Source: Croceibacterium aestuarii (lineage in GTDB: Bacteria > Pseudomonadota > Alphaproteobacteria > Sphingomonadales > Sphingomonadaceae). Taken from it: a DNA stretch of 64,000 nt. Positions 1 to 64,000 of this stretch are shown here, piece by piece. The position numbers and the translations under genes are program-made. Within the stretch, counting starts at the first letter, position 1, and each line of letters begins with the position of its first letter. The notes beneath the pieces were generated by a model, which had not been told where the DNA came from, did no database searches, and saw only the letters and a program-made list of their open reading frames with translations. The stretch covers positions 682,001-746,000 of the forward strand of contig NZ_CP131039.1 in the NCBI RefSeq assembly GCF_030657335.1, in the 5' to 3' direction.

Positions 1-478
1 CCGACCAGACGTCGCGATCCTCGGGAATGACGTTGAAATCGCCGACCACCACGGTCGGTAGCTCCCGCGCGAGCAGTTCGCGCAAGCGAACGCGCAGGCG
101 CTCCATCCAGGCGAGCTTGTAGTCGAACTTGGGCCCGGGCTGCGGATTGCCGTTGGGCAGATACAGGTTGACGATTCGCACGCCCTTGACGTCGCACTCG
201 ATGAACCGCGCCTGCTCGTCGTCGGGATCGCCCGGTAGGCCCTTCACGACTTCGGCCGGGTCCTGGCCGTCGGCGAGAATGGCAACGCCGTTGAAGCCCT
301 TTTGGCCGTGCCAGATCGCGCGATAGCCGATCTTTTCGAATTCCTCGGCCGGAAAGCCCTCGTCCTGGCTCTTGATCTCCTGAAGGCAGGCGACAGCCGG
401 TCGGGTCTCCTCGAGCCACTCGATCAGGCGCGGTAGCCGCGCCTTGACGCCGTTGATGTTGAAGGATGCAATCCGCAT
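1..478 (-). CDS. xthA: Exodeoxyribonuclease III, N-terminal part (cut by window edge)
   Basis: Only the first about 159 residues are present; the rest lies left of base 1. The start is the ATG at 478-476. The N-terminus carries the ExoIII/AP-endonuclease signature: SFNINGVKAR, then LQEIK with the metal-binding Glu at residue 34, and later VVGDFN, the catalytic Asp/Asn motif. The family removes nucleotides from 3' ends and cleaves DNA at abasic sites in base excision repair, acting in the cytoplasm with Mg2+. It lies 10 bases downstream of the A-type Fe-S carrier on the same strand, so the two may be co-transcribed. The family identity is secure; the full length is unknown. Confidence 0.93.
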   Translation of the reverse strand, partial: MRIASFNINGVKARLPRLIEWLEETRPAVACLQEIKSQDEGFPAEEFEKIGYRAIWHGQKGFNGVAILADGQDPAEVVKGLPGDPDDEQARFIECDVKGVRIVNLYLPNGNPQPGPKFDYKLAWMERLRVRLRELLARELPTVVVGDFNVIPEDRDVWS

Positions 479-488
479 CCGCCGAACC

Positions 489-815
489 TTAGATGCCGAA
501 GCTGGAACCGCAACCGCAACCGGCGGCAGCATTGGGATTTTCGACCTTGAATGCCGCTCCGCCAAGCGACTCGACGAAATCGACCACGCTGCCGGCGACG
601 AGGTCGAGACTGACCGGGTCGACCACGAGCCGCACGCCATCGGTCTCGCTGACCGCATCGTCGCTCGCGGTTATTTCGGCTAGATCGAACTTGTATTGGA
701 AGCCGGAGCAGCCGCCGCCTTCGACCGAAAGCCGCAGGACGGCCGGCTTGCCTTGCCGCTGGGCGATCCACTCGACACGCCGGGCGGCTGCGGGAGTCAG
801 GGAAATACTGCTCAT
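489..815 (-). CDS. erpA: A-type iron-sulfur carrier (ErpA/IscA, HesB family)
   Basis: A protein of 108 residues, the usual length for this family. It has the three conserved cysteines that bind the cluster: one in GGGCSGFQY and two in the C-terminal GCGCGSSF. Such proteins receive Fe-S clusters from the assembly scaffold and pass them to apoproteins. It is separate from the SUF operon, whose own A-type protein lies at 28127-28489. Here it sits between xthA and a CBS-domain gene. ErpA is preferred to IscA because of its isolated position, but sequence alone does not decide this. Confidence 0.88.
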   Translation of the reverse strand: MSSISLTPAAARRVEWIAQRQGKPAVLRLSVEGGGCSGFQYKFDLAEITASDDAVSETDGVRLVVDPVSLDLVAGSVVDFVESLGGAAFKVENPNAAAGCGCGSSFGI

Positions 816-846
816 GCCTGCGATGTAGGGGGCGCGGGGTGCAGTC

Positions 847-1278
847 TCAAGCAGTCTGGATATATTGCCGCATCTGTTCCGCCTCGGCCGTTATTTCGTC
901 GAGGCGGCCTTTGACGATGTCTCCGATGGAGATGAACCCGATCATTCGACCCTCGTCCATCACCGGCAGGTGGCGGATGCGGCGCCGCGTCATCAGCGCC
1001 AGCGCCTCGTGGGCAGTGGCCGACGGGGGAATCGTTACGGCCGGCGCGGTCATAACTTCGCCGACTTCCCGTTCGAGGCAGAACGCGCCTTCGTCGGCCA
1101 GGCGGTAGAGCACGTCGCGCTCCGAAAAGATGCCGGCCACCTGCCCCGCGCGAATGACCGGGAGGGCGCCGATGCGCCGTTCGGCAAGGAGCTTGACCGC
1201 ATCGCGGACACGGTCGCCGGCCGAACAGCTCACGATGTCGGACGGGTCGCGCCGAACAATCAGATTGGCAATGTCCAT
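847..1278 (-). CDS. CBS-domain protein
   Basis: A protein of 143 residues consisting of two tandem CBS motifs and little else. The first is about residues 15-65 (RVRDAVKLLAERRIGALPV, then GIFSERDVL). The second is about residues 80-130 (HEALALMTRRRIRHLPV, then GFISIGDIV). CBS pairs bind adenosine nucleotides and usually sense energy state, but stand-alone ones have no fixed partner. The ATG at 1278 is chosen over upstream starts because GGGAAGAGGAA lies just before it and the family begins there (MDIANLIVRR). Its target is unknown. Confidence 0.88.
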   Translation of the reverse strand: MDIANLIVRRDPSDIVSCSAGDRVRDAVKLLAERRIGALPVIRAGQVAGIFSERDVLYRLADEGAFCLEREVGEVMTAPAVTIPPSATAHEALALMTRRRIRHLPVMDEGRMIGFISIGDIVKGRLDEITAEAEQMRQYIQTA

Positions 1279-1396
1279 GGCAATGTTCCTCTTCCCGCGT
1301 TCCAGTATGCCACAGGACGACGGAACGCGCGAATCCTGCAACGGGACGAGAAACAGGGGCGTTGATTGAAGCGTCAGACAAGAGCATCAGGCGCGC

Positions 1397-1678
1397 ATGG
1401 CCAAACCATCCCCCCTCGACCAACCCGAGAACGCCGCCCACGCCTGGGCCCGCTATCGCCGCCTGATGCGCTGGATGGCGATGTTCACGCTCACAGTCGT
1501 CGTGCTGGTTCTCGGGTTTCTGCGCTGGGAGGTCGGACCCTCGCCCATCCATTTCTATATCGCCACGGGTCTCGGGATCGGCGCGGCGATGATGCTGATG
1601 GCGGCTCTGATGGGCCTCGTCTTTCTATCCAGCGGAACGGGACACGACGAATCGGTATCCGACCTCGAGGATAAATAG
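1397..1678 (+). CDS. Small two-helix membrane protein, hypothetical
   Basis: A protein of 93 residues with a short polar N-terminus, a membrane segment at about residues 30-48 (FTLTVVVLVLGFL) and a second at about 58-82 (IATGLGIGAAMMLMAALMGLVFL). It ends in an acidic tail. I do not recognise a named family. It is transcribed away from the CBS gene and towards the ferredoxin gene, so it is probably a single-gene unit. The start ATG is at 1397. Confidence 0.7.
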   Translation: MAKPSPLDQPENAAHAWARYRRLMRWMAMFTLTVVVLVLGFLRWEVGPSPIHFYIATGLGIGAAMMLMAALMGLVFLSSGTGHDESVSDLEDK

Positions 1679-1692
1679 CGCCGGAGGGCGCG

Positions 1693-2163
1693 CTATTCGG
1701 CGGGACGAAGCCGGTAATCCTCGACCGGGACGCCGCCGATCAGGTGCTCCTGGATTATTCGTTCGAGCACCTCCTCGGTGCAGGAATGGTACCAGACGCG
1801 GTCGGGCCAGACGACGGCGATCGGGCCCGCGGTGCAGATCTGCAGACAGTCGGCCTTGGTCCGCTGTACGCCGCCGCCCGATTCCCGCGTGGGCCCGGCG
1901 AGCCCGAGTTCCTTGAGGCGCCGCTTGAGATACTTCCAGGCTCGCTCGCCGACGTCGCGCCGGCAGCATTCCTGCTTTTCCGACATTCCGCAGAGGAAGA
2001 TGTGACGCGAGAGCGTCTCGCCGCCGATCTTGGCCAGGGCCGCTTCGGCCCGGGCGAGGTCGGATATCGCTGCGGGTTTGCTCAGCGCTTCTTGCCTGCG
2101 ATTCGGGCGATTTCGGCCTGCACCATGCGATCGACGATCGCCGGAAGATGATCCTCGAGCCAT
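1693..2163 (-). CDS. Thioredoxin-like 2Fe-2S ferredoxin
   Basis: The conserved part begins at about residue 54 with [14 protein letters not shown] and continues with [12 protein letters not shown], the two cysteine groups of thioredoxin-fold 2Fe-2S ferredoxins (Shethna/NuoE-like). [15 protein letters not shown] and the C-terminal [12 protein letters not shown] are also family-typical. The protein probably carries electrons in the cytoplasm. The only canonical start, ATG at 2163, lies 82 bases inside the upstream popZ-like gene. A CTG at 2085 that overlaps the popZ stop would give a more typical 130-residue protein. The start is therefore uncertain; the family is not. Confidence 0.85.
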
Positions 2164-2534
2164 TGCGCGAGCATCGGGCGGAGCATTTCGCGCACCAGGC
2201 CTTCGAGCGAGGTTTCCCCGGAGCGGACGATCTGTGGCTGCGCGCCAGGTTCCGCAAGCATGGCCAGGGCAGCGAGCGATTCGCGCATCGCCCCTGCGGT
2301 TTCGCGGGTGGTGAGCGCATCCTCGCCGCTGTCGTCTTCTTCGGCCAACTCGGCATCGGCGCCCAGTTGGAGCACTTCTTCTGCGTTCTCGGCGGTTTCG
2401 GACGGAGCACGGGCCATGCCTGCGCTCTCGCGCCTCTGCCGTTCGACAGAAGCGGATTCGCGGTTGTCGCGCGCGATAACTTTCTTGATCGATTCGAGGA
2501 TTTCCTCGACCGAAGGTTCGCCGTGCTGCCGCAT
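2082..2534 (-). CDS. popZ: PopZ-type cell-pole organising protein (DUF2497)
   Basis: A protein of 150 residues with the three-part plan of the DUF2497/PopZ family. It has an N-terminal helix ([19 protein letters not shown]), a low-complexity acidic middle rich in Glu, Ala and Ser (about residues 25-100), and a conserved C-terminal oligomerisation region ([20 protein letters not shown] and [13 protein letters not shown]). In Caulobacter PopZ forms a polar matrix that anchors the ParB-centromere complex and cell-cycle kinases. The gene start overlaps the tolC stop in a TGATG, so the genes are probably translationally coupled. The pole-organising role is inferred from the family. Confidence 0.85.
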
Positions 2535-4003
2535 CAGTTTGTCAGTCCCGCCTGTTGCTCCGCGGGAATTTCCGCACCCTGGGCGGGAATGTCAACGGTG
2601 CGGGAGCTTTGCGTCTCGGGGTCCGGATCGCGCGACCAGTCCCAGATATTGCCCTTCACGCGATCATAATTGACCACAGGGTCGTACAACGCGCCCTCAT
2701 CGTCGATGCCGAGATCGCGCGCTTCGGCGCGGCCCATCGCCGCCAGCAGGCTGAATCCGGCGACATAGGCATTGCGCCGGGCGGTAACGAGCTGGACCTG
2801 GGCGCGCAGCAGTTCCTGCTGGGCGTCGAGGATGTTCAGGATCGTCCGGTTGCCGACGCTGTTCTCGGCTCGCACACCTTCGAGACTGAGCGCTGCCGCA
2901 TCGACCGCCGACTGCGTCGAAGCGATAATCGCCTGCGCCGCTTGCCAGCTCGAATAGGCCGAGCGAACCTGCGAGATGATGCTGCGCTCGGTCGAGACGA
3001 CCTGTTCGAGAGCCGCCGAGGCATTGGCCTGCGCCTGGCGCTGCTGCGCCGCCACCCGGCCTCCCTGAAACAACGGCAAGGTGAAGCGCACGCCCGCCTG
3101 TGCGGCAGTCGAGACCTGGGGCGATGGACCGCCGGTAAAGCCGCTGCCCAGCGTCCCGAGATAGTTCTGGTAGCTGCCGCTGGTGTAGAGCTCGAGCTTG
3201 GGCAGTCGCCCTGCGCCAGCCGTATCGATATCGTATCCGCTGGCCTTGGCCCGTTCGCGCGCCGCGATCAGGTCGGGATTGTTCATCAGGGCGGCGGAAA
3301 CCGCTTCGTCGACGCTGGCGGGCAGGCCGGGCAGCGGCGGCGGAGGCTGGAGATTGTCCGGCGCCATGCCGACCAGCGCGACGTAGTTTTCGCGCGCCGC
3401 AACAAGGTTAGCCTGGGCGGTTCGCAGGTCGCCCTGGGCAAGCGCCAGTCGGCTTTCCGACTGGGCCACGTCGGTGCGCGTCAGGTCGCCGATCTCGAAA
3501 CGGTCGCTGGTCGCTTGCAGATTGACCCGGAGGACCTCGACGTTGTTGGCCGAAAGGCTGGTCACCGCTTCGGTCCGGATCACGTCCATGTAGGCGGCGA
3601 CGACCTGCGCGAAGATCGAACTTTCGGTGCCGCGCAGGCCGGCCCGGCCCGCCTCGATGCGCTTCTTGGCAGCCTTGACGCCGTTGCGCACCGCTCCGCC
3701 CGAATAAATCGGGATGCTCAGGTCGCCGCTCCCGCTGAGCACGCGGTCCGGCGAGATGAAGCTCGACGAACTCTGCTTGAGATACTCGGTGTAAGTTGCC
3801 GAGGTGCTGACCGAGGGCAGTCCGCTGGCTTGCTGGATCACGACCGTCTCGTCGGTCGCGCGCTGCTGGGCGCGAGCGGCCTCGAGCGTGGGATTGTCCC
3901 CGTAAGCTGCGGTCAGCGCGTCCTTCAACGTGTCGGCCTGCGCCGGGACCGCAGCGAGGCAAGCGCCGGTGAGCAACAGCGTGCGCAGCGATCGACCCGT
4001 CAT
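2534..4003 (-). CDS. tolC: TolC-family outer membrane efflux protein
   Basis: A protein of 489 residues with a signal peptide ([15 protein letters not shown], cleavage near residue 22) followed by [17 protein letters not shown], the typical mature start of TolC/OEP proteins. Two repeats of helical hairpins follow. They include [19 protein letters not shown]-type coiled-coil stretches and the second-repeat counterpart near [21 protein letters not shown]. It forms the trimeric outer-membrane and periplasmic channel for type I secretion or RND efflux. No transporter gene is adjacent. The ATG at 4003 is used because the signal peptide begins there. It is followed directly by popZ. Confidence 0.92.
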
Positions 4004-4004
4004 C

Positions 4005-4598
4005 TCAGAAACTCCAGGCCTTGGCCTTGGCAAATTCGGGCAGGGCCGGAATGCCGACTTCTGCGAGGGCGCGCAGCGCCACGTCGCCGCCGGCCTCGCG
4101 ACCCACGGCAAGCCGGGTCAGCCCGTTGCGCACGAGGCCGCATACGACCCGGCCGTCATTCGCAAGCCGTTTGGTCAGCATCTCGGGCAAATGCTCGACC
4201 GCGCCATCGATCATCAGCAGGGTGAAATCTTTCTTGCGCGAGGCCTTGAGCGCCTCCTCCGGCGAAATGACTTCCAGGGAACCGGCGAGCGGTCCGACCA
4301 GCGCGGCAAGATAACCGCTGCCGCCATCGACGAGCAGGACCTTGTCGGCCAGCGTCGGTGCCGCTTCCTGCAGCATCATGCCTTGCACGATCGGTGCCGC
4401 AAGCCAGCGGCCCGCGCCCAGGGCAATTGCCCGGTCCATGTAGGCGACGCCTCGCGCCGCGGCGGGAACGAAGTCCTCGCGGGCCACGGCGGCCATGCGG
4501 CGAAGCACGAAGTCGGCGGTTACGCCGCTGGTGCGCAGCTGGCTGTCGATCATGGCCTTGCGAGCGGCGGGCATCGGGCGGTCTTCAACGACTGTCAC
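4005..4598 (-). CDS. Protein-L-isoaspartate O-methyltransferase-like protein
   Basis: A protein of 197 residues starting at the GTG at 4598 (preceded by CTCGAGG), because homologues begin near VEDRPMPAARKAMIDSQLR. It has the PCMT layout: the RKAMIDSQLRTSGV helix, VAREDFVP, and IVQGMMLQEAA in place of the PCMT substrate loop. The SAM-binding stretch is LLVDGGSGYLAALV, in which GGSGY replaces the canonical GxGSGY. PCMTs repair isoaspartyl residues. The short length and modified loop mean the activity is not certain. It ends one base before the tolC start, so it probably leads a PCMT-tolC-popZ-ferredoxin operon. Confidence 0.8.
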   Translation of the reverse strand: MTVVEDRPMPAARKAMIDSQLRTSGVTADFVLRRMAAVAREDFVPAAARGVAYMDRAIALGAGRWLAAPIVQGMMLQEAAPTLADKVLLVDGGSGYLAALVGPLAGSLEVISPEEALKASRKKDFTLLMIDGAVEHLPEMLTKRLANDGRVVCGLVRNGLTRLAVGREAGGDVALRALAEVGIPALPEFAKAKAWSF

Positions 4599-4774
4599 GG
4601 GACCTCGAGATATCGTCCTTTGGGCGTTCGGGGGAGCCTTAGGGCCTGCATCCGGCGCGGGCAATGCCATGCTTTGTCGCAAGTTGTGTTTTGAAACCCG
4701 TGCGAAGCGCTTTGACCACACCCGGTCGGGACGACTATGGCGCGCGCAACTCGCCGGACAGGAGATGGCACCCG

Positions 4775-6301
4775 ATGAGCGACATGGTCACGATCCGCGA
4801 GGAGGACCTGATCGAGAGCGTCGCCGACGCGCTGCAATACATCAGCTACTACCACCCGATGGACTACATCCGCGCGCTGGGTGACGCTTACGAGGCCGAA
4901 CAGGGCCCCGCGGCCAAGGATGCGATTGCCCAGATCCTGACCAACAGCCGCATGTGCGCCGAAGGGCACCGGCCGATCTGCCAGGACACCGGCATCGTCA
5001 ACGTGTTCGTCAAATGGGGCCAGGATTGCCGCCTCGGCTCTGCACGCAGCCTGCAGGACGTGATCGACGAAGGCGTGCGCCGGGCTTACACCAATCCCGA
5101 AAACAAGCTGCGTGCATCAGTCCTCGCCGACCCGGCGTTCACCCGGCGCAACACCCGTGACAATACACCCTGCGTGCTTTCGGTCGAAATGGTTCCGGGC
5201 AGCACGGTCTCGGTCGACGTCGCCGCCAAGGGGGGCGGCAGCGAGGCCAAGTCGAAGTTCAAGATGATGAATCCAAGCGACAACATCGTCGACTGGGTCC
5301 TCGAAATGCTGCCGCAGATGGGCGCCGGGTGGTGCCCGCCGGGCATGCTCGGCATCGGCATCGGAGGCACCGCCGAACATTGCGTGAAGCTGGCCAAGCA
5401 GAGCTTGATGGAACCGCTCGACATGGCCCAGCTCAAGCGGCGCGGACCGCACAACGATATCGAAGCGATGCGCATCGAAATCTTCGACAAGGTCAATGCG
5501 CTGGGCATCGGGGCTCAGGGCCTCGGCGGACTGGCGACCGTGCTCGATGTCAAGATCCTCGACGCGCCCTGCCATGCGGCCAACAAGCCCGTCGCGATGA
5601 TCCCCAACTGCGCCGCCACCCGCCATGCCCATTTCACCCTCGACGGGTCGGGTCCGGCCTATCTCGAGACGCCGAAGCTGTCCGACTGGCCCGATGTTCA
5701 CTGGCAGCCCGATGCCGCGGCGCGCCGCGTCGATCTCGATGCGCTTACCTCGCAAGAGGTGCAAAGCTGGAAGGCGGGAGACCGCCTTTTGCTCAACGGG
5801 GCGATGCTCACGGGCCGCGATGCGGCGCACAAGCGCATCAGAGACATGCTCGACAAGGGCCAGGAGCTGCCGGTCAGCTTCAGGGGCAGGGCGATCTACT
5901 ATGTCGGCCCGGTCGACCCGGTCGCCGGCGAAGTCGTCGGCCCGGCCGGCCCGACCACCGCGACCCGGATGGACAAGTTCATGGACACGATGCTCGATCA
6001 GGGGCTGCTCGCCTGCGTCGGCAAGGCCGAGCGCGGTCCGGCGGCAACCGAAGCGATCGCCAGACACAAGTCTGCCTACCTGATGGCGGTGGGCGGAGCG
6101 GCCTATCTCGTCTCGCGCGCGATCAAGGCGTCACGGGTCGTCGCCTTCGAGGATCTCGGCATGGAAGCGATCTACGAATTTACCGTCGAGGACATGCCGG
6201 TGACCGTGGCCGTCGATTCCGCGGGAAACAACGTCCACACACTGGCTCCGGCCGAGTGGAAGGCGCGAATTTCCGCAGAAAGGCTGCTCGAGGGCGCTTG
6301 A
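4775..6301 (+). CDS. fumA: Class I (4Fe-4S) fumarate hydratase
   Basis: A protein of 508 residues, full length for the single-chain fumarase in which the alpha and beta parts are fused. Cluster-ligand cysteines lie in RPICQDTGIV, GGTAEHCVKLAK and MIPNCAATRHAHF. GLGGLATVLDVKI and the C-terminal YYVGPVDPVAGEVVGPAGP are hallmark segments. It hydrates fumarate to L-malate in the TCA cycle and its cluster is oxygen-labile. The ATG at 4775 is chosen because CAGGAGATG lies before it; the longer reading frame overlaps the divergent PCMT gene. It stands alone, 73 bases before the histidine kinase. Confidence 0.94.
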   Translation: MSDMVTIREEDLIESVADALQYISYYHPMDYIRALGDAYEAEQGPAAKDAIAQILTNSRMCAEGHRPICQDTGIVNVFVKWGQDCRLGSARSLQDVIDEGVRRAYTNPENKLRASVLADPAFTRRNTRDNTPCVLSVEMVPGSTVSVDVAAKGGGSEAKSKFKMMNPSDNIVDWVLEMLPQMGAGWCPPGMLGIGIGGTAEHCVKLAKQSLMEPLDMAQLKRRGPHNDIEAMRIEIFDKVNALGIGAQGLGGLATVLDVKILDAPCHAANKPVAMIPNCAATRHAHFTLDGSGPAYLETPKLSDWPDVHWQPDAAARRVDLDALTSQEVQSWKAGDRLLLNGAMLTGRDAAHKRIRDMLDKGQELPVSFRGRAIYYVGPVDPVAGEVVGPAGPTTATRMDKFMDTMLDQGLLACVGKAERGPAATEAIARHKSAYLMAVGGAAYLVSRAIKASRVVAFEDLGMEAIYEFTVEDMPVTVAVDSAGNNVHTLAPAEWKARISAERLLEGA

Positions 6302-6374
6302 GGTTCGACCAAGCGCCGATTCGGCTCGACATCGGCGCTGGCAGAGGATCGCCGCAAGCGGCTATGGCGGCGTG

Positions 6375-7601
6375 ATGGACATTGCAGTCGAAGACAAGGC
6401 CCCGGCGCGGGTGCCTTTCCCCACCGTCCTGGCGTCGATCGTCGGACTGTGGGTGTGCTATTTCGTTCTGATCACCTTGCGCTCGTTGTCGCTCGAGCTC
6501 GGCTTCGAGAGCGAGATGATCTGGCGGCGCGCGCTGGTCTGCATCGCCGGAGTGGTCACGATGATCGGCTTCTGGCTGATCCTGCGCCTGTTCGACGACA
6601 AGCCGCTGTGGGCCAAGATCGTCGCGGCGCTGATCCTTTCGCTGCCGGTATCGATCATCCTCGCCCAGTCGAACGTTCTGATCTTCGCCTCGGTGGAAGA
6701 GCGCGCATATCGCGCGATGGCCGAACAACAGGGCTTCGAAGTCCGCCGCGATTCGTCGGGCGACCTGCTGGTCGAGGTTTCGGTTCCCGGCGCGACCGAC
6801 GGCGCAGGCAAGCCCAAAGCGGTCACCATCGGACGCAAGTCCGCCGACATGAACGTCTGGCAAAGCCTCGCCGAAATCGGTTTCGGGCGCTATTTCATGC
6901 TGCTGGCCTGGTGTGCGCTATATCTCGCCTTCCTGACCGGCGAGAAAGCGCGCGCAGCCGAGCGCCGCGAGGGCGAATTTCGCCGGGCGGCCAAGGCGGC
7001 CGAGCTTCGTTCGCTGCGGTACCAGGTCAATCCGCACTTCCTGTTCAATACGCTCAATTCGCTGTCCTCGCTGGTCCTGACCGGTAAGACCGCAGCGGCC
7101 GAACGGATGATCCAGACGATGTCGACCTTCTATCGGCGCAGCCTCGCCGGCGATCCGACCGTTGACGTTTCTCTCGACGAGGAATTCGCTCTGCAGCGGC
7201 TCTACCTCGATATCGAGAGGGCTCGTTTTCCCGAGCGTCTCGAAGCCCAGTTCGACCTGCCCGAGGCACTCGGCGATGCCCGGGTCCCCGGCATGATCCT
7301 CCAGCCGCTGGTCGAAAACTCGGTCAAGCACGCGGTCGCCCCGAGCCAGGGCCGAGTGACGATCACCGTGTCCGCGCGCGAGGAGTACGGCCGGCTGGTT
7401 GTAACCGTGGCGGACAACGGTGGAAGCACCGACGCTTCCCATGATCCGCGGCCCGGCTACGGTATTGGCCTGCGCAATGTCGAGCAACGCCTCGCCGCCC
7501 GCTTCGGCGACGAGGCGACGATCGTTTCCGGCCGCTCGTCGGAAGGCTATGCCACGCACTTGCGCCTGCCGCTGGTCGGTGTAGCAAAGGCCGCCGCATG
7601 A
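6375..7601 (+). CDS. LytS-type sensor histidine kinase (HK1)
   Basis: A protein of 408 residues. Four membrane segments lie at about residues 18-40, 52-75, 79-105 and 160-185, with a periplasmic loop between the last two. The His_kinase domain begins at YQVNPHFLFNTLNSLSS, where His221 is the likely phosphoacceptor. The ATPase part shows LQPLVENSVKHAV (N box), VTVADNGG and GYGIGLRNVEQRL. Its stop overlaps the start of the LytTR regulator by four bases (ATGA), so the two form a co-translated pair. The sensory input cannot be read from the sequence. A second pair of the same type is at 48500-50481. Confidence 0.92.
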   Translation: MDIAVEDKAPARVPFPTVLASIVGLWVCYFVLITLRSLSLELGFESEMIWRRALVCIAGVVTMIGFWLILRLFDDKPLWAKIVAALILSLPVSIILAQSNVLIFASVEERAYRAMAEQQGFEVRRDSSGDLLVEVSVPGATDGAGKPKAVTIGRKSADMNVWQSLAEIGFGRYFMLLAWCALYLAFLTGEKARAAERREGEFRRAAKAAELRSLRYQVNPHFLFNTLNSLSSLVLTGKTAAAERMIQTMSTFYRRSLAGDPTVDVSLDEEFALQRLYLDIERARFPERLEAQFDLPEALGDARVPGMILQPLVENSVKHAVAPSQGRVTITVSAREEYGRLVVTVADNGGSTDASHDPRPGYGIGLRNVEQRLAARFGDEATIVSGRSSEGYATHLRLPLVGVAKAAA

Positions 7602-8335
7602 CCGAGCAAGCCACGCAACCGCTCCGCGCGCTGATCGTCGACGACGAGCCGCTGGCGATCGAACGTATGCAGGTCCTCTGCGCCAAACTCGACGACCTCG
7701 CAGTCGTGGGCACGGCAAGCGACGGCAAGTCGGCGCTGCGCCTCGCCGAAACGCTCAAGCCGGACCTGCTTATGCTCGACATGACAATGCCGGGTATGGA
7801 CGGCCTCGCCGTGGCTCGCTCGCTCGCCGAAGGGGAAACGCCGCCGGCAGTGATTTTCGTCACCGCGCATGAAGACTTCGCGGTCGAGGCGTTCGATCTG
7901 GACGCAGTCGACTACGTGCTCAAGCCGGTCGCTTGCGATCGGCTCGAACGCGCTGTCGCACGGGCACTGTCGCGGCGCGGCAGCCGCAAGACGGGCGGAA
8001 GCCGCTGGCTGCGCGAGTTCTGGGTCCCCCACCGGTCCGAGCTGCTGCGCATCGAAGCCGAGCAGGTCGACCGGATCGATGCCGAGCGCGACTATGTCAG
8101 GCTCCATGTGGGCAATCGGAGCTACCTTCTGCTGCAGACCATCGCCGGGCTGGAAGCCAAGCTCGACCCGGAGGAATTCATCCGCATCCACCGTTCGACG
8201 ATTTTGCGACGCGAGGCGATTCGCGGCCTGCGCCACGAAGGTCTTGGCGTCTGGGCCGCGGAGATGGCCGATGGCGAGGCGTTGCGAATCGGCCGCACTT
8301 ACTTGCGCAAGGTCAAGGAAATGGCCGGCCGCTGA
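7598..8335 (+). CDS. LytTR-family response regulator (RR1)
   Basis: A protein of 245 residues. The N-terminal receiver domain (about 1-125) has the acidic pair DDE at 15-17, the phosphoacceptor Asp61 in LMLDMTMPG, and the conserved Thr and Lys in VTAHED and YVLKPV. The C-terminal LytTR DNA-binding domain (about 145-243) shows IDRIDAERDYVRLHV-type start, IRIHRSTILRREAI and the terminal RTYLRKVKEM. It is the cognate regulator of HK1. Members bind direct repeats upstream of their targets, but no target can be assigned here. Confidence 0.93.
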   Translation: MTEQATQPLRALIVDDEPLAIERMQVLCAKLDDLAVVGTASDGKSALRLAETLKPDLLMLDMTMPGMDGLAVARSLAEGETPPAVIFVTAHEDFAVEAFDLDAVDYVLKPVACDRLERAVARALSRRGSRKTGGSRWLREFWVPHRSELLRIEAEQVDRIDAERDYVRLHVGNRSYLLLQTIAGLEAKLDPEEFIRIHRSTILRREAIRGLRHEGLGVWAAEMADGEALRIGRTYLRKVKEMAGR

Positions 8336-8363
8336 CCGGCGCCGGCAAACCGATCCCCTACGA

Positions 8364-8403
8364 CACAAAAAAAGAAGGGCGTCCTCTCGCGAGGGCGCCC
8401 TTC
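8364..8403 (-). terminator. Intrinsic terminator of the UrcA gene
   Basis: A hairpin at 8375-8403 has arms AAGGGCG.CCTC and GAGGGCGCCCTT around a TCGC loop. On the minus strand it is followed by CTTTTTTTG. It lies 20 bases past the stop of the minus-strand UrcA gene. The same stem lies after the plus-strand regulator, but without a good T-run, so it favours the minus strand. Confidence 0.8.
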
Positions 8404-8423
8404 GGCGTGGCGGCTGGGGACGG

Positions 8424-8720
8424 TCAACCGCCGCGCTGGATTTCCGTGGTTAGGTAGGCGACCTGCACCGCCACCTTCTGGCGGGTCGCGCGGTAACAGG
8501 CGTCTTCATCGGCCGGCGTGGCAACCTGGCCATCGTCCTCGAAACGGCAGACTTTGCGCGCAGCCTTGTCGAGCCGGCTCTGCAGTTCGGCCTGCCCGGC
8601 GTCGCTGGTCAGGTCGAGGTCGCTATAAGCGACACGGGCGGTGCGCTCGGTGGCCATGGCGGGGGCGGCGGACAGCGCAGCGGCAAGGGCGCTGCCGATG
8701 ATGAGAGTGCGGGTCGTCAC
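8424..8720 (-). CDS. UrcA-family exported protein
   Basis: A protein of 98 residues starting at the GTG at 8720, which has a near-perfect AGGAGGAG ribosome site seven bases upstream. The signal peptide is TLIIGSALAAALSAAPAMA, with cleavage about residue 23. The mature part has the UrcA pattern: ARVAYSDLDLTSDAGQAEL, then AARKVC, and a second Cys in DEDACYRATR, which probably forms a disulfide. UrcA proteins are small periplasmic proteins of sphingomonads and caulobacters with no known function. It is convergent with RR1 and has its own terminator. Confidence 0.85.
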   Translation of the reverse strand: MTTRTLIIGSALAAALSAAPAMATERTARVAYSDLDLTSDAGQAELQSRLDKAARKVCRFEDDGQVATPADEDACYRATRQKVAVQVAYLTTEIQRGG

Positions 8721-8895
8721 GGTTCTATCTCCTCCTTCTGGGCGCGCCACGGTCCGTGGGGACTGGGGGTTGGACCGTGGCGCACTTGAACAATTAGGCA
8801 TGTCCGGGGGCTTTTTCGCGCAACCTTCGACCAGAATGCGCGCCGCGCCGACCAGCAACCGCACGGTCCGACGAACGACCGTCGCAGCCCGGCGA

Positions 8896-9207
8896 ATGGC
8901 CGATTGCATTCGCCGGCGAAGGGTCCAGATTGCAGCCATGGTCGCGGTCCTGATCGTCTTCGCGCTCGGCGTAGCCAACTTCGCGCTGCACAAGGCCGTT
9001 CTGGAGAGCGGCCACCCGATGCTAAGGCAGATGCCGTGGTTCGGCCGCGGAATGGGCGGGCGCGCGACGCTGGCGGTGGAATTCATCGTCCTGCTCGGCG
9101 CGCTGCTGTTGGCGGCGAGCGGCTTTACCGGCTGGGGCCGGGTCTATGCCGGCTATACGGCAATGAACGGCTTCGGCGCCTGGCTGGTCCTGACGCATCG
9201 AATCTGA
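8896..9207 (+). CDS. Small membrane protein, hypothetical
   Basis: About 103 residues if translated from the ATG at 8896; an internal ATG at 8938 is also possible, and neither has a strong ribosome site. It has a hydrophobic segment at about residues 12-36 (VLIVFALGVANFAL), another at about 59-80 (LAVEFIVLLGALLLAAS) and a weaker third at the C-terminus (NGFGAWLVLTH). No family is recognised. It precedes the diacylglycerol-kinase-like gene by 37 bases on the same strand and may share its transcript. Confidence 0.55.
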   Translation: MADCIRRRRVQIAAMVAVLIVFALGVANFALHKAVLESGHPMLRQMPWFGRGMGGRATLAVEFIVLLGALLLAASGFTGWGRVYAGYTAMNGFGAWLVLTHRI

Positions 9208-9244
9208 AGCGGGAACCAGGCGGAGGACTGCGCGCTATGCGGCT

Positions 9245-10093
9245 ATGAGCGCCGCGCGGGACATTTGGCTGATCTGCAACCCGGCCAGCGGCAGCAACGA
9301 CGACGAGGCGCTTTCCGCGCTTCAGAACTGTTGCGAGGATTCCAGCTTCAGGATCGCAGCCAAGACGGTCTTCCCCGATCAGCGCTTGCCCGACGCGAAG
9401 ACGCTCGACGCCGCGGGGGTCGACCTGGTGGCGATCTTCGCCGGCGACGGCACGATCAACGCGGCGATCGACCGGCTTTCGGGGTGGAGCGGGCAAGTTC
9501 TCATCCTGCCGGGTGGGACGATGAATCTGCTTTACCACCGATTGCACGGCGACCGCGAAATGGACGAGGTGGTGCGCCTCGTCGCGGCGGGCAAGGCCCG
9601 GCCGCGTCGCCCTGGCGTGATAGGCTGCAGCCAGGGGGTGGCGCTGGCTGGGCTGCTCGCGGGGCCCGGCACCAGCTGGCACGACGTACGCGAGACGATG
9701 CGCGAGGGCGATGTCCTTGGCGTCGTCGACAGTGCGGCCCAGGCTATCGGCGAAACACTGGCTGACCCCGGTATCGCCTGCCGCGAGGCAGGCAGTGCCG
9801 AGGGGTACCCCCTGATCATGCTGACCCCGCACGACGAGGGTATCGAAGTCGCCGCCTATCATGCCGAGACCACGACAGAATTCCTCAGCCAGAGCTGGGC
9901 GTTGCTGCGTCGCAGTTTCCGCGAGGGACCGCATGACATCCTGGGCACTTTCGACCGCTGTACTCTCGCCAGCACCGACGGCGAAGCCTTCGGCATTCTG
10001 ATCGACGGTGAGAAGCACGACGCTGGTCCGACGGAGGAATTCGAGCTGGTCGCCTGCGGGGTGGACCTGCTAGCCACGCCGCGCGATGACTGA
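9245..10093 (+). CDS. Diacylglycerol kinase catalytic-domain protein
   Basis: A protein of 282 residues. The N-terminal ICNPASGS and the FAGDGTINAAI and LPGGTMNLLYHRL motifs define the DAGKc fold used by lipid and sphingosine kinases (the glycine-rich GDGT binds ATP phosphate). The C-terminal half is the usual beta-sandwich. The substrate is likely a membrane lipid such as diacylglycerol, by family. Its last eight bases overlap the metallophosphoesterase gene, which points to a two-gene operon of a lipid kinase and a phosphatase-like enzyme. Confidence 0.85.
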   Translation: MSAARDIWLICNPASGSNDDEALSALQNCCEDSSFRIAAKTVFPDQRLPDAKTLDAAGVDLVAIFAGDGTINAAIDRLSGWSGQVLILPGGTMNLLYHRLHGDREMDEVVRLVAAGKARPRRPGVIGCSQGVALAGLLAGPGTSWHDVRETMREGDVLGVVDSAAQAIGETLADPGIACREAGSAEGYPLIMLTPHDEGIEVAAYHAETTTEFLSQSWALLRRSFREGPHDILGTFDRCTLASTDGEAFGILIDGEKHDAGPTEEFELVACGVDLLATPRDD

Positions 10094-10943
10094 CCGCAAA
10101 GTCCTGTTCCATCTCAGCGATATCCATTTCGGCCTCGCCGATCCGCGGGCGCTCGATTGGGTCAAAAAGGAAATCGCCGAGAGACGGCCCGACGCCGTGG
10201 CCATTACCGGCGACCTAACCATGCGCGCGCGGCACGGCGAATTTGCGCAGGCGACTGCCTGGATCAACAGTCTCGACGTGCCGGTGACGGTCGAAGTCGG
10301 CAACCACGACATGCCCTATTTCAACCTGATCGAGCGCTTCATCGCACCCTACCAGCGGTTTCGCGGCATGCAGGACAAGGTCGAACGCGAGATCGATCTC
10401 CCGGGCCTTGCCATCGTCCCGCTCAAGACCGTGCGCCGCTGGCAGCCGCGCTGGCCCTGGTCGCACGGCTGGATCACCGAGCGCGCGCTCGAGCGCACGT
10501 TAACAGCCATCGATGCCCTGCCGGCCGGGACCAAGGTCCTCGTCGCATGCCACCATCCGCTGGTCGAGGCAGGGACGAAGGGCAAAGCGTGGACCCACGG
10601 CGGCGATCATGCGCTGGCAGAGCTGGCGCGGCGCAAGGTCCTGGCGACGCTGAGCGGCCACGTGCACGACGCTTTCGACATCGTGCGCACGACGGCGCAC
10701 GGCCCGGTGCGAATGATCGGTGCCGGCACCCTGTCGCAGCGGATCCGTTCGACCCCGCCGAGCTTCAACGAGCTCACCTGGGACGGCGAGACCATCGAAC
10801 TGTGCGTGCGCAACCTCTATGCCATCCCGACCGAACAGATGCAGGTCGACGCCGTGCCCGAAGACGCGATGCCTCCGCGCGAGCCCGATGAGCCGGTCGC
10901 CCCCATCGGCGCCGTGCCCCCGGTCGATCCGCCGGTCCACTGA
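10086..10943 (+). CDS. Calcineurin-like metallophosphoesterase
   Basis: A protein of 285 residues containing all metallophosphoesterase metal-site blocks in order: FHLSDIHFG (residues 8-16), TGDLT, VGNHDMPYF, CHHPLVE and LSGHVHDAFD. Such enzymes hydrolyse phosphomono- or diesters with a two-metal centre. The short Pro/Glu-rich tail after residue 250 is probably disordered. It overlaps the lipid-kinase gene by eight bases; a role in phospholipid turnover is an inference from that pairing. The real substrate is unknown. Confidence 0.88.
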   Translation: MTDRKVLFHLSDIHFGLADPRALDWVKKEIAERRPDAVAITGDLTMRARHGEFAQATAWINSLDVPVTVEVGNHDMPYFNLIERFIAPYQRFRGMQDKVEREIDLPGLAIVPLKTVRRWQPRWPWSHGWITERALERTLTAIDALPAGTKVLVACHHPLVEAGTKGKAWTHGGDHALAELARRKVLATLSGHVHDAFDIVRTTAHGPVRMIGAGTLSQRIRSTPPSFNELTWDGETIELCVRNLYAIPTEQMQVDAVPEDAMPPREPDEPVAPIGAVPPVDPPVH

Positions 10944-10965
10944 GCTTCGCGCGCACCCATCCGGC

Positions 10966-11003
10966 AATGAAAAAGGGCGGCCCCCTCGTGGGAGACCGCC
11001 CTT
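10966..11003 (-). terminator. Intrinsic terminator of rpsI
   Basis: A hairpin with arms AAGGGCGG and CCGCCCTT is followed on the minus strand by a CTTTTTCATT tract. It lies 37 bases past the rpsI stop, and closes the rplM-rpsI transcript. It sits in the 96-base gap next to the convergent metallophosphoesterase gene. Confidence 0.78.
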
Positions 11004-11039
11004 CGCATTTTCCTCCGTCGAGGAAACTCGTGCCGAAGT

Positions 11040-11576
11040 TTAGCGCTTCGAGAACTGGAAGCTCTTGCGGGCCTTTGCGCGGCCGTACTTCTTGCGCTCG
11101 ACCGTGCGGCTGTCGCGGGTCAGGAAACCGGCGGCCTTGACTGCGGCGCGCAATTCCGGCTCGAACTTGGTCAGCGCCTGGCTGATGCCATGCTTGACCG
11201 CACCGGCCTGGCCCGACAGCCCACCGCCCTTGACGGTGGCGACGACGTCGTAGGAACCTTCGCGGTCGGCAACCTGGAACGGCTGATTGATGACGAGGCG
11301 CAGGGAAGGACGCGCAAAGTACACTTCCTGCTCGCGGCCGTTGACGGTGATCGTGCCCTTGCCGGGCTTGATCCATACGCGGGCGACGGCGTCCTTGCGG
11401 CGGCCGGTGGCATAGGCGCGGCCCTGCGCGTCGACTTCCTTCTCGCGCAGCGGGGCGGTCGAGACGGGCGCGATGATCGCTTCGGTGCCTTCGGCGGTCG
11501 GGGCGCCATCGGCGGTGCCGCCGGCGATGTTCTTGAGATCGGCGAGATCCGACACGGTGTTGTTTTCGTCAGCCAT
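11040..11576 (-). CDS. rpsI: 30S ribosomal protein S9
   Basis: A protein of 178 residues. The conserved S9 core starts at about residue 50 with [21 protein letters not shown] and ends in the canonical SFQFSKR, the tail that reaches the P-site tRNA. It also has [11 protein letters not shown] and [12 protein letters not shown]. The N-terminal extension of about 48 residues, rich in Ala and Thr, is typical of sphingomonads and longer than in E. coli. Its start overlaps the rplM stop (TGATG), so the two are translationally coupled, as in most bacteria. Confidence 0.97.
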
Positions 11577-12055
11577 CAGTTGGCCACCTTGTTCTTGCGA
11601 TTGAGCGAAGCGACGTCGAGCACCGCGGGCTTCTGCCCGTCGTGCGGATGCTCGGTGCCGGCGTAGAGATGCAGCGCACGCATCTGGTCGCGGCCGAGGG
11701 GGCCGCGCGGAATCATCCGCTCGACCGCCTTTTCGAGCACGCGCTCGGGGAAACGGCCGGCGAGGACTTTGTCCGCGGTCACTTCCTTGAGCCCGCCGGC
11801 GTAACCGGTGTGCTTGTAATAGGTCTGGCTCTTGAGCTTGTTGCCGGTGAAGCGCACCTTGTCGGCATTGATCACGACCACGTGGTCGCCGCAGTCGACG
11901 TGCGGGGTGTAGCTCGGCTTGTGCTTGCCGCGCAGGAGGTTGGCGACGATCACCGCCAGGCGGCCGACCACCAGGCCGTCGGCATCGATCAGGTGCCAAT
12001 TCTTTTCGACCTCGGCCGGCTTGATCGACCGGGTCTGCTTGCTGAGCGCCTTCAT
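11576..12055 (-). CDS. rplM: 50S ribosomal protein L13
   Basis: A protein of 159 residues. The L13 blocks include [37 protein letters not shown] and [22 protein letters not shown], followed by HPHDGQKP. L13 is an early assembly protein of the large subunit. It is the first gene of the rplM-rpsI operon; the ATG at 12055 is used because the conserved N-terminus starts there. The 157 bases upstream should hold the promoter. Confidence 0.97.
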
Positions 12056-12212
12056 GGCTGGGTACTCTCGTTGTGCGATGGGGTGCGGCAGGACGATTCG
12101 CGAACCGGCCCGCAGCGAAGGCGCGCATTTGTCCGCGAAAGGGCGCGAAGTCAAGGGATTCCGCGGGATTGCGGAGAGGTAAAATAATACCGGGGCCAGA
12201 CTGCGATAGCGC

Positions 12213-12536
12213 TCAGTGACGCGCAGCCACGAGTTCGCCGAGCCAGGCGGCGGTCGCTCCGGGGGTTGCGTCGGCGTGCCAGCCGCTGACCGCGGGCGTC
12301 TCGTAGGGGTGCAGTTCGGCGAGTCGCGCGCAGGCCCGGTCGAGCAGGCTCGCATCGGTCTTGAACAGGACGGCGCATTCGCGCGCTTCGCTGCGTTCGC
12401 CCTGCCAGACGAACAGCGAACGGACCCCCGGCAGTATGTTGGCGCAGGCGACGAGGCCTTCGTCGAGCAGCGCGCCGGCCGTCGCAGCCGCGCTGTCCTC
12501 GTCGGCGAAGGCGCTCCACAGGAGGGCGGCGCTCAT
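12213..12536 (-). CDS. cutA: Divalent-cation tolerance protein CutA
   Basis: A protein of 107 residues, typical for CutA1. It includes [25 protein letters not shown], the ECAVLFKTD strand and the family hallmark LHPYETPAV. CutA forms very stable trimers resembling PII proteins; a role in metal tolerance is reported but the mechanism is unclear. Its ATG overlaps the ctaA stop by four bases, so it is the second gene of a ctaA-cutA unit. Confidence 0.93.
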
Positions 12537-13609
12537 TCGCGTCTTCCGGCGGCATGTGCGGCCCATACCGTGGCCGCGGTGAGAAGAGCGCCGGTCAGCT
12601 GATGGAGCACCGCCAGCCACAGCGCGACGCCGCTCCACACGGTGGCGATGCCGAGCAGGATCTGCGTGCCGAAGGCAGTGTGTACGGCGATCGAGGCCTT
12701 GCGGCTGCGCACCCGCACCTTGCGCGCAAGGACGATCAGCAAGGCCACGACAACCCACGCCCACCAGCGGTGGACGAAGTGGACGAGAAATGGATCGTTC
12801 GCCAGCGCATGCAGCGCCCCCGATGCCCAGTCGACGCCGTCGGGAAAGACCTCGCCCTGCATCAGCGGCCAGGCCCCCCAGTTGAACCAGCCGCCGCCGG
12901 CGACGACCCCGGCGCGCAGTCCGGCCAGCCACGCCCCGAACAGGAGCTGCACGCCGAGCGCGGCGAGCACCAGCGCCGAAAAGCCGGTCAGACGAGCGGG
13001 CCGCGCCGCCGCATCCCGGCCAAGCTGCAGCAGGTCGAGCGCGGTCCATATCAGCCCGCCCATGAAGAACAGCGCCGTCAGAAGATGCGTGGCAAGCCGG
13101 AAATGGCTCACCCGCACATCGTGGACGATGCCGGATTCGACCATCCACCAGCCGATCGCGCCTTGCAGGCCGATCAGAGCGATGAGCGCGAGCAGGCGCG
13201 GCTTGTAGCCGGCCGGTATCTGCTGGCGGACCCAGAACCACGCCGTGGCGGCGATGAGGACAAGCCCGATCCCGCGCGCCAGCAGGCGGTGGACCCATTC
13301 CCAGAAGTAGATGAACTTGTAGGTCGCCAGCGTCATCCCGGCCGGACCGTTGACTTCGATGAACTGCGGTGTGGCGCGATAGGCGTCGAACTCCGCCTGC
13401 CACTGCGCCTGGGTGAGAGGTGGCAGCGCGCCGGTGACCGGCTTCCACTCGGTGATCGAGACGCCGGATTCGGTGAGTCGGGTTATTCCGCCGACCGCGA
13501 CGATCGCCACGACCAGCGCCCCGACGACAAGAAGCCAGAAAGCCAGTGCGCGCGGACGCGTCGCCCCAGTCACCGATGTCCCGCTGGGATTCCCTGTGGT
13601 CGCAACCAT
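12533..13609 (-). CDS. ctaA: Heme A synthase (COX15/CtaA family)
   Basis: A protein of 358 residues with eight hydrophobic segments. The conserved histidines that bind heme lie in WEWVHRLLARGIG, VSHFRLATHLL, VHFVHRWWAW and LHQLTGALL. VGGITRLTESGVSITEWKP near the N-terminus is the signature of the type 2 COX15 family. The enzyme oxidises the methyl group of heme O to give heme A for cytochrome aa3. The ATG at 13609 is chosen because the conserved protein begins about there and the upstream frame is antisense to the MerC gene. Confidence 0.94.
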   Translation of the reverse strand: MVATTGNPSGTSVTGATRPRALAFWLLVVGALVVAIVAVGGITRLTESGVSITEWKPVTGALPPLTQAQWQAEFDAYRATPQFIEVNGPAGMTLATYKFIYFWEWVHRLLARGIGLVLIAATAWFWVRQQIPAGYKPRLLALIALIGLQGAIGWWMVESGIVHDVRVSHFRLATHLLTALFFMGGLIWTALDLLQLGRDAAARPARLTGFSALVLAALGVQLLFGAWLAGLRAGVVAGGGWFNWGAWPLMQGEVFPDGVDWASGALHALANDPFLVHFVHRWWAWVVVALLIVLARKVRVRSRKASIAVHTAFGTQILLGIATVWSGVALWLAVLHQLTGALLTAATVWAAHAAGRRE

Positions 13610-13708
13610 AGCGCGGGCCGTTTGCGCGCGAAGCGTGCGAATCGCAAGGCCGCTCGCGCATTTGACATCTTGCGAAATGTTACACCGTCTCATACATCGG
13701 GCGCGCAA

Positions 13709-14098
13709 ATGGGCCTGTCTCTTCACATGATTCGCCACCGGCTCGACCGGGTTGGCATGACGCTCTCGTGCCTGTGCGCGGTGCATTGCGTTGCCAGCCT
13801 CGTGGTCATCGCCGGGCTCGGCGTCGGCGGCACCTTCCTGCTCAACCCGGCGATCCACCGCTACGGGCTGGTGGTTGCCACACTGGTCGCCGCGGTCGCC
13901 ATCGGCCTCGGCGCGCTCAAGCATCGCCGTCCGGCGCCCTTCGTCACCGCGATGACCGGCCTCTCGTTCATGGGCGGCGCGCTCGCCGTGCCGCACGGAG
14001 TGGAAGAGGCGGTGTTGACGGTGATCGGCGTCACCCTCGTCGCCGTCGGGCACGTGCTCAATCTGCGCCAACTCAAGGTGCCGGCCGCGCGCGGCTAG
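13709..14098 (+). CDS. MerC-domain membrane protein
   Basis: A protein of 129 residues with four predicted membrane segments. The N-terminal RVGMTLSCLCAVHCVASLVV holds the cysteine cluster (CLCAVHC) that defines MerC. MerC proteins import mercuric ion in mer operons, but stand-alone chromosomal copies such as this one have no mer genes around them and may handle another metal. The start ATG is at 13709. It is divergent from ctaA, with 99 bases between the two. Confidence 0.85.
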   Translation: MGLSLHMIRHRLDRVGMTLSCLCAVHCVASLVVIAGLGVGGTFLLNPAIHRYGLVVATLVAAVAIGLGALKHRRPAPFVTAMTGLSFMGGALAVPHGVEEAVLTVIGVTLVAVGHVLNLRQLKVPAARG

Positions 14099-14154
14099 GT
14101 CCGTTCGACCGAGGCGGGCGTTGCAACGGTGACGCCTCGCGCTATCTCGGCTCC

Positions 14155-14364
14155 ATGACCGCCCAGCTTTCCCTCACCGTCAATGGCGAACAGCGCCGAT
14201 CCTCCGCCGCCACCATTGCCGCGCTGGTGACCGAACTCGGATTGAAACCCGAGAAGGTCGCGGTCGAGCGCAACGGCACGATCGTGCCGCGCTCGACGCT
14301 GGCCGAGGCCGCGCTCGCCGACGGCGACGTGCTCGAGATCGTGCATTTCGTCGGCGGCGGCTGA
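14155..14364 (+). CDS. thiS: Sulfur carrier protein ThiS
   Basis: A protein of 69 residues, a ubiquitin-like fold ending in VHFVGGG. The C-terminal Gly-Gly is adenylated and then thiocarboxylated to carry sulfur for the thiazole of thiamine. [20 protein letters not shown] and [13 protein letters not shown] are typical ThiS stretches. It precedes thiG by 40 bases, so the two form the thiazole-synthesis pair. No thiO or thiE is adjacent. Confidence 0.93.
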
Positions 14365-14404
14365 GGCCTTGCACCGCTTCGGCGTGGGGCCTAACCCGCG
14401 CCGC

Positions 14405-15199
14405 ATGGACATCCAGACCACCAATGCCGAATCCGACACCTGGAGCGTTGCCGGGCACACCTTCAAGAGCCGCCTGATCGTCGGCACCGGCAAGTACAAG
14501 GATTTCGCCCAGAACGCTGCCGCGCTCGAGGCGAGCGGGGCGGAGATCGTCACCGTGGCGGTACGCCGCGTCAACATCTCCGACCCGAGCCAGCCGGTGC
14601 TGATGGACTATATCGATCCCAGGAAGGTCACCTACCTGCCCAACACCGCCGGATGCTTCACCGCGGACGAGGCGATCCGCACGCTGCGGCTGGCGCGCGA
14701 GGCGGGAGGCTGGGAGCTGGTCAAGCTGGAAGTGCTGGGGGAGGCGCGCACGCTCTATCCCGACATGCGCGAGACGCTCAAGGCCTGCGAGGTGCTGGCC
14801 AGCGAGGGATTCAAGCCGATGGTCTACTGCGTCGACGATCCGATCGCGGCCCAGCAACTCGAGCAGGCCGGCGCGGTGGCGGTCATGCCGCTCGGCGCCC
14901 CGATCGGCTCTGGCCTCGGCATCCAGAACCGGGTGACGATCCGCCTGATCGTCGAGGGCGCGAAGGTGCCGGTGCTGGTCGATGCCGGGGTGGGCACGGC
15001 GAGCGATGCCGCGGTAGCGATGGAGCTCGGCTGCGACGGGGTGCTGATGAACACCGCCATCGCCGAGGCCAAGGACCCGATCCGCATGGCCCGGGCGATG
15101 AAGCTGGCGGTCGAAGCCGGCCGCGACGCCTATCTTTCGGGCCGCATGGGCACGCGCAAATATGCCGATCCGAGTTCGCCGCTGGCCGGTCTGATCTGA
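14405..15199 (+). CDS. thiG: Thiazole synthase ThiG
   Basis: A protein of 264 residues from the ATG at 14405; a TTG at 14369 would add 12 residues and is less likely. It is a TIM-barrel protein. The catalytic lysine lies in [10 protein letters not shown]. The phosphate-binding segments are [13 protein letters not shown] and [23 protein letters not shown], and [18 protein letters not shown] is at the end. It condenses deoxyxylulose 5-phosphate, dehydroglycine and ThiS thiocarboxylate into the thiazole of thiamine. Confidence 0.95.
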
Positions 15200-15279
15200 C
15201 GCCGCTCTGACGCCGCGAATTTCGCCGCCAAAAACACCTGCGTTCTGAAACCGTTGCCGGGCGGCAGCGTTTGTTGGCC

Positions 15280-15456
15280 ATGATCCTGACGGCTACTCGC
15301 AAACCCCCAGTTCGAACGGCAGAAGAATCGCCCCCCATCGCTGCCGCCTCGCGCCCCGGGCTGCCTCGCCCGCGCCCGGGGCTGCGCTTCGAACGGCGCC
15401 GCGATTGCCTTCGGCCCGCCGCTATCGACGCGCTGCAAGCGAGGTGGCGGGCATGA
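15280..15456 (+). CDS. Possible small ORF coupled to the next gene
   Basis: A reading frame of 58 residues, rich in Arg, Pro and Ala, whose TGA overlaps the ATG of the next gene in an ATGA. That overlap is the main reason to list it. There is no clear ribosome site, no recognised domain, and third-position GC is low in the first third. It occupies most of the 253-base gap after thiG, in which I otherwise see only a short repeat of TCTGACGCCG just after the thiG stop. Confidence 0.22.
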   Translation: MILTATRKPPVRTAEESPPIAAASRPGLPRPRPGLRFERRRDCLRPAAIDALQARWRA

Positions 15457-15914
15457 GTCGCACCGCCAGCCAAGACGAACTGCTGCGAGTGTGCGTGCAG
15501 GACCTTCACGCGGCCCGCCGCACGGCCGCCGACCGTTTGCCCGGCGTTACCCGCCACGCCGGCACGGAGCTCGCCGAAAAGCTCGGCCGGCTGGGGGCCG
15601 ACTTCGCCGACGAAGCCGAGCGCTTCGAGGCGAGCGGACTTTCGCTCGACGGGCCGGACAACATCTGGATGGCCGGGGTAATGGACGATGCCGAGCGCGA
15701 CACCCGCTCGATCGAACCGGGTCCGCTGCTCGACATCGCGCTGATCGGTGCCCTGCGCAAGGGCATCATGGCCGATGCCGTATCGCTCGAAACGGCACTG
15801 GAGCTCGCCCAGGTGCTCGGACAGCAGGAACTCGCCGCGTCGCTGCAGGAAATGCGCGAGCGCGCCGGCTCCAGCGATGCCGCCATGGCTGCGCTGCTGC
15901 GGGACATCGTCTGA
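15453..15914 (+). CDS. DUF892/YciE-like ferritin-fold protein (degenerate)
   Basis: A protein of 153 residues, all helical. The first half (LLRVCVQDLHAARRTAADRL to LGADFADEAERFEA) matches the first two helices of the YciE/YciF (DUF892) ferritin-like family. The third-helix stretch DIALIGALRKGIMADAVSLE aligns to the place where that family usually has a Glu-His pair, but those ligands are missing. The resemblance is by eye and moderate. If right, the protein keeps the fold but may not bind a di-metal centre. The ATG at 15453 overlaps a small upstream frame. Confidence 0.6.
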   Translation: MSRTASQDELLRVCVQDLHAARRTAADRLPGVTRHAGTELAEKLGRLGADFADEAERFEASGLSLDGPDNIWMAGVMDDAERDTRSIEPGPLLDIALIGALRKGIMADAVSLETALELAQVLGQQELAASLQEMRERAGSSDAAMAALLRDIV

Positions 15915-15996
15915 CCGTACGAAAGATCGGCCAGCGCGTTTACCGGACGCTAACCACATTCGGTGACATTGCTCGGACATCCACTGGGGGCAAGTC

Positions 15997-16521
15997 ATGG
16001 CCAAGACCGGTACTGCATCGCTGACTATTGCCGAGCTGCGCGAATTCGCCAGCTTCTCTGAAAGCGAGCAGCTCTTCATCGAGCGCAGCCTCGACATCGC
16101 GATGGGACGCGGCGACGCCTTCAAGACCTGGGGCGAGGGCGGCGACGGCGCGTCGATACGCGGCCAGTACCTCGCCTACCGCGAACTCAAGACGCTGCGC
16201 GACACCGTTCCGTGTGAAGCGACGATGGACGGGCTCGAGGCCTTCATGGGTCCGCTGATGCGCGTCACCGCGCTCGACCTCGCGCAGGAAAGACTCGAGA
16301 GCTTTTCAGCCTACCGCTTCCTCTACGAGCGCCTGCTCGGCGCCAAGTCGCGCCCGTGGCTGCCCGCCGCCTTCTGCGCCGCCGCCGCGCTGCCGCAGAT
16401 TCGGCCGGCGCGGCGCAAGATGCTGCTCCAGTCGCTGAGCGAGGCCGCGGCCACTGCGCCGGGATGGTCGGACCGCGAGCCGCTGTTCTATCCCGAACGC
16501 GTCGAAGCCGAGGCGGCCTGA
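15997..16521 (+). CDS. Hypothetical helical protein
   Basis: A protein of 174 residues. It appears mostly helical and soluble, with no signal peptide or membrane segment. I see no known motif. A short stretch WGEGGDGASIRGQYLAYREL interrupts the N-terminal helices. It starts at the ATG at 15997 behind GGGGGCAAGTC, follows the DUF892-like gene by 82 bases on the same strand and ends three bases before the convergent acyl-CoA ligase. Confidence 0.65.
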   Translation: MAKTGTASLTIAELREFASFSESEQLFIERSLDIAMGRGDAFKTWGEGGDGASIRGQYLAYRELKTLRDTVPCEATMDGLEAFMGPLMRVTALDLAQERLESFSAYRFLYERLLGAKSRPWLPAAFCAAAALPQIRPARRKMLLQSLSEAAATAPGWSDREPLFYPERVEAEAA

Positions 16522-16524
16522 CAG

Positions 16525-18327
16525 CTACCCTTTGTAGAGCGCATCGAGCCGGGACTGATACTTCTCGCGGATCGGCGCCCGCCTGATCTTCATGCTCGGG
16601 GTGAGCATGTGGTTTTCGATGCTGAAGCCCTCGTCGGCGAAGGCAAACTGGCGGATCTTTTCGAGCACCGACAGGTCCAGGTTCACCCGGTCGATTGCGT
16701 GCCGCATCGCCGCGCGGAAGGCGGGAAGCTCCTGCAGCGCGGCCATATCGAACTTCTCGCCGTTGGCCTGAGCCCATTCACAGGCCCAGTCGGAATCCGG
16801 CACGACCAGCGCGACGATGTAAGGACGCTTGTCGCCGCTGACCATCGCCTGGGCAATCTCCGGCTGCAGGGTGAGCATCGATTCGAGGCGCTGCGGGGCT
16901 ATGTTGTCGCCCTTGTCGTTGACGATGATGTCTTTCTTGCGGTCGGTGATGACGATCCGCCCCTTGTCGTCGAGGTGGCCGATGTCGCCCGTGTGCAGCC
17001 AGCCGTCGACGACGGTCTTTGCGGTGGCTTCGGGATCGCGCCAGTAGCCCAGCATCACGCATTCGCCGCGGGCGAGGATCTCGCCGTCTTCGGCGATCCG
17101 CACCTCGACCCCGCGCACCGGGGGGCCCACGGTGGACAGGTCGACGCCCACAGACGGGCGGTTGACGCTGATCAGCGGCGCGCTTTCGGTCTGGCCGTAG
17201 CCCTGCAGGGTGACCAGGCCCATCGCCTCGAAAAAGGTGCCGATTTCCGGGTTGAGCGGCGCGCCGCCGGAGACCAGCGCCTTGATTCGGCCCCCGAAGC
17301 GTTCCTGAACCTTCGGGGCGATGGTGTGCGCAAGCACCTGCTCGACCGGCCAGTCGAACAAGGACCGTTTTCCGCTGGCCCGCCGTTCGGAGAGCGTCAG
17401 TGCGCGGTCGAGCAGGAAATTCGCCACCTTGCCTTGTTTCTCGACCGCTTTGACCATGCGCCCGCGAATCAGTTCGAAGAGCCGCGGAACGACCACCATG
17501 ATGGTGGGCCTGGCTTCCTCGAGATTGGCCGCGAGCTTGTCGAGGCCCTCTGCGAACCAGATCTCCGCGCCCATCCCGATGGGCAGGTGCAAGCCCGCGG
17601 TGTGTTCGAGCGCGTGAGATAGCGGCAGGAAGGACAGGAACCGTTCCTCGTCCCAGCCGAAATCCTCGGCCAGGACGTGCGCTGCGGCATCGACGTTGTG
17701 GAGGATCGCCCCGTGCGCGAGCATGACGCCCCGCGGCGCTCCGCTGGTGCCGCTGGTATAGATGATGCAGGCCATGTCGCGGCGGCCGATCGCGGCAAGA
17801 CGCGCGTCGACTGCCGCCCTCGCGGCTGCCGCGTCCCCGGTTACGAGGTCAGCCCATTGGTGACACTCGAACGCTCCGCGCTGCCCAGTGGTCAGCGCCT
17901 CGACACCCACGATGTGCTGTCCCAGGCCGGTCTGGATCATCGCCTTGATGAGCGGCGCGCCGAGTTTCTGGGTCGAGACGATGGCAGCGCGCGCGCCCGA
18001 GTTTTCGAGAATATGCTCGTGATCGCGCTGGGTATTCGTGGTGTAGGCCGGCGTCGTGACGCAGCCGGCGGCCATGATGGCGAGATCGGCAATGGCCCAT
18101 TCGGGGCTGTTTTCCGCCACCAGCATGACTCGGTCGCCGCTCGCCAGCCCCATGGCGCGCAGCGCTTCGGCGAGCACGCAGACCTGGTCCGCAGCCTCGC
18201 GCCAGTTCGTCGCCTGCCAGACGCGGTCGCGCTTGGCGACGAGGAAGGGCTTGTCGCCGAGTTCGTCGGCGCGCTGCAGGAACAGCGCGACGAGGTTCTG
18301 CGCGGCGTCGAAATCGCTCAACTGCAC
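16525..18327 (-). CDS. Long-chain acyl-CoA synthetase (AMP-forming)
   Basis: A protein of 600 residues of the adenylate-forming superfamily, closest to the FAA1/COG1022 long-chain group. The AMP-binding P-loop is IIYTSGTSGAPRGVML. The adenine motif is LQGYGQTESAP. DGWLHTGDIG precedes the hinge, and TDRKKDIIV plus the later MLTPSMKIRR lie in the C-terminal lid. It should activate fatty acids to acyl-CoA through an acyl-AMP for beta-oxidation or lipid synthesis. It stands alone on the minus strand. Confidence 0.93.
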   Translation of the reverse strand: MQLSDFDAAQNLVALFLQRADELGDKPFLVAKRDRVWQATNWREAADQVCVLAEALRAMGLASGDRVMLVAENSPEWAIADLAIMAAGCVTTPAYTTNTQRDHEHILENSGARAAIVSTQKLGAPLIKAMIQTGLGQHIVGVEALTTGQRGAFECHQWADLVTGDAAAARAAVDARLAAIGRRDMACIIYTSGTSGAPRGVMLAHGAILHNVDAAAHVLAEDFGWDEERFLSFLPLSHALEHTAGLHLPIGMGAEIWFAEGLDKLAANLEEARPTIMVVVPRLFELIRGRMVKAVEKQGKVANFLLDRALTLSERRASGKRSLFDWPVEQVLAHTIAPKVQERFGGRIKALVSGGAPLNPEIGTFFEAMGLVTLQGYGQTESAPLISVNRPSVGVDLSTVGPPVRGVEVRIAEDGEILARGECVMLGYWRDPEATAKTVVDGWLHTGDIGHLDDKGRIVITDRKKDIIVNDKGDNIAPQRLESMLTLQPEIAQAMVSGDKRPYIVALVVPDSDWACEWAQANGEKFDMAALQELPAFRAAMRHAIDRVNLDLSVLEKIRQFAFADEGFSIENHMLTPSMKIRRAPIREKYQSRLDALYKG

Positions 18328-18410
18328 GATGCGTGCATCTCCACCCTGGCGCCGGTTTGCCCGGCTCGTTCCCCGCCGCTGGCTTAGGGCCGGCGGTGTT
18401 GTCGGGCAAG

Positions 18411-20162
18411 CTACTCGCTGACCGCAACGCCGTCGCTGCGTGGATCGGCCGCGCCGACCCAGCCGTGTGCGGTATGAATCGCGCCGTTGGCCTTGAGAGG
18501 CAGCGCGCGCGCGGCGACCTGGTCATGGCCGAGCGCCTTCAGTTCGGGGATGAGCGATTCGAGCCAGCTGCCCTGTTCGACCGCGATGGCGTCGCCGGGG
18601 CTGAACAGCACCGGGAGGGCGATGGCTTGGTCGAGCGGAAGGCCGAAGTCGATCACCCCGATCAGCACCCGCGCGACCTGCACGGGAATTGTCGCGCCGC
18701 CCGCCGCGCCGACACTCATGTACAGCGATCCGTCGGGCGCATAGACCAGCGTTGGCGCCATCGACGAGCGCGGGCGTTTGCCGCCCTCGACGCGGTTGGC
18801 GACCGGGGTGCCGTCTTTTTCCGGCACGAAGCTGAAGTCGGTGAGCTCGTTGTTGAGGTAATAGCCGCCGACCATGATGCCCGATCCGAACGATCCCTCG
18901 ACCGTCGAGGTCCAGCTGGTCGCGTCGCCCCACTTATCGACGGTCACGAAGTGCGAGGTGCCGTGCTCTTCGGGCTCGTCGCCGTCAGCCAGCGCCAGCG
19001 AGGCGCCGGGCGGGGAGCCGGCAACCGCCGCCGGCAAGGTGGTGTCGGGCGAAATCAGCGCGCCGCGCGCCTTGAGATAATCGGCATCTACCAGTCCGGC
19101 GACCGGTACCGACACATAGTCTGTGTCGCCCAGATAGAGTTCCCGGTCGGCGTAGGCGAGGCGCTGCGATTCGGCGAAGAGGTGCCAGAACCTGGGCGAC
19201 TTGGGCCCCAGCGCGTGGAGGTCGAAGCGCTCGAGCTGCTTGAGGATGGCGAAAACGGTCGTCGCGCCCGACGAGGGCGGTCCCATCCCGCAGATGCGAT
19301 AGCCACGGTAATCGCCGCAGACATCGGGGCGCGACTTGGCGTGGTAGCCGGCGAGATCCTGCACGGTGAGCGCGCCCTTGCGCGGGGTCTCGGCGTCAAC
19401 TTCGGCGGCGATCTTGGCGGCGTTGGCTCCCGAGTAGAACCAGTCGGCCCCGTTCTTGGCGATCGCTTCCAGAGTATCGCCGAGTACCGGGTTGCGCAGG
19501 CGCGTCCCGACCGGAGCGGCCTTGCCGTCGGCGCCATAATAGAGCGCGAGGCCTTCCGGCTGATGCGCGGCGCGGTTTTTCGCGCGTTCGAGGAACTCGT
19601 GGCCGCGCTCGGTCAGCGTCCAGCCGTTCCGGGCGAGCGCGATGGCCGGTTCGAACAGCTCGGCCCACGGCAGTTTGCCATAGCGGCGGTGCGCTTCCTC
19701 GGCGAGACGCAGATTGCCCGGCACACCCACGCTGCGACCCGAGATCACCGCCTCCATGAAGCCGAGCGGCTTGCCGCTTGCGCCAAGGAACCACTGCCCG
19801 TCGGCCCCCGCCGGGGCGGTCTCGCGCCCGTCGAGCGTTTCGACTGTGCCCGCCGGGGTGCCGCGCAGAAAGAAGCCGCCGCCGCCGATGCCAGAGCTTT
19901 GCGGTTCGACGACGTTCAGCGCGAGCATGACGGCAATCGCCGCATCGGTCGCGCTGCCGCCGCGGCGGAGCATTTCCGCCCCGGCTTCGGCGGCGCGGGG
20001 ATCGGCTGCGGAGACGAGGCCCGTCCCGAGCGAAGCCGAAGGGCCGTGCGCGCTCGCTGTGGCCGCCGGCCTGGCGGCGACCTCGGCAGGAGAGGAGAGC
20101 GTGGCGCAGCCCTGCAGCAGCAGGAGCGGCGCGGCGAGATAGGATAGGCGAAGCTGCAACAT
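18411..20162 (-). CDS. ggt: Gamma-glutamyltransferase (lipoprotein form)
   Basis: A protein of 583 residues. The N-terminus ends in the lipobox LLQGC, so the mature form is probably anchored to a membrane in the periplasm. The precursor cleaves itself before the nucleophilic Thr402 in EEHGTSHFVTVD. GMGPPSSGATT and the large subunit stretch VVEPQSSGIGGGGFFL are family blocks. It hydrolyses glutathione and transfers the gamma-glutamyl group. The ATG at 20162 is chosen because the signal peptide starts there. It follows pyrD by 10 bases and is probably co-transcribed. Confidence 0.93.
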   Translation of the reverse strand: MLQLRLSYLAAPLLLLQGCATLSSPAEVAARPAATASAHGPSASLGTGLVSAADPRAAEAGAEMLRRGGSATDAAIAVMLALNVVEPQSSGIGGGGFFLRGTPAGTVETLDGRETAPAGADGQWFLGASGKPLGFMEAVISGRSVGVPGNLRLAEEAHRRYGKLPWAELFEPAIALARNGWTLTERGHEFLERAKNRAAHQPEGLALYYGADGKAAPVGTRLRNPVLGDTLEAIAKNGADWFYSGANAAKIAAEVDAETPRKGALTVQDLAGYHAKSRPDVCGDYRGYRICGMGPPSSGATTVFAILKQLERFDLHALGPKSPRFWHLFAESQRLAYADRELYLGDTDYVSVPVAGLVDADYLKARGALISPDTTLPAAVAGSPPGASLALADGDEPEEHGTSHFVTVDKWGDATSWTSTVEGSFGSGIMVGGYYLNNELTDFSFVPEKDGTPVANRVEGGKRPRSSMAPTLVYAPDGSLYMSVGAAGGATIPVQVARVLIGVIDFGLPLDQAIALPVLFSPGDAIAVEQGSWLESLIPELKALGHDQVAARALPLKANGAIHTAHGWVGAADPRSDGVAVSE

Positions 20163-20172
20163 TGTCGCCCGG

Positions 20173-21207
20173 CTATTCGCTTCCGACCGCCTCCGCAAGC
20201 GAGGCGAAACCATCGCGGCGCATCAGCCCTTCAAGCCCGCGCACGATCCGGCGGGCAATTCCCGGTCCTTCGTAGACCATCGCGCTGTACAGCTGCACCA
20301 GGCTCGCCCCGGCGCGGATCCGCGCCCAGGCGTCCTCGGGACTGGCGATTCCGCCGACGCCGACGAGCGGCAGCGCGCCGCCGCTCGCGCGGCGAAACTG
20401 CCGAAGCGCCTCGAGCGCGAGCGGCTTCAAGGGAGCGCCCGACAAGCCGCCGGCTTCGCCCGCGTGGCGCGACTTGAGCGGCGGGCGCGATACGGTCGTG
20501 TTCGAGACGATGATCGCGCCGACGCCATGGTCGATGGCGGCGCGGGTAATGCGTTCGGGATCGCCCTCGGCGAGATCGGGCGCGACCTTCAGGAAGACCG
20601 GCTTCTTGGCGCCGGCCTGCATCACCTCGGCAAGCAACTCGTCGAGTGCCCCCTCGTCTTGCAGGCCGCGCAGGCCCGGCGTGTTCGGCGAGCTGATATT
20701 GATGGTCAGAAAATCCGCGACAGGCGCCATCGTCCGGACGCCCTTGACGTAATCGGCGATGCGGTCGGGGCTGTCCTTGTTCGCACCGACATTGACCCCG
20801 ACGATCCCGCGCGTGCGATAGCGCTTCTCGAGCCGGCCCAGCGCCGCTTCCTGTCCGGCATTGTTGAACCCCATCCGGTTGATCACCGCCCGGTCCTCGA
20901 CCAGCCGGAACAGCCGCGGCGCGGGGTTGCCCTTCTGCGGCAGCGGCGTGAGGGTGCCGACTTCGACGAAGCTGAAACCCATGGCGAGCGAGGGCCCGAA
21001 CACCTCGGCATCCTTGTCGAAACCCGCCGCCAGGCCGACCGGGTTGGGGAAACGGAGCCCGCCGATCACCGTCTCCAGTTCCGGCGTCGATCGCGGCTCG
21101 GGAGTGAACGCGGTGCCTGTCCCGAGGCGCAGCAGGTCGATCGTGAGGCGATGCGCCCGTTCGGCGTCGAGCATGAACAGCGCGGGACGGAGCATCCGGT
21201 AGAGCAT
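20173..21207 (-). CDS. pyrD: Dihydroorotate dehydrogenase (quinone, class 2)
   Basis: A protein of 344 residues, the class 2 length. The N-terminal amphipathic helix (RPALFMLDAERAHRLTIDLL) is the membrane and quinone-binding part. FMN contacts lie in GLAAGFDKDAE, LTINISSPNTPGLR and VGVGGIASPEDA. VGTLTPLPQKGNP is also a class 2 block. It oxidises dihydroorotate to orotate in pyrimidine synthesis and passes electrons to ubiquinone. The ATG at 21207 matches the helix; longer frames are not conserved-looking. Confidence 0.95.
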   Translation of the reverse strand: MLYRMLRPALFMLDAERAHRLTIDLLRLGTGTAFTPEPRSTPELETVIGGLRFPNPVGLAAGFDKDAEVFGPSLAMGFSFVEVGTLTPLPQKGNPAPRLFRLVEDRAVINRMGFNNAGQEAALGRLEKRYRTRGIVGVNVGANKDSPDRIADYVKGVRTMAPVADFLTINISSPNTPGLRGLQDEGALDELLAEVMQAGAKKPVFLKVAPDLAEGDPERITRAAIDHGVGAIIVSNTTVSRPPLKSRHAGEAGGLSGAPLKPLALEALRQFRRASGGALPLVGVGGIASPEDAWARIRAGASLVQLYSAMVYEGPGIARRIVRGLEGLMRRDGFASLAEAVGSE

Positions 21208-21543
21208 CGCGGCGCTATGGCAGCGCGTCTTTGCCGTGTCGATTGGCAACAGGGTTGTGGCATTCGTCGCTGCGGCGACCGAAAACATCGCCGATTCGCA
21301 CGAAGTTGTCGCTTTTATACAAGGCGCGGGCGCGCGCCTCGCCTATCGAACGCATGCGACCCGAAGGGCTCGGCCCGTCTCGGCTGCCGGGTTCTCGACT
21401 GCGAAGGGCGGCTCCTGTGTGGGCCGCCCTCTTTTTTGTATTCTCTGCAAACGACTCGCAACAACCGGTTTTTGATTGCAACCCGCGCATCCCTTCTTAG
21501 GTGAACCGGAGCAATTCGTTCCGATTTAAGCGAGGGACCGCAG
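21208..21543 (+). promoter_or_regulatory. Upstream region of pyrD and suf with an orphan terminator
   Basis: A 336-base gap between the divergent pyrD and suf regulator genes. The left part should hold the pyrD promoter. A TATACA-like element lies at 21316-21321 on the plus strand. A strong terminator follows at 21403-21437. The remaining 106 bases before the suf regulator are AT-richer and should hold its promoter. No convincing ORF is present. Confidence 0.5.
21403..21437 (+). terminator. Orphan intrinsic terminator upstream of the suf operon
   Basis: Arms AGGGCGGC and GCCGCCCT enclose a loop of about 10 bases and are followed by CTTTTTTG on the plus strand. No plus-strand gene lies upstream for several kilobases. 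It must therefore end a small RNA or act in the suf leader. The opposite strand has no T-run. Confidence 0.75.
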
Positions 21544-21953
21544 GTGCGCCTGTCCAGCATGGCCGATTATGCCGTCGTCACGATGAGCGCCGCCGCGCGC
21601 CATTGCGGCGGCGTGCGTACGTCGGCGACCGAGTTGGCGAGCGAGACCGGCCTTCCGCTGCCGACCGTACAGAAGGTCGTCAGCCTGCTCTCGAAGGCCG
21701 GATTGCTGCGCGGCTCGCGCGGGGCCGGCGGCGGGCTGCAGCTGGCGCGTCCGGCCGCGGCGATCAGCCTCGCCGACATCGTCGAGGCGGTCGAGGGTCC
21801 GATCGCGCTTACCTCCTGCGTCGAGGCAGGCAAGCACGATTGCGCGCTCGAGGGCAATTGCAACGTCCAGCCCCACTGGGGGCTGGTCAACAAGACAATG
21901 CGCGGCGCGCTGGCGGGGATTCCGCTGACGCAGCTCGCGGCAAGGGAACCGGC

Positions 21954-21957
<4 letters not shown>
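21544..21957 (+). CDS. Rrf2-family regulator of Fe-S assembly
   Basis: A protein of 137 residues from the GTG at 21544 (GAGGGACC upstream). The N-terminal winged helix begins [15 protein letters not shown] and has [20 protein letters not shown] as recognition part. Cys residues at about 98, 104 and 110 ([16 protein letters not shown]) are spaced as in IscR-type cluster ligands. It probably senses Fe-S status and controls the suf genes that follow; its stop overlaps the sufB start (ATGA). Autoregulation is expected from the family, not seen directly. Confidence 0.9.
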
Positions 21958-23446
<1,489 letters not shown>

Positions 23447-23450
<4 letters not shown>

Positions 23451-23701
23451 GCATCGCCGTTAGAACCTCTTGGGGGCAGACGGCTCTCATGCTTGCTCCA
23501 ACAGCATTGTTGGTCCTTCTCGCGATGTGGGATCGAGACGTGATCTTCTTGATCCCCCTGACGTTTATCGCCTCGGCATTTATCGGCGGGCTGTCGGCAG
23601 CAGGCGATTCAAGTCGCCAATGGGGCCTCCACGGCCTGATCGCCGGAGTTGTCGCTCTGGCGGCGTCGATATTCGCTATTTTCAGGATGGCCGACTGGTG
23701 A
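23447..23701 (+). CDS. Small membrane protein inserted in the suf operon
   Basis: A protein of 84 residues from the GTG at 23447, which overlaps the sufB stop by four bases. Three hydrophobic segments are visible at about residues 13-28 ([14 protein letters not shown]), 31-48 ([16 protein letters not shown]) and 62-80 ([17 protein letters not shown]). No family is recognised. Codon use is less GC-biased than sufB or sufC, which hints at a later arrival. Its own stop overlaps the next GTG, so the operon remains tightly coupled. Confidence 0.6.
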
Positions 23702-24216
23702 CCGCCCGCAAGAAACTCTCTCTCGGCAATGTCGCCACCCGCTCGGAAGAGCGTGAGGCGGCCGATGCAACGAAGGCTTGGAACATCTCGCCCGCGCGCG
23801 CCGCGCAGCTCAAGCAGGATGCACGCGACATGCGGCGCAATCCGACCGAGGCGCAGAAGGTGCTGTGGCAGCGGCTGAGCGACAAGCAGATCGGCTACAC
23901 CTTCAACCGCGAAGTGGTGATGGGGAGCGCGATCGTCGATTTCGCCTGCAAGACCCGCTGGCTGGTGGTCGAGACCGGCGGCAAGGGCGACGCGTCCCAG
24001 GCCGCCATCGCCGCTTTGAGCGACCGCAAGCTGACCGACGTCGGTGTCCGGGTGATGCGCTTCAGCGACGACGAGATCCTGACGGATACCGATCGCGTGG
24101 TCGGCGCAATCAAGGCTGAACTGGAAAAGCCCTTCGAGCGTCCGCAGCTCGCCGGCTCGGCCAAGCCCAAGCCCGAGCGCGAGCGCGAGCAGCGCTTCCA
24201 CCGGAGCCGGTACTGA
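23698..24216 (+). CDS. DUF559 (Vsr-like) endonuclease-domain protein
   Basis: A protein of 172 residues from the GTG at 23698. The DUF559 domain spans about residues 40-140: ARDMRRNPTEAQKVLWQRL, then the PD-(D/E)xK-like core IVDFACKTRWLVVETGG and VRVMRFSDDEIL. In the family the core usually reads E-V-D-G-G, so the ETGG here is slightly unusual. Members resemble very-short-patch repair nucleases but most have no assigned function. The tail after residue 145 is basic and rich in Pro and Arg. It lies between sufB and sufC. Confidence 0.82.
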   Translation: MTARKKLSLGNVATRSEEREAADATKAWNISPARAAQLKQDARDMRRNPTEAQKVLWQRLSDKQIGYTFNREVVMGSAIVDFACKTRWLVVETGGKGDASQAAIAALSDRKLTDVGVRVMRFSDDEILTDTDRVVGAIKAELEKPFERPQLAGSAKPKPEREREQRFHRSRY

Positions 24217-24237
24217 TGCGCCGCGCCTCTCATTCCC

Positions 24238-24332
24238 TTCGTCATGCTGAACTCGTTTCAGCATCCATCCCTCGGTCCGCAATGCGGGTGCAGGTGGAGA
24301 AATGGACCCTGAAACGAGTTCAGGGTGACGGC
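24238..24332. repeat. Intergenic palindromic repeat (sphingomonad class)
   Basis: An imperfect inverted repeat lies between the DUF559 gene and sufC. The arm at 24241-24265 (GTCATGCTGAACTCGTTTCA and on) pairs with the arm at 24305-24329 (ACCCTGAAACGAGTTCAGGG and on). When translated on the minus strand such elements give HPELVSGS and MLKRVQHDE, strings seen in many alphaproteobacterial intergenic repeats. It lies inside the suf transcript and would form a long RNA hairpin. Confidence 0.82.
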
Positions 24333-24355
24333 TCTGCAAAATTCGAGACACCCAC

Positions 24356-25099
<744 letters not shown>

Positions 25100-25104
25100 A
25101 GACG

Positions 25105-25145
25105 CATTGCCCCTCGGATCGCTTTTTCGCGGGAATGACGAAGGT
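25105..25145. repeat. Fragment of a second intergenic repeat
   Basis: The stretch around CTTTTTCGCGGGAATGACG in the sufC-sufD gap resembles one half of another common sphingomonad intergenic repeat; its minus-strand translation gives VIPAKKRSEG. The partner arm is missing, so this is probably a remnant. Confidence 0.35.
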
Positions 25146-25157
25146 GGAGAAGGAGGC

Positions 25158-25913
25158 GTGACAGAACTTGCGACTCTTCCGAGCACCCGCGACGAGGACT
25201 GGCGCTACGCCGATGCCGAGGCGCTGGCGTCGCTGACGCCGGCCGACCTCGACGTCTGGCATGACGTTACCCTCGCGCCGGGCGAGACGCGCTCGAAGGA
25301 CCTGGTGCTCGACGACGCGCATCCCGGCATTCACCGCGTCCGCCTGACCGTGGGCGAGGGCGCGCGGGCGGAGATTTTCGCGATTGCTTCGGCAGCGGCC
25401 TACACCCGGCTCGAAATCGAGGTCCGACTGGCAAGGGGCGCGCACTTCCAGTTCGGCGGCGTGACCATCGGCGGCGGGGACGACACCCGCGAATTCGTCA
25501 CCCGCGTCACCCATGCCGAGCCCGAGGCGACCAGTCAGCAGGTCGTGCGCGCGGTCCATTGGGGCACCGCAACCGGCAATTTCCTCGGCCGCATCGAGGT
25601 TGCCCGCGATGCGCAGAAGACCGACGCGGTGCAGGACTTCAAGGGCCTGATCCTCGAAAAGGGCGCGAGCACCAACGCCAAGCCCGAACTCGAAATCTTC
25701 GCCGACGACGTCAAGTGCGCCCACGGCGCGGCGATCGGCCAGATGGACGATGCCGCGGCGTTCTACATGGCGGCGCGCGGGCTGCCGCCCGAAGCGGCCA
25801 GGAAGCTGCTGGTGCGCGCCTTCATCGCCGACGCTTTCGCCGCTCATTCCGATGAAGAAGCGCAGGAATCCCTGCTCGAATCCGCGCTTGCGACGCTGGG
25901 AGACGCGGTGTGA
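25158..25913 (+). CDS. sufD: Fe-S assembly protein SufD
   Basis: A protein of 251 residues from the GTG at 25158, chosen because AAGGTGGAGAAGGAGG lies before it. It is the short form of SufD found in sphingomonads (E. coli SufD has about 423). The N-terminal TRDEDWRYADAEAL and the C-terminal SufBD block (HWGTATGNFLGRIEVARDA, TNAKPELEIFADDVKCAHGA) are clear; the His in CAHGA is the conserved one at the SufB interface. Its stop overlaps the sufS start (GTGTGA). Confidence 0.93.
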   Translation: MTELATLPSTRDEDWRYADAEALASLTPADLDVWHDVTLAPGETRSKDLVLDDAHPGIHRVRLTVGEGARAEIFAIASAAAYTRLEIEVRLARGAHFQFGGVTIGGGDDTREFVTRVTHAEPEATSQQVVRAVHWGTATGNFLGRIEVARDAQKTDAVQDFKGLILEKGASTNAKPELEIFADDVKCAHGAAIGQMDDAAAFYMAARGLPPEAARKLLVRAFIADAFAAHSDEEAQESLLESALATLGDAV

Positions 25914-27097
25914 ACGTCGCCGCGACCATCAGCCGCAAGGCGGACTTCCCCGGCCTCGTGACGCCAGCGGGCAAGCCCTGGCACTACCTCGATTCGGCCG
26001 CCACGGCGCAGAAGCCGCGCGCAGTGATCGATGCCGTCACGAAGGCGCTCGGCGCCAACTACGCGACGGTCCACCGCGGGGTCTATTCGCGCTCGGCCGA
26101 GATGACGCTCGGCTACGAAGCGGCGCGCCGCCGGGTTGCGGAATTCATCGGCGGGAGCGAGGACGAGATCGTCTTCACCCGCGGCGCCACCGAGGCGATC
26201 AACCTGCTGGCCTACAGCTACCCCGACAAGCGCCGCGTACTGCTGAGCGAACTCGAGCACCATTCGAACATCGTTCCCTGGCAGCTCGCCGGCTGGGACA
26301 TCGACGTCTGCCCGCTGACCGAGGACGGGCGGATCGACCTCGATGCCGCCGCCGACATTCTGACGCCGGACCACGCGATGGTCGCCTTCGCGCATGTCTC
26401 GAACGTGCTCGGCTCCGTGCTTGATGCCGGGCGCGCCGCCGAGCTGGCGCATGGCGTGGGCGCCAAATTGCTCCTCGACGGCTGCCAGGCGGTCCCGCGC
26501 CTGCCGGTCGACGTTGCTGCGCTCGATTGCGACTTCTACGCCTTCTCGGCGCACAAGCTCTACGGCCCGACCGGGATCGGTGCGCTGTGGGGCCGCAGCG
26601 AACTGCTGGCCGCAATGCCACCCTGGCAGGGCGGCGGGGCGATGATCGACCGCGTGACCTTCGAGACGACGACTTACGCCCCCGCGCCGCAGCGCTTCGA
26701 GGCCGGGACCCCGGCGATCGTCGAAGCGATCGGTTTTGCCGCCGCCTGCGACTACGTGGCGAACATCGGCCTCGACGCCATTCACGCCCACGAGGCGAAG
26801 CTTGTGGCGATGACCCGCGAGGGGCTCGGACGAATGAACGATGTCGTGCTGTTCGGACCCGACGAAAGTGCAGGTATCGTCAGCTTCGCAATCGACCGAA
26901 TTCATCCGCACGACCTCGGCACGATATTGGACGAAGAGAACGTGGCGATCCGCGCCGGGCATCACTGCGCCCAGCCGCTGATGGACCGGCTCGGCGTGCC
27001 CGCCACCGCCCGCGCCAGCTTCGGCATCTATTCGGACGAGGACGACGTCGCCGCCCTTCTGCGCGGGATTGAAAGGACCAAGAGGATTTTCGGCTGA
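25910..27097 (+). CDS. sufS: Cysteine desulfurase SufS
   Basis: A protein of 395 residues from the GTG at 25910. It is a group II PLP-dependent desulfurase. The PLP lysine lies in FYAFSAHKLYGPTGIG, and the catalytic Cys is in RAGHHCAQPLM. HRGVYSRSAEMTLGYEAAR and TRGATEAINLLA are family blocks. It removes sulfur from cysteine as a persulfide for cluster assembly. No sufE is adjacent. Its last base overlaps the first base of the DUF59 gene. Confidence 0.96.
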   Translation: MNVAATISRKADFPGLVTPAGKPWHYLDSAATAQKPRAVIDAVTKALGANYATVHRGVYSRSAEMTLGYEAARRRVAEFIGGSEDEIVFTRGATEAINLLAYSYPDKRRVLLSELEHHSNIVPWQLAGWDIDVCPLTEDGRIDLDAAADILTPDHAMVAFAHVSNVLGSVLDAGRAAELAHGVGAKLLLDGCQAVPRLPVDVAALDCDFYAFSAHKLYGPTGIGALWGRSELLAAMPPWQGGGAMIDRVTFETTTYAPAPQRFEAGTPAIVEAIGFAAACDYVANIGLDAIHAHEAKLVAMTREGLGRMNDVVLFGPDESAGIVSFAIDRIHPHDLGTILDEENVAIRAGHHCAQPLMDRLGVPATARASFGIYSDEDDVAALLRGIERTKRIFG

Positions 27098-27597
27098 TGA
27101 ACGACGAGAGCAAGAAGGACTACATCGCCGCGCCGCCGCCGAACGAGGTGGTCGCGGCCGTCGAACAGCCCCCGCGTGCGCGGGTCGACGATGCCGTCGA
27201 AGAGAGCGCCGGCGCCAAGCTGGAGCGCAAGAAGGACTACCTCGAAGGATTCCTCGCGCAGAAGCCGGCCGCGGTGTCCGGCGGCGAGCCGGGCGGCGAG
27301 CTCTACGAGGCGATCGTCGCGGCGCTGAAGGAAATCTACGACCCGGAAATCCCGGTCAACATCTACGATCTCGGGCTGATCTACGGCGTCGAGGTGGACG
27401 AGGAGGGCGCAGCGCAGGTCATCATGACGCTGACCACGCCGCATTGCCCGGTGGCCGAATCGATGCCCGGCGAGGTCGAGCTGCGCGTCGGCGCGGTCCC
27501 CGGCGTGCGCGATGCCGAGGTCAGCCTGGTGTGGGATCCGCCGTGGGGGCCCGACAAGATGACCGACGAAGCGCGGCTCGAACTGGGTATGCTATAA
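27097..27597 (+). CDS. SUF-associated DUF59 (MIP18/SufT-like) protein
   Basis: A protein of 166 residues. The N-terminal 65 residues are charged and probably flexible. The DUF59 domain spans about 68-166: EIYDPEIPVNIYDLGLIYGV, then the conserved Cys in TTPHCPVAESMPGEVE, and LVWDPPWGPDKM. Members help carry or mature Fe-S clusters. The position at the end of the suf genes and its one-base overlap with sufS agree with that role. Confidence 0.9.
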   Translation: MNDESKKDYIAAPPPNEVVAAVEQPPRARVDDAVEESAGAKLERKKDYLEGFLAQKPAAVSGGEPGGELYEAIVAALKEIYDPEIPVNIYDLGLIYGVEVDEEGAAQVIMTLTTPHCPVAESMPGEVELRVGAVPGVRDAEVSLVWDPPWGPDKMTDEARLELGML

Positions 27598-27605
27598 GCG
27601 ATTGT

Positions 27606-28130
27606 ATGCAAACCGTTATCGATCCCCGACCGACACCTTCCGCGCCGCACATGACCGTGGAGCTGGCCAATTACGCCGACCCGCTTCACGCCGCCGACGT
27701 GGTCCTGCTCACCGACGCCTATGCCCGCGATCCGATGGGCGGCGGCGAGGCGCTGCCGGCCGATGTCTGCAGCCGGCTGGTCGATGGCCTCGCCGCGGCG
27801 CCAGGAGCCTTCTCGCTGATCGCCCGCGTCGACGGCCGCCCGGCGGGCATCGCCAACTGCCTCACCGGGTTCTCGACGTTCGCGGCGCGCCCGCTGGTCA
27901 ACGTCCACGACCTCGGCGTGCTTCCCGCCTACCGCGGACGCGGCGTCGGCAAGGCGCTTCTCGGCGCGATCGAGCAGGAAGCGGCGAAGCGCGGCGCCTG
28001 CAAGGTCACGCTCGAAGTGCTCGAAGGCAACCAGCCGGCGCGCAAGCTCTACGCCGCGACCGGCTATTGCCAGTATGCCCTTGATCAGGCGACCGGCACT
28101 GCCCAGTTCTGGGAGAAGAAACTGCCATGA
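27606..28130 (+). CDS. GNAT acetyltransferase in the suf operon
   Basis: A protein of 174 residues from the ATG at 27606; a second ATG at 27651 is possible and neither has a clear ribosome site. The acetyl-CoA site is VHDLGVLPAYRGRGVGKALL, with ARKLYAATGY at the C-terminus. The substrate is unknown. It lies between the DUF59 gene and sufA and overlaps sufA by four bases. Whether it modifies a SUF protein or merely shares the transcript cannot be said. Confidence 0.85.
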   Translation: MQTVIDPRPTPSAPHMTVELANYADPLHAADVVLLTDAYARDPMGGGEALPADVCSRLVDGLAAAPGAFSLIARVDGRPAGIANCLTGFSTFAARPLVNVHDLGVLPAYRGRGVGKALLGAIEQEAAKRGACKVTLEVLEGNQPARKLYAATGYCQYALDQATGTAQFWEKKLP

Positions 28131-28489
28131 ACGAACAGACCACCACTCGTCCGGCCCGCCCCGCCGCCGTCGTCCTGACCCCCGCGGCCGAGGAGCGCAT
28201 TGCCGAGCTCATGGCCAAGGCGCCCGAAGACGCCATCGGCGTCAAGCTGTCGACTCCCAAGCGCGGCTGCTCGGGCCTCGCCTATTCGGTCGACTACGTC
28301 AGCGAGGAAGCACCTTTCGACGAGAAGATCGTCACCCCCGGCGGCACGTTCTACATCGACGGCGCCAGCGTGCTCTACCTCGTCGGCAGCACGATGGACT
28401 GGGTGGTCGACGACTTCACCGCCGGCTTCGTGTTCGAAAATCCCAACGCCAAGGGCGCGTGTGGCTGCGGCGAGAGCTTCATGGTGTGA
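28127..28489 (+). CDS. sufA: A-type Fe-S carrier SufA/IscA
   Basis: A protein of 120 residues. The three ligand cysteines are in TPKRGCSGLAYS and GACGCGESFMV. It has the family start VLTPAAEERIAELM after a Pro-rich extension of 15 residues. It probably accepts clusters from SufBCD. It is the last gene of the operon and overlaps the GNAT gene by four bases. It ends 11 bases before the convergent minus-strand gene, and no terminator is evident. Confidence 0.93.
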   Translation: MNEQTTTRPARPAAVVLTPAAEERIAELMAKAPEDAIGVKLSTPKRGCSGLAYSVDYVSEEAPFDEKIVTPGGTFYIDGASVLYLVGSTMDWVVDDFTAGFVFENPNAKGACGCGESFMV

Positions 28490-28500
28490 AGGCGCTTCAA

Positions 28501-29442
28501 TCAGGTCTGCGAGATTTCCTCGGTTACGAAGGCGAGTAGCGCCTGTTCGAGGTCGTCGACCTGGTCGTCGGCCATGATTCGATCCTCGAGCCACTCCTGT
28601 TCTTTCGGCGTCACTGCCTCGGCCTCGAGCGCCAGCTGGTCGCGCGAGGGCTCGGAGCCTTTCTTCCCGAACACCACGCCGAAGGCATTGGGCGCGCCCT
28701 TGGCCATGCGGCCGATGAAGCTGCCGACGCCGCTCGCGCTGTCGTTCATGAACGCTTCGAGCTCGGCGGCGCGTTCGCGCGACAGCTGCGCCGAGAGCGC
28801 GACGTAGCCCTGCAGGTAGTTGCCGACGCCCTGCACGAACAGCTGCTGCCACTCGGGCGCGTTGTCCTGCCCGAGCGTCGCATCCTTGATGCGGAACAGC
28901 ATTTCCGCCTCTTCGCGGCTCACCGCCGCCGGGCGGTCGCCGCCCGCGGCGAAGATCGTCCGGCGCAGCACGGCGCAATCGGCGCCGGTGACCTTGGCCG
29001 GTTCGAGCGAGCCGCCCTTGCGGGTCGGGCCGCTCCCGGTCATCACCGCGCGTTCGACTTCCTCCAGCACCGCGTGCTTGAGCATGTCGGGAACGTTGCT
29101 GGCCTTCTCGATCACCCGCACGATCAGCTCGAGCTCGGTCATCGAATCGAGCGTGCCGTCGGCGGTGACGCGGGCCACCAGCCATTCGGCCTGAGCGTCG
29201 GTGACGTAGCCTTTCGGCTCCCAGGTATTGAGGACGTATTCGCCGATCGCCTCGACCAGGAAATCGCACCATTCCGCAGGGCGTTCGCCGAGCAGGGCGT
29301 CGATCGCGAAGATGGCCTCGGCCTCCTCGTGATTGATCACGCCGTCGCCCCAGCCTTCGCGGCGCAGCGCGAGAATTTCCTCGTGCGTGATCGCGCCGTC
29401 GGCGGCGGCCTGGCGGGCGATATCGGAAAAATGCATGGTCAT
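28501..29442 (-). CDS. Hypothetical protein with an internal duplication
   Basis: A protein of 313 residues, soluble and mainly helical, with no signal peptide. Two copies of a domain of about 75 residues are visible. Copy one runs from about residue 20 (ALRREGWGDGVINHEEAEAI to AEWCDFLVEAIGEYV), copy two from about 160 (VLRRTIFAAGGDRP to PEWQQLFVQGVGNYLQGYV). Both share an LRR start, a short Gly/Asp loop, EEAE and a W-x-x-x-F-V motif. It is distantly like TerB/EF-hand-type calcium proteins, but I cannot assign it. The start is either of two ATGs at 29442 and 29436. Confidence 0.75.
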   Translation of the reverse strand: MTMHFSDIARQAAADGAITHEEILALRREGWGDGVINHEEAEAIFAIDALLGERPAEWCDFLVEAIGEYVLNTWEPKGYVTDAQAEWLVARVTADGTLDSMTELELIVRVIEKASNVPDMLKHAVLEEVERAVMTGSGPTRKGGSLEPAKVTGADCAVLRRTIFAAGGDRPAAVSREEAEMLFRIKDATLGQDNAPEWQQLFVQGVGNYLQGYVALSAQLSRERAAELEAFMNDSASGVGSFIGRMAKGAPNAFGVVFGKKGSEPSRDQLALEAEAVTPKEQEWLEDRIMADDQVDDLEQALLAFVTEEISQT

Positions 29443-29505
29443 GGGCGCGAGTGTTCCCCGGTCGAATATCGCCCGGGTTTATGGCCCGATACCCTTAAAT
29501 CCGGG

Positions 29506-29937
29506 TTACTTTCTCAGCGCCCGCACGCAGGCGGCGCGGTCGACGTCGAGACCGTCGCTCTGCCGCCGGGCGTCGACGTACGTGGCGACCGGCTCCGCCC
29601 CCGGCCGCAGCGGGTAGAGGAAAATGTCGAGCACGCAGGCCTCGCCGGCAAACTGCAGCTTGCGCATGTCGCCTTCGCGCACGTCGAGCCGCGGCTTGCC
29701 GAACAGGCGGGTGAGACGGCCCGCGTCCTGCTCGATGACGTCCTCGAGCCCCGCCGCGTGCAGGACCTGCGGGACGACGAAGCCGCGCGGCGCCGGTTGC
29801 TGTGGGCGCGACGGCGGCACCTCGCGCGCAGCCGGCGGGCGCGGCACGGTCGCGACGTCGCGCGCCGGCTGGGCCGGGGGCACCGCCGTACAGCCGGCGA
29901 GCAATCCGGCCAGCACGAAGGCCGCGCTAAACCGCAT
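29506..29937 (-). CDS. Lipoprotein, hypothetical
   Basis: A protein of 143 residues with a signal peptide ending in the lipobox LLAGC at residues 12-16. A Pro-rich linker of about 35 residues follows. The C-terminal half contains GLEDVIEQDAGRLTRLFGKP and ACVLDIFLYP. The pattern resembles small periplasmic lipoproteins common in sphingomonads with no known role. Its start overlaps the end of the EI24 gene by 11 bases. Confidence 0.8.
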   Translation of the reverse strand: MRFSAAFVLAGLLAGCTAVPPAQPARDVATVPRPPAAREVPPSRPQQPAPRGFVVPQVLHAAGLEDVIEQDAGRLTRLFGKPRLDVREGDMRKLQFAGEACVLDIFLYPLRPGAEPVATYVDARRQSDGLDVDRAACVRALRK

Positions 29938-30628
29938 GGAGCGCCCTCCCGCGGCCGTGTACCAGGTGCGTGGCGGCCGCCGCGCCCAGAACCGGCGCGA
30001 TCAGGTTGGCGAAAGGCACGAACATCAGCGCGGCGATGGCCCCGCCGAGCAGGAACCGTTCCGCCCGGCTCACCGGCGCGGGCGTTTCGCGCGTCGGCCG
30101 GTGGCGCAGCCAGACCATGTCGACCAGTTCGCGCCCGAGCAGCCAGGCGTTGACCGCCCAGAACAGCGCCGCCGTGCCGATGCCGGTGAACAGCAGCGCG
30201 AGCGCGAAGGGCGCAGCCACGAGGTTGGCGAGCAGGGCGCGCGCGGCGCCGCCCAGCGCGATGCGAACCTCTTCGGCAAGCCCCAGCTTGCGCGCCCGCG
30301 AATGGGCATCGGCGTAGAAGCGCCGCTCCACGGCCACGACCACGTCGTCGGCGAAGAACTGCAGGATGGCGAGCGCGACGATTCGAAACAGCAGCCAGCC
30401 GGCGAGGACCGTGACGAGGAGCGCAGCCAGCGCGCCCAGTTCGGCGCCGTAGGCGACGCCGAGCGAAGCCAGCCAGGTGTCGAGGGCATAGAGCAGCGCC
30501 CCGCCAAGGGCGACGAACACCGCCAGCGTCGAGAGCGCGACCTTGATCAGCAGGCGCAGCACGGCGCCTTCGGCGAGCGCGCCGGCGCCGCGCAACAGCG
30601 CTGTCGGGAGGCCAAGGGGCGCTTGCAT
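29927..30628 (-). CDS. EI24-domain membrane protein (CysZ-like)
   Basis: A protein of 233 residues with four or five hydrophobic segments. The EI24/CysZ family pattern is visible in LLRGAGALAEGAVLRLLIKV at the start and FTGIGTAALFWAVNAWLLGRE in the middle, with AERFLLGGAIAALMFVPFANLIAPVLGAAAATHLV at the end. CysZ moves sulfate, but many EI24 proteins have other or unknown roles. The ATG at 30628 fits the family start. It leads a two-gene unit with the lipoprotein. Confidence 0.82.
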   Translation of the reverse strand: MQAPLGLPTALLRGAGALAEGAVLRLLIKVALSTLAVFVALGGALLYALDTWLASLGVAYGAELGALAALLVTVLAGWLLFRIVALAILQFFADDVVVAVERRFYADAHSRARKLGLAEEVRIALGGAARALLANLVAAPFALALLFTGIGTAALFWAVNAWLLGRELVDMVWLRHRPTRETPAPVSRAERFLLGGAIAALMFVPFANLIAPVLGAAAATHLVHGRGRALHAV

Positions 30629-30749
30629 CGTTCGGAGGCCCAAGTGCCGCCGGGCCGGGATCAAGTCAATCGCGCGCGGGGCCTGCGCCTTGGCCTTGCG
30701 CCGATCCGCCGCTAAGGCGCGGCGGCTTGCACCAACGACAGGACCCTAC

Positions 30750-31742
30750 ATGACCCAGCCCCGCTACGACGTAATCGCCATCGGCAACGCCATTGTCGAC
30801 GTGATGGCCCCTTGCGACGATGGTCTGATCGACGAGCTCGGGCTCAACAAGGGGGGCATGACGCTGGTCGATACCGACCGGGCGAACGAACTTTACGACG
30901 CGATGGGGCCGGCACGCGAAATTTCCGGCGGTTCGGCAGCCAACACCCTCGCCGGCCTTTCCGCGATGGGCGCGCAGTGCGCGTTCATCGGCCAGGTCGC
31001 GCAGGACCAGCTCGGCGCGGTCTTCGCGCACGACATCCGAGCGGTGGGCATCGATTTCGACACCCCCCCGCGCGCCGGCGATCCGCCGACCGCGCGCTGC
31101 CTGATCTTCGTTACCCCCGACGCGCAGCGCACGATGAACACCTTCCTCGGCGCCTCGCAGTACCTGCCCGCCTCGGCGCTCGACGAAGAGGCGATCGGCG
31201 GGGCGCGGGTGCTCTACCTCGAAGGGTATCTGTGGGATCCCGAAGAGCCTCGCGCCGCGATGCGCCGGGCCATCGAGACCGCCCGCAATGCCGGGCGCGA
31301 GGTCGCCTTCACGCTCTCCGACGCTTTCGTAATCAGCCGTCACGGCGACGATTTCCGCCAGCTCATCGAGGGCGGCCTGATCGACATCCTCTTCGCCAAT
31401 CACGTCGAACTCGCCGCGCTGACCGGCGAAGACGATTTCGAGGCCGGCATTGCAGCGCTCGAGGGCAAGGTCCCGGTGCTCGTCGTGACCCGCAGCGAGA
31501 AGGGCGCCGTCGCCGTCTCGGGCGGAGAGCGCGCCGAGGTCGCGGCGGAGCCGACCGAAGTGGTCGACACCACCGGCGCCGGCGACCTTTTCGCCGCCGG
31601 CTTCCTCTACGGCCACGTCAACGGCGAACCGCTCGAGCGCAGCTTGCGCCGCGGGGCCATCGCCGCGGCCGAGATCATCAGCCACTACGGCGCCCGTTCC
31701 GAAGTCGACCTCGCCGCGCTGATGGCGGAAAAGCTCGGCTAG
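30750..31742 (+). CDS. PfkB-family sugar or adenosine kinase
   Basis: A protein of 330 residues. The PfkB signature near the N-terminus is ISGGSAANTLAGLSAMG, and the C-terminal signature DTTGAGDLFAAGFLYG has the catalytic Asp in GAGD. Alphaproteobacterial members of this form are usually called adenosine kinase or carbohydrate kinase. The start is the ATG at 30750 behind CAGGACCC. The substrate cannot be chosen from sequence. It precedes the four-repeat membrane protein by 38 bases. Confidence 0.9.
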   Translation: MTQPRYDVIAIGNAIVDVMAPCDDGLIDELGLNKGGMTLVDTDRANELYDAMGPAREISGGSAANTLAGLSAMGAQCAFIGQVAQDQLGAVFAHDIRAVGIDFDTPPRAGDPPTARCLIFVTPDAQRTMNTFLGASQYLPASALDEEAIGGARVLYLEGYLWDPEEPRAAMRRAIETARNAGREVAFTLSDAFVISRHGDDFRQLIEGGLIDILFANHVELAALTGEDDFEAGIAALEGKVPVLVVTRSEKGAVAVSGGERAEVAAEPTEVVDTTGAGDLFAAGFLYGHVNGEPLERSLRRGAIAAAEIISHYGARSEVDLAALMAEKLG

Positions 31743-31780
31743 GACTGGGGTCGGGCGCGGCCGGCGGCGTCTCACCCGCG

Positions 31781-32587
31781 ATGGGACAGACACGGGATGC
31801 GGCCGCGCCGCGCGATGCCGCGCTGACCAAGGTCCCCGCGGTGACGCTGGGCTTCTGGGTCATCAAGATCCTCGCCACCACCTTCGGCGAGACGATGGGC
31901 GACACCGTCAGCATGAGCTGGCTCGGCGAAACGACGGCGGCTGCCGGCCGGTCGGGCCTCAACGGCTACCTCGTCGGCACCGCGCTGTTCGGCGGCTTGC
32001 TCGCTCTGCTCGTCTGGCTGCAAGTCCGGGCCCGGCGCTTCCACCCCTATCTCTACTGGGCGACGATCATCGTCTCGACCACCGCCGGTACGACGCTGGC
32101 CGACTTCGCCACGCGGTCGCTCGGCGTCGGCTACCCCGGCGGTTCGTTGCTCCTGCTTGGCCTCGTGGCGGCTTCGCTGCTTACCTGGCACCGCGCGCTC
32201 GGCACGATCTCGGTCCGCTCGGTGCACGAACCCAGGGCCGAGCTCTACTACTGGCTGACCATCACCTTCTCCCAGACGCTCGGCACCGCGCTTGGCGACT
32301 GGGTGGCCGACGGGCCGCTCGGCTACCTCGGCGCGGCGGAAATATTCGGCGGGGCGCTGGCGCTCGTCGCCGCGGCCTATTTCTTCACCCGCGCGAACCG
32401 CGTGGCGCTGTTCTGGGCGGCGTTCATTCTCACCCGCCCGCTGGGCGCGGTCGTCGGCGATTTCCTCGACAAGCCGGTGGCTCATGGCGGGCTCGAACTG
32501 AGCCGGCTGGCGGCATCGCTGGTGCTCGGCGGTGCGATCGTGGCGCTCGTCTGGCTCGTGCCGCAGCGCGCCCAGGTGCGCGGCTGA
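31781..32587 (+). CDS. COG4705-type membrane protein with four repeats
   Basis: A protein of 268 residues with about eight membrane segments. Four similar motifs recur at about equal spacing: TFGETMGDTVS, TTAGTTLADFA, TLGTALGDWVAD and PLGAVVGDFLD. Each ends in a conserved Asp near the membrane. The plan suggests an ancient fourfold duplication and a pore or transporter with four acidic residues. The family is conserved in proteobacteria as uncharacterised COG4705 membrane proteins. It follows the PfkB kinase. Confidence 0.8.
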   Translation: MGQTRDAAAPRDAALTKVPAVTLGFWVIKILATTFGETMGDTVSMSWLGETTAAAGRSGLNGYLVGTALFGGLLALLVWLQVRARRFHPYLYWATIIVSTTAGTTLADFATRSLGVGYPGGSLLLLGLVAASLLTWHRALGTISVRSVHEPRAELYYWLTITFSQTLGTALGDWVADGPLGYLGAAEIFGGALALVAAAYFFTRANRVALFWAAFILTRPLGAVVGDFLDKPVAHGGLELSRLAASLVLGGAIVALVWLVPQRAQVRG

Positions 32588-32645
32588 CGCGCCCCCTTGC
32601 CGCCGGCGGCGCAGCGGGCCATTCTGCGGCCGAAGGGAGAGTGGC

Positions 32646-33134
32646 ATGGCGGGGAAGGTTTCGCTCGAGGATCGCGTCGCTATCGACGAGCTGATGGCGC
32701 GCTATTGCTGGGCGCTCGATACGGGCGATTTCGAAGGCTACGCGGCGACCTTCGCCGAGGACGGCTGGCTGCGCCACTGGCCCCAGGGGCAGTGTGTCGG
32801 GCGCGAAGGGCTCAAGCGGGCGACCGACTCGCTGTGGTACGACAAGCCCAATCACTATCTCGGCCGCCAGCACCGCTTCTCGGCCGTGCTGATGAGCCCG
32901 AAGGGAGAGAACGGGGTGCGGATCAAGGCCTTCTGGTCGATCCTGCAGCACGACGTCGAGACCTTCGAAAACCGGGTCTTCGGCATGGGCACCTGGGACA
33001 CGCTGGCGGTAAGAGAAACAGACGGCGAATGGCGCTTCGCCAGCGTCGATGTCGACCTGTGGATCAAGGGCCAGGTTCCCTGGGTCGGCGAGGATCGGGC
33101 GTGGAAGACTCCGCCGGCCAAGGCGGCCGAGTAG
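32646..33134 (+). CDS. SnoaL-like (NTF2-fold) protein
   Basis: A protein of 162 residues with an NTF2-like fold. It starts LEDRVAIDELMARYCWALD, which is the usual first helix of SnoaL_4 proteins. GDFEGYAATFAEDGWL and the later GEWRFASVDVDLW are typical. Members include dehydratase and ring-hydroxylation subunits and many orphan enzymes. The ATG at 32646 has GGGAGAGTGG upstream. It is followed two bases later by the MFS transporter, which suggests a shared pathway for an aromatic compound, but this is a guess. Confidence 0.82.
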   Translation: MAGKVSLEDRVAIDELMARYCWALDTGDFEGYAATFAEDGWLRHWPQGQCVGREGLKRATDSLWYDKPNHYLGRQHRFSAVLMSPKGENGVRIKAFWSILQHDVETFENRVFGMGTWDTLAVRETDGEWRFASVDVDLWIKGQVPWVGEDRAWKTPPAKAAE

Positions 33135-33135
33135 C

Positions 33136-34368
33136 TTGACCGCCGACAGCCGGGCGGCGCTGCCAGCCCTCGTACAAGTATGGGGGCTCGTGACGGTGGC
33201 GCTGTGTCTCGCCGCGCTCGTGATCGACGGGCTCGACTACCAGTTGCTCGCCCTCACCGCGCCGCTGATCATGGCCGAATGGGCCGTCGCGCGGGCCGAT
33301 TTCGGCACTGCGATGGCCGCCGCGCTGTTCGGCATGGCCTTCGGCGCCGCGGGGGGCGGATGGCTGGGCGACCGGATCGGCCGCGTGCGGGCGCTCGCCC
33401 TGTCCGTGATTCTGTTCGGGTGCGCCACGATGGCGGTGAGCCGGACCGGCGAGATTGCTCCGCTCGCTGCGCTGCGCGTCCTCGGCGGTATCGGCTTCGG
33501 CGCGGCGGGCCCCAATGCGCTCGCGCTGGCCTGCGAATGGATGCCGCTGCGCTTCAGGACCTACGTCGTGGCCTTGCTCTCGGTCGGGACGCCGGCGGGC
33601 GGGATGATCGGCGCGGCCGCGCTGCCCGCCCTGCTGCCGTCGCTCGGCTGGCGCGGGGTTTTCCTCTCGCTGGGAATCGCCGCGGTTGCCCTCGGCGCCG
33701 TGCTTGTCGGTGTCCTGCGCAATCCGGCCCACGAAGCGCGGTCCGCGGTCGGCGCGCGAAGCTTGCTCTCGGCCCCGTTCGCCCGGCTCAATATCGGCGT
33801 GGGGCTCAGTTTCGCCGCGCTGATCGCGATCAGCTACGGTCTCAATGCCTGGATGCCCTCGTTTCTCACCGCGGCCGGATTCACGCTCGAACAGGCCCTG
33901 GCGGCGAGCTTCGCGTTCAATGCCTGCTCGATCCTCGGGGCTTTTGCCGCCGGATGGCTGGCCCGGGCGCAGGGCTCGCGGCGGGTCATGCTGGGCAGTG
34001 CGGTGCTCACCGCGGTCCTTCTCGTATCGTTCGGCGTCACGCTCGACGCCGCACCGGGGGCCCGCGCGGCGATCGATGCGCTCGCCGCCTCGGTCGGTTT
34101 CGCCGCCAGCGTCGGGATCACCACGCTCTACGCCATGGCTGCGCTGCTCTACCCGCCCGAGGTTCGCGCCGGCGGGATCGGGCTGGGCATGACGAGCGGG
34201 CGGATCGGCGGGATCGCGATGAGTTTCGCGGGCGGATACCTGCTCGATTTCGCGGACGGTTCGGCTTCGGTGCTGTTCGGCGTGCTCGCCGCGGCCGCGA
34301 TCGTCGCGACCACCGCGGGCTGGCTGGTGCGCCGCCATATCCCGGCGCACGGATTGGAAGTTTCTTAG
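33136..34368 (+). CDS. MFS transporter, aromatic-acid (AAHS)-like
   Basis: A protein of 410 residues starting at a TTG at 33136, two bases after the SnoaL gene. Twelve membrane segments are visible. The loop 2-3 motif is GWLGDRIGRVRAL, and VIDGLDYQLLALTAPLI in segment 1 is the AAHS-type D-G-x-D motif. It should import a small organic acid with protons; the substrate is unknown. An IR (TTAGGA and TCCTAA) overlaps its stop. Confidence 0.88.
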   Translation: MTADSRAALPALVQVWGLVTVALCLAALVIDGLDYQLLALTAPLIMAEWAVARADFGTAMAAALFGMAFGAAGGGWLGDRIGRVRALALSVILFGCATMAVSRTGEIAPLAALRVLGGIGFGAAGPNALALACEWMPLRFRTYVVALLSVGTPAGGMIGAAALPALLPSLGWRGVFLSLGIAAVALGAVLVGVLRNPAHEARSAVGARSLLSAPFARLNIGVGLSFAALIAISYGLNAWMPSFLTAAGFTLEQALAASFAFNACSILGAFAAGWLARAQGSRRVMLGSAVLTAVLLVSFGVTLDAAPGARAAIDALAASVGFAASVGITTLYAMAALLYPPEVRAGGIGLGMTSGRIGGIAMSFAGGYLLDFADGSASVLFGVLAAAAIVATTAGWLVRRHIPAHGLEVS

Positions 34369-34403
34369 GAAAATCCTCCTAATGCCCGGCCGAGGGGCAA
34401 CGA

Positions 34404-35489
34404 ATGGAATTCTCCGCAATCCACATTCCGGTGTTCGACTTGAACACCGCGGAAGGCGCCACGGCGCACCAGCGCGCCTGGCGCCATCTCGAGAGCCGCG
34501 CCACGCTGCCGACCCAGCACCCCGATTTCGTCGCCGCCTTGCGTCCGACGCTGCTCGCCGGCGACGAACTGGCGCTGTTCCAGGTCGAGAGCGAGGGGCG
34601 CTTCGAGGCGGTGCTGCCGCTCGCCCGCTCGCGCCGCGCCTTTTCCCGCTGGCGGCTGGCGGGCGACGACGAGGTGTTCGAACCGGGCGATGTCCTGGCG
34701 CGCGATTCGGTCGCGGCACATCGTCTTGCCACTCTGGTCGCGCGCGAGCGGCGTCCGCTGATCATGGCGCGGGTGCCGGCCAGCTCGGCCTTCGTTCCGG
34801 AGCTGCGCGAAGCGATGCGCGGGCGGGGGCTGGTCGATATACGTCCGGCGCCGCCGTGCCCGACGATCGCGCTGGACGAGAGCTGGGGCGAACCGGAAAG
34901 CCATTTCAGCGCGCGCCGCCGCTCGGACTTTCGCCGCGCTGCGCGCCGCGCCGCCGAATTCGGCGAGGCGACGTTCGAGATCCTCACGCCGACCCCTGGA
35001 GATTTCGACGCGGCCTTCGATGCCGCCATCGCGGTCGAGGCCGCCGGCTGGAAACGCGCCGCCGGCTCGGCGATTGCCTGCGACCCGCGCAAGGAGGCCT
35101 TCTTCCGCGCCTATCTCAAGGCGGCGAGCGAGAACTGGAACTGCCGCATCTCCTTTCTCAGGCTCGGCGGGCGGATCGCTGCAATGCACCTCGCGGTCGA
35201 GCTGGGCGGGCGGCACTGGCTCTACAAGATCGGGTTCGACGAACGCTTCGGCCGCTGCTCGCCCGGCACGCTGCTCATGCTTCACGCGCTCGGCGATGCG
35301 GCGCGGCGCGGGATCAAGCGCTTCGAGCTGATGGGCGACGCGGAGAGCTGGATCGCCGACCTGTGGACGCGCGAGGCGCATCCCTGCGTGCAGCTCAGGA
35401 CCTACCCCTTCGGCCCGGCCGGCGCCGCCGCGTTCGCCGCCGACAGCGCTCGCTGGACGTGGCGGCGGCTGGCCCGGGTGCGGCGATGA
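34404..35489 (+). CDS. CelD-type GNAT acetyltransferase (BioF2-like)
   Basis: A protein of 361 residues of the GNAT_6/CelD group, which is related to FemAB transferases. The N-terminal half has HQRAWRHLESRATLPTQHPDFV; the C-terminal GNAT half has AIAVEAAGWKRAAGSAIACD, FFRAYLKAASENW and FDERFGRCSPGTLLMLHAL. Members often act in polysaccharide production, transferring an acyl or aminoacyl group. The start is the ATG at 34404 (GAGGGGCAACGA upstream). Its stop overlaps the next gene by four bases, so the pair is co-translated. Confidence 0.85.
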   Translation: MEFSAIHIPVFDLNTAEGATAHQRAWRHLESRATLPTQHPDFVAALRPTLLAGDELALFQVESEGRFEAVLPLARSRRAFSRWRLAGDDEVFEPGDVLARDSVAAHRLATLVARERRPLIMARVPASSAFVPELREAMRGRGLVDIRPAPPCPTIALDESWGEPESHFSARRRSDFRRAARRAAEFGEATFEILTPTPGDFDAAFDAAIAVEAAGWKRAAGSAIACDPRKEAFFRAYLKAASENWNCRISFLRLGGRIAAMHLAVELGGRHWLYKIGFDERFGRCSPGTLLMLHALGDAARRGIKRFELMGDAESWIADLWTREAHPCVQLRTYPFGPAGAAAFAADSARWTWRRLARVRR

Positions 35490-36298
35490 ACCTGGCGCTG
35501 CGCGAGCGCCTGCGCCGCGCGCGCTATGCGCTGCCCGAGCTGGTCGAGACCGCGGCGCCCCGCCTCGACATCGATGCCGCGGTGCGGCACATCGCCGGCG
35601 TGGGTGGGCGCGGCGTTCGCACCACGGCGGGCTATTTCCACGCCAGCCGCGAAAGCGCGGCGGAAGTCGCCGCCATCTGGCGCGATCTGGCCGCGGGGCT
35701 GGCTGCCGCTGCGATCGACACCCGCATCGCGATAAAGGCCAACGCGCTCGGCTTCGACCCCGCGTCCATTTCCGCCATCGCGGCGAGCGGAGTGCCGCTG
35801 AGCTTCGATGCCATGGCCCCGGCCTGGGCCGACGACATCCTCGCGCTGGGACGGGAATTCGCCGCCGGCGTGGCGCTTCCCGCGCGCTGGCACCGCAGTC
35901 CGGCCGATGCCCGGGCCTTGCGCAATGGGCCGTGCCGCATTCGCTTGGTCAAGGGCGAATGGGCCGACCCGTCGGCCGACGTTCCCGACCCCTTTGCCGC
36001 CTATCTGGCCCTGACCGAAAGCCTCGCCGGCCGCGCCGGCCCGGTCGGAATCGCGACGCACGACCCGGCGCTGGCCGAAGCAGCGCTGACCATCCTCGCG
36101 GCGGCCGGGACGCCATGCGAGCTCGAGCAGCTGCGCGGGCTGCCGCGGCGGCGCACCGTGGCGATTGCCAGAAGGCTCGGCGTGCCGGTTCGGCTCTACC
36201 TCCCGTTCGGGCCCGGCTGGTGGCCTTACGCGGTCAATCAGGCGCTCGCCCGCCCGCACCTCCCGCTGTGGGCGATGCGCGATGCGCTCGGCCTCTGA
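35486..36298 (+). CDS. Proline-dehydrogenase-like TIM-barrel protein lacking the Arg pair
   Basis: A protein of 270 residues matching proline dehydrogenase (PRODH) blocks by eye: IAIKANALGFD for the SIKxTALG strand, IRLVKGEW for LVKGAY, GIATHDPAL, CELEQLRGLP, and VRLYLPFGPGWWPYAVNQALAR for VRVYVPYGxxWxPYxxRRLxER. The two arginines that bind the proline carboxylate are Asn251 and Gln252 here. FAD-binding positions appear kept. It may oxidise a different substrate or have lost activity. It is co-translated with the CelD gene and convergent with purD. Confidence 0.75.
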   Translation: MNLALRERLRRARYALPELVETAAPRLDIDAAVRHIAGVGGRGVRTTAGYFHASRESAAEVAAIWRDLAAGLAAAAIDTRIAIKANALGFDPASISAIAASGVPLSFDAMAPAWADDILALGREFAAGVALPARWHRSPADARALRNGPCRIRLVKGEWADPSADVPDPFAAYLALTESLAGRAGPVGIATHDPALAEAALTILAAAGTPCELEQLRGLPRRRTVAIARRLGVPVRLYLPFGPGWWPYAVNQALARPHLPLWAMRDALGL

Positions 36299-37588
36299 TC
36301 AGGCGCTTTCTCGCGCGATCTCGCGCCAGCCGATGTCGCGGCGGCAGAAGCCGGTGGGAAAGTCGATTTCGTCGACGGCCAGGTAGGCCTTGTGCTGCGC
36401 CTCGGCCACGCTCTGGCCTCGCTGTGTCACGCTGAGCACCCGCCCGCCATGGGCCACGAGGTGCCCGTCCCTGAGCGCAGTGCCGGCATGAAAGACCTTC
36501 GCGCCGCCGGCTTCGGCCCGCTCGATTCCACCGATCTTGCCGCCCTTCTCGGGCGTCCCGGGGTAACCCTTCGCCGCCATCACCACCGTCATCGCGACAT
36601 CCGCGGAAAACCGCGGCGGTGGCAGCGAAGCGAGGCTGCCGGTGGCCGCTGCGTAGAGATATTCGCCGAGGTCGCTCTCGAGCCGCATCATCAGCACCTG
36701 GCACTCCGGGTCGCCGAAGCGGCAATTGTATTCGACCAGCTTGGGTCCTTCGGGGGTCAGCATCAGGCCGGCGTAGAGCACGCCCGAATAGGGCATCCCC
36801 TCCTCGGCCATCTGCCGCACCGTCGGAGCGATGATGCGCTCGATTGCGTCGCCCCGCAGCACCGGATCCAGCACGCGGGCCGGGCTGTAGGCGCCCATCC
36901 CGCCGGTGTTCGGCCCGGTGTCGCCTTCGCCGACGCGCTTGTGGTCCTGGGCGGTGCCGAACGGCACGATTGTCGCTCCGTCGGTCAGCGCGAAGAAGCT
37001 CGCTTCCTCGCCTTCCATGAATTCCTCGAGCACGACCTCTGTTCCCGCCGCGCCGAACACCCCGCCGAACATCTCTTGAAGCGCTTCATCCGCATCTTCG
37101 CGCGTCTCGGCGATGACCACGCCCTTGCCCGCCGCAAGGCCGTCGGCCTTGAGCACGTGGGGGGGCGCGAAGCGGTCGAGCGCCGCAGTGGCCTCGGCCA
37201 GCGAGGAGGCGCGGACATAGCCCGCGGTGGGAATGCCGGCGCGCTCGCACAAGTCCTTCGTGAAGCCCTTGCTGCCTTCGAGCTGGGCGGCGGCCTTGCT
37301 CGGCCCGAACACCGCAATGCCGGCGCCGCGCAAGCTGTCGGCGAGGCCGTCGACCAGCGGCGCCTCGGGCCCCACCACGACGAAATCGACGCTGTGGGCT
37401 TCGCACCAGGCGATCACCGTGGCGTGGTCGCCGGCGTCGAGCGAGACCAGTGTGGTGCATTGGCCGATCCCGGGGTTGCCCGGCGCGGCATAAAGGGTAC
37501 CACCCTCGTCCGCGATGAAGCGGGATTGCGCCAGCTTCCACGCCAGCGCATGTTCGCGCCCGCCCGCTCCCAGCAAGAGGATATTCAT
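36299..37588 (-). CDS. purD: Phosphoribosylamine-glycine ligase (GARS)
   Basis: A protein of 429 residues, standard for PurD. It begins [19 protein letters not shown] and has the ATP-grasp blocks [46 protein letters not shown] and [23 protein letters not shown] is the metal-binding site. It makes glycinamide ribonucleotide in purine synthesis. Its start codon (37588-37586) overlaps that of the divergent xseA by two bases; a GAAGG ribosome site lies inside xseA. Confidence 0.97.
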
Positions 37589-39047
37589 GCCCGGCCCTTC
37601 TTTCGACGACGCCCTGTCCGCTGCCGGGCTGGTAGCCAAGGGCGCCGCCGGGGACAACGCCGCTCCGCTCTCCATCACCGAGATTTCCAACCTGCTCAAG
37701 CGCACCGTGGAGGACCGCTTCGGCTTCGTGAAGCTGCGGGGCGAGCTCTCGGGAGTGAAGCGAGCCGCTTCCGGGCACTTCTACTGCTGCCTGAAGGACG
37801 AGGGCGCGGTCATCGACGGGGTCATGTGGCGCGGCAATGCCGAACGGCTCGGTTTCCGGGCCGAGGACGGGATCGAAGTCGTCGCCTCGGGCAAACTGAC
37901 GACCTATCCCGGACGATCGAAGTACCAGATCGTCATCGAGCGGATGGAGATCGCCGGCGAGGGCGCGCTGCTCGCTTTGCTCGAGAAGACCCGCCAGCGG
38001 CTCGCCGCAGAGGGTCTGTTCGCTCCCGAGCGCAAGCGGTCGCTGCCGTTCATCCCGCGAGTTATCGGCGTGGTCACCTCGCCGACGGGCGCGGTCATCC
38101 GCGACATCCTGCACCGGCTGGCGGACCGCTTCCCGAGCCGCGTGCTGGTCTGGCCGGTGCTGGTCCAGGGCCAGGGCTCGGCCGAGCAGGTTGCCGCTGC
38201 GGTGCGCGGTTTCGGCGGACTGGACGAGGACGGCGCGATGCCGCGCCCTGACCTGCTGATCGTGGCGCGCGGCGGCGGCTCGATCGAGGACCTATGGAGC
38301 TTCAACGAGGAAATAGTGGTTCGGGCGATCGCCGAATCGCCGATCCCAGTGATCAGCGCCGTGGGCCACGAAACCGACACCACGCTGGCCGACCATGCCG
38401 CCGACCGCCGCGCACCCACGCCGACGGCCGCCGCCGAGATCGCCGTGCCGGTGCTGCGGGACCTTGCTGCGACGCTCGATGAATTGGGCCTGCGCCAGCG
38501 CAAGTGCGCGCTGCGCCCGGTCGCGCTCGGACGCGAGCGGCTAGAGGCGCGCGCGGGGCGCTTGCCGCAGCCCGAGGCGCTTGCCGCGGCGAAAGCGCAG
38601 TCGCTGGACGACCTTGCCGAACGCCTGCGCCGCGGTCTCAGCGACCGGGCGGCGAAGGCGCAGCGCCAACTGCTCGACGATCGTCACCGGCTGTCGGGCG
38701 CGCTGCTGCGGACGAACCTGCGCAACGCCCGCCAAACGCTGGGCCGCGTGCGCCTCCTGCCCGGGCTCGTGGCGCGCCCGCTGGCCGAGCGCGGCCAGCG
38801 GCTCGCGGCGCTCGATCGGCTGCGGCGCTCGCTCGACCCGAAGGCCCCGCTCGAACGCGGCTATGCGCTGGTCAGCGCCAGGGGCCACCCCGTCGTATCC
38901 TCACGCGCGGTGGCGGCGGCGCAATCGATTCTCACGCTCGAATTCCGCGACGGATCGCTCGACGTTACACCCTATGGGGAACCGAAGCGCAAGCCTCGGC
39001 CCGTCGCGCCAGTCAAACGTCCCGCACAAGACGATTTGTTCGAGTGA
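37587..39047 (+). CDS. xseA: Exodeoxyribonuclease VII large subunit
   Basis: A protein of 486 residues. The N-terminal OB fold ([36 protein letters not shown]) is followed by the catalytic core: [37 protein letters not shown] and [30 protein letters not shown]. The C-terminal coiled coil is rich in Arg and Leu. With XseB it degrades single-stranded DNA. The ATG at 37587 has AAGAGGA upstream, inside purD. xseB is not adjacent. Confidence 0.96.
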
Positions 39048-39071
39048 CACACCGTTGCTAAGGCCGCATCC

Positions 39072-39275
39072 ATGCTGATGAATTCGCGACAGACCCCCGC
39101 CACGCTGATTTACGGGCCGAACGGCTTCCGCGTGGTCAAGCCCGGCCATTTCGTCTCTTGCGCTGTGACTGGCGAATCCGTTCCGCTCGAAGAGCTGCGC
39201 TACTGGTCGGTCGAGCGGCAGGAGGCCTACGCCGGCGCCGCCATCGCCACGCAGCGGCTGGCGGGCGGCGATTGA
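39072..39275 (+). CDS. DUF2093 protein
   Basis: A protein of 67 residues matching the short DUF2093 family: ATLIYGPNGFRVVKPGHFVSCAVTG and LRYWSVERQEAYA. These small proteins are restricted to alphaproteobacteria and commonly follow xseA; the function is unknown. Two ATGs, at 39072 and 39078, could start it. The stop overlaps the TTG start of the M23 peptidase. Confidence 0.85.
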   Translation: MLMNSRQTPATLIYGPNGFRVVKPGHFVSCAVTGESVPLEELRYWSVERQEAYAGAAIATQRLAGGD

Positions 39276-40216
39276 AATTGCTGGTCCGAACGCTTCGGTT
39301 CGCATTGCTCACCTCAATCGGCGTCGCGTTGGCCGGCTGCGTCGGTCCGGGCGATACCGCTCCCCCTTCGGCGCCGACTCCGAGTCCGGTCGCAGTCGTC
39401 CAGCCGACCCGGACCCCGCCAAAGCCTGCGCCCGCGCCTTCTCCGACCGGCCCGACCACTTTCGTGTACTCCGGCGAGCTGACCCAAGGCGGCTGGCTGC
39501 GCGGCCAGGCGCCCGCCGGGACCGTTACGGCCCGTCTCGGCGACGAGATCCTGGAGCTCGACCCGGCCGGGCGCTTCTTCGCCGCCTTCGACCGCGACGC
39601 GGGGCCCGCGGCGATGCTGACGGCCACGCTGTCCGACGGGCGCACGGTCAGGAGCCCGCTCACGGTCAGCCCACGCGACTGGGATATCGAACACGTCAAT
39701 GTCGCGCGCACCCAGGGCCGCACGACTGCGGAGTTCTGGAAGATCCGCGAGCCCGAACTGGCGCAGATCGCGGCGGCGCGGGCCGAAGACCACGATATCG
39801 GCGGCTGGCGACAGGATTTCATCTGGCCGGTCAAGGGGCGAATCTCGGGCCGCTTCGGCTCGCAGCGGATCTATCGCGGCGGCGAAGCGGGCAGCTACCA
39901 CTCGGGCCTCGATATCGCGACCGGGGAAAGCGGCACGCCCTACGTTGCCCCGGCCGACGGCGTCGTGGTGCTGGCCGCGCAGACCCCGTTTTCGCTCGAG
40001 GGCAATCTCCTGATCATCGATCACGGCGACGGGCTTAACAGCGCCTTCCTGCATTCCTCGAAGCTTGCCGTAAAAGTCGGCGACGTGGTTCGTCAGGGTC
40101 AGTACCTCGGTAACATCGGCATGACGGGGCGGGCGACCGGGCCGCATCTGCACTGGTCGCTCAAATGGCGGGATGCGAGGCTGGATCCGCTGCTTTTCGT
40201 CGCGCGCGGCGATTGA
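39272..40216 (+). CDS. M23-family peptidase, lipoprotein
   Basis: A protein of 314 residues from the TTG at 39272 (a second TTG at 39278 is possible). The signal peptide ends in the lipobox VALAGC, so it is probably a lipoprotein. A Pro-rich linker of about 35 residues and a beta-rich domain precede the C-terminal M23 (LytM) domain, in which HSGLDIA and GPHLHWSL carry the zinc ligands. Such enzymes or activators act on peptidoglycan cross-links in the periplasm. It is co-translated with the DUF2093 gene. Confidence 0.9.
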   Translation: MKLLVRTLRFALLTSIGVALAGCVGPGDTAPPSAPTPSPVAVVQPTRTPPKPAPAPSPTGPTTFVYSGELTQGGWLRGQAPAGTVTARLGDEILELDPAGRFFAAFDRDAGPAAMLTATLSDGRTVRSPLTVSPRDWDIEHVNVARTQGRTTAEFWKIREPELAQIAAARAEDHDIGGWRQDFIWPVKGRISGRFGSQRIYRGGEAGSYHSGLDIATGESGTPYVAPADGVVVLAAQTPFSLEGNLLIIDHGDGLNSAFLHSSKLAVKVGDVVRQGQYLGNIGMTGRATGPHLHWSLKWRDARLDPLLFVARGD

Positions 40217-40576
40217 GCCGCGAGTCATCCAAGCATAAAGTTTCTGCGTCATCGACCTGCGGTGCAATTTTGCAACGCTTCCTGCGGTTGCATTTGAAAC
40301 ATTGTTGCAAAACCCGCGGAATTCGTCGATTTCTGAGTGTCGTTGGTCGGCTCACAGCCCCGTGTGGCAATTTGGTTACAGCTGAAAACCAATGTCCCCG
40401 GCGGCGGACAAGAGCTTTGACCCGCGCCCCCAAGTTCTCCCATTGCACCGCATCATTTTCCGATTGGGATTCGCGTGCCCGAAGCGCGCGGATGGGGCCG
40501 GCGAGGCCACTGTTCGGAAATGCTCAAGGTATCGTCGCAGTTCCGGCGGCGGCCTTTGGAAAAAAGGGACTGGAAC
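40217..40576 (+). promoter_or_regulatory. AT-rich leader of the TonB-dependent receptor with TTGCA repeats
   Basis: A 360-base gap with no convincing gene. It carries TGCAA-TT-TTGCA at 40263-40274, a TTGCA at 40288 and a TTGCAA at 40305-40310. Such motifs resemble LacI-type operators found before TonB-receptor genes, by general knowledge. The ribosome site AAAAAAGGGA lies just before the GTG start at 40577. The promoter position is not clear. Confidence 0.5.
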
Positions 40577-43500
40577 GTGAAATCATTCCTCAAGAAATCG
40601 GCTCTGTGCGGCGCTAGCTGCCTGCAAGCCCTCTCCGTCGCCGGCATCGGTGTCGGCGCTCTCGCTCTGGCCACTCCGGCTGCAGCGCAGGACTACACGG
40701 CCGGCGCTGTCACCGGCACCGTCACGGACGAATCGGGCAACCCGGTCACGGGCGCTACCGTCACCCTGACCTCGACTGATCAGGGCTTCAGCCGCACGAG
40801 CTCCACGGGCCCCAACGGGAACTTCCGCTTCGGCGGCCTGCCCACCGGATCCTACAGCATTAAGGTTGAATCGGCCAACACCGCCAATTTCACCGCTACC
40901 GACGTGAGCGTACTCGCCGGTCAAACGGCTTCGCTTCCGATCACCGTCGCCGCTGTCGGCGGAAATGAGATTGTCGTCACCGCGGCGCAGATTCAGCAAC
41001 CCTTCACGGGCACTACGACGGGCGTGAACGTCGACGTAGCCGAGCTGACCAAGACCGTTCCGATCAGCCGCGATCTCACGTCTGTCGTACTGCTGGCGCC
41101 GGGCACTACCAAGGGCGACACTGCCTTCGGCAACCTCGCGTCGATCGGCGGCTCATCGGTCGCGGAAAACGCCTATTATATCAACGGACTCAACATCACG
41201 AACTTCGACAACTACGTCGGTTCATCGCGGGTGCCGTTTGAATTTTACCGCTCGGTCGAAGTGAAGTCGGGCGGCTATCCGGCGGAATTCGGCCGTGCCA
41301 CCGGCGGCATCGTCAACGCCGTGTCGAAGTCGGGCTCAAATGAGTTCACTGCTGCGCTCCATCTCAACTGGACCCCAACCTGGGCCACTTCGGCGGGCAA
41401 GGATCTCACGCTCAACGACGGCTACAAGACCACGAATCGCGCATTCGACTCCCGCCGCGGCAGTGACTATTCTGCGATCGCCGAGCTCGGCATGCCGATC
41501 ATTCGCGATCGACTGTTCGTCTACGGTCTCCTCGAATATCGCAACAGCGATGTCTACACGACGAGCCGTTCGGGTCGCTCGACCAATCGCGATCGTTCGA
41601 ACGATCCGTTCTATGCGATCAAGGTAGATGCTTTCCCGATCGACAGTCAGCACCTCGAATTCACGCTGTTCGACACCCGCCGGACCACAACCCGCCAGGT
41701 ATACCGGTATCAGGAGAGCCCCGAGGGAGTCGCCTCGCTTGGCGCCGTTACCTCGACGCGCGAATATAATGCCGGTGGTGTGAACTTCGTGGGCAAGTAC
41801 ACGGGACAGTTCACCAACTGGCTCACCCTGTCTGCTGCATACGGTCGGATGCGCGATCGCTTCGACAGCGAGGGCATCGATACCGCGTCCAACAATCCGT
41901 ACTTCCGCAACGTTTCGGGCGGCACTCTGTTCGGTGTTCCTGATCGCGGTTATTTCACCCCACAACGGGCAAGTTCGGCGGAATTCCCCTACACTACGGA
42001 ACGCAAGTTCTATCGGGCTGATGCCGACGTCCTTTTCAGTCTGTTCGGCGATCACCATGTTCGTGGCGGCTTCGATAAGGAAGACAACACTCTCGCTCAC
42101 AATACGGTCCGGACCGGCGGCCCATTCGAACTGGCGAACGGGTACATTACCCAGACGGCGTTCGATGCTGGCAACGGCGGGGCAGGCGTGGTCTATATCG
42201 CCAACCCTGACCAGAACGGTCAGCACCAGGTGGAAGTGAACTACTACAACACAGGTGGTACCTTCACTTCGACCAACCAGGCGTTCTATCTCGAGGACGA
42301 ATGGCAGGTGACCGATCGGCTGACCGTAAACCTGGGTGTGCGTCGCGATGATTTCCAGGTCAACAAGCCGGACGGCACCGTGTTCCTTGAAAACAAGAAG
42401 AACTACGCCCCCCGTCTGGGTCTGACCTACGAACTGTTCCCGGAATCGAACGGTCGCGTCTACGCAACTTATGGGCAGTACTTCCTGCCGCTGGCCAGCA
42501 ACACGGCGTACCGTGCTGCGGGTGCGGAATACTACATCCGCGAACAATTCAGCTTCTCGGGGCTGGACGCCAACGGCCTTCCGATTCTCTCCGGTCAGAT
42601 CGACGACCCTGATTATTCGAAGACCTGTCCCTTCAACATCACCGGCTCGCCGTTCTCCAGCGGAACGCGCTGCGCCGTAACGGGAGATGGCTCGGTTAAG
42701 GATCCGAAGTATTACATCGGCCAGGATCTGAAGGCGACGCGTGAATCGGAGTGGATCGTCGGTTACGAGCAGAATGTCGGCCCAGTAAAGGTCGGAATAA
42801 GCTACACGCATCGTAACCTCGATCATACGAGCGAGGATGCCAGCCTCGCTACGGCGATCCTGAACTATTGCGATGCCAACAACATCACCGATTGTCCGGC
42901 CGCCTCGTCCGTGACCGGAAGCGAGCAGTTCGCAATCATCAACCCGGGCGAAGACGTCACGGTGATCGCCGATCCGTTTTGGGGTCCAACTTTGGGCGAC
43001 ACGGAGATCACGATCCCCGCTAAGCTTACCGGATATCCGAAAGCTACCCGCAAGTATGACGCGGTTTCGCTGACCGTGGACAAGCCTTGGGATGGGCGCT
43101 GGAGTCTAGGAGGCAACTACACCTGGTCGAAGAGCAAGGGTAATTCGGAAGGCTTCGTGCAGTCGGACATCGGACAGGACGATGCCGGCGCAACGATCGA
43201 CTTCGACTTCCCCGGGTTCACCGAAGGCTCATACGGCTATCTGCCGAATGATCGTCGCCATCGGATCGCGCTTTACGGCGCCTACGGGTTGACGGATTCG
43301 CTCATCCTCGGCGCTAACATCTCGATCCAGTCGCCGCGGCACCTGAGCTGCTTCGGCGCCTATCCAACAGTGAACTTTGCCCAGAACTACGGTACCGGCT
43401 ACGTCCACTATTGCGGGGGCAAGCTTTCGCCCCGTGGAACGGCGACCACGACGAACTGGTTGGAGCAGACGAACCTGTCAGCGCGTTACAAGATCAACGT

Positions 43501-43684
43501 GCCGACGGGGCAGGAACTTACGTTCCGCGCCGACGTCTTCAACGTCTTCAACTCGCAGGCGGTCACATACCGCAACGAGACCGGGGATCTGAATTCCAGC
43601 TTCGCTCCCGATCCGGAGTTCGGCCGGCCCGCGTCCTACCAGTCACCGCGTTCGGTCAGGTTTGGGCTGGACATTACCTTCTAA
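40577..43684 (+). CDS. TonB-dependent receptor with carboxypeptidase-regulatory domain
   Basis: A protein of 1,035 residues from the GTG at 40577. The signal peptide ends at about residue 37 (ALATPAAAQ). A CarboxypepD_reg-like beta-sandwich follows (VTGTVTDESGNPVTGATVTL), then the TonB-box-like EIVVTA, the plug domain (about residues 140-250; YYINGLNITNFDNYVGSSR) and a large beta-barrel ending in SVRFGLDITF. It is of the Oar/OmpA-related type. Codon bias is weaker and GC lower than its neighbours, as is usual for large surface proteins. Its substrate is unknown. A terminator follows. Confidence 0.92.
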   Translation: MKSFLKKSALCGASCLQALSVAGIGVGALALATPAAAQDYTAGAVTGTVTDESGNPVTGATVTLTSTDQGFSRTSSTGPNGNFRFGGLPTGSYSIKVESANTANFTATDVSVLAGQTASLPITVAAVGGNEIVVTAAQIQQPFTGTTTGVNVDVAELTKTVPISRDLTSVVLLAPGTTKGDTAFGNLASIGGSSVAENAYYINGLNITNFDNYVGSSRVPFEFYRSVEVKSGGYPAEFGRATGGIVNAVSKSGSNEFTAALHLNWTPTWATSAGKDLTLNDGYKTTNRAFDSRRGSDYSAIAELGMPIIRDRLFVYGLLEYRNSDVYTTSRSGRSTNRDRSNDPFYAIKVDAFPIDSQHLEFTLFDTRRTTTRQVYRYQESPEGVASLGAVTSTREYNAGGVNFVGKYTGQFTNWLTLSAAYGRMRDRFDSEGIDTASNNPYFRNVSGGTLFGVPDRGYFTPQRASSAEFPYTTERKFYRADADVLFSLFGDHHVRGGFDKEDNTLAHNTVRTGGPFELANGYITQTAFDAGNGGAGVVYIANPDQNGQHQVEVNYYNTGGTFTSTNQAFYLEDEWQVTDRLTVNLGVRRDDFQVNKPDGTVFLENKKNYAPRLGLTYELFPESNGRVYATYGQYFLPLASNTAYRAAGAEYYIREQFSFSGLDANGLPILSGQIDDPDYSKTCPFNITGSPFSSGTRCAVTGDGSVKDPKYYIGQDLKATRESEWIVGYEQNVGPVKVGISYTHRNLDHTSEDASLATAILNYCDANNITDCPAASSVTGSEQFAIINPGEDVTVIADPFWGPTLGDTEITIPAKLTGYPKATRKYDAVSLTVDKPWDGRWSLGGNYTWSKSKGNSEGFVQSDIGQDDAGATIDFDFPGFTEGSYGYLPNDRRHRIALYGAYGLTDSLILGANISIQSPRHLSCFGAYPTVNFAQNYGTGYVHYCGGKLSPRGTATTTNWLEQTNLSARYKINVPTGQELTFRADVFNVFNSQAVTYRNETGDLNSSFAPDPEFGRPASYQSPRSVRFGLDITF

Positions 43685-43709
43685 GATAAAAAGCCTGAGA
43701 GTTCGCTGG

Positions 43710-43741
43710 AAGGGCGGTCCGGGAGGACCGCCCTTCTTTTT
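43710..43741 (+). terminator. Intrinsic terminator of the TonB-dependent receptor
   Basis: A strong hairpin, AAGGGCGGTCC and GGACCGCCCTT around a GGGA loop, followed by CTTTTTGG. It lies 25 bases after the receptor stop. In the 132-base gap to the convergent sulfotransferase I see nothing else. Confidence 0.9.
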
Positions 43742-43816
43742 GGTGCTGTGGGGCCAAGTCGGAAGCCCACTTACCGAATGACGAGGGCGACCTGCCCGCA
43801 GGCAAATCAGGCTGGT

Positions 43817-45310
43817 TCAACGGCCTTCATAGGTTTGATAGAATTCGCCCATCCAGCGCTCATATCGCCTCGAAAGTCCTATCCGGCCGGTCACGATGGG
43901 CTGGCGGACTTGCACCATACTGGCAGTGCGCACCTTCCGTTTGGATAGGTGCGCCTGGTCTAATCCCGGTTGCGGCGGCAGGCCCGCGTGTACCAGGAGG
44001 CGATCTATCGTGGCGGTCGGATTTGCCACGAATTCCTCATATTGTACGACCATGATCTGCTCACCGAAGTGCTCCTGCCAATGGGCGAACAGGCGATCTT
44101 CCAGCCGCATGAAATGCCCTATGTCCGCGAGCGACCAGGACCACGTCATCGGAGAGCTGAAGTAGTTTCGGAAGCAGGAAAGCGCCACGTCCGCAGCATC
44201 GCGCCTTAGCCAGACTATGGGGCAACGCGGGAGCGCGTGCAGTATGAAGCCCATCTGGTGGGAATGAAGCAGGGTCTTGTCGACGACCAGCGTGTTTGCG
44301 CCGAAGCGCATGTCCATTAGTCTCGAATAGGTTGCCGCTACCCGCCCCCACGGGTCGGGTTCGCCGCTTGCCTGGTAAGCAAACGCCCCCTCTAGCGTCT
44401 GCCCGAGAGTCGGTATCAAAGCAGGAGCCAGGAGATTGACTTCACCGCCATCGGACACTGCGTCGTGCGCAGTTAGAACCTGTTCGGTCAACGTAGTCCC
44501 ACTGCGCGGAAGGCCATTGACGAAGATCGCGCGCTTGTGGGGCCGCTGCGGCGGCTTGAGCTTTGCCATGTTTTCAGGTGTGAAGTCGCGCACCAGGCGT
44601 TCCACAAATGCCTCCATCTGCGCCCTTTCGTACCGTTCCCCCTTTCGTCGCAGATCCGCCCCCGCAGTGTAGTGACGCATGGCGGCTTCGAACTCTCCCA
44701 GGTCGTGATATGCTCGGCCGAGTGCGTACTGAAAGCGGCTCCCTGCGTTCGCGTCGGCGCTGCCCATATGGCGCGATGCCGTGAGCATGGCGTCGAAAAG
44801 CTCGGGCGAGTCTTTGAAATTCGACACTGCCGACAGGGCAAACCAGATCAGCGGAGCGCTTCCGCCACTCGACAAGGCACGGTGATAAAGACCGCGAGCT
44901 TTGTCGAAATCTCCGAGTTGCGCAGCCGTTTGGCCGCAAAAGTGCAGGACCGCGGGATGTTCGCGCACCTGCGACTCCATCCGCTCGATCTCCGCGACTG
45001 CCAGGTCTTCCCGCCCTGCTTTTGTCAACTCGCCCCAATAGAAAAGATACCGGCTCAGCAGCATAGGTGTAGTGCGGCTGAAGCGACGTGCGGCCTCGAT
45101 CGCCATGTCGATCTCGCCGATTCGGGACGCCAATGCAGAAATGCTCTTCCAGAACTCTCCCTCAGAAGAACCGAGTGAAAGAGCTCGCGCGAGGCATTCC
45201 TGTGCGCCGTCCCGGTTACCGTCTTTCAGGCGAGCCAGAGCCTCGTAGGCCTGGGTATGCGCAATTGTTGCCACTTCATCGCCATGTAAAACCCGCTCGC
45301 TAAAGGTCAA
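43817..45310 (-). CDS. TPR-sulfotransferase
   Basis: A protein of about 497 residues. The N-terminal half has TPR-like helical repeats (about 1-235; for example AAQLGDFDKARGLYHRALSS and FQYALGRAYHDLGEFEAAMRHY). The C-terminal half is a sulfotransferase: IFVNGLPRSGTTLTEQVL is the PAPS phosphosulfate loop and VWLRRDAADVALSCFRNYF the 3'-phosphate site. The acceptor is unknown; such proteins often modify peptides or glycans. The start is uncertain: TTG at 45310 or GTG at 45274. GC is lower than in the neighbours. Confidence 0.82.
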   Translation of the reverse strand: MTFSERVLHGDEVATIAHTQAYEALARLKDGNRDGAQECLARALSLGSSEGEFWKSISALASRIGEIDMAIEAARRFSRTTPMLLSRYLFYWGELTKAGREDLAVAEIERMESQVREHPAVLHFCGQTAAQLGDFDKARGLYHRALSSGGSAPLIWFALSAVSNFKDSPELFDAMLTASRHMGSADANAGSRFQYALGRAYHDLGEFEAAMRHYTAGADLRRKGERYERAQMEAFVERLVRDFTPENMAKLKPPQRPHKRAIFVNGLPRSGTTLTEQVLTAHDAVSDGGEVNLLAPALIPTLGQTLEGAFAYQASGEPDPWGRVAATYSRLMDMRFGANTLVVDKTLLHSHQMGFILHALPRCPIVWLRRDAADVALSCFRNYFSSPMTWSWSLADIGHFMRLEDRLFAHWQEHFGEQIMVVQYEEFVANPTATIDRLLVHAGLPPQPGLDQAHLSKRKVRTASMVQVRQPIVTGRIGLSRRYERWMGEFYQTYEGR

Positions 45311-45379
45311 TGAGGGAGCATCTCGACAAGCAGGTCTGTGGAATAGTTTTGGCGTCCGACTCGCAGCGATGCGCCCATG

Positions 45380-45420
45380 CAAAAAGGCCGCCCGCCCCGG
45401 AGGACGGGAGGCCTTGTTTC
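45380..45420 (-). terminator. Intrinsic terminator of rpmB
   Basis: On the minus strand AGGCCTCCCGTCC pairs with GGGCGGGCGGCCT and is followed by TTTTTG. It starts about 25 bases past the rpmB stop. It isolates rpmB from the sulfotransferase gene that follows on the same strand. Confidence 0.85.
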
Positions 45421-45443
45421 ACAGCTCGGCCGAAGCCGGCTGG

Positions 45444-45731
45444 TCAGGCGGCTTCGCCAGCCTTTTTGAGCTCGCGCTTAACCTTCAGCGCGCGGGCGCT
45501 GAGCTTTTCGTCGCTGGTCTTAAGCAGCCAGTTGTCGAGGCCGCCATTATGTTCGACCGATCGCAGCCCCTGCGTCGAGACGCGGAACTTGTAGCTGCGA
45601 TCGAGCTTCTCGCTCATCAGCGTGACGTTCTGCAGGTTGGGCAGAAACACCCGCTTGGTCTTGTTGTTGGCGTGGCTCACGTTGTGGCCAACCTGGCGGC
45701 CCTTGCCGGTCAATTCGCAGATGCGCGACAT
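45444..45731 (-). CDS. rpmB: 50S ribosomal protein L28
   Basis: A protein of 95 residues. L28 blocks are [27 protein letters not shown] and [11 protein letters not shown]-type sequence, with [13 protein letters not shown] following. It is the bacterial form without zinc-binding cysteine pairs. It has its own terminator and lies divergent from tadA. Confidence 0.97.
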
Positions 45732-45855
45732 GATTAGTCTCTACTCGTAAATCGGATGGTGTCCGGGAAAGCGGCGCGCATAGCCGCACCCCTGCGAATC
45801 GTCAAGCATTCGCGCGCCATTGCCGGCCCGTCGGCGGCGGTTTAGCGAGGGGGCG

Positions 45856-46311
45856 ATGACCCGCTGGCCGCTCCCTCCACCGATGCAGCGTGCGCTGGCC
45901 CTCGCAGAGGCCGCCGCTGCGGCAGGTGAAGTGCCGGTCGGCGCGGTGGTGGTGCGCTCGGGCCAGATTGTCGGGGAGGGGCACAACGCGCCGCGCGGGT
46001 TGTCCGATCCAACCGCGCATGCCGAAATCCTGGCGATTCGGCGGGCGGCGCAGGCGCTCGGGGCCGAGCGCCTGGAAGGGTGCGAGTTGTGGGTGACGCT
46101 CGAACCGTGCGCGATGTGCGCGGGGGCTATCGCCCATGCCCGGATCGACAAACTCTACTACGCTGCGGCGGATCCGAAGGGCGGGGCGGTCGAACACGGA
46201 GCGCGTGTGTTCGAGCAGGCGCAATGTCTGCATCGTCCCGAGGTCTATTCCGGCATCGGCGAAAACGCGGCTGCGGCGCTGCTGCGGGGGTTTTTCGCTG
46301 CGCGCCGCTAG
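45856..46311 (+). CDS. tadA: tRNA-specific adenosine deaminase TadA
   Basis: A protein of 151 residues from the ATG at 45856 (GCGAGGGGGCG upstream). The deaminase zinc motif is TAHAEILAIRRAA with PCAMCAGAIAHARI, where HAE supplies the catalytic Glu and PCxxC two ligands. GENAAAALLRGFF is the tail. It converts A34 to inosine in tRNA-Arg(ACG). It is divergent from rpmB and convergent with the RNase T2 gene. Confidence 0.93.
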   Translation: MTRWPLPPPMQRALALAEAAAAAGEVPVGAVVVRSGQIVGEGHNAPRGLSDPTAHAEILAIRRAAQALGAERLEGCELWVTLEPCAMCAGAIAHARIDKLYYAAADPKGGAVEHGARVFEQAQCLHRPEVYSGIGENAAAALLRGFFAARR

Positions 46312-46316
46312 AGCGA

Positions 46317-47018
46317 CTACAATCCGCGCCAGATCGAGACCGCGGCCCCGTCTTCCGCTCCGCGCTCCCATTCCGGGCAAGCCGCGGCCCGAAATTCGCG
46401 ATCGTAGCAAAGCCGGACGCCCTCCAGCCAGCCGCGCGGGTTGAGCACGACGCCGATCTGCGCAGCCTTCCAGCGCGGGTTGGCATCGGCAATCGCCTTC
46501 CGAAGGTCGCCAGCGTTCAGACCGTCGACACGCGACACGCGGTCGAAGTCGGGCCAGCGGACATTCGCCCAGAGCACGCGCTGGATCGCGAAATAGGCGG
46601 CGGGACTCTGCGTCATGCAGCTGCCGTGGCGCGCCCATTCGTGGCCCAGCAGCTGCGCCGAGGGCGTGGCGCAGAGGTTTTGCCGCAGGTCAGCCGCGCG
46701 GATCGGTCGCGCAGATCGGCACCATTGCGGCGAACGGCGCGCTCCCTCCGGCCACAGGCCGTGCAGAATCATGCCGAACCGGCCTTGCCGCCCAGAACAC
46801 TGACGGGAGTCGGCGGGCGAGCCGGCGCGCGTGCGGCAGTATTCCGGCGACCAGCTTGCCGCCAAGGTGTAGCCGGTCACAGGCGCGTGCACCTCTGCGC
46901 CGCTTTCAGGCGCGGACAGTTCGATCGCCCCCCGGGGGATCCGGCATTGATACGCTTGCGCGGCGGCGGGGGCGGGCGCGCAAACGATGGCCAGCGCCAG
47001 CAGGCTGCGCGCAGCCAT
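46317..47018 (-). CDS. Secreted ribonuclease T2
   Basis: A protein of 233 residues with a signal peptide (SLLALAIVCAPAPAAAQ). Both catalytic blocks of the T2 family are present: CAS I in FGMILHGLWPEG and CAS II in LLGHEWARHGSCM, each with its essential His. Several cysteines suggest disulfides. It degrades RNA without base preference to 3'-phosphates, in the periplasm or outside the cell. It starts one base before the stop of the preceding membrane-protein gene, so the pair is probably one operon. Confidence 0.93.
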   Translation of the reverse strand: MAARSLLALAIVCAPAPAAAQAYQCRIPRGAIELSAPESGAEVHAPVTGYTLAASWSPEYCRTRAGSPADSRQCSGRQGRFGMILHGLWPEGARRSPQWCRSARPIRAADLRQNLCATPSAQLLGHEWARHGSCMTQSPAAYFAIQRVLWANVRWPDFDRVSRVDGLNAGDLRKAIADANPRWKAAQIGVVLNPRGWLEGVRLCYDREFRAAACPEWERGAEDGAAVSIWRGL

Positions 47019-47447
47019 TCAGTCGAAGGTTTGCGGGTCTGCCGGCTCGGAGCCTGCGAACCAGGCTTTGGCATCTGGCCGAAACAGGAACCAGATTGCC
47101 ACGGCCTGTGCAGCCACCGCTACCAGGCTGAGGACCTCGAGCATCGTCAGTCCGCCGGCGAAGGTACCGGGCAAACTGAACAGGCCGAGCAGGAAGAACA
47201 ACACGATGATCCACTTGGCAATCGCGATGCGTTTGGCCGACGTCAGCCACCAGAGCAGCAGGTTGATCGCAATGCCGATGACGAAGGCGCCGATCGCCCA
47301 ACCCGGCCCAAGCGCCAGGCCCTGCGCCGCGCCTTCGCCGGCGATCTGCGCGGTAACGGCGTCGTAGCCGATGATGAAGCCGGCCGCCGAGATGGCCAGC
47401 GAGCCGAGATAGAACAGGTCGAACTTGCGAATGGAATCGGGTTTCAT
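47019..47447 (-). CDS. Four-helix membrane protein, hypothetical
   Basis: A protein of 142 residues with four hydrophobic segments (about 12-28, 46-66, 74-95 and 100-122) and a short acidic tail. No family is recognised. It directly precedes the RNase T2 gene with no gap. Nothing more can be said about its role. Confidence 0.75.
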   Translation of the reverse strand: MKPDSIRKFDLFYLGSLAISAAGFIIGYDAVTAQIAGEGAAQGLALGPGWAIGAFVIGIAINLLLWWLTSAKRIAIAKWIIVLFFLLGLFSLPGTFAGGLTMLEVLSLVAVAAQAVAIWFLFRPDAKAWFAGSEPADPQTFD

Positions 47448-47510
47448 GGCGTCTCCCTCCCTGGAAGACCCCTTTTGTGCCGGATGCGGGCGGCGCAGGC
47501 AATCGGATCG

Positions 47511-48371
47511 TCAGAGCGGATTGAAATCGAGCCCGATGTCGGCTGCCGGCGCGCTTTGCGTCAGGCGGCCGACCGAGACGTAGTCGACTCCGGTTGCGGC
47601 GATCGCCGCGATCGTGGCGAGAGTGACCCCGCCCGAAGCTTCTGTCGGTACGCGTCCGGCGACCAGTGCGACCGCCTTGCGCAGCGTTTCGGGCGGCATG
47701 TTGTCGAGCAGCAGGTGGCTCGCCCCGGCGGCCAGCGCAGGCTCGATCTGGTCGATCCGGTCGACCTCGCAGATGACCTGGCCAACTCCGGCATCGCGCG
47801 CGCGCCGCACGGCCTCGTCGGCGCTGCCGGCGACAAGGATGTGATTGTCCTTGATCATGGCCGCGTCCCATAGCCCCATCCGGTGGTTCTGAGCACCGCC
47901 CTGCCGGGTGGCGTATTTCTCGAGATGCCGCAGACCGGGAATGGTCTTGCGCGTATCGAGCAGCACCGCGCTTGTCTTGCCCATGGCGCGGACATATTCG
48001 CGGGTCATCGTCGCGATGCCCGAGAGATGCTGCACGGTGTTGAGCGCGCTGCGCTCGGCGGTCAGCATGGCGCGGGCGTTGCCCGTCAGCCGCATCAGGT
48101 CGGCGCCGGGCTCGACTTCCTCGCCGTCCTCGACCAGCAGCTCAACGTTCATGGCCGAGTCGAGCGTGCGGAAGAACGCGGCGGCGATCGGCAAGCCGGC
48201 CACAACGATGGCGTCGCGGCTGTCCATCACACCTGAAAACCGCGCTTCGGCCGGAATGACGCTCTCCGCCGTGACGTCATGCCCGCCGCCGGGCAGCCCG
48301 ACGCCAAGATCCTCGTCGAGCGCGGCGCGAACGAATGCTTCGAGATCGAAGCCGGGGAGCGTGAAAGTCAT
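47511..48371 (-). CDS. nadC: Nicotinate-nucleotide diphosphorylase (carboxylating)
   Basis: A protein of 286 residues. QPRTase blocks include LTAERSALNTVQHLSGIATMT, LLDTRKTIPGLRHLEKYA, QGGAQNHRMGLWDAAMIKDNH and EASGGVTLATIAAIAATGVDYVSVGRLT. It converts quinolinate and PRPP to nicotinate mononucleotide in NAD synthesis. nadA and nadB are not adjacent. It follows the LytTR gene after 128 bases with several hairpins. Confidence 0.95.
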   Translation of the reverse strand: MTFTLPGFDLEAFVRAALDEDLGVGLPGGGHDVTAESVIPAEARFSGVMDSRDAIVVAGLPIAAAFFRTLDSAMNVELLVEDGEEVEPGADLMRLTGNARAMLTAERSALNTVQHLSGIATMTREYVRAMGKTSAVLLDTRKTIPGLRHLEKYATRQGGAQNHRMGLWDAAMIKDNHILVAGSADEAVRRARDAGVGQVICEVDRIDQIEPALAAGASHLLLDNMPPETLRKAVALVAGRVPTEASGGVTLATIAAIAATGVDYVSVGRLTQSAPAADIGLDFNPL

Positions 48372-48384
48372 GCGCAGGTTCCTA

Positions 48385-48502
48385 AACGGACCCGCAGGGT
48401 CCGCAAGGGCGCTTGGCTCAAATAGCCCGCCCGCAGCGGGGGGCAGCTTGCTGCCTGTCTAGCGAGGACGGACGCGCGGATTCGCGTTCGCAAGGCGAAT
48501 CA
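48385..48502 (-). other. Three hairpins between RR2 and nadC
   Basis: The 128-base gap holds three palindromes: CGGACCC-GCA-GGGTCCG at 48388-48404, a GGCAG-CTTG-CTGCC at about 48441-48454, and GATTCGC...GCGAATC at about 48479-48500 overlapping the RR2 stop. The first is followed by TTTAGG on the minus strand and may be a weak terminator of the kinase-regulator unit. Confidence 0.5.
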
Positions 48503-49294
48503 GTGCACGAACCGCGCCACGACGTCGCGATAGGACCGGCTCACTTTCACTTCGGCGCCGCTGTCGAGCACCAGGAAGCACTCGCCGTTGGTGTGCGGTT
48601 TGACCTGGCGAACCTGGTCGAGGTTGACGATGGTCGAACGGTGGACGCGCTGGAACACGCGCGGGTCGAGCCGGCGCTCGAGGTCCTTCATCGTTTCGCG
48701 CAGGATCAGCGAATTGTCGCCGGTGTAGATGCACATATAGTCGCCGGCGGCCTCGATATGCTCGATCGTGTCGACGTCGACGCGGAAGATCTGCCCGCGG
48801 TCCTTGACGTTGATGAGCCTTTCGTAACGTCCGCTGCTTTCCTCGTCGCCGGCCATGTTCTCGATGGCGTCAGGGGCGACTTCGGCGAGGACGTCCTTGA
48901 GCTTCTCCGCCTCTTCGGCCGAACGCTTCTCGCTCAGCCGCGTGCGTACTCGCTCAAGCGTGTCGGCGAGCTTGTCCTCGTCGACCGGTTTCATCAGGTA
49001 GTTGACGGCGTTGGCTTCGAAGGCGCGGATGGCGTGCTCCTCGTAAGCAGTCACGAAGACGAACAGCGGCGGGTCGATCTCCATCACGCCCTTGACCACC
49101 GAGAAGCCGTCGAAACCCGGCATCTGCACGTCGAGGAAAACGAGGTCGGGCTTTTCGGTCTTGATCTTGCGAATGGCCTCGCGCCCGTTGGCGCAAGTAT
49201 CGATGATTTCGACGTCGCTGAACTTCTCGAGCCGGAGTTGCAGGCCCTGAATGGCCAGCTTTTCGTCGTCGACGATGATTGTTCGAATGGTCAT
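48500..49294 (-). CDS. LytTR-family response regulator (RR2)
   Basis: A protein of 264 residues. The receiver (about 1-120) has DDE at 9-11, phospho-Asp55 in VFLDVQMPG, and conserved VTAYEEHA and YLMKPVDED. A helical linker of about 40 acidic residues precedes the LytTR domain (about 160-264; IEHIEAAGDYMCIY, RVHRSTIVNLDQV). Its start overlaps the HK2 stop by four bases. The linker is longer than in RR1. Confidence 0.93.
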   Translation of the reverse strand: MTIRTIIVDDEKLAIQGLQLRLEKFSDVEIIDTCANGREAIRKIKTEKPDLVFLDVQMPGFDGFSVVKGVMEIDPPLFVFVTAYEEHAIRAFEANAVNYLMKPVDEDKLADTLERVRTRLSEKRSAEEAEKLKDVLAEVAPDAIENMAGDEESSGRYERLINVKDRGQIFRVDVDTIEHIEAAGDYMCIYTGDNSLILRETMKDLERRLDPRVFQRVHRSTIVNLDQVRQVKPHTNGECFLVLDSGAEVKVSRSYRDVVARFVH

Positions 49295-50481
49295 GTATCA
49301 AATCCCAGGGCCCGCGAGGCAGGCGGGCTATTAACTGTCGAGGCCGGAATCGGTTTCGGGCCCTCGGCGTGGTCGGCGAGACGCTGGTAGGGGATCTCGA
49401 TGATCACCGTGAAACCGCCGTCAGCCGGGGTGCGAATCTCGAACAGGTGGTCCTCCCCGTAAGCTTGCGCAAGGCGATCGCGGATATTGGCGAGACCAAC
49501 GCCGGTCGAAACGGTGCGGCCCGCGCCGGCGAATCCGGATGGAAATGTCGTCCGCGCCCGCCCGCCGTGCAATCCCGGCCCGGTGTCGGATACGGTCAGG
49601 CGAAGGCGTTGCCCGACCAGTTGCGCCGACAGGCTGATGCGGGCCCCTTCTTCTTGCGGGCTGACGGCATACTTGATGGCGTTTTCGACCAGCGGCTGGA
49701 GCAGGAAGCTCGGGATCGTGGCTTCGGCGGCAGCGGGATCGATGCTGAACACCGTGCGCAAACGGTCCTCGAAGCGCATGCGTTCGATATCGAGGTAGAG
49801 CTTCAGCGTCTCGACCTCCTGTGCCACCGAGACCTTGGCCCCGGGCTCGCTGATCAGCGTGTGGCGCAGGAATCCGGAGAGCCGGGTAAGCATGGCATTG
49901 GCGGGTTCGGTCTGCTTGAGCAGCACCAGCGTGCTGATCGAATTGAGTGTGTTGAACAGGAAGTGCGGGTTGAGCTGGTAGCGCAGCATGGCCAGCTGCG
50001 CGCTCGTCGCCTGGGCTTCGAGCCGTTCGAGGCGGTCGGCCTGTTCTTCGACCTGGAGGAAGAAGTTGATCGCGTAATAGAGCGCCGACCAGGCACCGAG
50101 CAGCGAGCCGTCGAGGAAGATCAGGGCGACGAAGCGCTGGGCGAAGCTCGTCTCGCGGATGTTCGCGTAATAGATTCCCTGCAGCCACGAATCGATCGAC
50201 GCATAGAGCGTGACGGCCGCGGTCAGGACGAGCGCGGTCACCCCCCAGGTGACCAGTGCCGTTCGGTTGATCAGTTGGTGGTAGATCACCGCCAGGACGA
50301 GGCTGATCGAGAAGCCGGTCATCATTTCCACCAACACGATCAGCAGCAGGCCGGAAGGCTGCTCGTTGGTCAGGATGATCATCGTGCGAAGCATCATCGC
50401 ACCGAGCCAGCCTCCCAGCTGGAGATTCCAGAAGGCGCGATTCTTGTCGGCGAAGAACGGGGTCGGCTTCACCGGCAACAT
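49291..50481 (-). CDS. LytS-type sensor histidine kinase (HK2)
   Basis: A protein of 396 residues. About four to five hydrophobic segments occupy residues 20-145. The His_kinase domain starts at YQLNPHFLFNTLNSIST with His173 as the probable phosphoacceptor. The ATPase part shows LLQPLVENAIKYAV, VSDTGPGLHG and TGVGLANIRDRLAQAYG. The ATG at 50481 is chosen because upstream sequence is Arg-rich and lacks family features. It pairs with RR2; the signal is unknown. Confidence 0.92.
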   Translation of the reverse strand: MLPVKPTPFFADKNRAFWNLQLGGWLGAMMLRTMIILTNEQPSGLLLIVLVEMMTGFSISLVLAVIYHQLINRTALVTWGVTALVLTAAVTLYASIDSWLQGIYYANIRETSFAQRFVALIFLDGSLLGAWSALYYAINFFLQVEEQADRLERLEAQATSAQLAMLRYQLNPHFLFNTLNSISTLVLLKQTEPANAMLTRLSGFLRHTLISEPGAKVSVAQEVETLKLYLDIERMRFEDRLRTVFSIDPAAAEATIPSFLLQPLVENAIKYAVSPQEEGARISLSAQLVGQRLRLTVSDTGPGLHGGRARTTFPSGFAGAGRTVSTGVGLANIRDRLAQAYGEDHLFEIRTPADGGFTVIIEIPYQRLADHAEGPKPIPASTVNSPPASRALGFDT

Positions 50482-50564
50482 GGGTTTCGTGTGGGACCAT
50501 CCGGCGGGGGCGCTTTCCGCCGGGCGCTTGCGCGGCCTGCGCCGCAAGAAGGTGCCGAGCGCGT

Positions 50565-51257
50565 TCAGGACTGGCGCGCCTCCGCAATCGCGCTGGCCAA
50601 AGCCTCGTGGCCCACCGCGCCGTCGATTACCTGGTCGCCGATCACCCAGCCGGGCGTTCCGCTGATGCCGATTTGTGAAGCCAGCTGGTGATTCGATTGC
50701 AGGAACGGATCGAACTTGCCGCTGCCGATGGCCGCCCTGGCCTTGTCCATGTCCAGCCCAGCGCGCTTCGCCGCTTCGGCGATGGTTTTCGCGTCCGGCG
50801 TCCCGATGGCGTACATCGCATCGTGGAACGCGGCGTACTTGCCCTGCTCCGCCGCCGCCAGGGCCATGCGCGCGGCGTCGACGCTCTCCGGGCGGAGAAT
50901 CGGATACTCGCGCATCACCACACGCAAGTCCGGGTTCTCCTTCACGAGCCGCTTCACGTCGGCGACACTCATGCGGCAGTACCCGCAAGCATAGTCGCTG
51001 AACTCGACCACGGTGACCTTGCCCTCGGGATTGCCCAAGACGGCCCCGGGGAAGGGAAGTTCGAGCTCGGCGCGTAAGGAACCGATGCGGACCGATTGTT
51101 GGCGCCGGTTGAGCTCCTCCATCGCCTTGGGCAGGACTTCGGGGTTCGCCATCAGGTAGGTCCGCGTGGCCTCGTCGCCGAAGCCGGCATAGGACCACAC
51201 CGCAGCTCCGGCGAAGCCGCCGACGAGCGCAATCACGAAGGTAAGAAGCCAGCGCAT
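50565..51257 (-). CDS. DsbA-family thiol-disulfide oxidoreductase
   Basis: A protein of 230 residues with an N-terminal membrane anchor or signal (LLTFVIALVGGFAGAAVW). The thioredoxin active site is CGYC in EFSDYACGYCRMSV. GISGTPGWVIGDQVIDGAVG holds the cis-Pro and substrate loop. It resembles DsbA/ScsC-type proteins that act on periplasmic thiols. It lies between the M48 peptidase and HK2 on the same strand, 10 bases after the peptidase stop, so the peptidase and this gene may form an operon for envelope protein quality control (inference). Confidence 0.9.
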   Translation of the reverse strand: MRWLLTFVIALVGGFAGAAVWSYAGFGDEATRTYLMANPEVLPKAMEELNRRQQSVRIGSLRAELELPFPGAVLGNPEGKVTVVEFSDYACGYCRMSVADVKRLVKENPDLRVVMREYPILRPESVDAARMALAAAEQGKYAAFHDAMYAIGTPDAKTIAEAAKRAGLDMDKARAAIGSGKFDPFLQSNHQLASQIGISGTPGWVIGDQVIDGAVGHEALASAIAEARQS

Positions 51258-51267
51258 GGCCAAGGGC

Positions 51268-52731
51268 TTACTTGCGGTCCTTCTCGCGTTCAAGCTGTGC
51301 GCGGGCCTGCATGGCAACGTCCTGGGCACGAAGCCAGTCGGGCGAGCCCTCCTCAAGACCCGCTTCCGCCGCCTCCGCGTTGCGCAGCGCTTCGGCCGAT
51401 GCCCCGGTCATGACCTGCTGTTCGGAACTGGCCAGGCGCGCCCGGGGGATGTCGCCCTTGGCCCCATAGACCATGCCCAGATTGTACCAGGCGAAAGGAT
51501 TTTCGCGGTCCTTGGCCACGGCGGCGCGCAGGACGTTTTCTGCTTCGTCGTAATGCTTTGGGTCCTCGGTCGCGACCAGCGCATGGCCGAAGGTCCCGGC
51601 GATCAGAGGATCGTTGGCGGTCAATTGGGTCGCTTCGCGCAGCGGCTCCAGAGCTTGGTCGGGATGCCCGGATTCGAGCAGGACCTGGCCCTTGAGCTCG
51701 AGGAAATAGGGATCGCCCGGGTCGCTGGCGAGCAGCGCGTCGGTTTCGCGGATGGCGTCGTCGAGCTTGGCTTCCTTGTGATAGGCGTAAGCCCGCGCGT
51801 AGTGCGCCGGGACGGTGTTCACGTAGGTCGGATAGCTGCGCAGCGTATCACCCGGCTTGGCCAGATAGCCGTAGAGCTTCGCCTTGACCCGCTGGAAGCG
51901 GGGTTCGATGTCGGCTGCCTTCTGCGATACGGCGGGGCAGGAGCCGAGATCCAGGTCGGTCGGGGGCGGCGGTACGGGCTCGCTCGGCGCCGGAATTTCG
52001 ACGTTGGCTTCGAGGTCCACAGGCGGCGCATCGTTCCAGGCAGGATCGACCTTGAGATCATCCTCGAGCCGGGCGATGCGATCACCGGTCAGCGGGTGGG
52101 TACGCGTAAAGGCCGCGTCGTCTTTTTGGCTGTAGCCGTGGCGGAATTCCAGGCTTTGCAGCTTGCGGAAGAAATTCACCGCGCCCCGGCCGCTGATCCC
52201 GGCGCATTTGAGCAGTCGGACGCTGGCTGCGTCGGCGGTCGACTCCTGCGCACGGCTGAAGGTGAGCAGCGAGCCGTACGCCGCCTGCTGGCCCATCGCC
52301 AACGCGCCCATGGCGGCATCGCCCGCACCCGCCGCGGCGGCCGCGATGCCGACCAGCAGCGAGAGGATCGAGATACTGGTCGCCTTGCTGAGGCCCTCGT
52401 CGAAGCGAATGACGTGGCCGCCGATAATATGGCCGAGTTCGTGCGCCAGCACGCCTTGCACCTCGTTGGCGCTGTCCGCTGCGTTGATCAGGCCCGAATG
52501 GACGTAGATCCGCTGTCCTCCGGCGACGAAGGCGTTGAGCGTGGGATCGTTGATCAACACGACCTCGACCGAGCCCTTCGGCATCCCCGCCGCCACGACC
52601 AGCGGGTTGACCATGTCCTGCAGCAGCGCCTCGGTCTCGGAATCGCGGAGGATCGATTGCGCCGCCGCCGGTTGCGCCAATAGCATCGTTGCAGCGGCGA
52701 GGCAGGCGAGCAGTCTGGCGAGGAAGCGCAT
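51268..52731 (-). CDS. M48 metalloprotease with TPR tail (BepA-like)
   Basis: A protein of 487 residues with a signal peptide (LACLAAATMLLAQPAAAQ). The zinc motif HELGHIIGGH is at about residues 97-106, and ESTADAASVRLL carries the third ligand. A Pro-rich linker is followed by TPR-like repeats (about 310-440; AKLDDAIRETDALLASDPGDP, GHPDQALEPLREA). The plan is that of BepA/YfgC, which degrades misfolded outer-membrane proteins in the periplasm. It precedes the DsbA-like gene. Confidence 0.92.
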   Translation of the reverse strand: MRFLARLLACLAAATMLLAQPAAAQSILRDSETEALLQDMVNPLVVAAGMPKGSVEVVLINDPTLNAFVAGGQRIYVHSGLINAADSANEVQGVLAHELGHIIGGHVIRFDEGLSKATSISILSLLVGIAAAAAGAGDAAMGALAMGQQAAYGSLLTFSRAQESTADAASVRLLKCAGISGRGAVNFFRKLQSLEFRHGYSQKDDAAFTRTHPLTGDRIARLEDDLKVDPAWNDAPPVDLEANVEIPAPSEPVPPPPTDLDLGSCPAVSQKAADIEPRFQRVKAKLYGYLAKPGDTLRSYPTYVNTVPAHYARAYAYHKEAKLDDAIRETDALLASDPGDPYFLELKGQVLLESGHPDQALEPLREATQLTANDPLIAGTFGHALVATEDPKHYDEAENVLRAAVAKDRENPFAWYNLGMVYGAKGDIPRARLASSEQQVMTGASAEALRNAEAAEAGLEEGSPDWLRAQDVAMQARAQLEREKDRK

Positions 52732-52743
52732 GTCGGCTTTCGG

Positions 52744-53679
52744 CTAAGACACAGCGGCCTGAACCGCCGCTGAAGCGGGGTTGAGAGCGATCGAATCGAA
52801 AAACGTCATCACCGCATCAATTTCGCGGCGGTCGCGGTCGAACGGACGGGCCAGGTGGGTCAGCGTGCCCGCATGGCTGAAGCCAGGCAGGACACGTATC
52901 TCGGCCCGCGCCCCGAGTTCGGCCTGGCGGGCAGCCAGGACCTGCGAATTGCGCGGCCTGACCGTCTCGTCGGCGTCGCCGGTGACGAGCAGCAACGGCG
53001 GCGCGTCGCCGCGCGCGAAGGCGATCGGCTGGGTCTGCCGCGGGTCGCTCCAGCCGCCGAAAGCCGCGCGCGAATAGTCGCTGTCCCACGGATAGAAGTC
53101 GTAGGGCCCGGCCAGGGCCGCGACGCCCTTTACGATGTCATCGGGCACGCCCTCGCGGCCGAGCCACTGGCGGTCGAGCGCGAGCATGACGGCGTTATAG
53201 GCTCCGGCGGAATGGCCCGACAACAACAGGGTCTCGGTCGAAACTCCCAGTTCGCTGGCGTGGTCGAGCAACCAGCGCACAGCCGCGGCGCTGTCCTCGA
53301 GCATGGCCGGGAAGCGGCCGGCATCGCCCAGGCGATAGCCGACCAGCGCGGTGGCATAGCCGCCTTGAGCAAAGGCACGGGCGACGAAGCCGTAGTCCGC
53401 GGGGCTGCCGTTCTGCCAGCCGCCGCCGTGGATGAAGATCACGAGCGGCGGATTGGCCACGCCGGCCGGGCGATAGACCGCAACGATCTGTTGGGGATCG
53501 TCGCCATAGGATCGGCGCACCGGCGGCAAGGTCGCGACCGGGCGGGCAAAGCGGGAGTCGATCCAGTCGAGCGTGGCTACCGACTGGTTGCGCACCGCCC
53601 AGGCGTAGGTCGCGGCGGCCCCCAATGCGGCGACGGCGACGAGGCCGAGGGTGAGGGACGCAGCAAGGCGCACGGACAT
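52744..53679 (-). CDS. Alpha/beta hydrolase (carboxylesterase-like)
   Basis: A protein of 311 residues from the ATG at 53679. An N-terminal hydrophobic segment (about residues 4-25) anchors or exports it. The oxyanion loop is IFIHGGGWQNGSP and the nucleophile elbow GHSAGAYNAV. The acid and base are probably the Asp of VTGDADETV and the His of PGFSHAGTLTH. It is of the BD-FAE/HSL-like group; the substrate is unknown. It lies 12 bases before the M48 peptidase gene. Confidence 0.88.
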   Translation of the reverse strand: MSVRLAASLTLGLVAVAALGAAATYAWAVRNQSVATLDWIDSRFARPVATLPPVRRSYGDDPQQIVAVYRPAGVANPPLVIFIHGGGWQNGSPADYGFVARAFAQGGYATALVGYRLGDAGRFPAMLEDSAAAVRWLLDHASELGVSTETLLLSGHSAGAYNAVMLALDRQWLGREGVPDDIVKGVAALAGPYDFYPWDSDYSRAAFGGWSDPRQTQPIAFARGDAPPLLLVTGDADETVRPRNSQVLAARQAELGARAEIRVLPGFSHAGTLTHLARPFDRDRREIDAVMTFFDSIALNPASAAVQAAVS

Positions 53680-53814
53680 GCCGGCCGCGCTACACGCGAG
53701 CATCGTTGCTGCGCAAGCCAGGTGCAAGATGGCGCCGTCTTGAGAGCGGCGAAGTGTGCCGCGCTCCCTGTGGTGCAGGAAACGGCGGTCCCGCATCACT
53801 TTGCGAAAGCGAGG

Positions 53815-55560
53815 TCAGCCGATGAGCTTCTTCGCCGCGCGTTCGAGCAGGCTAGTGTCGTCCGGCACTTCGCCGACCAATTCGATGCCTCGATCTTCGC
53901 TGCGGCGAATCATCACCAGGGCGAATTCGGCGCCGCTCGGGTCGAGGTCGGCGAGATCGATAGCCGGCAGCTCGCGAAGCTTCGCCGCGAGCGCTTCGCG
54001 CGGATCTTCACCCGGATCCTTGCCGCTTTCCGCCTTGCGCATCCGGCGTTCGGCCTGGACCACGCCTTTGAGTCCGCCTTCGGCGTTGCGCAAGTAGTCG
54101 CCGAGCGCGCCGCGCGGCAGTTCGAGGCGGTGAGCGTGGCTCAGCGCGGCGGCGTATTCGGTCACGCGGGTCTTGTCGTAATCGGCGCCGAAGACGAGCT
54201 TGATGATCGGCGTCATCGGCGCGCGATCCTGCACCGTGAGGCCGGAATCGACTAGCAATTCGTCGAAATTCTCGGGCTCTTCGGAGGCGGCGAGCGAGAA
54301 ATCGTAAGCCCGGCCGATCGCTTCGTAGAGCGCGCTGCGGGTGCGGTCCTCGCTGGTCCGCGCGGCCGCTGCCATCTCTCTGGCCGCGGCGAGCCAGTCG
54401 CCCAGTTCCATGTTTGCAGGGTCGAGATCGGGAAGGCCGATTTCGGCGACCATGTCGCCTTCGTCGGGTTCATATTCCGGCTCGTGGGCGGAGGGAGCCG
54501 GGCCATAAACCTGCATCGGCTCGAGCTCTGGCTCTTCGTAGGCTGCCGTGGGCTCGGCGAAATCTGCGCCTTCCATGCCAGAGGCCGCGTCGAAACCGGG
54601 TTCCGAAAAATCCTGGTCTGCAGGAACTTCGGGCAGCACTGCGGTGCGCTCGGCCTTGCGCAGTCCGCCGCCGATCGAAGTCAGCGAACCGAACGAAGGA
54701 CGGGGCATACCGCCGGACTCCGACTCCTCTTCGCCTTCTTCGAAGTCCTCGTCGTCGTCGTAATTGAGGCCGAACTTGGCAGCGTAGTCGATCGGCCCAT
54801 CATCATCTTCTTCTTCGGCCTCGGCGTGGAAGCCGAGGTTGGCGCCGAAGGGGGCGCCGTCTTCGCCGAATTCGCCGTCGTCGACGTCGTTGGCAACAGT
54901 GGCACCCGGGCCGTCGGCCCAGTCGGTCATCGGGGTATCATCTAGGCGGCTCGGCGCGCCCTGCGGCTTCTGTTCGAGCGCCTGATCGACCTGGAGCAGC
55001 AATTCGTCGGACGTGTGCTGGTCGGCCAGTTCCTTCCAGTTGATCACCCCATAGATGAAGTCGATTCTTTCGTCGTCGGTCGAGAACGGCAGCAGGATTC
55101 CGCGGTAGAGAATCGTGGAGCCGCGCTGATTCACGAACTCGGCCTCGAACCCGATGGGCGCCTGATTGGCGAGGATCTGCATGTAATGGTCGGTGATGCG
55201 GCTAAGCAGCGAGCGCGCCGGCACGTCGGCCAGCGTCTGCAGGTCCTGCAGCGTGACTTCGCATTCCTGGGCGAGCTCGGACCCGAGATAGGCGATGCCG
55301 GGGTTCTCGATTCCCGCGGTAAAGTCGAGCAGCACGCTATAGGGGCCGAAATCGGGCAGGTCTTGCAGGTCGAGGTCGTCGATCGCCGGGAAGTTGCGGT
55401 CCTCCAGCATGCCGGCCCAATAGTTGTACGCACGAACCTGCATGCGCCGTTCGTCGGTGCCGATCGAGGCCGGCGGGGCTTCGCGGTCGAAGTCGTCTTC
55501 GCCCGCATCGTAGTCGCGCTCTTGATCAAGCGCTCCGAAGCTGCCCCTCAAGGTATCCAT
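53815..55560 (-). CDS. PAS-type protein with a long acidic linker
   Basis: A protein of 581 residues. The N-terminal part (about 40-185) has the PAS_5-like sequence YNYWAGMLEDRNFPAIDDLD through FGPYSVLLDFT and ILYRGILLPFS. A strongly acidic, low-complexity region follows (about 190-395, with runs such as EAEEEDDDG). The helical C-terminus (about 395-581) has AAAREMAAAARTSEDRTRSAL. It has no signal or membrane segment. It may be a cytoplasmic signalling or scaffold protein. A CtrA-like site lies upstream at 55615-55629. Confidence 0.78.
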   Translation of the reverse strand: MDTLRGSFGALDQERDYDAGEDDFDREAPPASIGTDERRMQVRAYNYWAGMLEDRNFPAIDDLDLQDLPDFGPYSVLLDFTAGIENPGIAYLGSELAQECEVTLQDLQTLADVPARSLLSRITDHYMQILANQAPIGFEAEFVNQRGSTILYRGILLPFSTDDERIDFIYGVINWKELADQHTSDELLLQVDQALEQKPQGAPSRLDDTPMTDWADGPGATVANDVDDGEFGEDGAPFGANLGFHAEAEEEDDDGPIDYAAKFGLNYDDDEDFEEGEEESESGGMPRPSFGSLTSIGGGLRKAERTAVLPEVPADQDFSEPGFDAASGMEGADFAEPTAAYEEPELEPMQVYGPAPSAHEPEYEPDEGDMVAEIGLPDLDPANMELGDWLAAAREMAAAARTSEDRTRSALYEAIGRAYDFSLAASEEPENFDELLVDSGLTVQDRAPMTPIIKLVFGADYDKTRVTEYAAALSHAHRLELPRGALGDYLRNAEGGLKGVVQAERRMRKAESGKDPGEDPREALAAKLRELPAIDLADLDPSGAEFALVMIRRSEDRGIELVGEVPDDTSLLERAAKKLIG

Positions 55561-55668
55561 GGCAATAATGCCCCCGGTTCGGTCAATTCAGGGGATCGTT
55601 CTGGCGCAGCGTGGTAAATTAACCGTTAAACCGGCCTCTTCAGCGACAAGAATCTCAATCTGCTGGCG
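55561..55668 (-). promoter_or_regulatory. Upstream region with a CtrA-like box
   Basis: On the minus strand TTAA-N7-TTTA occurs at 55629-55615, one mismatch from the TTAA-N7-TTAA consensus of the cell-cycle regulator CtrA. It lies about 55 bases before the PAS gene start. It is a sequence match only. Confidence 0.4.
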
Positions 55669-56949
55669 TCATGCCGCCGGCCGGGACGCCACCGTGCCTT
55701 CACCGATTTGCGGCATCGGCGCGAAAATGCGCAGCGTCACCAGCGCCGCCAGCAGCCAGGCGGAGGCGGCGAGAAGCGCCGGCGCCAGTCCTGCAGCATC
55801 CGACAATGCGCCCCAGATCCACGCCCCGATGGCGAAACCCCCGAACGACATTGCCTGGAAAATCGACAGGCACCGGCCGAGAATCTCCTCGGGACTGCGC
55901 AGCTGCATCGAGACGTTGAGGCTGGTCATGGCCGTCACTTGCCCGGCACCGGCCAGCAGGCTGCCCACGATGGCCTGGGGAAGCGAGGCAGACAGCGCGA
56001 GGGTGGCCAGCGCTGCAGCCGAGAACAGCATCGCCGCGCTGACCGCCGCCTCGGGCCCGAAGCGGCGGCGGAACGGAGCAACCCACAAGGCGGTCACCAC
56101 CGAGCCGATGCCGAAAGCGCCGAGGACCAAGCCGAACTCGAATTCCCCGCCGCCGATCTGGTCGCGCAAGACCAGCGGGATCAGCGCCTGATAGCCCATT
56201 GCGCCGACGCCGAAGGCAAAGCCGCGCAGCAGGACGCGGCGCACCGGGCTCGACGAAGCGCAGAAGCGCAGCGCCGCGCCGATCGCCGGCAGAATCGCCC
56301 GGCGCCCGGCGGGCCCACGCGGGGGCGGGCGCCAGCGCAGCAGGACGAGGATCATCAGCAGATAGCTCAGCGCGTTGACCGTGAAGGCCATCTTCGGCCC
56401 CGAAAGCGACAACAGCAGGCCGCCGATCGCCGGGCCGACGCTGCGCGCCATGTTGAAGGCGATCGAATTGAGCGAAATCGCCTGCGGCAGGTCTTCGCGC
56501 GGCACCTGAAGGCGTACCGAGGCCTGCCATGCGGGGCCGTTGAGGGCGAAGCCGCTGCCGATCAGCAGGGTGAAGAGCAGCAGAGACCAGGGCGCCAGCG
56601 CATCGAGCCAGGCCATGGCGGAGAGCAGGGCCGAAACCGCCGCCATGCCCGCATTGGCCACCAGCATGACCGTCCGGCGATCGTAATGGTCGGCCAGGGC
56701 CCCGGCGAACATGCCGAAGAACAGCATTGGAATGACGACAGAGGCCTGAACCAGCGCGACCAGCAGGTGCGAATCCGTCAGGTCGGTCATCAACCACGCG
56801 GCCGCGGTCGACTGGACCATGCTGCCGACTGCCGAGACGAGGTTCGCGGTCCACAATGCGCGAAACAGCGGCCAGCGGAACGGTGCGAAGGTCGAATCCG
56901 CCGCTATGCCCTTGGCCGGGATGCCGAATTGGCCTGTTTCGCCGCTCAC
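55669..56949 (-). CDS. MFS transporter (enterobactin-exporter-type)
   Basis: A protein of 426 residues with twelve membrane segments. FRALWTANLVSAVGSMVQSTAAAWLM and ADHYDRRTVMLVANAG (the loop 2-3 motif) match the MFS_3/EntS group. GPAWQASVRLQVPREDLPQAISLNSIAFNMARSVGPAIGG is also typical of this group. It probably exports a small molecule; the substrate is unknown. It is a lone minus-strand gene, 108 bases before the PAS gene start. Confidence 0.88.
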   Translation of the reverse strand: MSGETGQFGIPAKGIAADSTFAPFRWPLFRALWTANLVSAVGSMVQSTAAAWLMTDLTDSHLLVALVQASVVIPMLFFGMFAGALADHYDRRTVMLVANAGMAAVSALLSAMAWLDALAPWSLLLFTLLIGSGFALNGPAWQASVRLQVPREDLPQAISLNSIAFNMARSVGPAIGGLLLSLSGPKMAFTVNALSYLLMILVLLRWRPPPRGPAGRRAILPAIGAALRFCASSSPVRRVLLRGFAFGVGAMGYQALIPLVLRDQIGGGEFEFGLVLGAFGIGSVVTALWVAPFRRRFGPEAAVSAAMLFSAAALATLALSASLPQAIVGSLLAGAGQVTAMTSLNVSMQLRSPEEILGRCLSIFQAMSFGGFAIGAWIWGALSDAAGLAPALLAASAWLLAALVTLRIFAPMPQIGEGTVASRPAA

Positions 56950-56989
56950 CTGAGGCGCTTAGGCTCGCTCCGGAAAAGCGGCAAGCGCG

Positions 56990-57478
56990 TTACAGCAGGT
57001 AGCGCATGCGTATCGTCTGCTCGACCGCACGACCGCCCACTTCGAAAGCCGCGGCGGCGAACTTGGGCGGGCCCATATGTACCGCAGCATCGCGCGAGAA
57101 GCCGAATCCTTCCCTGGGTATCATCAGGGTCTTGTCGGCGCGGCCGTTGCCGTTTTCGTCATGCAGCAGGGCAATTGCGTAACGCCCGGCCGGAATTTGG
57201 CCGAAATCGAGATGGACCTCTGGGCCCGCGGGAACGGTCAGCGAATATGCGTGGCTGTCGCCGGTGCAATCGGGAAAGCGCCGCGGGTTCGCAGTGAGGC
57301 AAGCCTGAACCAAGCCCTTGGCCGACCGCAGATCGATGACCGTCACGCGCACGTCGCCTCCCGGCGCTGCCGCCCCGGTCGTCAGCAAGGCACTCGCGAT
57401 CAGGCCGAGCGCGGCGAAAGGCCGCGATCCGTGCCGCAGAGTCGATCCCAGAATCGAAAATAGAGGCCGTAGTTGCAT
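56990..57478 (-). CDS. DUF2141 exported protein
   Basis: A protein of 162 residues. A signal peptide is visible at about residues 18-38 (LGLIASALLTTGAAA). The mature part has the DUF2141 features GQIPAGRYAIALLHDENGNGRAD and GPPKFAAAAFEVGG. These are small periplasmic beta-sandwich proteins of unknown function. The ATG at 57478 lies 79 bases inside the upstream desaturase gene; no other start codon would keep the signal peptide. Confidence 0.82.
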   Translation of the reverse strand: MQLRPLFSILGSTLRHGSRPFAALGLIASALLTTGAAAPGGDVRVTVIDLRSAKGLVQACLTANPRRFPDCTGDSHAYSLTVPAGPEVHLDFGQIPAGRYAIALLHDENGNGRADKTLMIPREGFGFSRDAAVHMGPPKFAAAAFEVGGRAVEQTIRMRYLL

Positions 57479-58119
57479 TTGTACTCGTCGTGATGCCTTT
57501 GATGATGGCTCGCGGTTATCAGCCAATTGCCTGCCTTCGAGTAAACGAGGGCGCGGGGAAACATCTCCCAGCCCATGTGGTTCGTCACGCCCATGACGGT
57601 CATTATCGTCAAGACCAGCAATAGCATGACAACATGTATCGGCACGATGAATACGAGGGCCGGAATGACGATTGCCCCGCTCAGCGCCTCGAGCGGATGA
57701 AAGCTCATCGCCGCCCACGCGGTCGGCGGACGGCTGGCGTGGTGCACCGCATGGGCGGCGCGAAACCAGCGCGGGCGGTGCAACAGACGGTGCGTCCAGT
57801 AGAACCAGGTGTCGTGCGCCAAGAGGTAGAGAAATACGGATAGCGGCAGGTACCACAGCGGGTAGTCACTCCAGCCGTCGTAGATCAGCGTCCAGCCGCG
57901 TTCCCGCCAACCCCAGGCGACAACGCCCGCCGGTACTCCGTAAATCGCTGCGGACGCCAGAGACCAGCCGATCTCGCGGCGGATCTGCGGTTCGAGCGAT
58001 GCATAGAGGCCCGGGCGAACCCGCCGGGTGACGAGAGCGAACAACCCGCTGCTGGCGAGGTAACGGCCGCCGACTATCAACGTCATGGCCAGTGCGGAAA
58101 GCAGGATGCCGATTGCCAT
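57400..58119 (-). CDS. Sterol-desaturase-type di-iron hydroxylase
   Basis: A protein of 239 residues with about four membrane segments. The His clusters that bind two irons are HDTWFYWTHRLLH, HAVHHAS and SHHQRHH, as in the fatty-acid hydroxylase superfamily. Members hydroxylate or desaturate lipids, sterols or carotenoids, so it may modify a membrane lipid or carotenoid. The ATG at 58119 is the natural start. It overlaps the DUF2141 gene out of frame. Confidence 0.9.
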   Translation of the reverse strand: MAIGILLSALAMTLIVGGRYLASSGLFALVTRRVRPGLYASLEPQIRREIGWSLASAAIYGVPAGVVAWGWRERGWTLIYDGWSDYPLWYLPLSVFLYLLAHDTWFYWTHRLLHRPRWFRAAHAVHHASRPPTAWAAMSFHPLEALSGAIVIPALVFIVPIHVVMLLLVLTIMTVMGVTNHMGWEMFPRALVYSKAGNWLITASHHQRHHDEYKCNYGLYFRFWDRLCGTDRGLSPRSA

Positions 58120-58178
58120 GCGGCAGCTCTAGCGCCCCGCGCAGCAAGGGGACAGACTTTCCATCAATGACAAGAAGA

Positions 58179-58265
58179 TTTGACTTTAAGACAAGAGAGA
58201 CATACATCGCGAGTCGTCAAGAGGGTTTGACATAAGGCCAAGAGGTTTTGACATGAGGACAACTG
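58179..58265 (+). promoter_or_regulatory. Three palindromic operators before the HTH operon
   Basis: Three copies of a 15-base near-palindrome, TTGAC-N5-GNCAA, begin at 58180, 58227 and 58248: TTGACTTTAAGACAA, TTGACATAAGGCCAA and TTGACATGAGGACAA. Copies one and two are 47 bases apart, copies two and three 21 (two helical turns). Copy three covers the start codon at 58253. The first TTGACT may also serve as a -35 element. The natural reading is autoregulation by the HTH gene at 59088. Confidence 0.65.
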
Positions 58266-58672
58266 GCTCACCCTTTACCGCGAGAGAGCGCCGGCTCCGC
58301 CGCAACGGTTGGATCTTCAACGCGTGGCTCTTCGCTTTCGCCGCCACTTTCCTGATCGGCGGGCGGGTCTTTCGCTATGCCGACTCGGCTCCGGAGGGGC
58401 CGCCGGCCATCGCGCTTTCGCTGCTGCCTCTCCTGCCGAGCGCCTTCGCCTTTCACGCCTTCCTGCGATTCGTGCGCGAGGCGGACGAGATGATCCGCGC
58501 GGTGCTCGTCGAGGGGCTGATGTTCGGCTTTGCAACGGTGATGGTGTTTTGGGGCGCGATCCAGCTGCCCGAGCACGTCTGGCTGCCAAAAGTCAGCGCC
58601 GACTTGCTCATGGGTGTGCTGCTCGTTGCCACCGGTTTCGGCGGCATTCTCGCCCAATGGAGGCGGAAATGA
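58253..58672 (+). CDS. Four-helix membrane protein A of HTH operon
   Basis: A protein of 139 residues. Membrane segments lie at about 23-43, 55-75, 83-105 and 112-134. Between segments two and three is FVREADEMIRAVLVEG, which matches KFLAEADELLRKTHLEA in the next gene, so the two are paralogues. No named family is recognised. The start ATG at 58253 lies inside an operator. Its stop overlaps the next start, ATGA. Confidence 0.78.
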   Translation: MRTTGSPFTARERRLRRNGWIFNAWLFAFAATFLIGGRVFRYADSAPEGPPAIALSLLPLLPSAFAFHAFLRFVREADEMIRAVLVEGLMFGFATVMVFWGAIQLPEHVWLPKVSADLLMGVLLVATGFGGILAQWRRK

Positions 58673-59091
58673 GCGGTGACATGAACAGTTGCGCGGCGAG
58701 CCTGCGGCCGCGAGATGTGCGCAACGGGTTGGCAATCAATGTGTTCAGCGCGATCTGGGCGGTAAGCTTCGTCGGTGCGACGGCGCTGGTCGCTTTTCTC
58801 GACCCGCCCGCTGTTCTGGCGGCAGCCATTGTCGCGGTGCCGCTCGGCGTCTCTTTCCTCGTCCTGCGGTCCTATCGCAAGTTCCTGGCCGAAGCCGACG
58901 AGCTCTTGCGCAAGACTCATCTCGAAGCCTTGTGTCTGGGTGCAGGAGCAGCCCTGTCGGTGGGTACGACGTTCCTCTTGCTCTTGCCGCTCGGCGCATC
59001 GGCGCCTTGGGGGCTTGCCCTGACGCTGACCGCCCTTTGCCTCGGCTACACCTACGGCGTAATTCGCGGACTGAAGGCCTACCGCGAATGA
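58669..59091 (+). CDS. Four-helix membrane protein B of HTH operon
   Basis: A protein of 140 residues, a paralogue of the previous gene. Hydrophobic segments lie at about 26-46, 49-65, 88-110 and 115-132. The conserved acidic loop EADELLRKTHLEAL precedes segment three. It overlaps both neighbours by four bases, so the three genes are translated together. The function is unknown; a membrane sensor or stress protein is possible. Confidence 0.78.
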   Translation: MSGDMNSCAASLRPRDVRNGLAINVFSAIWAVSFVGATALVAFLDPPAVLAAAIVAVPLGVSFLVLRSYRKFLAEADELLRKTHLEALCLGAGAALSVGTTFLLLLPLGASAPWGLALTLTALCLGYTYGVIRGLKAYRE

Positions 59092-59309
59092 ACAACCGGC
59101 TGCGCGTGCTCAGGGCGGAACGCCGCATGTCGCAGGCCGATCTGGCCGAGCTGGTCGACGTTTCGCGCCAGACGATCAACGCGATCGAGGTCGGCAAGCA
59201 CGACCCCAGCCTCACGCTCGCCTTTCGCATTGCCCGAGTGTTCGCCCAACCGGTCGAGGCGCTGTTTTGGGAAGGCGAAGGGCGCGAGCGGGCGCTGTCC
59301 CCCGATTAG
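59088..59309 (+). CDS. Small HTH (Cro/CI-type, YgzD-like) regulator
   Basis: A protein of 73 residues that is almost only a helix-turn-helix: RLRVLRAERRMSQADLAELVDVSRQTINAIEVGKHDPSLTLAF is the XRE-type fold, with recognition helix SRQTINAIE. It ends in RVFAQPVEALFWEGE, typical of the YgzD/YozG group. It is probably a dimeric repressor of its own operon, acting on the operators at 58179-58265. It is the last gene of the operon. Confidence 0.92.
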   Translation: MNNRLRVLRAERRMSQADLAELVDVSRQTINAIEVGKHDPSLTLAFRIARVFAQPVEALFWEGEGRERALSPD

Positions 59310-59323
59310 GCTTGCGTCACATT

Positions 59324-59343
59324 ATTTAGCCAATTACCTAAAT
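59324..59343. promoter_or_regulatory. Inverted repeat before the hydrolase gene
   Basis: ATTTAG and CTAAAT, separated by eight bases, form a perfect 6-base inverted repeat 18 bases before the start of the hydrolase gene. It is in an AT-rich patch unlike the surroundings, so it may be an operator or part of the promoter. Confidence 0.4.
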
Positions 59344-59361
59344 GGTATCTGGAGAAGAACC

Positions 59362-61107
59362 ATGTCTTTCATTCGCTCGTTCGGCGCGGCTGCGGCGGCC
59401 CTCTCGCTTTTACTCGCCGGCGTTCCGGCATTGGCGCAGGAAGCGCCGCAAATCGTCGGCGATTGGCACGGCACCCTGACGACGCCGCGTGGGCCGGTCG
59501 TCCTGGTGCTATATGTGACCGAAGGCGAGGACGGCGCGCTTGAAGCCAAGGTCGAGAATGCCAACCAGGCGCCCGGACAAATGGCCGATGTGACCAGCAT
59601 CGCGGTCGACGGCGAGCACCTGTCGTGGAAGATCGACCGGATCGGCGCGAGCTTCGAAGGCGACTGGCAAGCGGAAAATCATGCCTGGAAGGGCACATTC
59701 AACCAAGGCGGAGCGCTGCCCCTCACCTTCGAGGCAGGTCTGCCGCCGCCCATGCCGGTGGTGGAAGGTCTGGATGGGCTCTGGGAAGGCACCGCAAAGC
59801 TCAACAATGCGAACCTGCGCCAGGTCCTGCGCATCACCACCGGCGAACGCGGCACGATCATGCTGATCGATTCGCCCGATCAGCTTGCGAACGGCGTCCC
59901 GGTAGAGGACTTCAGGCGCAACGGGCGGGAGGTCAGCTTCTCGCTGATGGGAGGCGTGACGAAATTCACCGGAACCCTGTCCGAAGACATGACCCGTCTC
60001 AATGGCGCCTATACGAATACGCTCAACGACAATGTCGCCGAAGTCAGTCTGACACGAATGCAGGGCGAGGCGGCGGCGCCCAAACCGCCGGCACGGCCGC
60101 AAACGCCGCAGGAGCCTTTCCCTTACACCGCCGAGGAAGTGGCATTCGACAATCCGGCGTTTGCCGAAGTTCATCTCGCCGGCACGCTGACACTTCCCGA
60201 AGGCAAGGGCCCCTTTCCCGCCGCCGTCCTGATCACCGGTTCGGGCGGACAGGATCGTGACGAAACGCTGATGGGACACCGCCCCTTTGCGGTCATCGCC
60301 GACTATCTCACGCGCCGCGGCATTGCCGTGCTGCGCTACGACGACCGCGGCGTGGCCAAGTCGACCGGGGACTATGCCGCGGCGACCTCGGCCGATCTTG
60401 CCACCGACGCCAACGCCGCAGCCGCCTATCTCATGACCCGTCCCGAGATACGCCACGACGCGGTCGGCTTTATCGGCCATTCCGAAGGCGGCATGATCGG
60501 GCCGATCGCCGCGTCGAAAAACTCCGACATCGCCTTCGTCGTCATGCTGGCCGGACCGGGAACGCACCTCGACCAGCTGATGCTGTCGCAGCAGCGGCTG
60601 ATCGGAATGACGATGGGCGCCAGCGAGGCGCAGGTCGACAAGCAGGAACCGGTCATGGCCGCCCTCTTCCGGGCCATTGCCGACGCCGACACGCCCGAAG
60701 CGGGCAAGGCGGCTGCGCGCGCCGTTCTGACCCCCGAGGCGCTGGCGAAACTCGGCGTGCCGGCGAACTACGATCCCGACGTGATCGTCGGGCAGATCTC
60801 CGGTCCGTGGTACCAGTATTTCCTGAAGTATGACCCTGCTCCGGTCCTGGCCTCGCTGGAAATGCCGATCCTGGCGATCGGGGGCAGCCTCGACCTGCAG
60901 GTTCCGGCCGAGGCCAACCTCGCAGCGATCAAAGCGGCGACAGCGGCCAATTCCGATGCGACCGTAACCGAACTGCCCGGCCTCAATCACCTGTTCCAGC
61001 ACGCCAAGACCGGCGGGATCGGCGAATACGCCCAGATCGAGGAGACCTTTGCTCCTGAGGCACTCGATCTGGTCGGAGACTGGATTGCCGCGCGCTTCGT
61101 GAATTGA
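59362..61107 (+). CDS. Exported alpha/beta hydrolase
   Basis: A protein of 581 residues from the ATG at 59362 (TGGAGAAGAAC upstream). The signal peptide ends at about residue 25 (LAGVPALAQ). An N-terminal beta-rich domain (about 28-225; IVGDWHGTL, GLWEGTAKL) is followed by a hydrolase core with LITGSGGQDRDET, LRYDDRGVAKS and the nucleophile motif GHSEGG. The base is probably the His in PGLNHLFQH. It resembles YbbA/dienelactone-type serine hydrolases; the substrate is unknown. Confidence 0.9.
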   Translation: MSFIRSFGAAAAALSLLLAGVPALAQEAPQIVGDWHGTLTTPRGPVVLVLYVTEGEDGALEAKVENANQAPGQMADVTSIAVDGEHLSWKIDRIGASFEGDWQAENHAWKGTFNQGGALPLTFEAGLPPPMPVVEGLDGLWEGTAKLNNANLRQVLRITTGERGTIMLIDSPDQLANGVPVEDFRRNGREVSFSLMGGVTKFTGTLSEDMTRLNGAYTNTLNDNVAEVSLTRMQGEAAAPKPPARPQTPQEPFPYTAEEVAFDNPAFAEVHLAGTLTLPEGKGPFPAAVLITGSGGQDRDETLMGHRPFAVIADYLTRRGIAVLRYDDRGVAKSTGDYAAATSADLATDANAAAAYLMTRPEIRHDAVGFIGHSEGGMIGPIAASKNSDIAFVVMLAGPGTHLDQLMLSQQRLIGMTMGASEAQVDKQEPVMAALFRAIADADTPEAGKAAARAVLTPEALAKLGVPANYDPDVIVGQISGPWYQYFLKYDPAPVLASLEMPILAIGGSLDLQVPAEANLAAIKAATAANSDATVTELPGLNHLFQHAKTGGIGEYAQIEETFAPEALDLVGDWIAARFVN

Positions 61108-61114
61108 CCTCTTT

Positions 61115-61618
61115 CTAACCGGCAGTGCGTCCCCAGCCGCCGCATTCGGCGTCGCTGCCGACGGTCAGACGGCGCAGCGCGGCGCGGGCCAGCCGCTCGG
61201 TCTCGGTCTTGCGGCGCGCCGCGGCGAGCGGCTGGGAGGGTGCCGGGCGGACGATCTCCGCATCGTATTCGTCCGCCACAATCACCCCGCAGCAGTCGGG
61301 CCGGAAATCGGCTCCATCGAGGCACGCGCGGTCGAGTTCGGGCGGCAGGCCCCAGTAAAAGCGGTCGCAGAACTCGAGATAGTCGGGCCATTTGGCGTCG
61401 CCGAGAAGGTCGGCGCGCGCGGTCTTGATTTCCACGATGACGATTCGGCCCCTCGCGTCGATTCCCATCAGATCGGCGCGGCGACCGTTCCTGAGCGGCA
61501 TTTCACTCAGCGCCCAGATGTCGTTGCGCGCGAACAGTCGGCAGATGCCGCGCGTCACGGCCTGGGCGCGGCGATCGAATTCATCGAGCGCTGTGGCGAG
61601 TGCGGACGAATCGGCCAT
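61115..61618 (-). CDS. mmcB: MmcB-family DNA repair protein
   Basis: A protein of 167 residues, the DUF1052/MmcB family. The PD-(D/E)xK-like core is GRRADLMGID then IVIVEIKTARADLLGDAKWPDYLEFCDRFYWG, with Asp and E-x-K as catalytic residues. In Caulobacter mmcB is SOS-controlled and needed for mitomycin C resistance. I did not find a clear LexA box upstream. It is convergent with the hydrolase gene. Confidence 0.9.
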   Translation of the reverse strand: MADSSALATALDEFDRRAQAVTRGICRLFARNDIWALSEMPLRNGRRADLMGIDARGRIVIVEIKTARADLLGDAKWPDYLEFCDRFYWGLPPELDRACLDGADFRPDCCGVIVADEYDAEIVRPAPSQPLAAARRKTETERLARAALRRLTVGSDAECGGWGRTAG

Positions 61619-61666
61619 CCCGCTTCGTTGGAACAGAGCAAGAACTTCGTCAAGCCGCAGATGGAA

Positions 61667-62074
61667 TCAGGCGCTGCGCGGCGGACCCATGGCTCCGCTC
61701 GGCGGCAATAGAGCGACCACTGCCCCCCGTGCGGCGATGTATTCGCGCCATAACGCCAGCGCCGCAGGGCGCGGATCGGCACCGCGCGCATTGACCCCGA
61801 GCAACGCGGCTATGCCGGGCTGCATCATCGCGGCGATGTCGTCGATCTGCTGATCGGCGAGCTCGCGGCGCCATTTCGCTGCATCGCGCATCAATGCCGG
61901 CAAGTTGCGCACTTCCGGGCGCGGCCGCTCCTGATCGAGGCCTGCCAGCGTCGCAACGACATTGGCCGCCTCCTGCAGGGCGGCCCATTTGCGGCTCGAT
62001 GCGCCGGCGGCGCCCTGGCCGAAGTGGATGCGCCCGGACCTGCCGGGCGTCATCGTCGGGGGAACGGCGTTCAT
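61667..62074 (-). CDS. Hypothetical protein
   Basis: A protein of 135 residues, mostly helical and soluble. It begins with a Pro/Gly-rich stretch, then SSRKWAALQEAANVVATLA and PGIAALLGVNARGADPRPAALALWREY. No family is recognised. It lies 48 bases before mmcB on the same strand and could share its transcript. Confidence 0.65.
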   Translation of the reverse strand: MNAVPPTMTPGRSGRIHFGQGAAGASSRKWAALQEAANVVATLAGLDQERPRPEVRNLPALMRDAAKWRRELADQQIDDIAAMMQPGIAALLGVNARGADPRPAALALWREYIAARGAVVALLPPSGAMGPPRSA

Positions 62075-62136
62075 GGGGGCGAGAATAGTCCGAGGCCCTT
62101 GCCAATTCGCTAACCGGCTGCGGCCGGCTTCGACCG

Positions 62137-62946
62137 TCAGTTTCCGGCTTCGTCTTGGCCGAGCTCGGCGAAAGGATCGTCCTTGTCGTCGAGCTTGAGG
62201 TCGATGTTTGCTCCGCCGTCGCCCGATTCGAGACGGTTGTTTTCCGCGCAGACATATTCCCGCATCGGGAACGAGTTATCGAGCTTGAAAGCAACCTTCG
62301 TGACGTAGGGCTCCATCAGCACCTCCGGATCCTCGATGGTGATCTCGTCGACCATCTGGCCCGGTGCGGTGAGGTAAAACCGTTCGTGGGTCGTCATCTT
62401 GGCGCTGTGCTCGACGCCGGGTGCGATGGTGGTCAGCAGGCTGAAGCCGTTGCTGTCGACGATCAGCGTGTCGCCCTCCCAGTGGCCGACCGAATTGCCC
62501 TTGAAGAACAAATCGGGGTCCTCAGGCAGCTTCTGACCGAGATAGACCCGGCGCACCTGTTCATAGGCTTCGGTGATGATCGTGACCCGGTCGGGCGAAT
62601 AGAGAAATTCGATGGGATAGGGCTGCTGCATCATCCCCGGCATCCCCGGTGGCAGGCAGTGTGCCTGGGCATAGAGCGGCGGACCGCCTTCCTTGTACTT
62701 CGCGTTGAAGGCGTCGAGTTTGGCCTGCGCTTTCGGCGTCAGCACCATCGGCTTTCCGCGATTGGCGAACAGCTTGGACCAGTCCGGGTACCAGACGCCG
62801 GTCCAGTCGGGCCACTGCACGACCTGCTGATATTCGGTCGCGCGCGGCACGGTGAAGTCCTTGTTCGGCTCTTGTGCGCTGAGCGCTCCGCCAGGCCCCG
62901 TTGTCAGCAGTGCGGCTCCGGCAAGGAGGTATTTGCGCCCGATCAT
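62137..62946 (-). CDS. Exported protein, partner of DUF6152
   Basis: A protein of 269 residues with a signal peptide (LLAGAALLTTGPGGALSAQ). The mature part has WPDWTGVWYPDW, GGPPLYAQAHCLPPGMP, IEFLYSPDRVTIITEAYEQVRRVYL, and GHWEGDTLIVDSNGFS, a set of motifs seen in periplasmic proteins often found next to DUF6152 genes in sphingomonads. The function is unknown. It is divergent from the DUF6152 gene across 148 bases. Confidence 0.8.
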   Translation of the reverse strand: MIGRKYLLAGAALLTTGPGGALSAQEPNKDFTVPRATEYQQVVQWPDWTGVWYPDWSKLFANRGKPMVLTPKAQAKLDAFNAKYKEGGPPLYAQAHCLPPGMPGMMQQPYPIEFLYSPDRVTIITEAYEQVRRVYLGQKLPEDPDLFFKGNSVGHWEGDTLIVDSNGFSLLTTIAPGVEHSAKMTTHERFYLTAPGQMVDEITIEDPEVLMEPYVTKVAFKLDNSFPMREYVCAENNRLESGDGGANIDLKLDDKDDPFAELGQDEAGN

Positions 62947-62991
62947 CTGGTTTTCTCCCGCGATATTTCAGGCTGCAAATTGTGACCCTAT

Positions 62992-63005
62992 TTGACTACA
63001 GTCAA
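62992..63005. promoter_or_regulatory. Palindrome between divergent exported proteins
   Basis: TTGACT-AC-AGTCAA is a perfect 6-base inverted repeat with a two-base centre, in the 148-base gap between the divergent genes at 62137-62946 and 63095-63496. It may be a shared operator. The first half also fits a -35 element. Confidence 0.5.
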
Positions 63006-63094
63006 GAAGCAGGTTGATTTTGTCCGTTAGACACTGGCAAATAGCAACAGATCGCCCAGCGCAGGTTCATCTGCAGTCGGGCATAGGAGAGGCC

Positions 63095-63496
63095 ATGACA
63101 AAGATTTCCCCCCGCTTCGCCCTCGCCGCTGCCGCGCTCGCGGCGCTTGCGATTCCCGCCGCCGCCCACCATTCGACCGCGATGTTCGAATGGGGCAAGG
63201 CCAAGCCGCTCGAGAACATGACGGTCCAGCGGTGGGAATGGACCAACCCGCACACCTTTCTCTACGCCACCGATGCCGAAGGCAACAAATGGGCGTTCGA
63301 AGGCATGAGCCCCAACCACCTGGTCCGCTACGGCTGGTCGAAGCGCTCGCTCAAGCCGGGCGACAAGATCGACATGACGTATTATCCGCTGCGGGACGGC
63401 CGGCGTGGCGGTTTCGACGTCACCGTTCATTTCTCCGACGGGAGTTCGCTCAACCAGTTCGGCGAAGCCGGCTCGCGCACAGCCAACGCCAACTGA
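63095..63496 (+). CDS. DUF6152 exported protein
   Basis: A protein of 133 residues from the ATG at 63095 (ATAGGAGAGG upstream). The signal peptide ends at AALAIPAAA. The mature protein begins [20 protein letters not shown] and contains [21 protein letters not shown] and [17 protein letters not shown], the DUF6152 pattern. These are small periplasmic beta-proteins of unknown function; the HH start might bind metal. Confidence 0.88.
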
Positions 63497-63558
63497 CGGG
63501 CCCAAACCGCTTTCCGCTTGGCGCGCCGCATGGCTGTTGCTAGGCGCTCGTCCCGCAC

Positions 63559-63635
<77 letters not shown>

Positions 63636-64000
63636 GTCAACTACCTTAGGGCGTTATGATTGCTCTACTTTTTAGAAAATCGCAGAAGCAGTTCCTACGA
63701 TTGACCCCACATAATGTGCGGGCTTTTCCAGCACATTCTGGGGCTTTCCGGGACGTTCGATAGCCGCACTTGCCCTCTTCAGAAGGCACCTGCAGAGCAG
63801 CGAATCCACGCGAATCTGGGCATTGCCCGCACACGACGCAATTGTACTTGGTACATCCGATACTTGGCTAAATGGCAAATCAACGCCCTCAAGCGGTCAG
63901 CGCTCTCGCCGTTGCCCTTCGATTGTTTCGCAACTCACTCAACGTGGGGGAGAAAGGATGGGTGGAGAAGTCGATGTTCAGGGGCGTCCTGTAACTTTTG
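63636..64000. other. AT-richer stretch after tRNA-Arg, possible island edge
   Basis: The last 365 bases have clearly lower GC than the rest of the window and no strongly coding frame. Two minus-strand frames at 63646-63834 and 63672-63878 overlap out of phase, and neither shows family features. The abrupt change just after a tRNA 3' end is typical of integrated elements, but no integrase or attachment repeat is visible inside the window. Confidence 0.4.

Follow-up and report, generated by a model that had tools for sequence, protein, structure and literature searches.

A FemX-fold acyltransferase and a proline dehydrogenase-like protein lacking the substrate Arg-Arg pair form a linked two-gene unit in Sphingomonadales

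A FemX-fold GNAT acyltransferase and a proline dehydrogenase (PRODH)-like protein are encoded side by side in the window, the whole 64,000-nucleotide stretch analyzed here, and constitute a real functional unit. PRODH is described as a conserved, proline-specific enzyme, and the PRODH-like protein of the pair lacks the Arg-Arg clamp for the substrate carboxylate. We tentatively propose, with slightly less than even confidence, that the pair is a two-protein enzyme of Sphingomonadales that acylates and oxidizes an amine having no free carboxylate; this amine may be part of a surface glycan or of a glycan precursor. With the catalytic base and the majority of flavin-side residues kept, the substrate end rebuilt, and a tie to an acyltransferase, this would be a clear new function in the PRODH fold. 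No published description of such a pair was found in the searches made of an open-access library. The features in the window, which belongs to a genome of a single 3.35-Mb contig, are as follows.

34404..35489, + strand: FemX-fold (CelD-type, PF13480) GNAT acyltransferase, 361 aa (PF13480 E 1.2e-32; AlphaFold2 pLDDT 93.1; VIA Z 21.8 to FemX 4ii9)
35486..36298, + strand: PRODH-like protein with a predicted barrel, 270 aa, ATG start (profile against 2ekg E 8.9e-28; AlphaFold2 pLDDT 89.2; VIA Z 23.5 to 4h6r)
35486..35489, + strand: ATGA stop/start overlap, four bases common to both genes (sequence)
35735..35737, + strand: Lys84 codon, equivalent of the catalytic Lys (Lys329 in PutA, Lys99 in Thermus; Lys in 43/44 relatives, one gap)
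35942..35944, + strand: Arg153 codon, corresponding to Arg431 of PutA, which contacts FAD (Arg in 44/44)
36059..36061, + strand: His192 codon, equivalent of the flavin-phosphate His227 of Thermus PRODH (His in 44/44)
36236..36241, + strand: Asn251-Gln252 codons at the position of the Arg-Arg clamp (sequence and phmmer alignment; Arg-Arg in 0/44 relatives)

The four-base overlap and the CelD-type assignment of the first gene, both part of the original prediction, are borne out by the sequence and by Pfam, respectively. Of 40 same-strand, unfused, non-duplicate pairs with automatically chosen starts, 35 overlap by 4 bp, three by 1 bp, one by 11 bp, and one by 28 bp. Both genes appear from sequence comparison to be under purifying selection; the ratios calculated from the dN and dS values against Croceibacterium salegens are approximately 0.16 for the GNAT and 0.19 for the PRODH-like gene.

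Co-occurrence in other genomes had been proposed as a check, with its absence as a refuting condition, and the pair is kept in 36 of the 37 loci found by scanning genome contigs with a four-sequence alignment. Thirty-six loci are in Sphingomonadales or in records labeled just Pseudomonadota/Proteobacteria, while one is in an Acidobacteria MAG. In all but this last locus (L041), the GNAT gene immediately precedes the PRODH-like gene on the same strand; in L041, there is a 65-residue GNAT match upstream. This copy of the pair (approximately 7590-8639), truncated or frameshifted and far outside Sphingomonadales, may have been transferred and then decayed, or may reflect an assembly error. Among 298 genomes of the host's family, 15 have both genes, none has the PRODH-like gene alone, and one has the GNAT alone (cut-offs, E < 1e-40 for the PRODH-like protein and E ≤ 1e-30 for the GNAT; four weak PRODH-like matches at approximately 1e-4 were uncounted). 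The Fisher p value is 2e-24, a statistic that ignores relatedness. The GNAT-alone genome (G193) is 67% complete and shows the weakest GNAT match, with no PRODH-like gene beside it.

The two genes are fused once. In Altererythrobacter segetis (L013, 6869-8795), the GNAT and the PRODH-like protein are in one open frame, and the junction is 23 nt shorter than that of L010, with neither a stop nor a start. Near the expected N terminus of this frame there is only CTG, with no in-frame ATG, GTG, or TTG. The GNAT and PRODH-like distances among 41 main-branch members are correlated (r 0.87; none of 2000 permutations as high), which could be explained by species descent alone.

Besides the pair, every neighbor cluster is confined to 10 or fewer of the 39 loci, and this comparison gave no third constant partner gene; in L024, neither pair gene was assigned to the cluster of the pair by this clustering, which uses a simple gene caller. 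Flanks common by descent occur in groups of 10, 7, and 3 loci, and the purD-xseA/pfkB flank of the window is common to the loci of the L005-L014 group only. Such flanks and the patchy distribution would agree with two genes of separate functions that are adjacent by chance or shared descent. This explanation is hardly tenable and is largely refuted, since the pair is adjacent in 36 loci whose other neighbors differ, with near-perfect co-occurrence in the 298 genomes, the 4-bp overlap, and one fusion.

The PRODH-like protein contains four blocks, IKANALG, LVKGEW, ATHD, and YLPFGPGWWPY, in the order expected for PRODH, as had been noted from the sequence. Its single-sequence search against PRODHs in the PDB gave E values from 9.6e-9 to 7.7e-6, and the profile of the 44-member family (five exact duplicates removed) gave 8.9e-28 to 2.6e-25, covering nearly the full length against Thermus thermophilus PRODH (8.9e-28). 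With Pfam Pro_dh (PF01619), the window protein scores 19 bits, below the gathering score of 27, and matches at E ≤ 0.01 were obtained for 41 of the 44 family members, the best at 5.1e-10. Structure prediction had been set beforehand as a refuting test, and the barrel was found: AlphaFold2 with the 44 family sequences gave a model with a pLDDT of 89.2 and a pTM of 0.84. In a Foldseek search of the PDB with this model, ranks 1-39 are all PRODH or PutA, and VIA superimposes it on Deinococcus radiodurans PRODH with a Z score of 23.5 and an rmsd of 3.0 over 237 residues. The protein is thus predicted to have a true PRODH (β/α)8 barrel. A chance resemblance is ruled out by the E values of the GNAT against PF13480 and of the single-sequence and profile searches against the PDB. 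The IKANALG block suggests a PLP-dependent alanine racemase-like barrel, a candidate that was rejected as both the sequence and fold searches rank PRODH first. The gene does not encode the housekeeping enzyme either, because the genome carries a canonical PutA-type PRODH at another locus. In a tree built from 43 members of the family and nine other PRODHs (L041 left out), the family is placed behind a branch with 100/100 support and a length of 1.08, with the program warning of long branches meeting at this family/PRODH split.

The position of the carboxylate clamp should be noted. Residues 251-252, Asn-Gln, lie opposite the RR of YLTRRIAERP of Thermus PRODH in the phmmer alignment, as originally predicted from the sequence. 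In the sections of PMC6017737 drawn on here, the substrate Arg pair is numbered 288-RRIAERP, the Tyr-x-x-Arg-Arg of helix α8 that binds the substrate carboxylate is described as strictly conserved, and Glu65 is paired with Arg288 as a gate. Among the 44 relatives, the Tyr is retained in all and Arg-Arg in none; the pairs are Asp-Lys in 20, Glu-Gln in five, Glu-Lys in five, Asn-Gln in three, and others in 11 (L113 and L114 are left out of this readout). Position 251 is acidic in 31 and position 252 is Lys in 29. Loss of the intact clamp is thus a trait of the family. The gate-Glu column (β1-α1 loop) has no Glu among the 43 sequences with a letter there, whereas all nine references have Glu. A Gln found in 9/9 reference PRODHs is replaced by Pro in 44/44 relatives, and the Glu559 column has Glu in just eight of 44. 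Residues specific to the family are Pro132, Arg134, and Trp159 (44/44 each) and Glu158 (43/44).

Contrarily, most of the flavin-side residues are kept, with equivalences assigned from sequence alignments and published roles taken from portions of PMC10651016, PMC3718742, and PMC5335563. The catalytic Lys role is given for Lys329 of PutA and Lys99 of Thermus PRODH (parts of PMC10651016 and PMC6017737), Arg431 of PutA contacts FAD (part of PMC3718742), and His227 of Thermus PRODH is a flavin-phosphate residue (part of PMC5335563). The window protein retains K84, D108, R153, K156, T191, H192, Y238, and Y248. In the 44 relatives, the columns are retained as follows: catalytic Lys, 43 (one gap); Asp370, 44; Arg431, 44; Lys187, 44; Thr226, 43; His227, 44; Tyr540, 42; and Tyr552, 44. 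The catalytic Lys, the FAD Arg, and the phosphate Lys/Thr/His are near-invariant down to approximately 31% identity. Decay explains this pattern of retention and loss less well than a flavin site that is still live and a substrate end that has been rebuilt, suggesting that the flavin site is probably working. Flavin binding may nevertheless be altered, because the Gln is Pro throughout and the Glu559 column is mostly lost.

A barrel reused as a non-catalytic scaffold or regulatory subunit of the GNAT would also account for the loss of the clamp, the gate Glu, and the Glu559 equivalents and for the Pro in place of the reference Gln, and the overlap and fusion fit an obligate complex. We consider such a role rather unlikely, since a scaffold needs none of the near-invariant catalytic Lys, FAD Arg, and flavin-phosphate Lys/Thr/His residues.

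The protein may instead still be a dehydrogenase of proline (or hydroxyproline or pipecolate) in which the carboxylate is held by other residues, for example Arg134 and Lys252. The invariance of Arg134, the frequent Lys at 252, the K-R or S-R pairs of a divergent branch described below, and the variable first Arg in three of nine other PRODH-like proteins point in this direction. However, the window protein has Asn-Gln, a carboxylate would be repelled by the acidic residue common at 251, PutA is already available in the genome, and proline catabolism needs no link to an acyltransferase. We regard this possibility, too, as an unlikely one.

The reading that we prefer, a flavoenzyme that acts on a substrate without a free carboxylate in a two-step modification, was part of the original prediction. 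It agrees in part with the alignments: the clamp is lost in 44/44 with the base and most flavin-side residues kept, but the absence of a carboxylate is less well matched, as a divergent branch keeps the second Arg in 4/4 members and the first Arg varies in 3/9 references. The divergent branch comprises G153, G180, G1038, and G1054 (L073, L074, L110, and L109, respectively), with clamp pairs of K-R, K-R, S-R, and K-R. Loss of both Arg residues is accordingly a trait of the main branch.

In the divergent genomes, the pair is inside polysaccharide clusters. The surroundings include Wzz, several glycosyltransferases, and a second PF13480 GNAT in G153; Poly_export, Polysacc_synt, glycosyltransferases, and a second GNAT in G180; a polysaccharide pyruvyl transferase, a glycosyltransferase, and an Acyl_transf_3 protein in G1038; and a family-2 glycosyltransferase in G1054. 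The pair genes adjoin in three of the four (convergent in G153), and approximately 16 kb of a single contig separates them in G1054. A GINT1_N (PF24793) glycosyltransferase gene is present in 4/4 divergent genomes, 0/13 main-branch genomes, and 3/20 control genomes; as a general partner it was rejected on these counts. No polysaccharide or glycan cluster was seen in the neighborhoods of the main-branch pairs. If the divergent branch is a guide, the modification of surface glycans in bacteria would gain an oxidative step through the pair.

The GNAT matches Pfam Acetyltransf_6 (PF13480) with 113.5 bits against a gathering score of 22. The nearest structural neighbor of its model in VIA is FemX (4ii9; rmsd 3.6 over 299 residues), and the double-GNAT fold is present; FemA, Sba18/Sbb17, and MprF follow with Z scores down to approximately 16, and the best CoA-dependent tandem GNATs give approximately 15. 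The GNAT profile gave nothing relevant against PDB sequences and no match to a solved aminoacyl transferase. The double-GNAT fold is probably common to PF13480 proteins in general, and therefore the structural ranking does not identify the donor of the GNAT. At the presumed position of FemX Lys305, an equivalence assigned with no FemX sequence in the alignment, Ile is found in 39 of 41 pair GNATs (L018, L036, L041, and duplicates removed) and Lys in four of nine other PF13480-type proteins. A review (PMC12945691) describes FemX-like GNATs of natural-product pathways that depend on charged tRNA and have a Lys in the active site.

These features bear on a further explanation, in which the GNAT depends on aminoacyl-tRNA and loads a prolyl residue as an amide, and the PRODH-like protein oxidizes this residue in place. 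In a related and equally improbable reading, the two proteins form one enzyme that would load a prolyl-like residue onto an envelope saccharide or lipid and oxidize it there to a pyrroline-type (imine) decoration, as an amide-level proline dehydrogenase. The lost clamp agrees with a prolyl bound as an amide, since its carboxylate is not free, and the FemX, FemA, Sba18/Sbb17, and MprF matches rank above the CoA-dependent ones. The tRNA-dependent explanation is nonetheless improbable given the probable generality of the fold, the Ile at the presumed Lys305 column, and the lack of a sequence-level match to a solved aminoacyl transferase.

Returning to the preferred two-protein enzyme, the unit would consist of a FemX-fold acyltransferase and a re-purposed PRODH, probably still flavin-binding. 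The N5 atom of the flavin in the barrel would take a hydride from the carbon attached to nitrogen in a secondary or cyclic amine, the acid end of which would be absent or already linked. Since Arg-Arg is replaced mostly by an acidic or amide residue and Lys or Gln, what is recognized is probably not a carboxylate but a neutral or basic group. The GNAT would make or consume the substrate amine by N-acylation. The gene overlap and the fusion suggest that the two proteins may work in a complex or pass an unstable intermediate from one to the other. A modified saccharide or another envelope precursor is the most likely product, because the divergent branch of four genomes sits in polysaccharide clusters. 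This is the weakest step of the proposal. The second Arg is present in the sole branch with glycan clusters, and the main branch has no glycan neighbors. The pair is small, occurs in cultured isolates without other constant partners, and is fused once, so the cofactor, the complex, and the substrate are each directly testable.

Monofunctional PRODHs from T. thermophilus (2g37/2ekg) and D. radiodurans (4h6q/4h6r) have the same barrel (Z 22-23.5, full-length profile match) and share the columns of the catalytic Lys, the FAD Arg, the phosphate Lys/Thr/His, and the active-site Tyr residues. The pair protein differs from them in lacking the clamp, the gate Glu, and the conserved Gln, in having the new Pro132, Trp159, and Glu158, and in being coupled to a GNAT. 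The PRODH domain of PutA also has the same fold (Z approximately 20-21) and catalytic columns, but the pair protein has neither an aldehyde dehydrogenase domain nor the clamp. In plasmid-borne PRODH-like proteins of Streptomyces and Metabacillus (L076, L079, and L081), the first Arg is replaced as well (N-R, H-R, and H-R, respectively). Unlike the pair family, these proteins retain both the second Arg and the gate Glu and have Asp at the catalytic-Lys column, and they fall outside the family in the tree. The H-R protein encoded on the plasmid of Streptomyces sp. NBC_01006 (L081, 1111-2088) is labeled a "proline dehydrogenase family protein" and is surrounded by fatty acid desaturase, aminotransferase, and AMP-binding genes, an arrangement like that of a biosynthetic cluster. 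CarD of carbapenem biosynthesis is another PRODH relative. The FemX/FemABX, MprF, and Sba18-type aminoacyl transferases share the double-GNAT fold with the pair GNAT (Z 16-22), which shows no detectable sequence match to them and has Ile at the presumed catalytic Lys column. PF13480 proteins of polysaccharide clusters belong to the same Pfam family, over the cut-off; they have YK, whereas the pair GNAT has a WK...GT/S-A motif and the Ile.

A PHROGs search gave no match for the GNAT or the PRODH-like protein. Genes for a SnoaL-like protein and an MFS transporter (32532-34368) are located just upstream of the pair in the window on the same strand; they are downstream in L006 and were not found in L007-L014, and are thus not constant partners. 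A large outer-membrane TonB receptor-like protein with an N-terminal carboxypeptidase-regulatory domain is encoded at 40475-43684 in the window.
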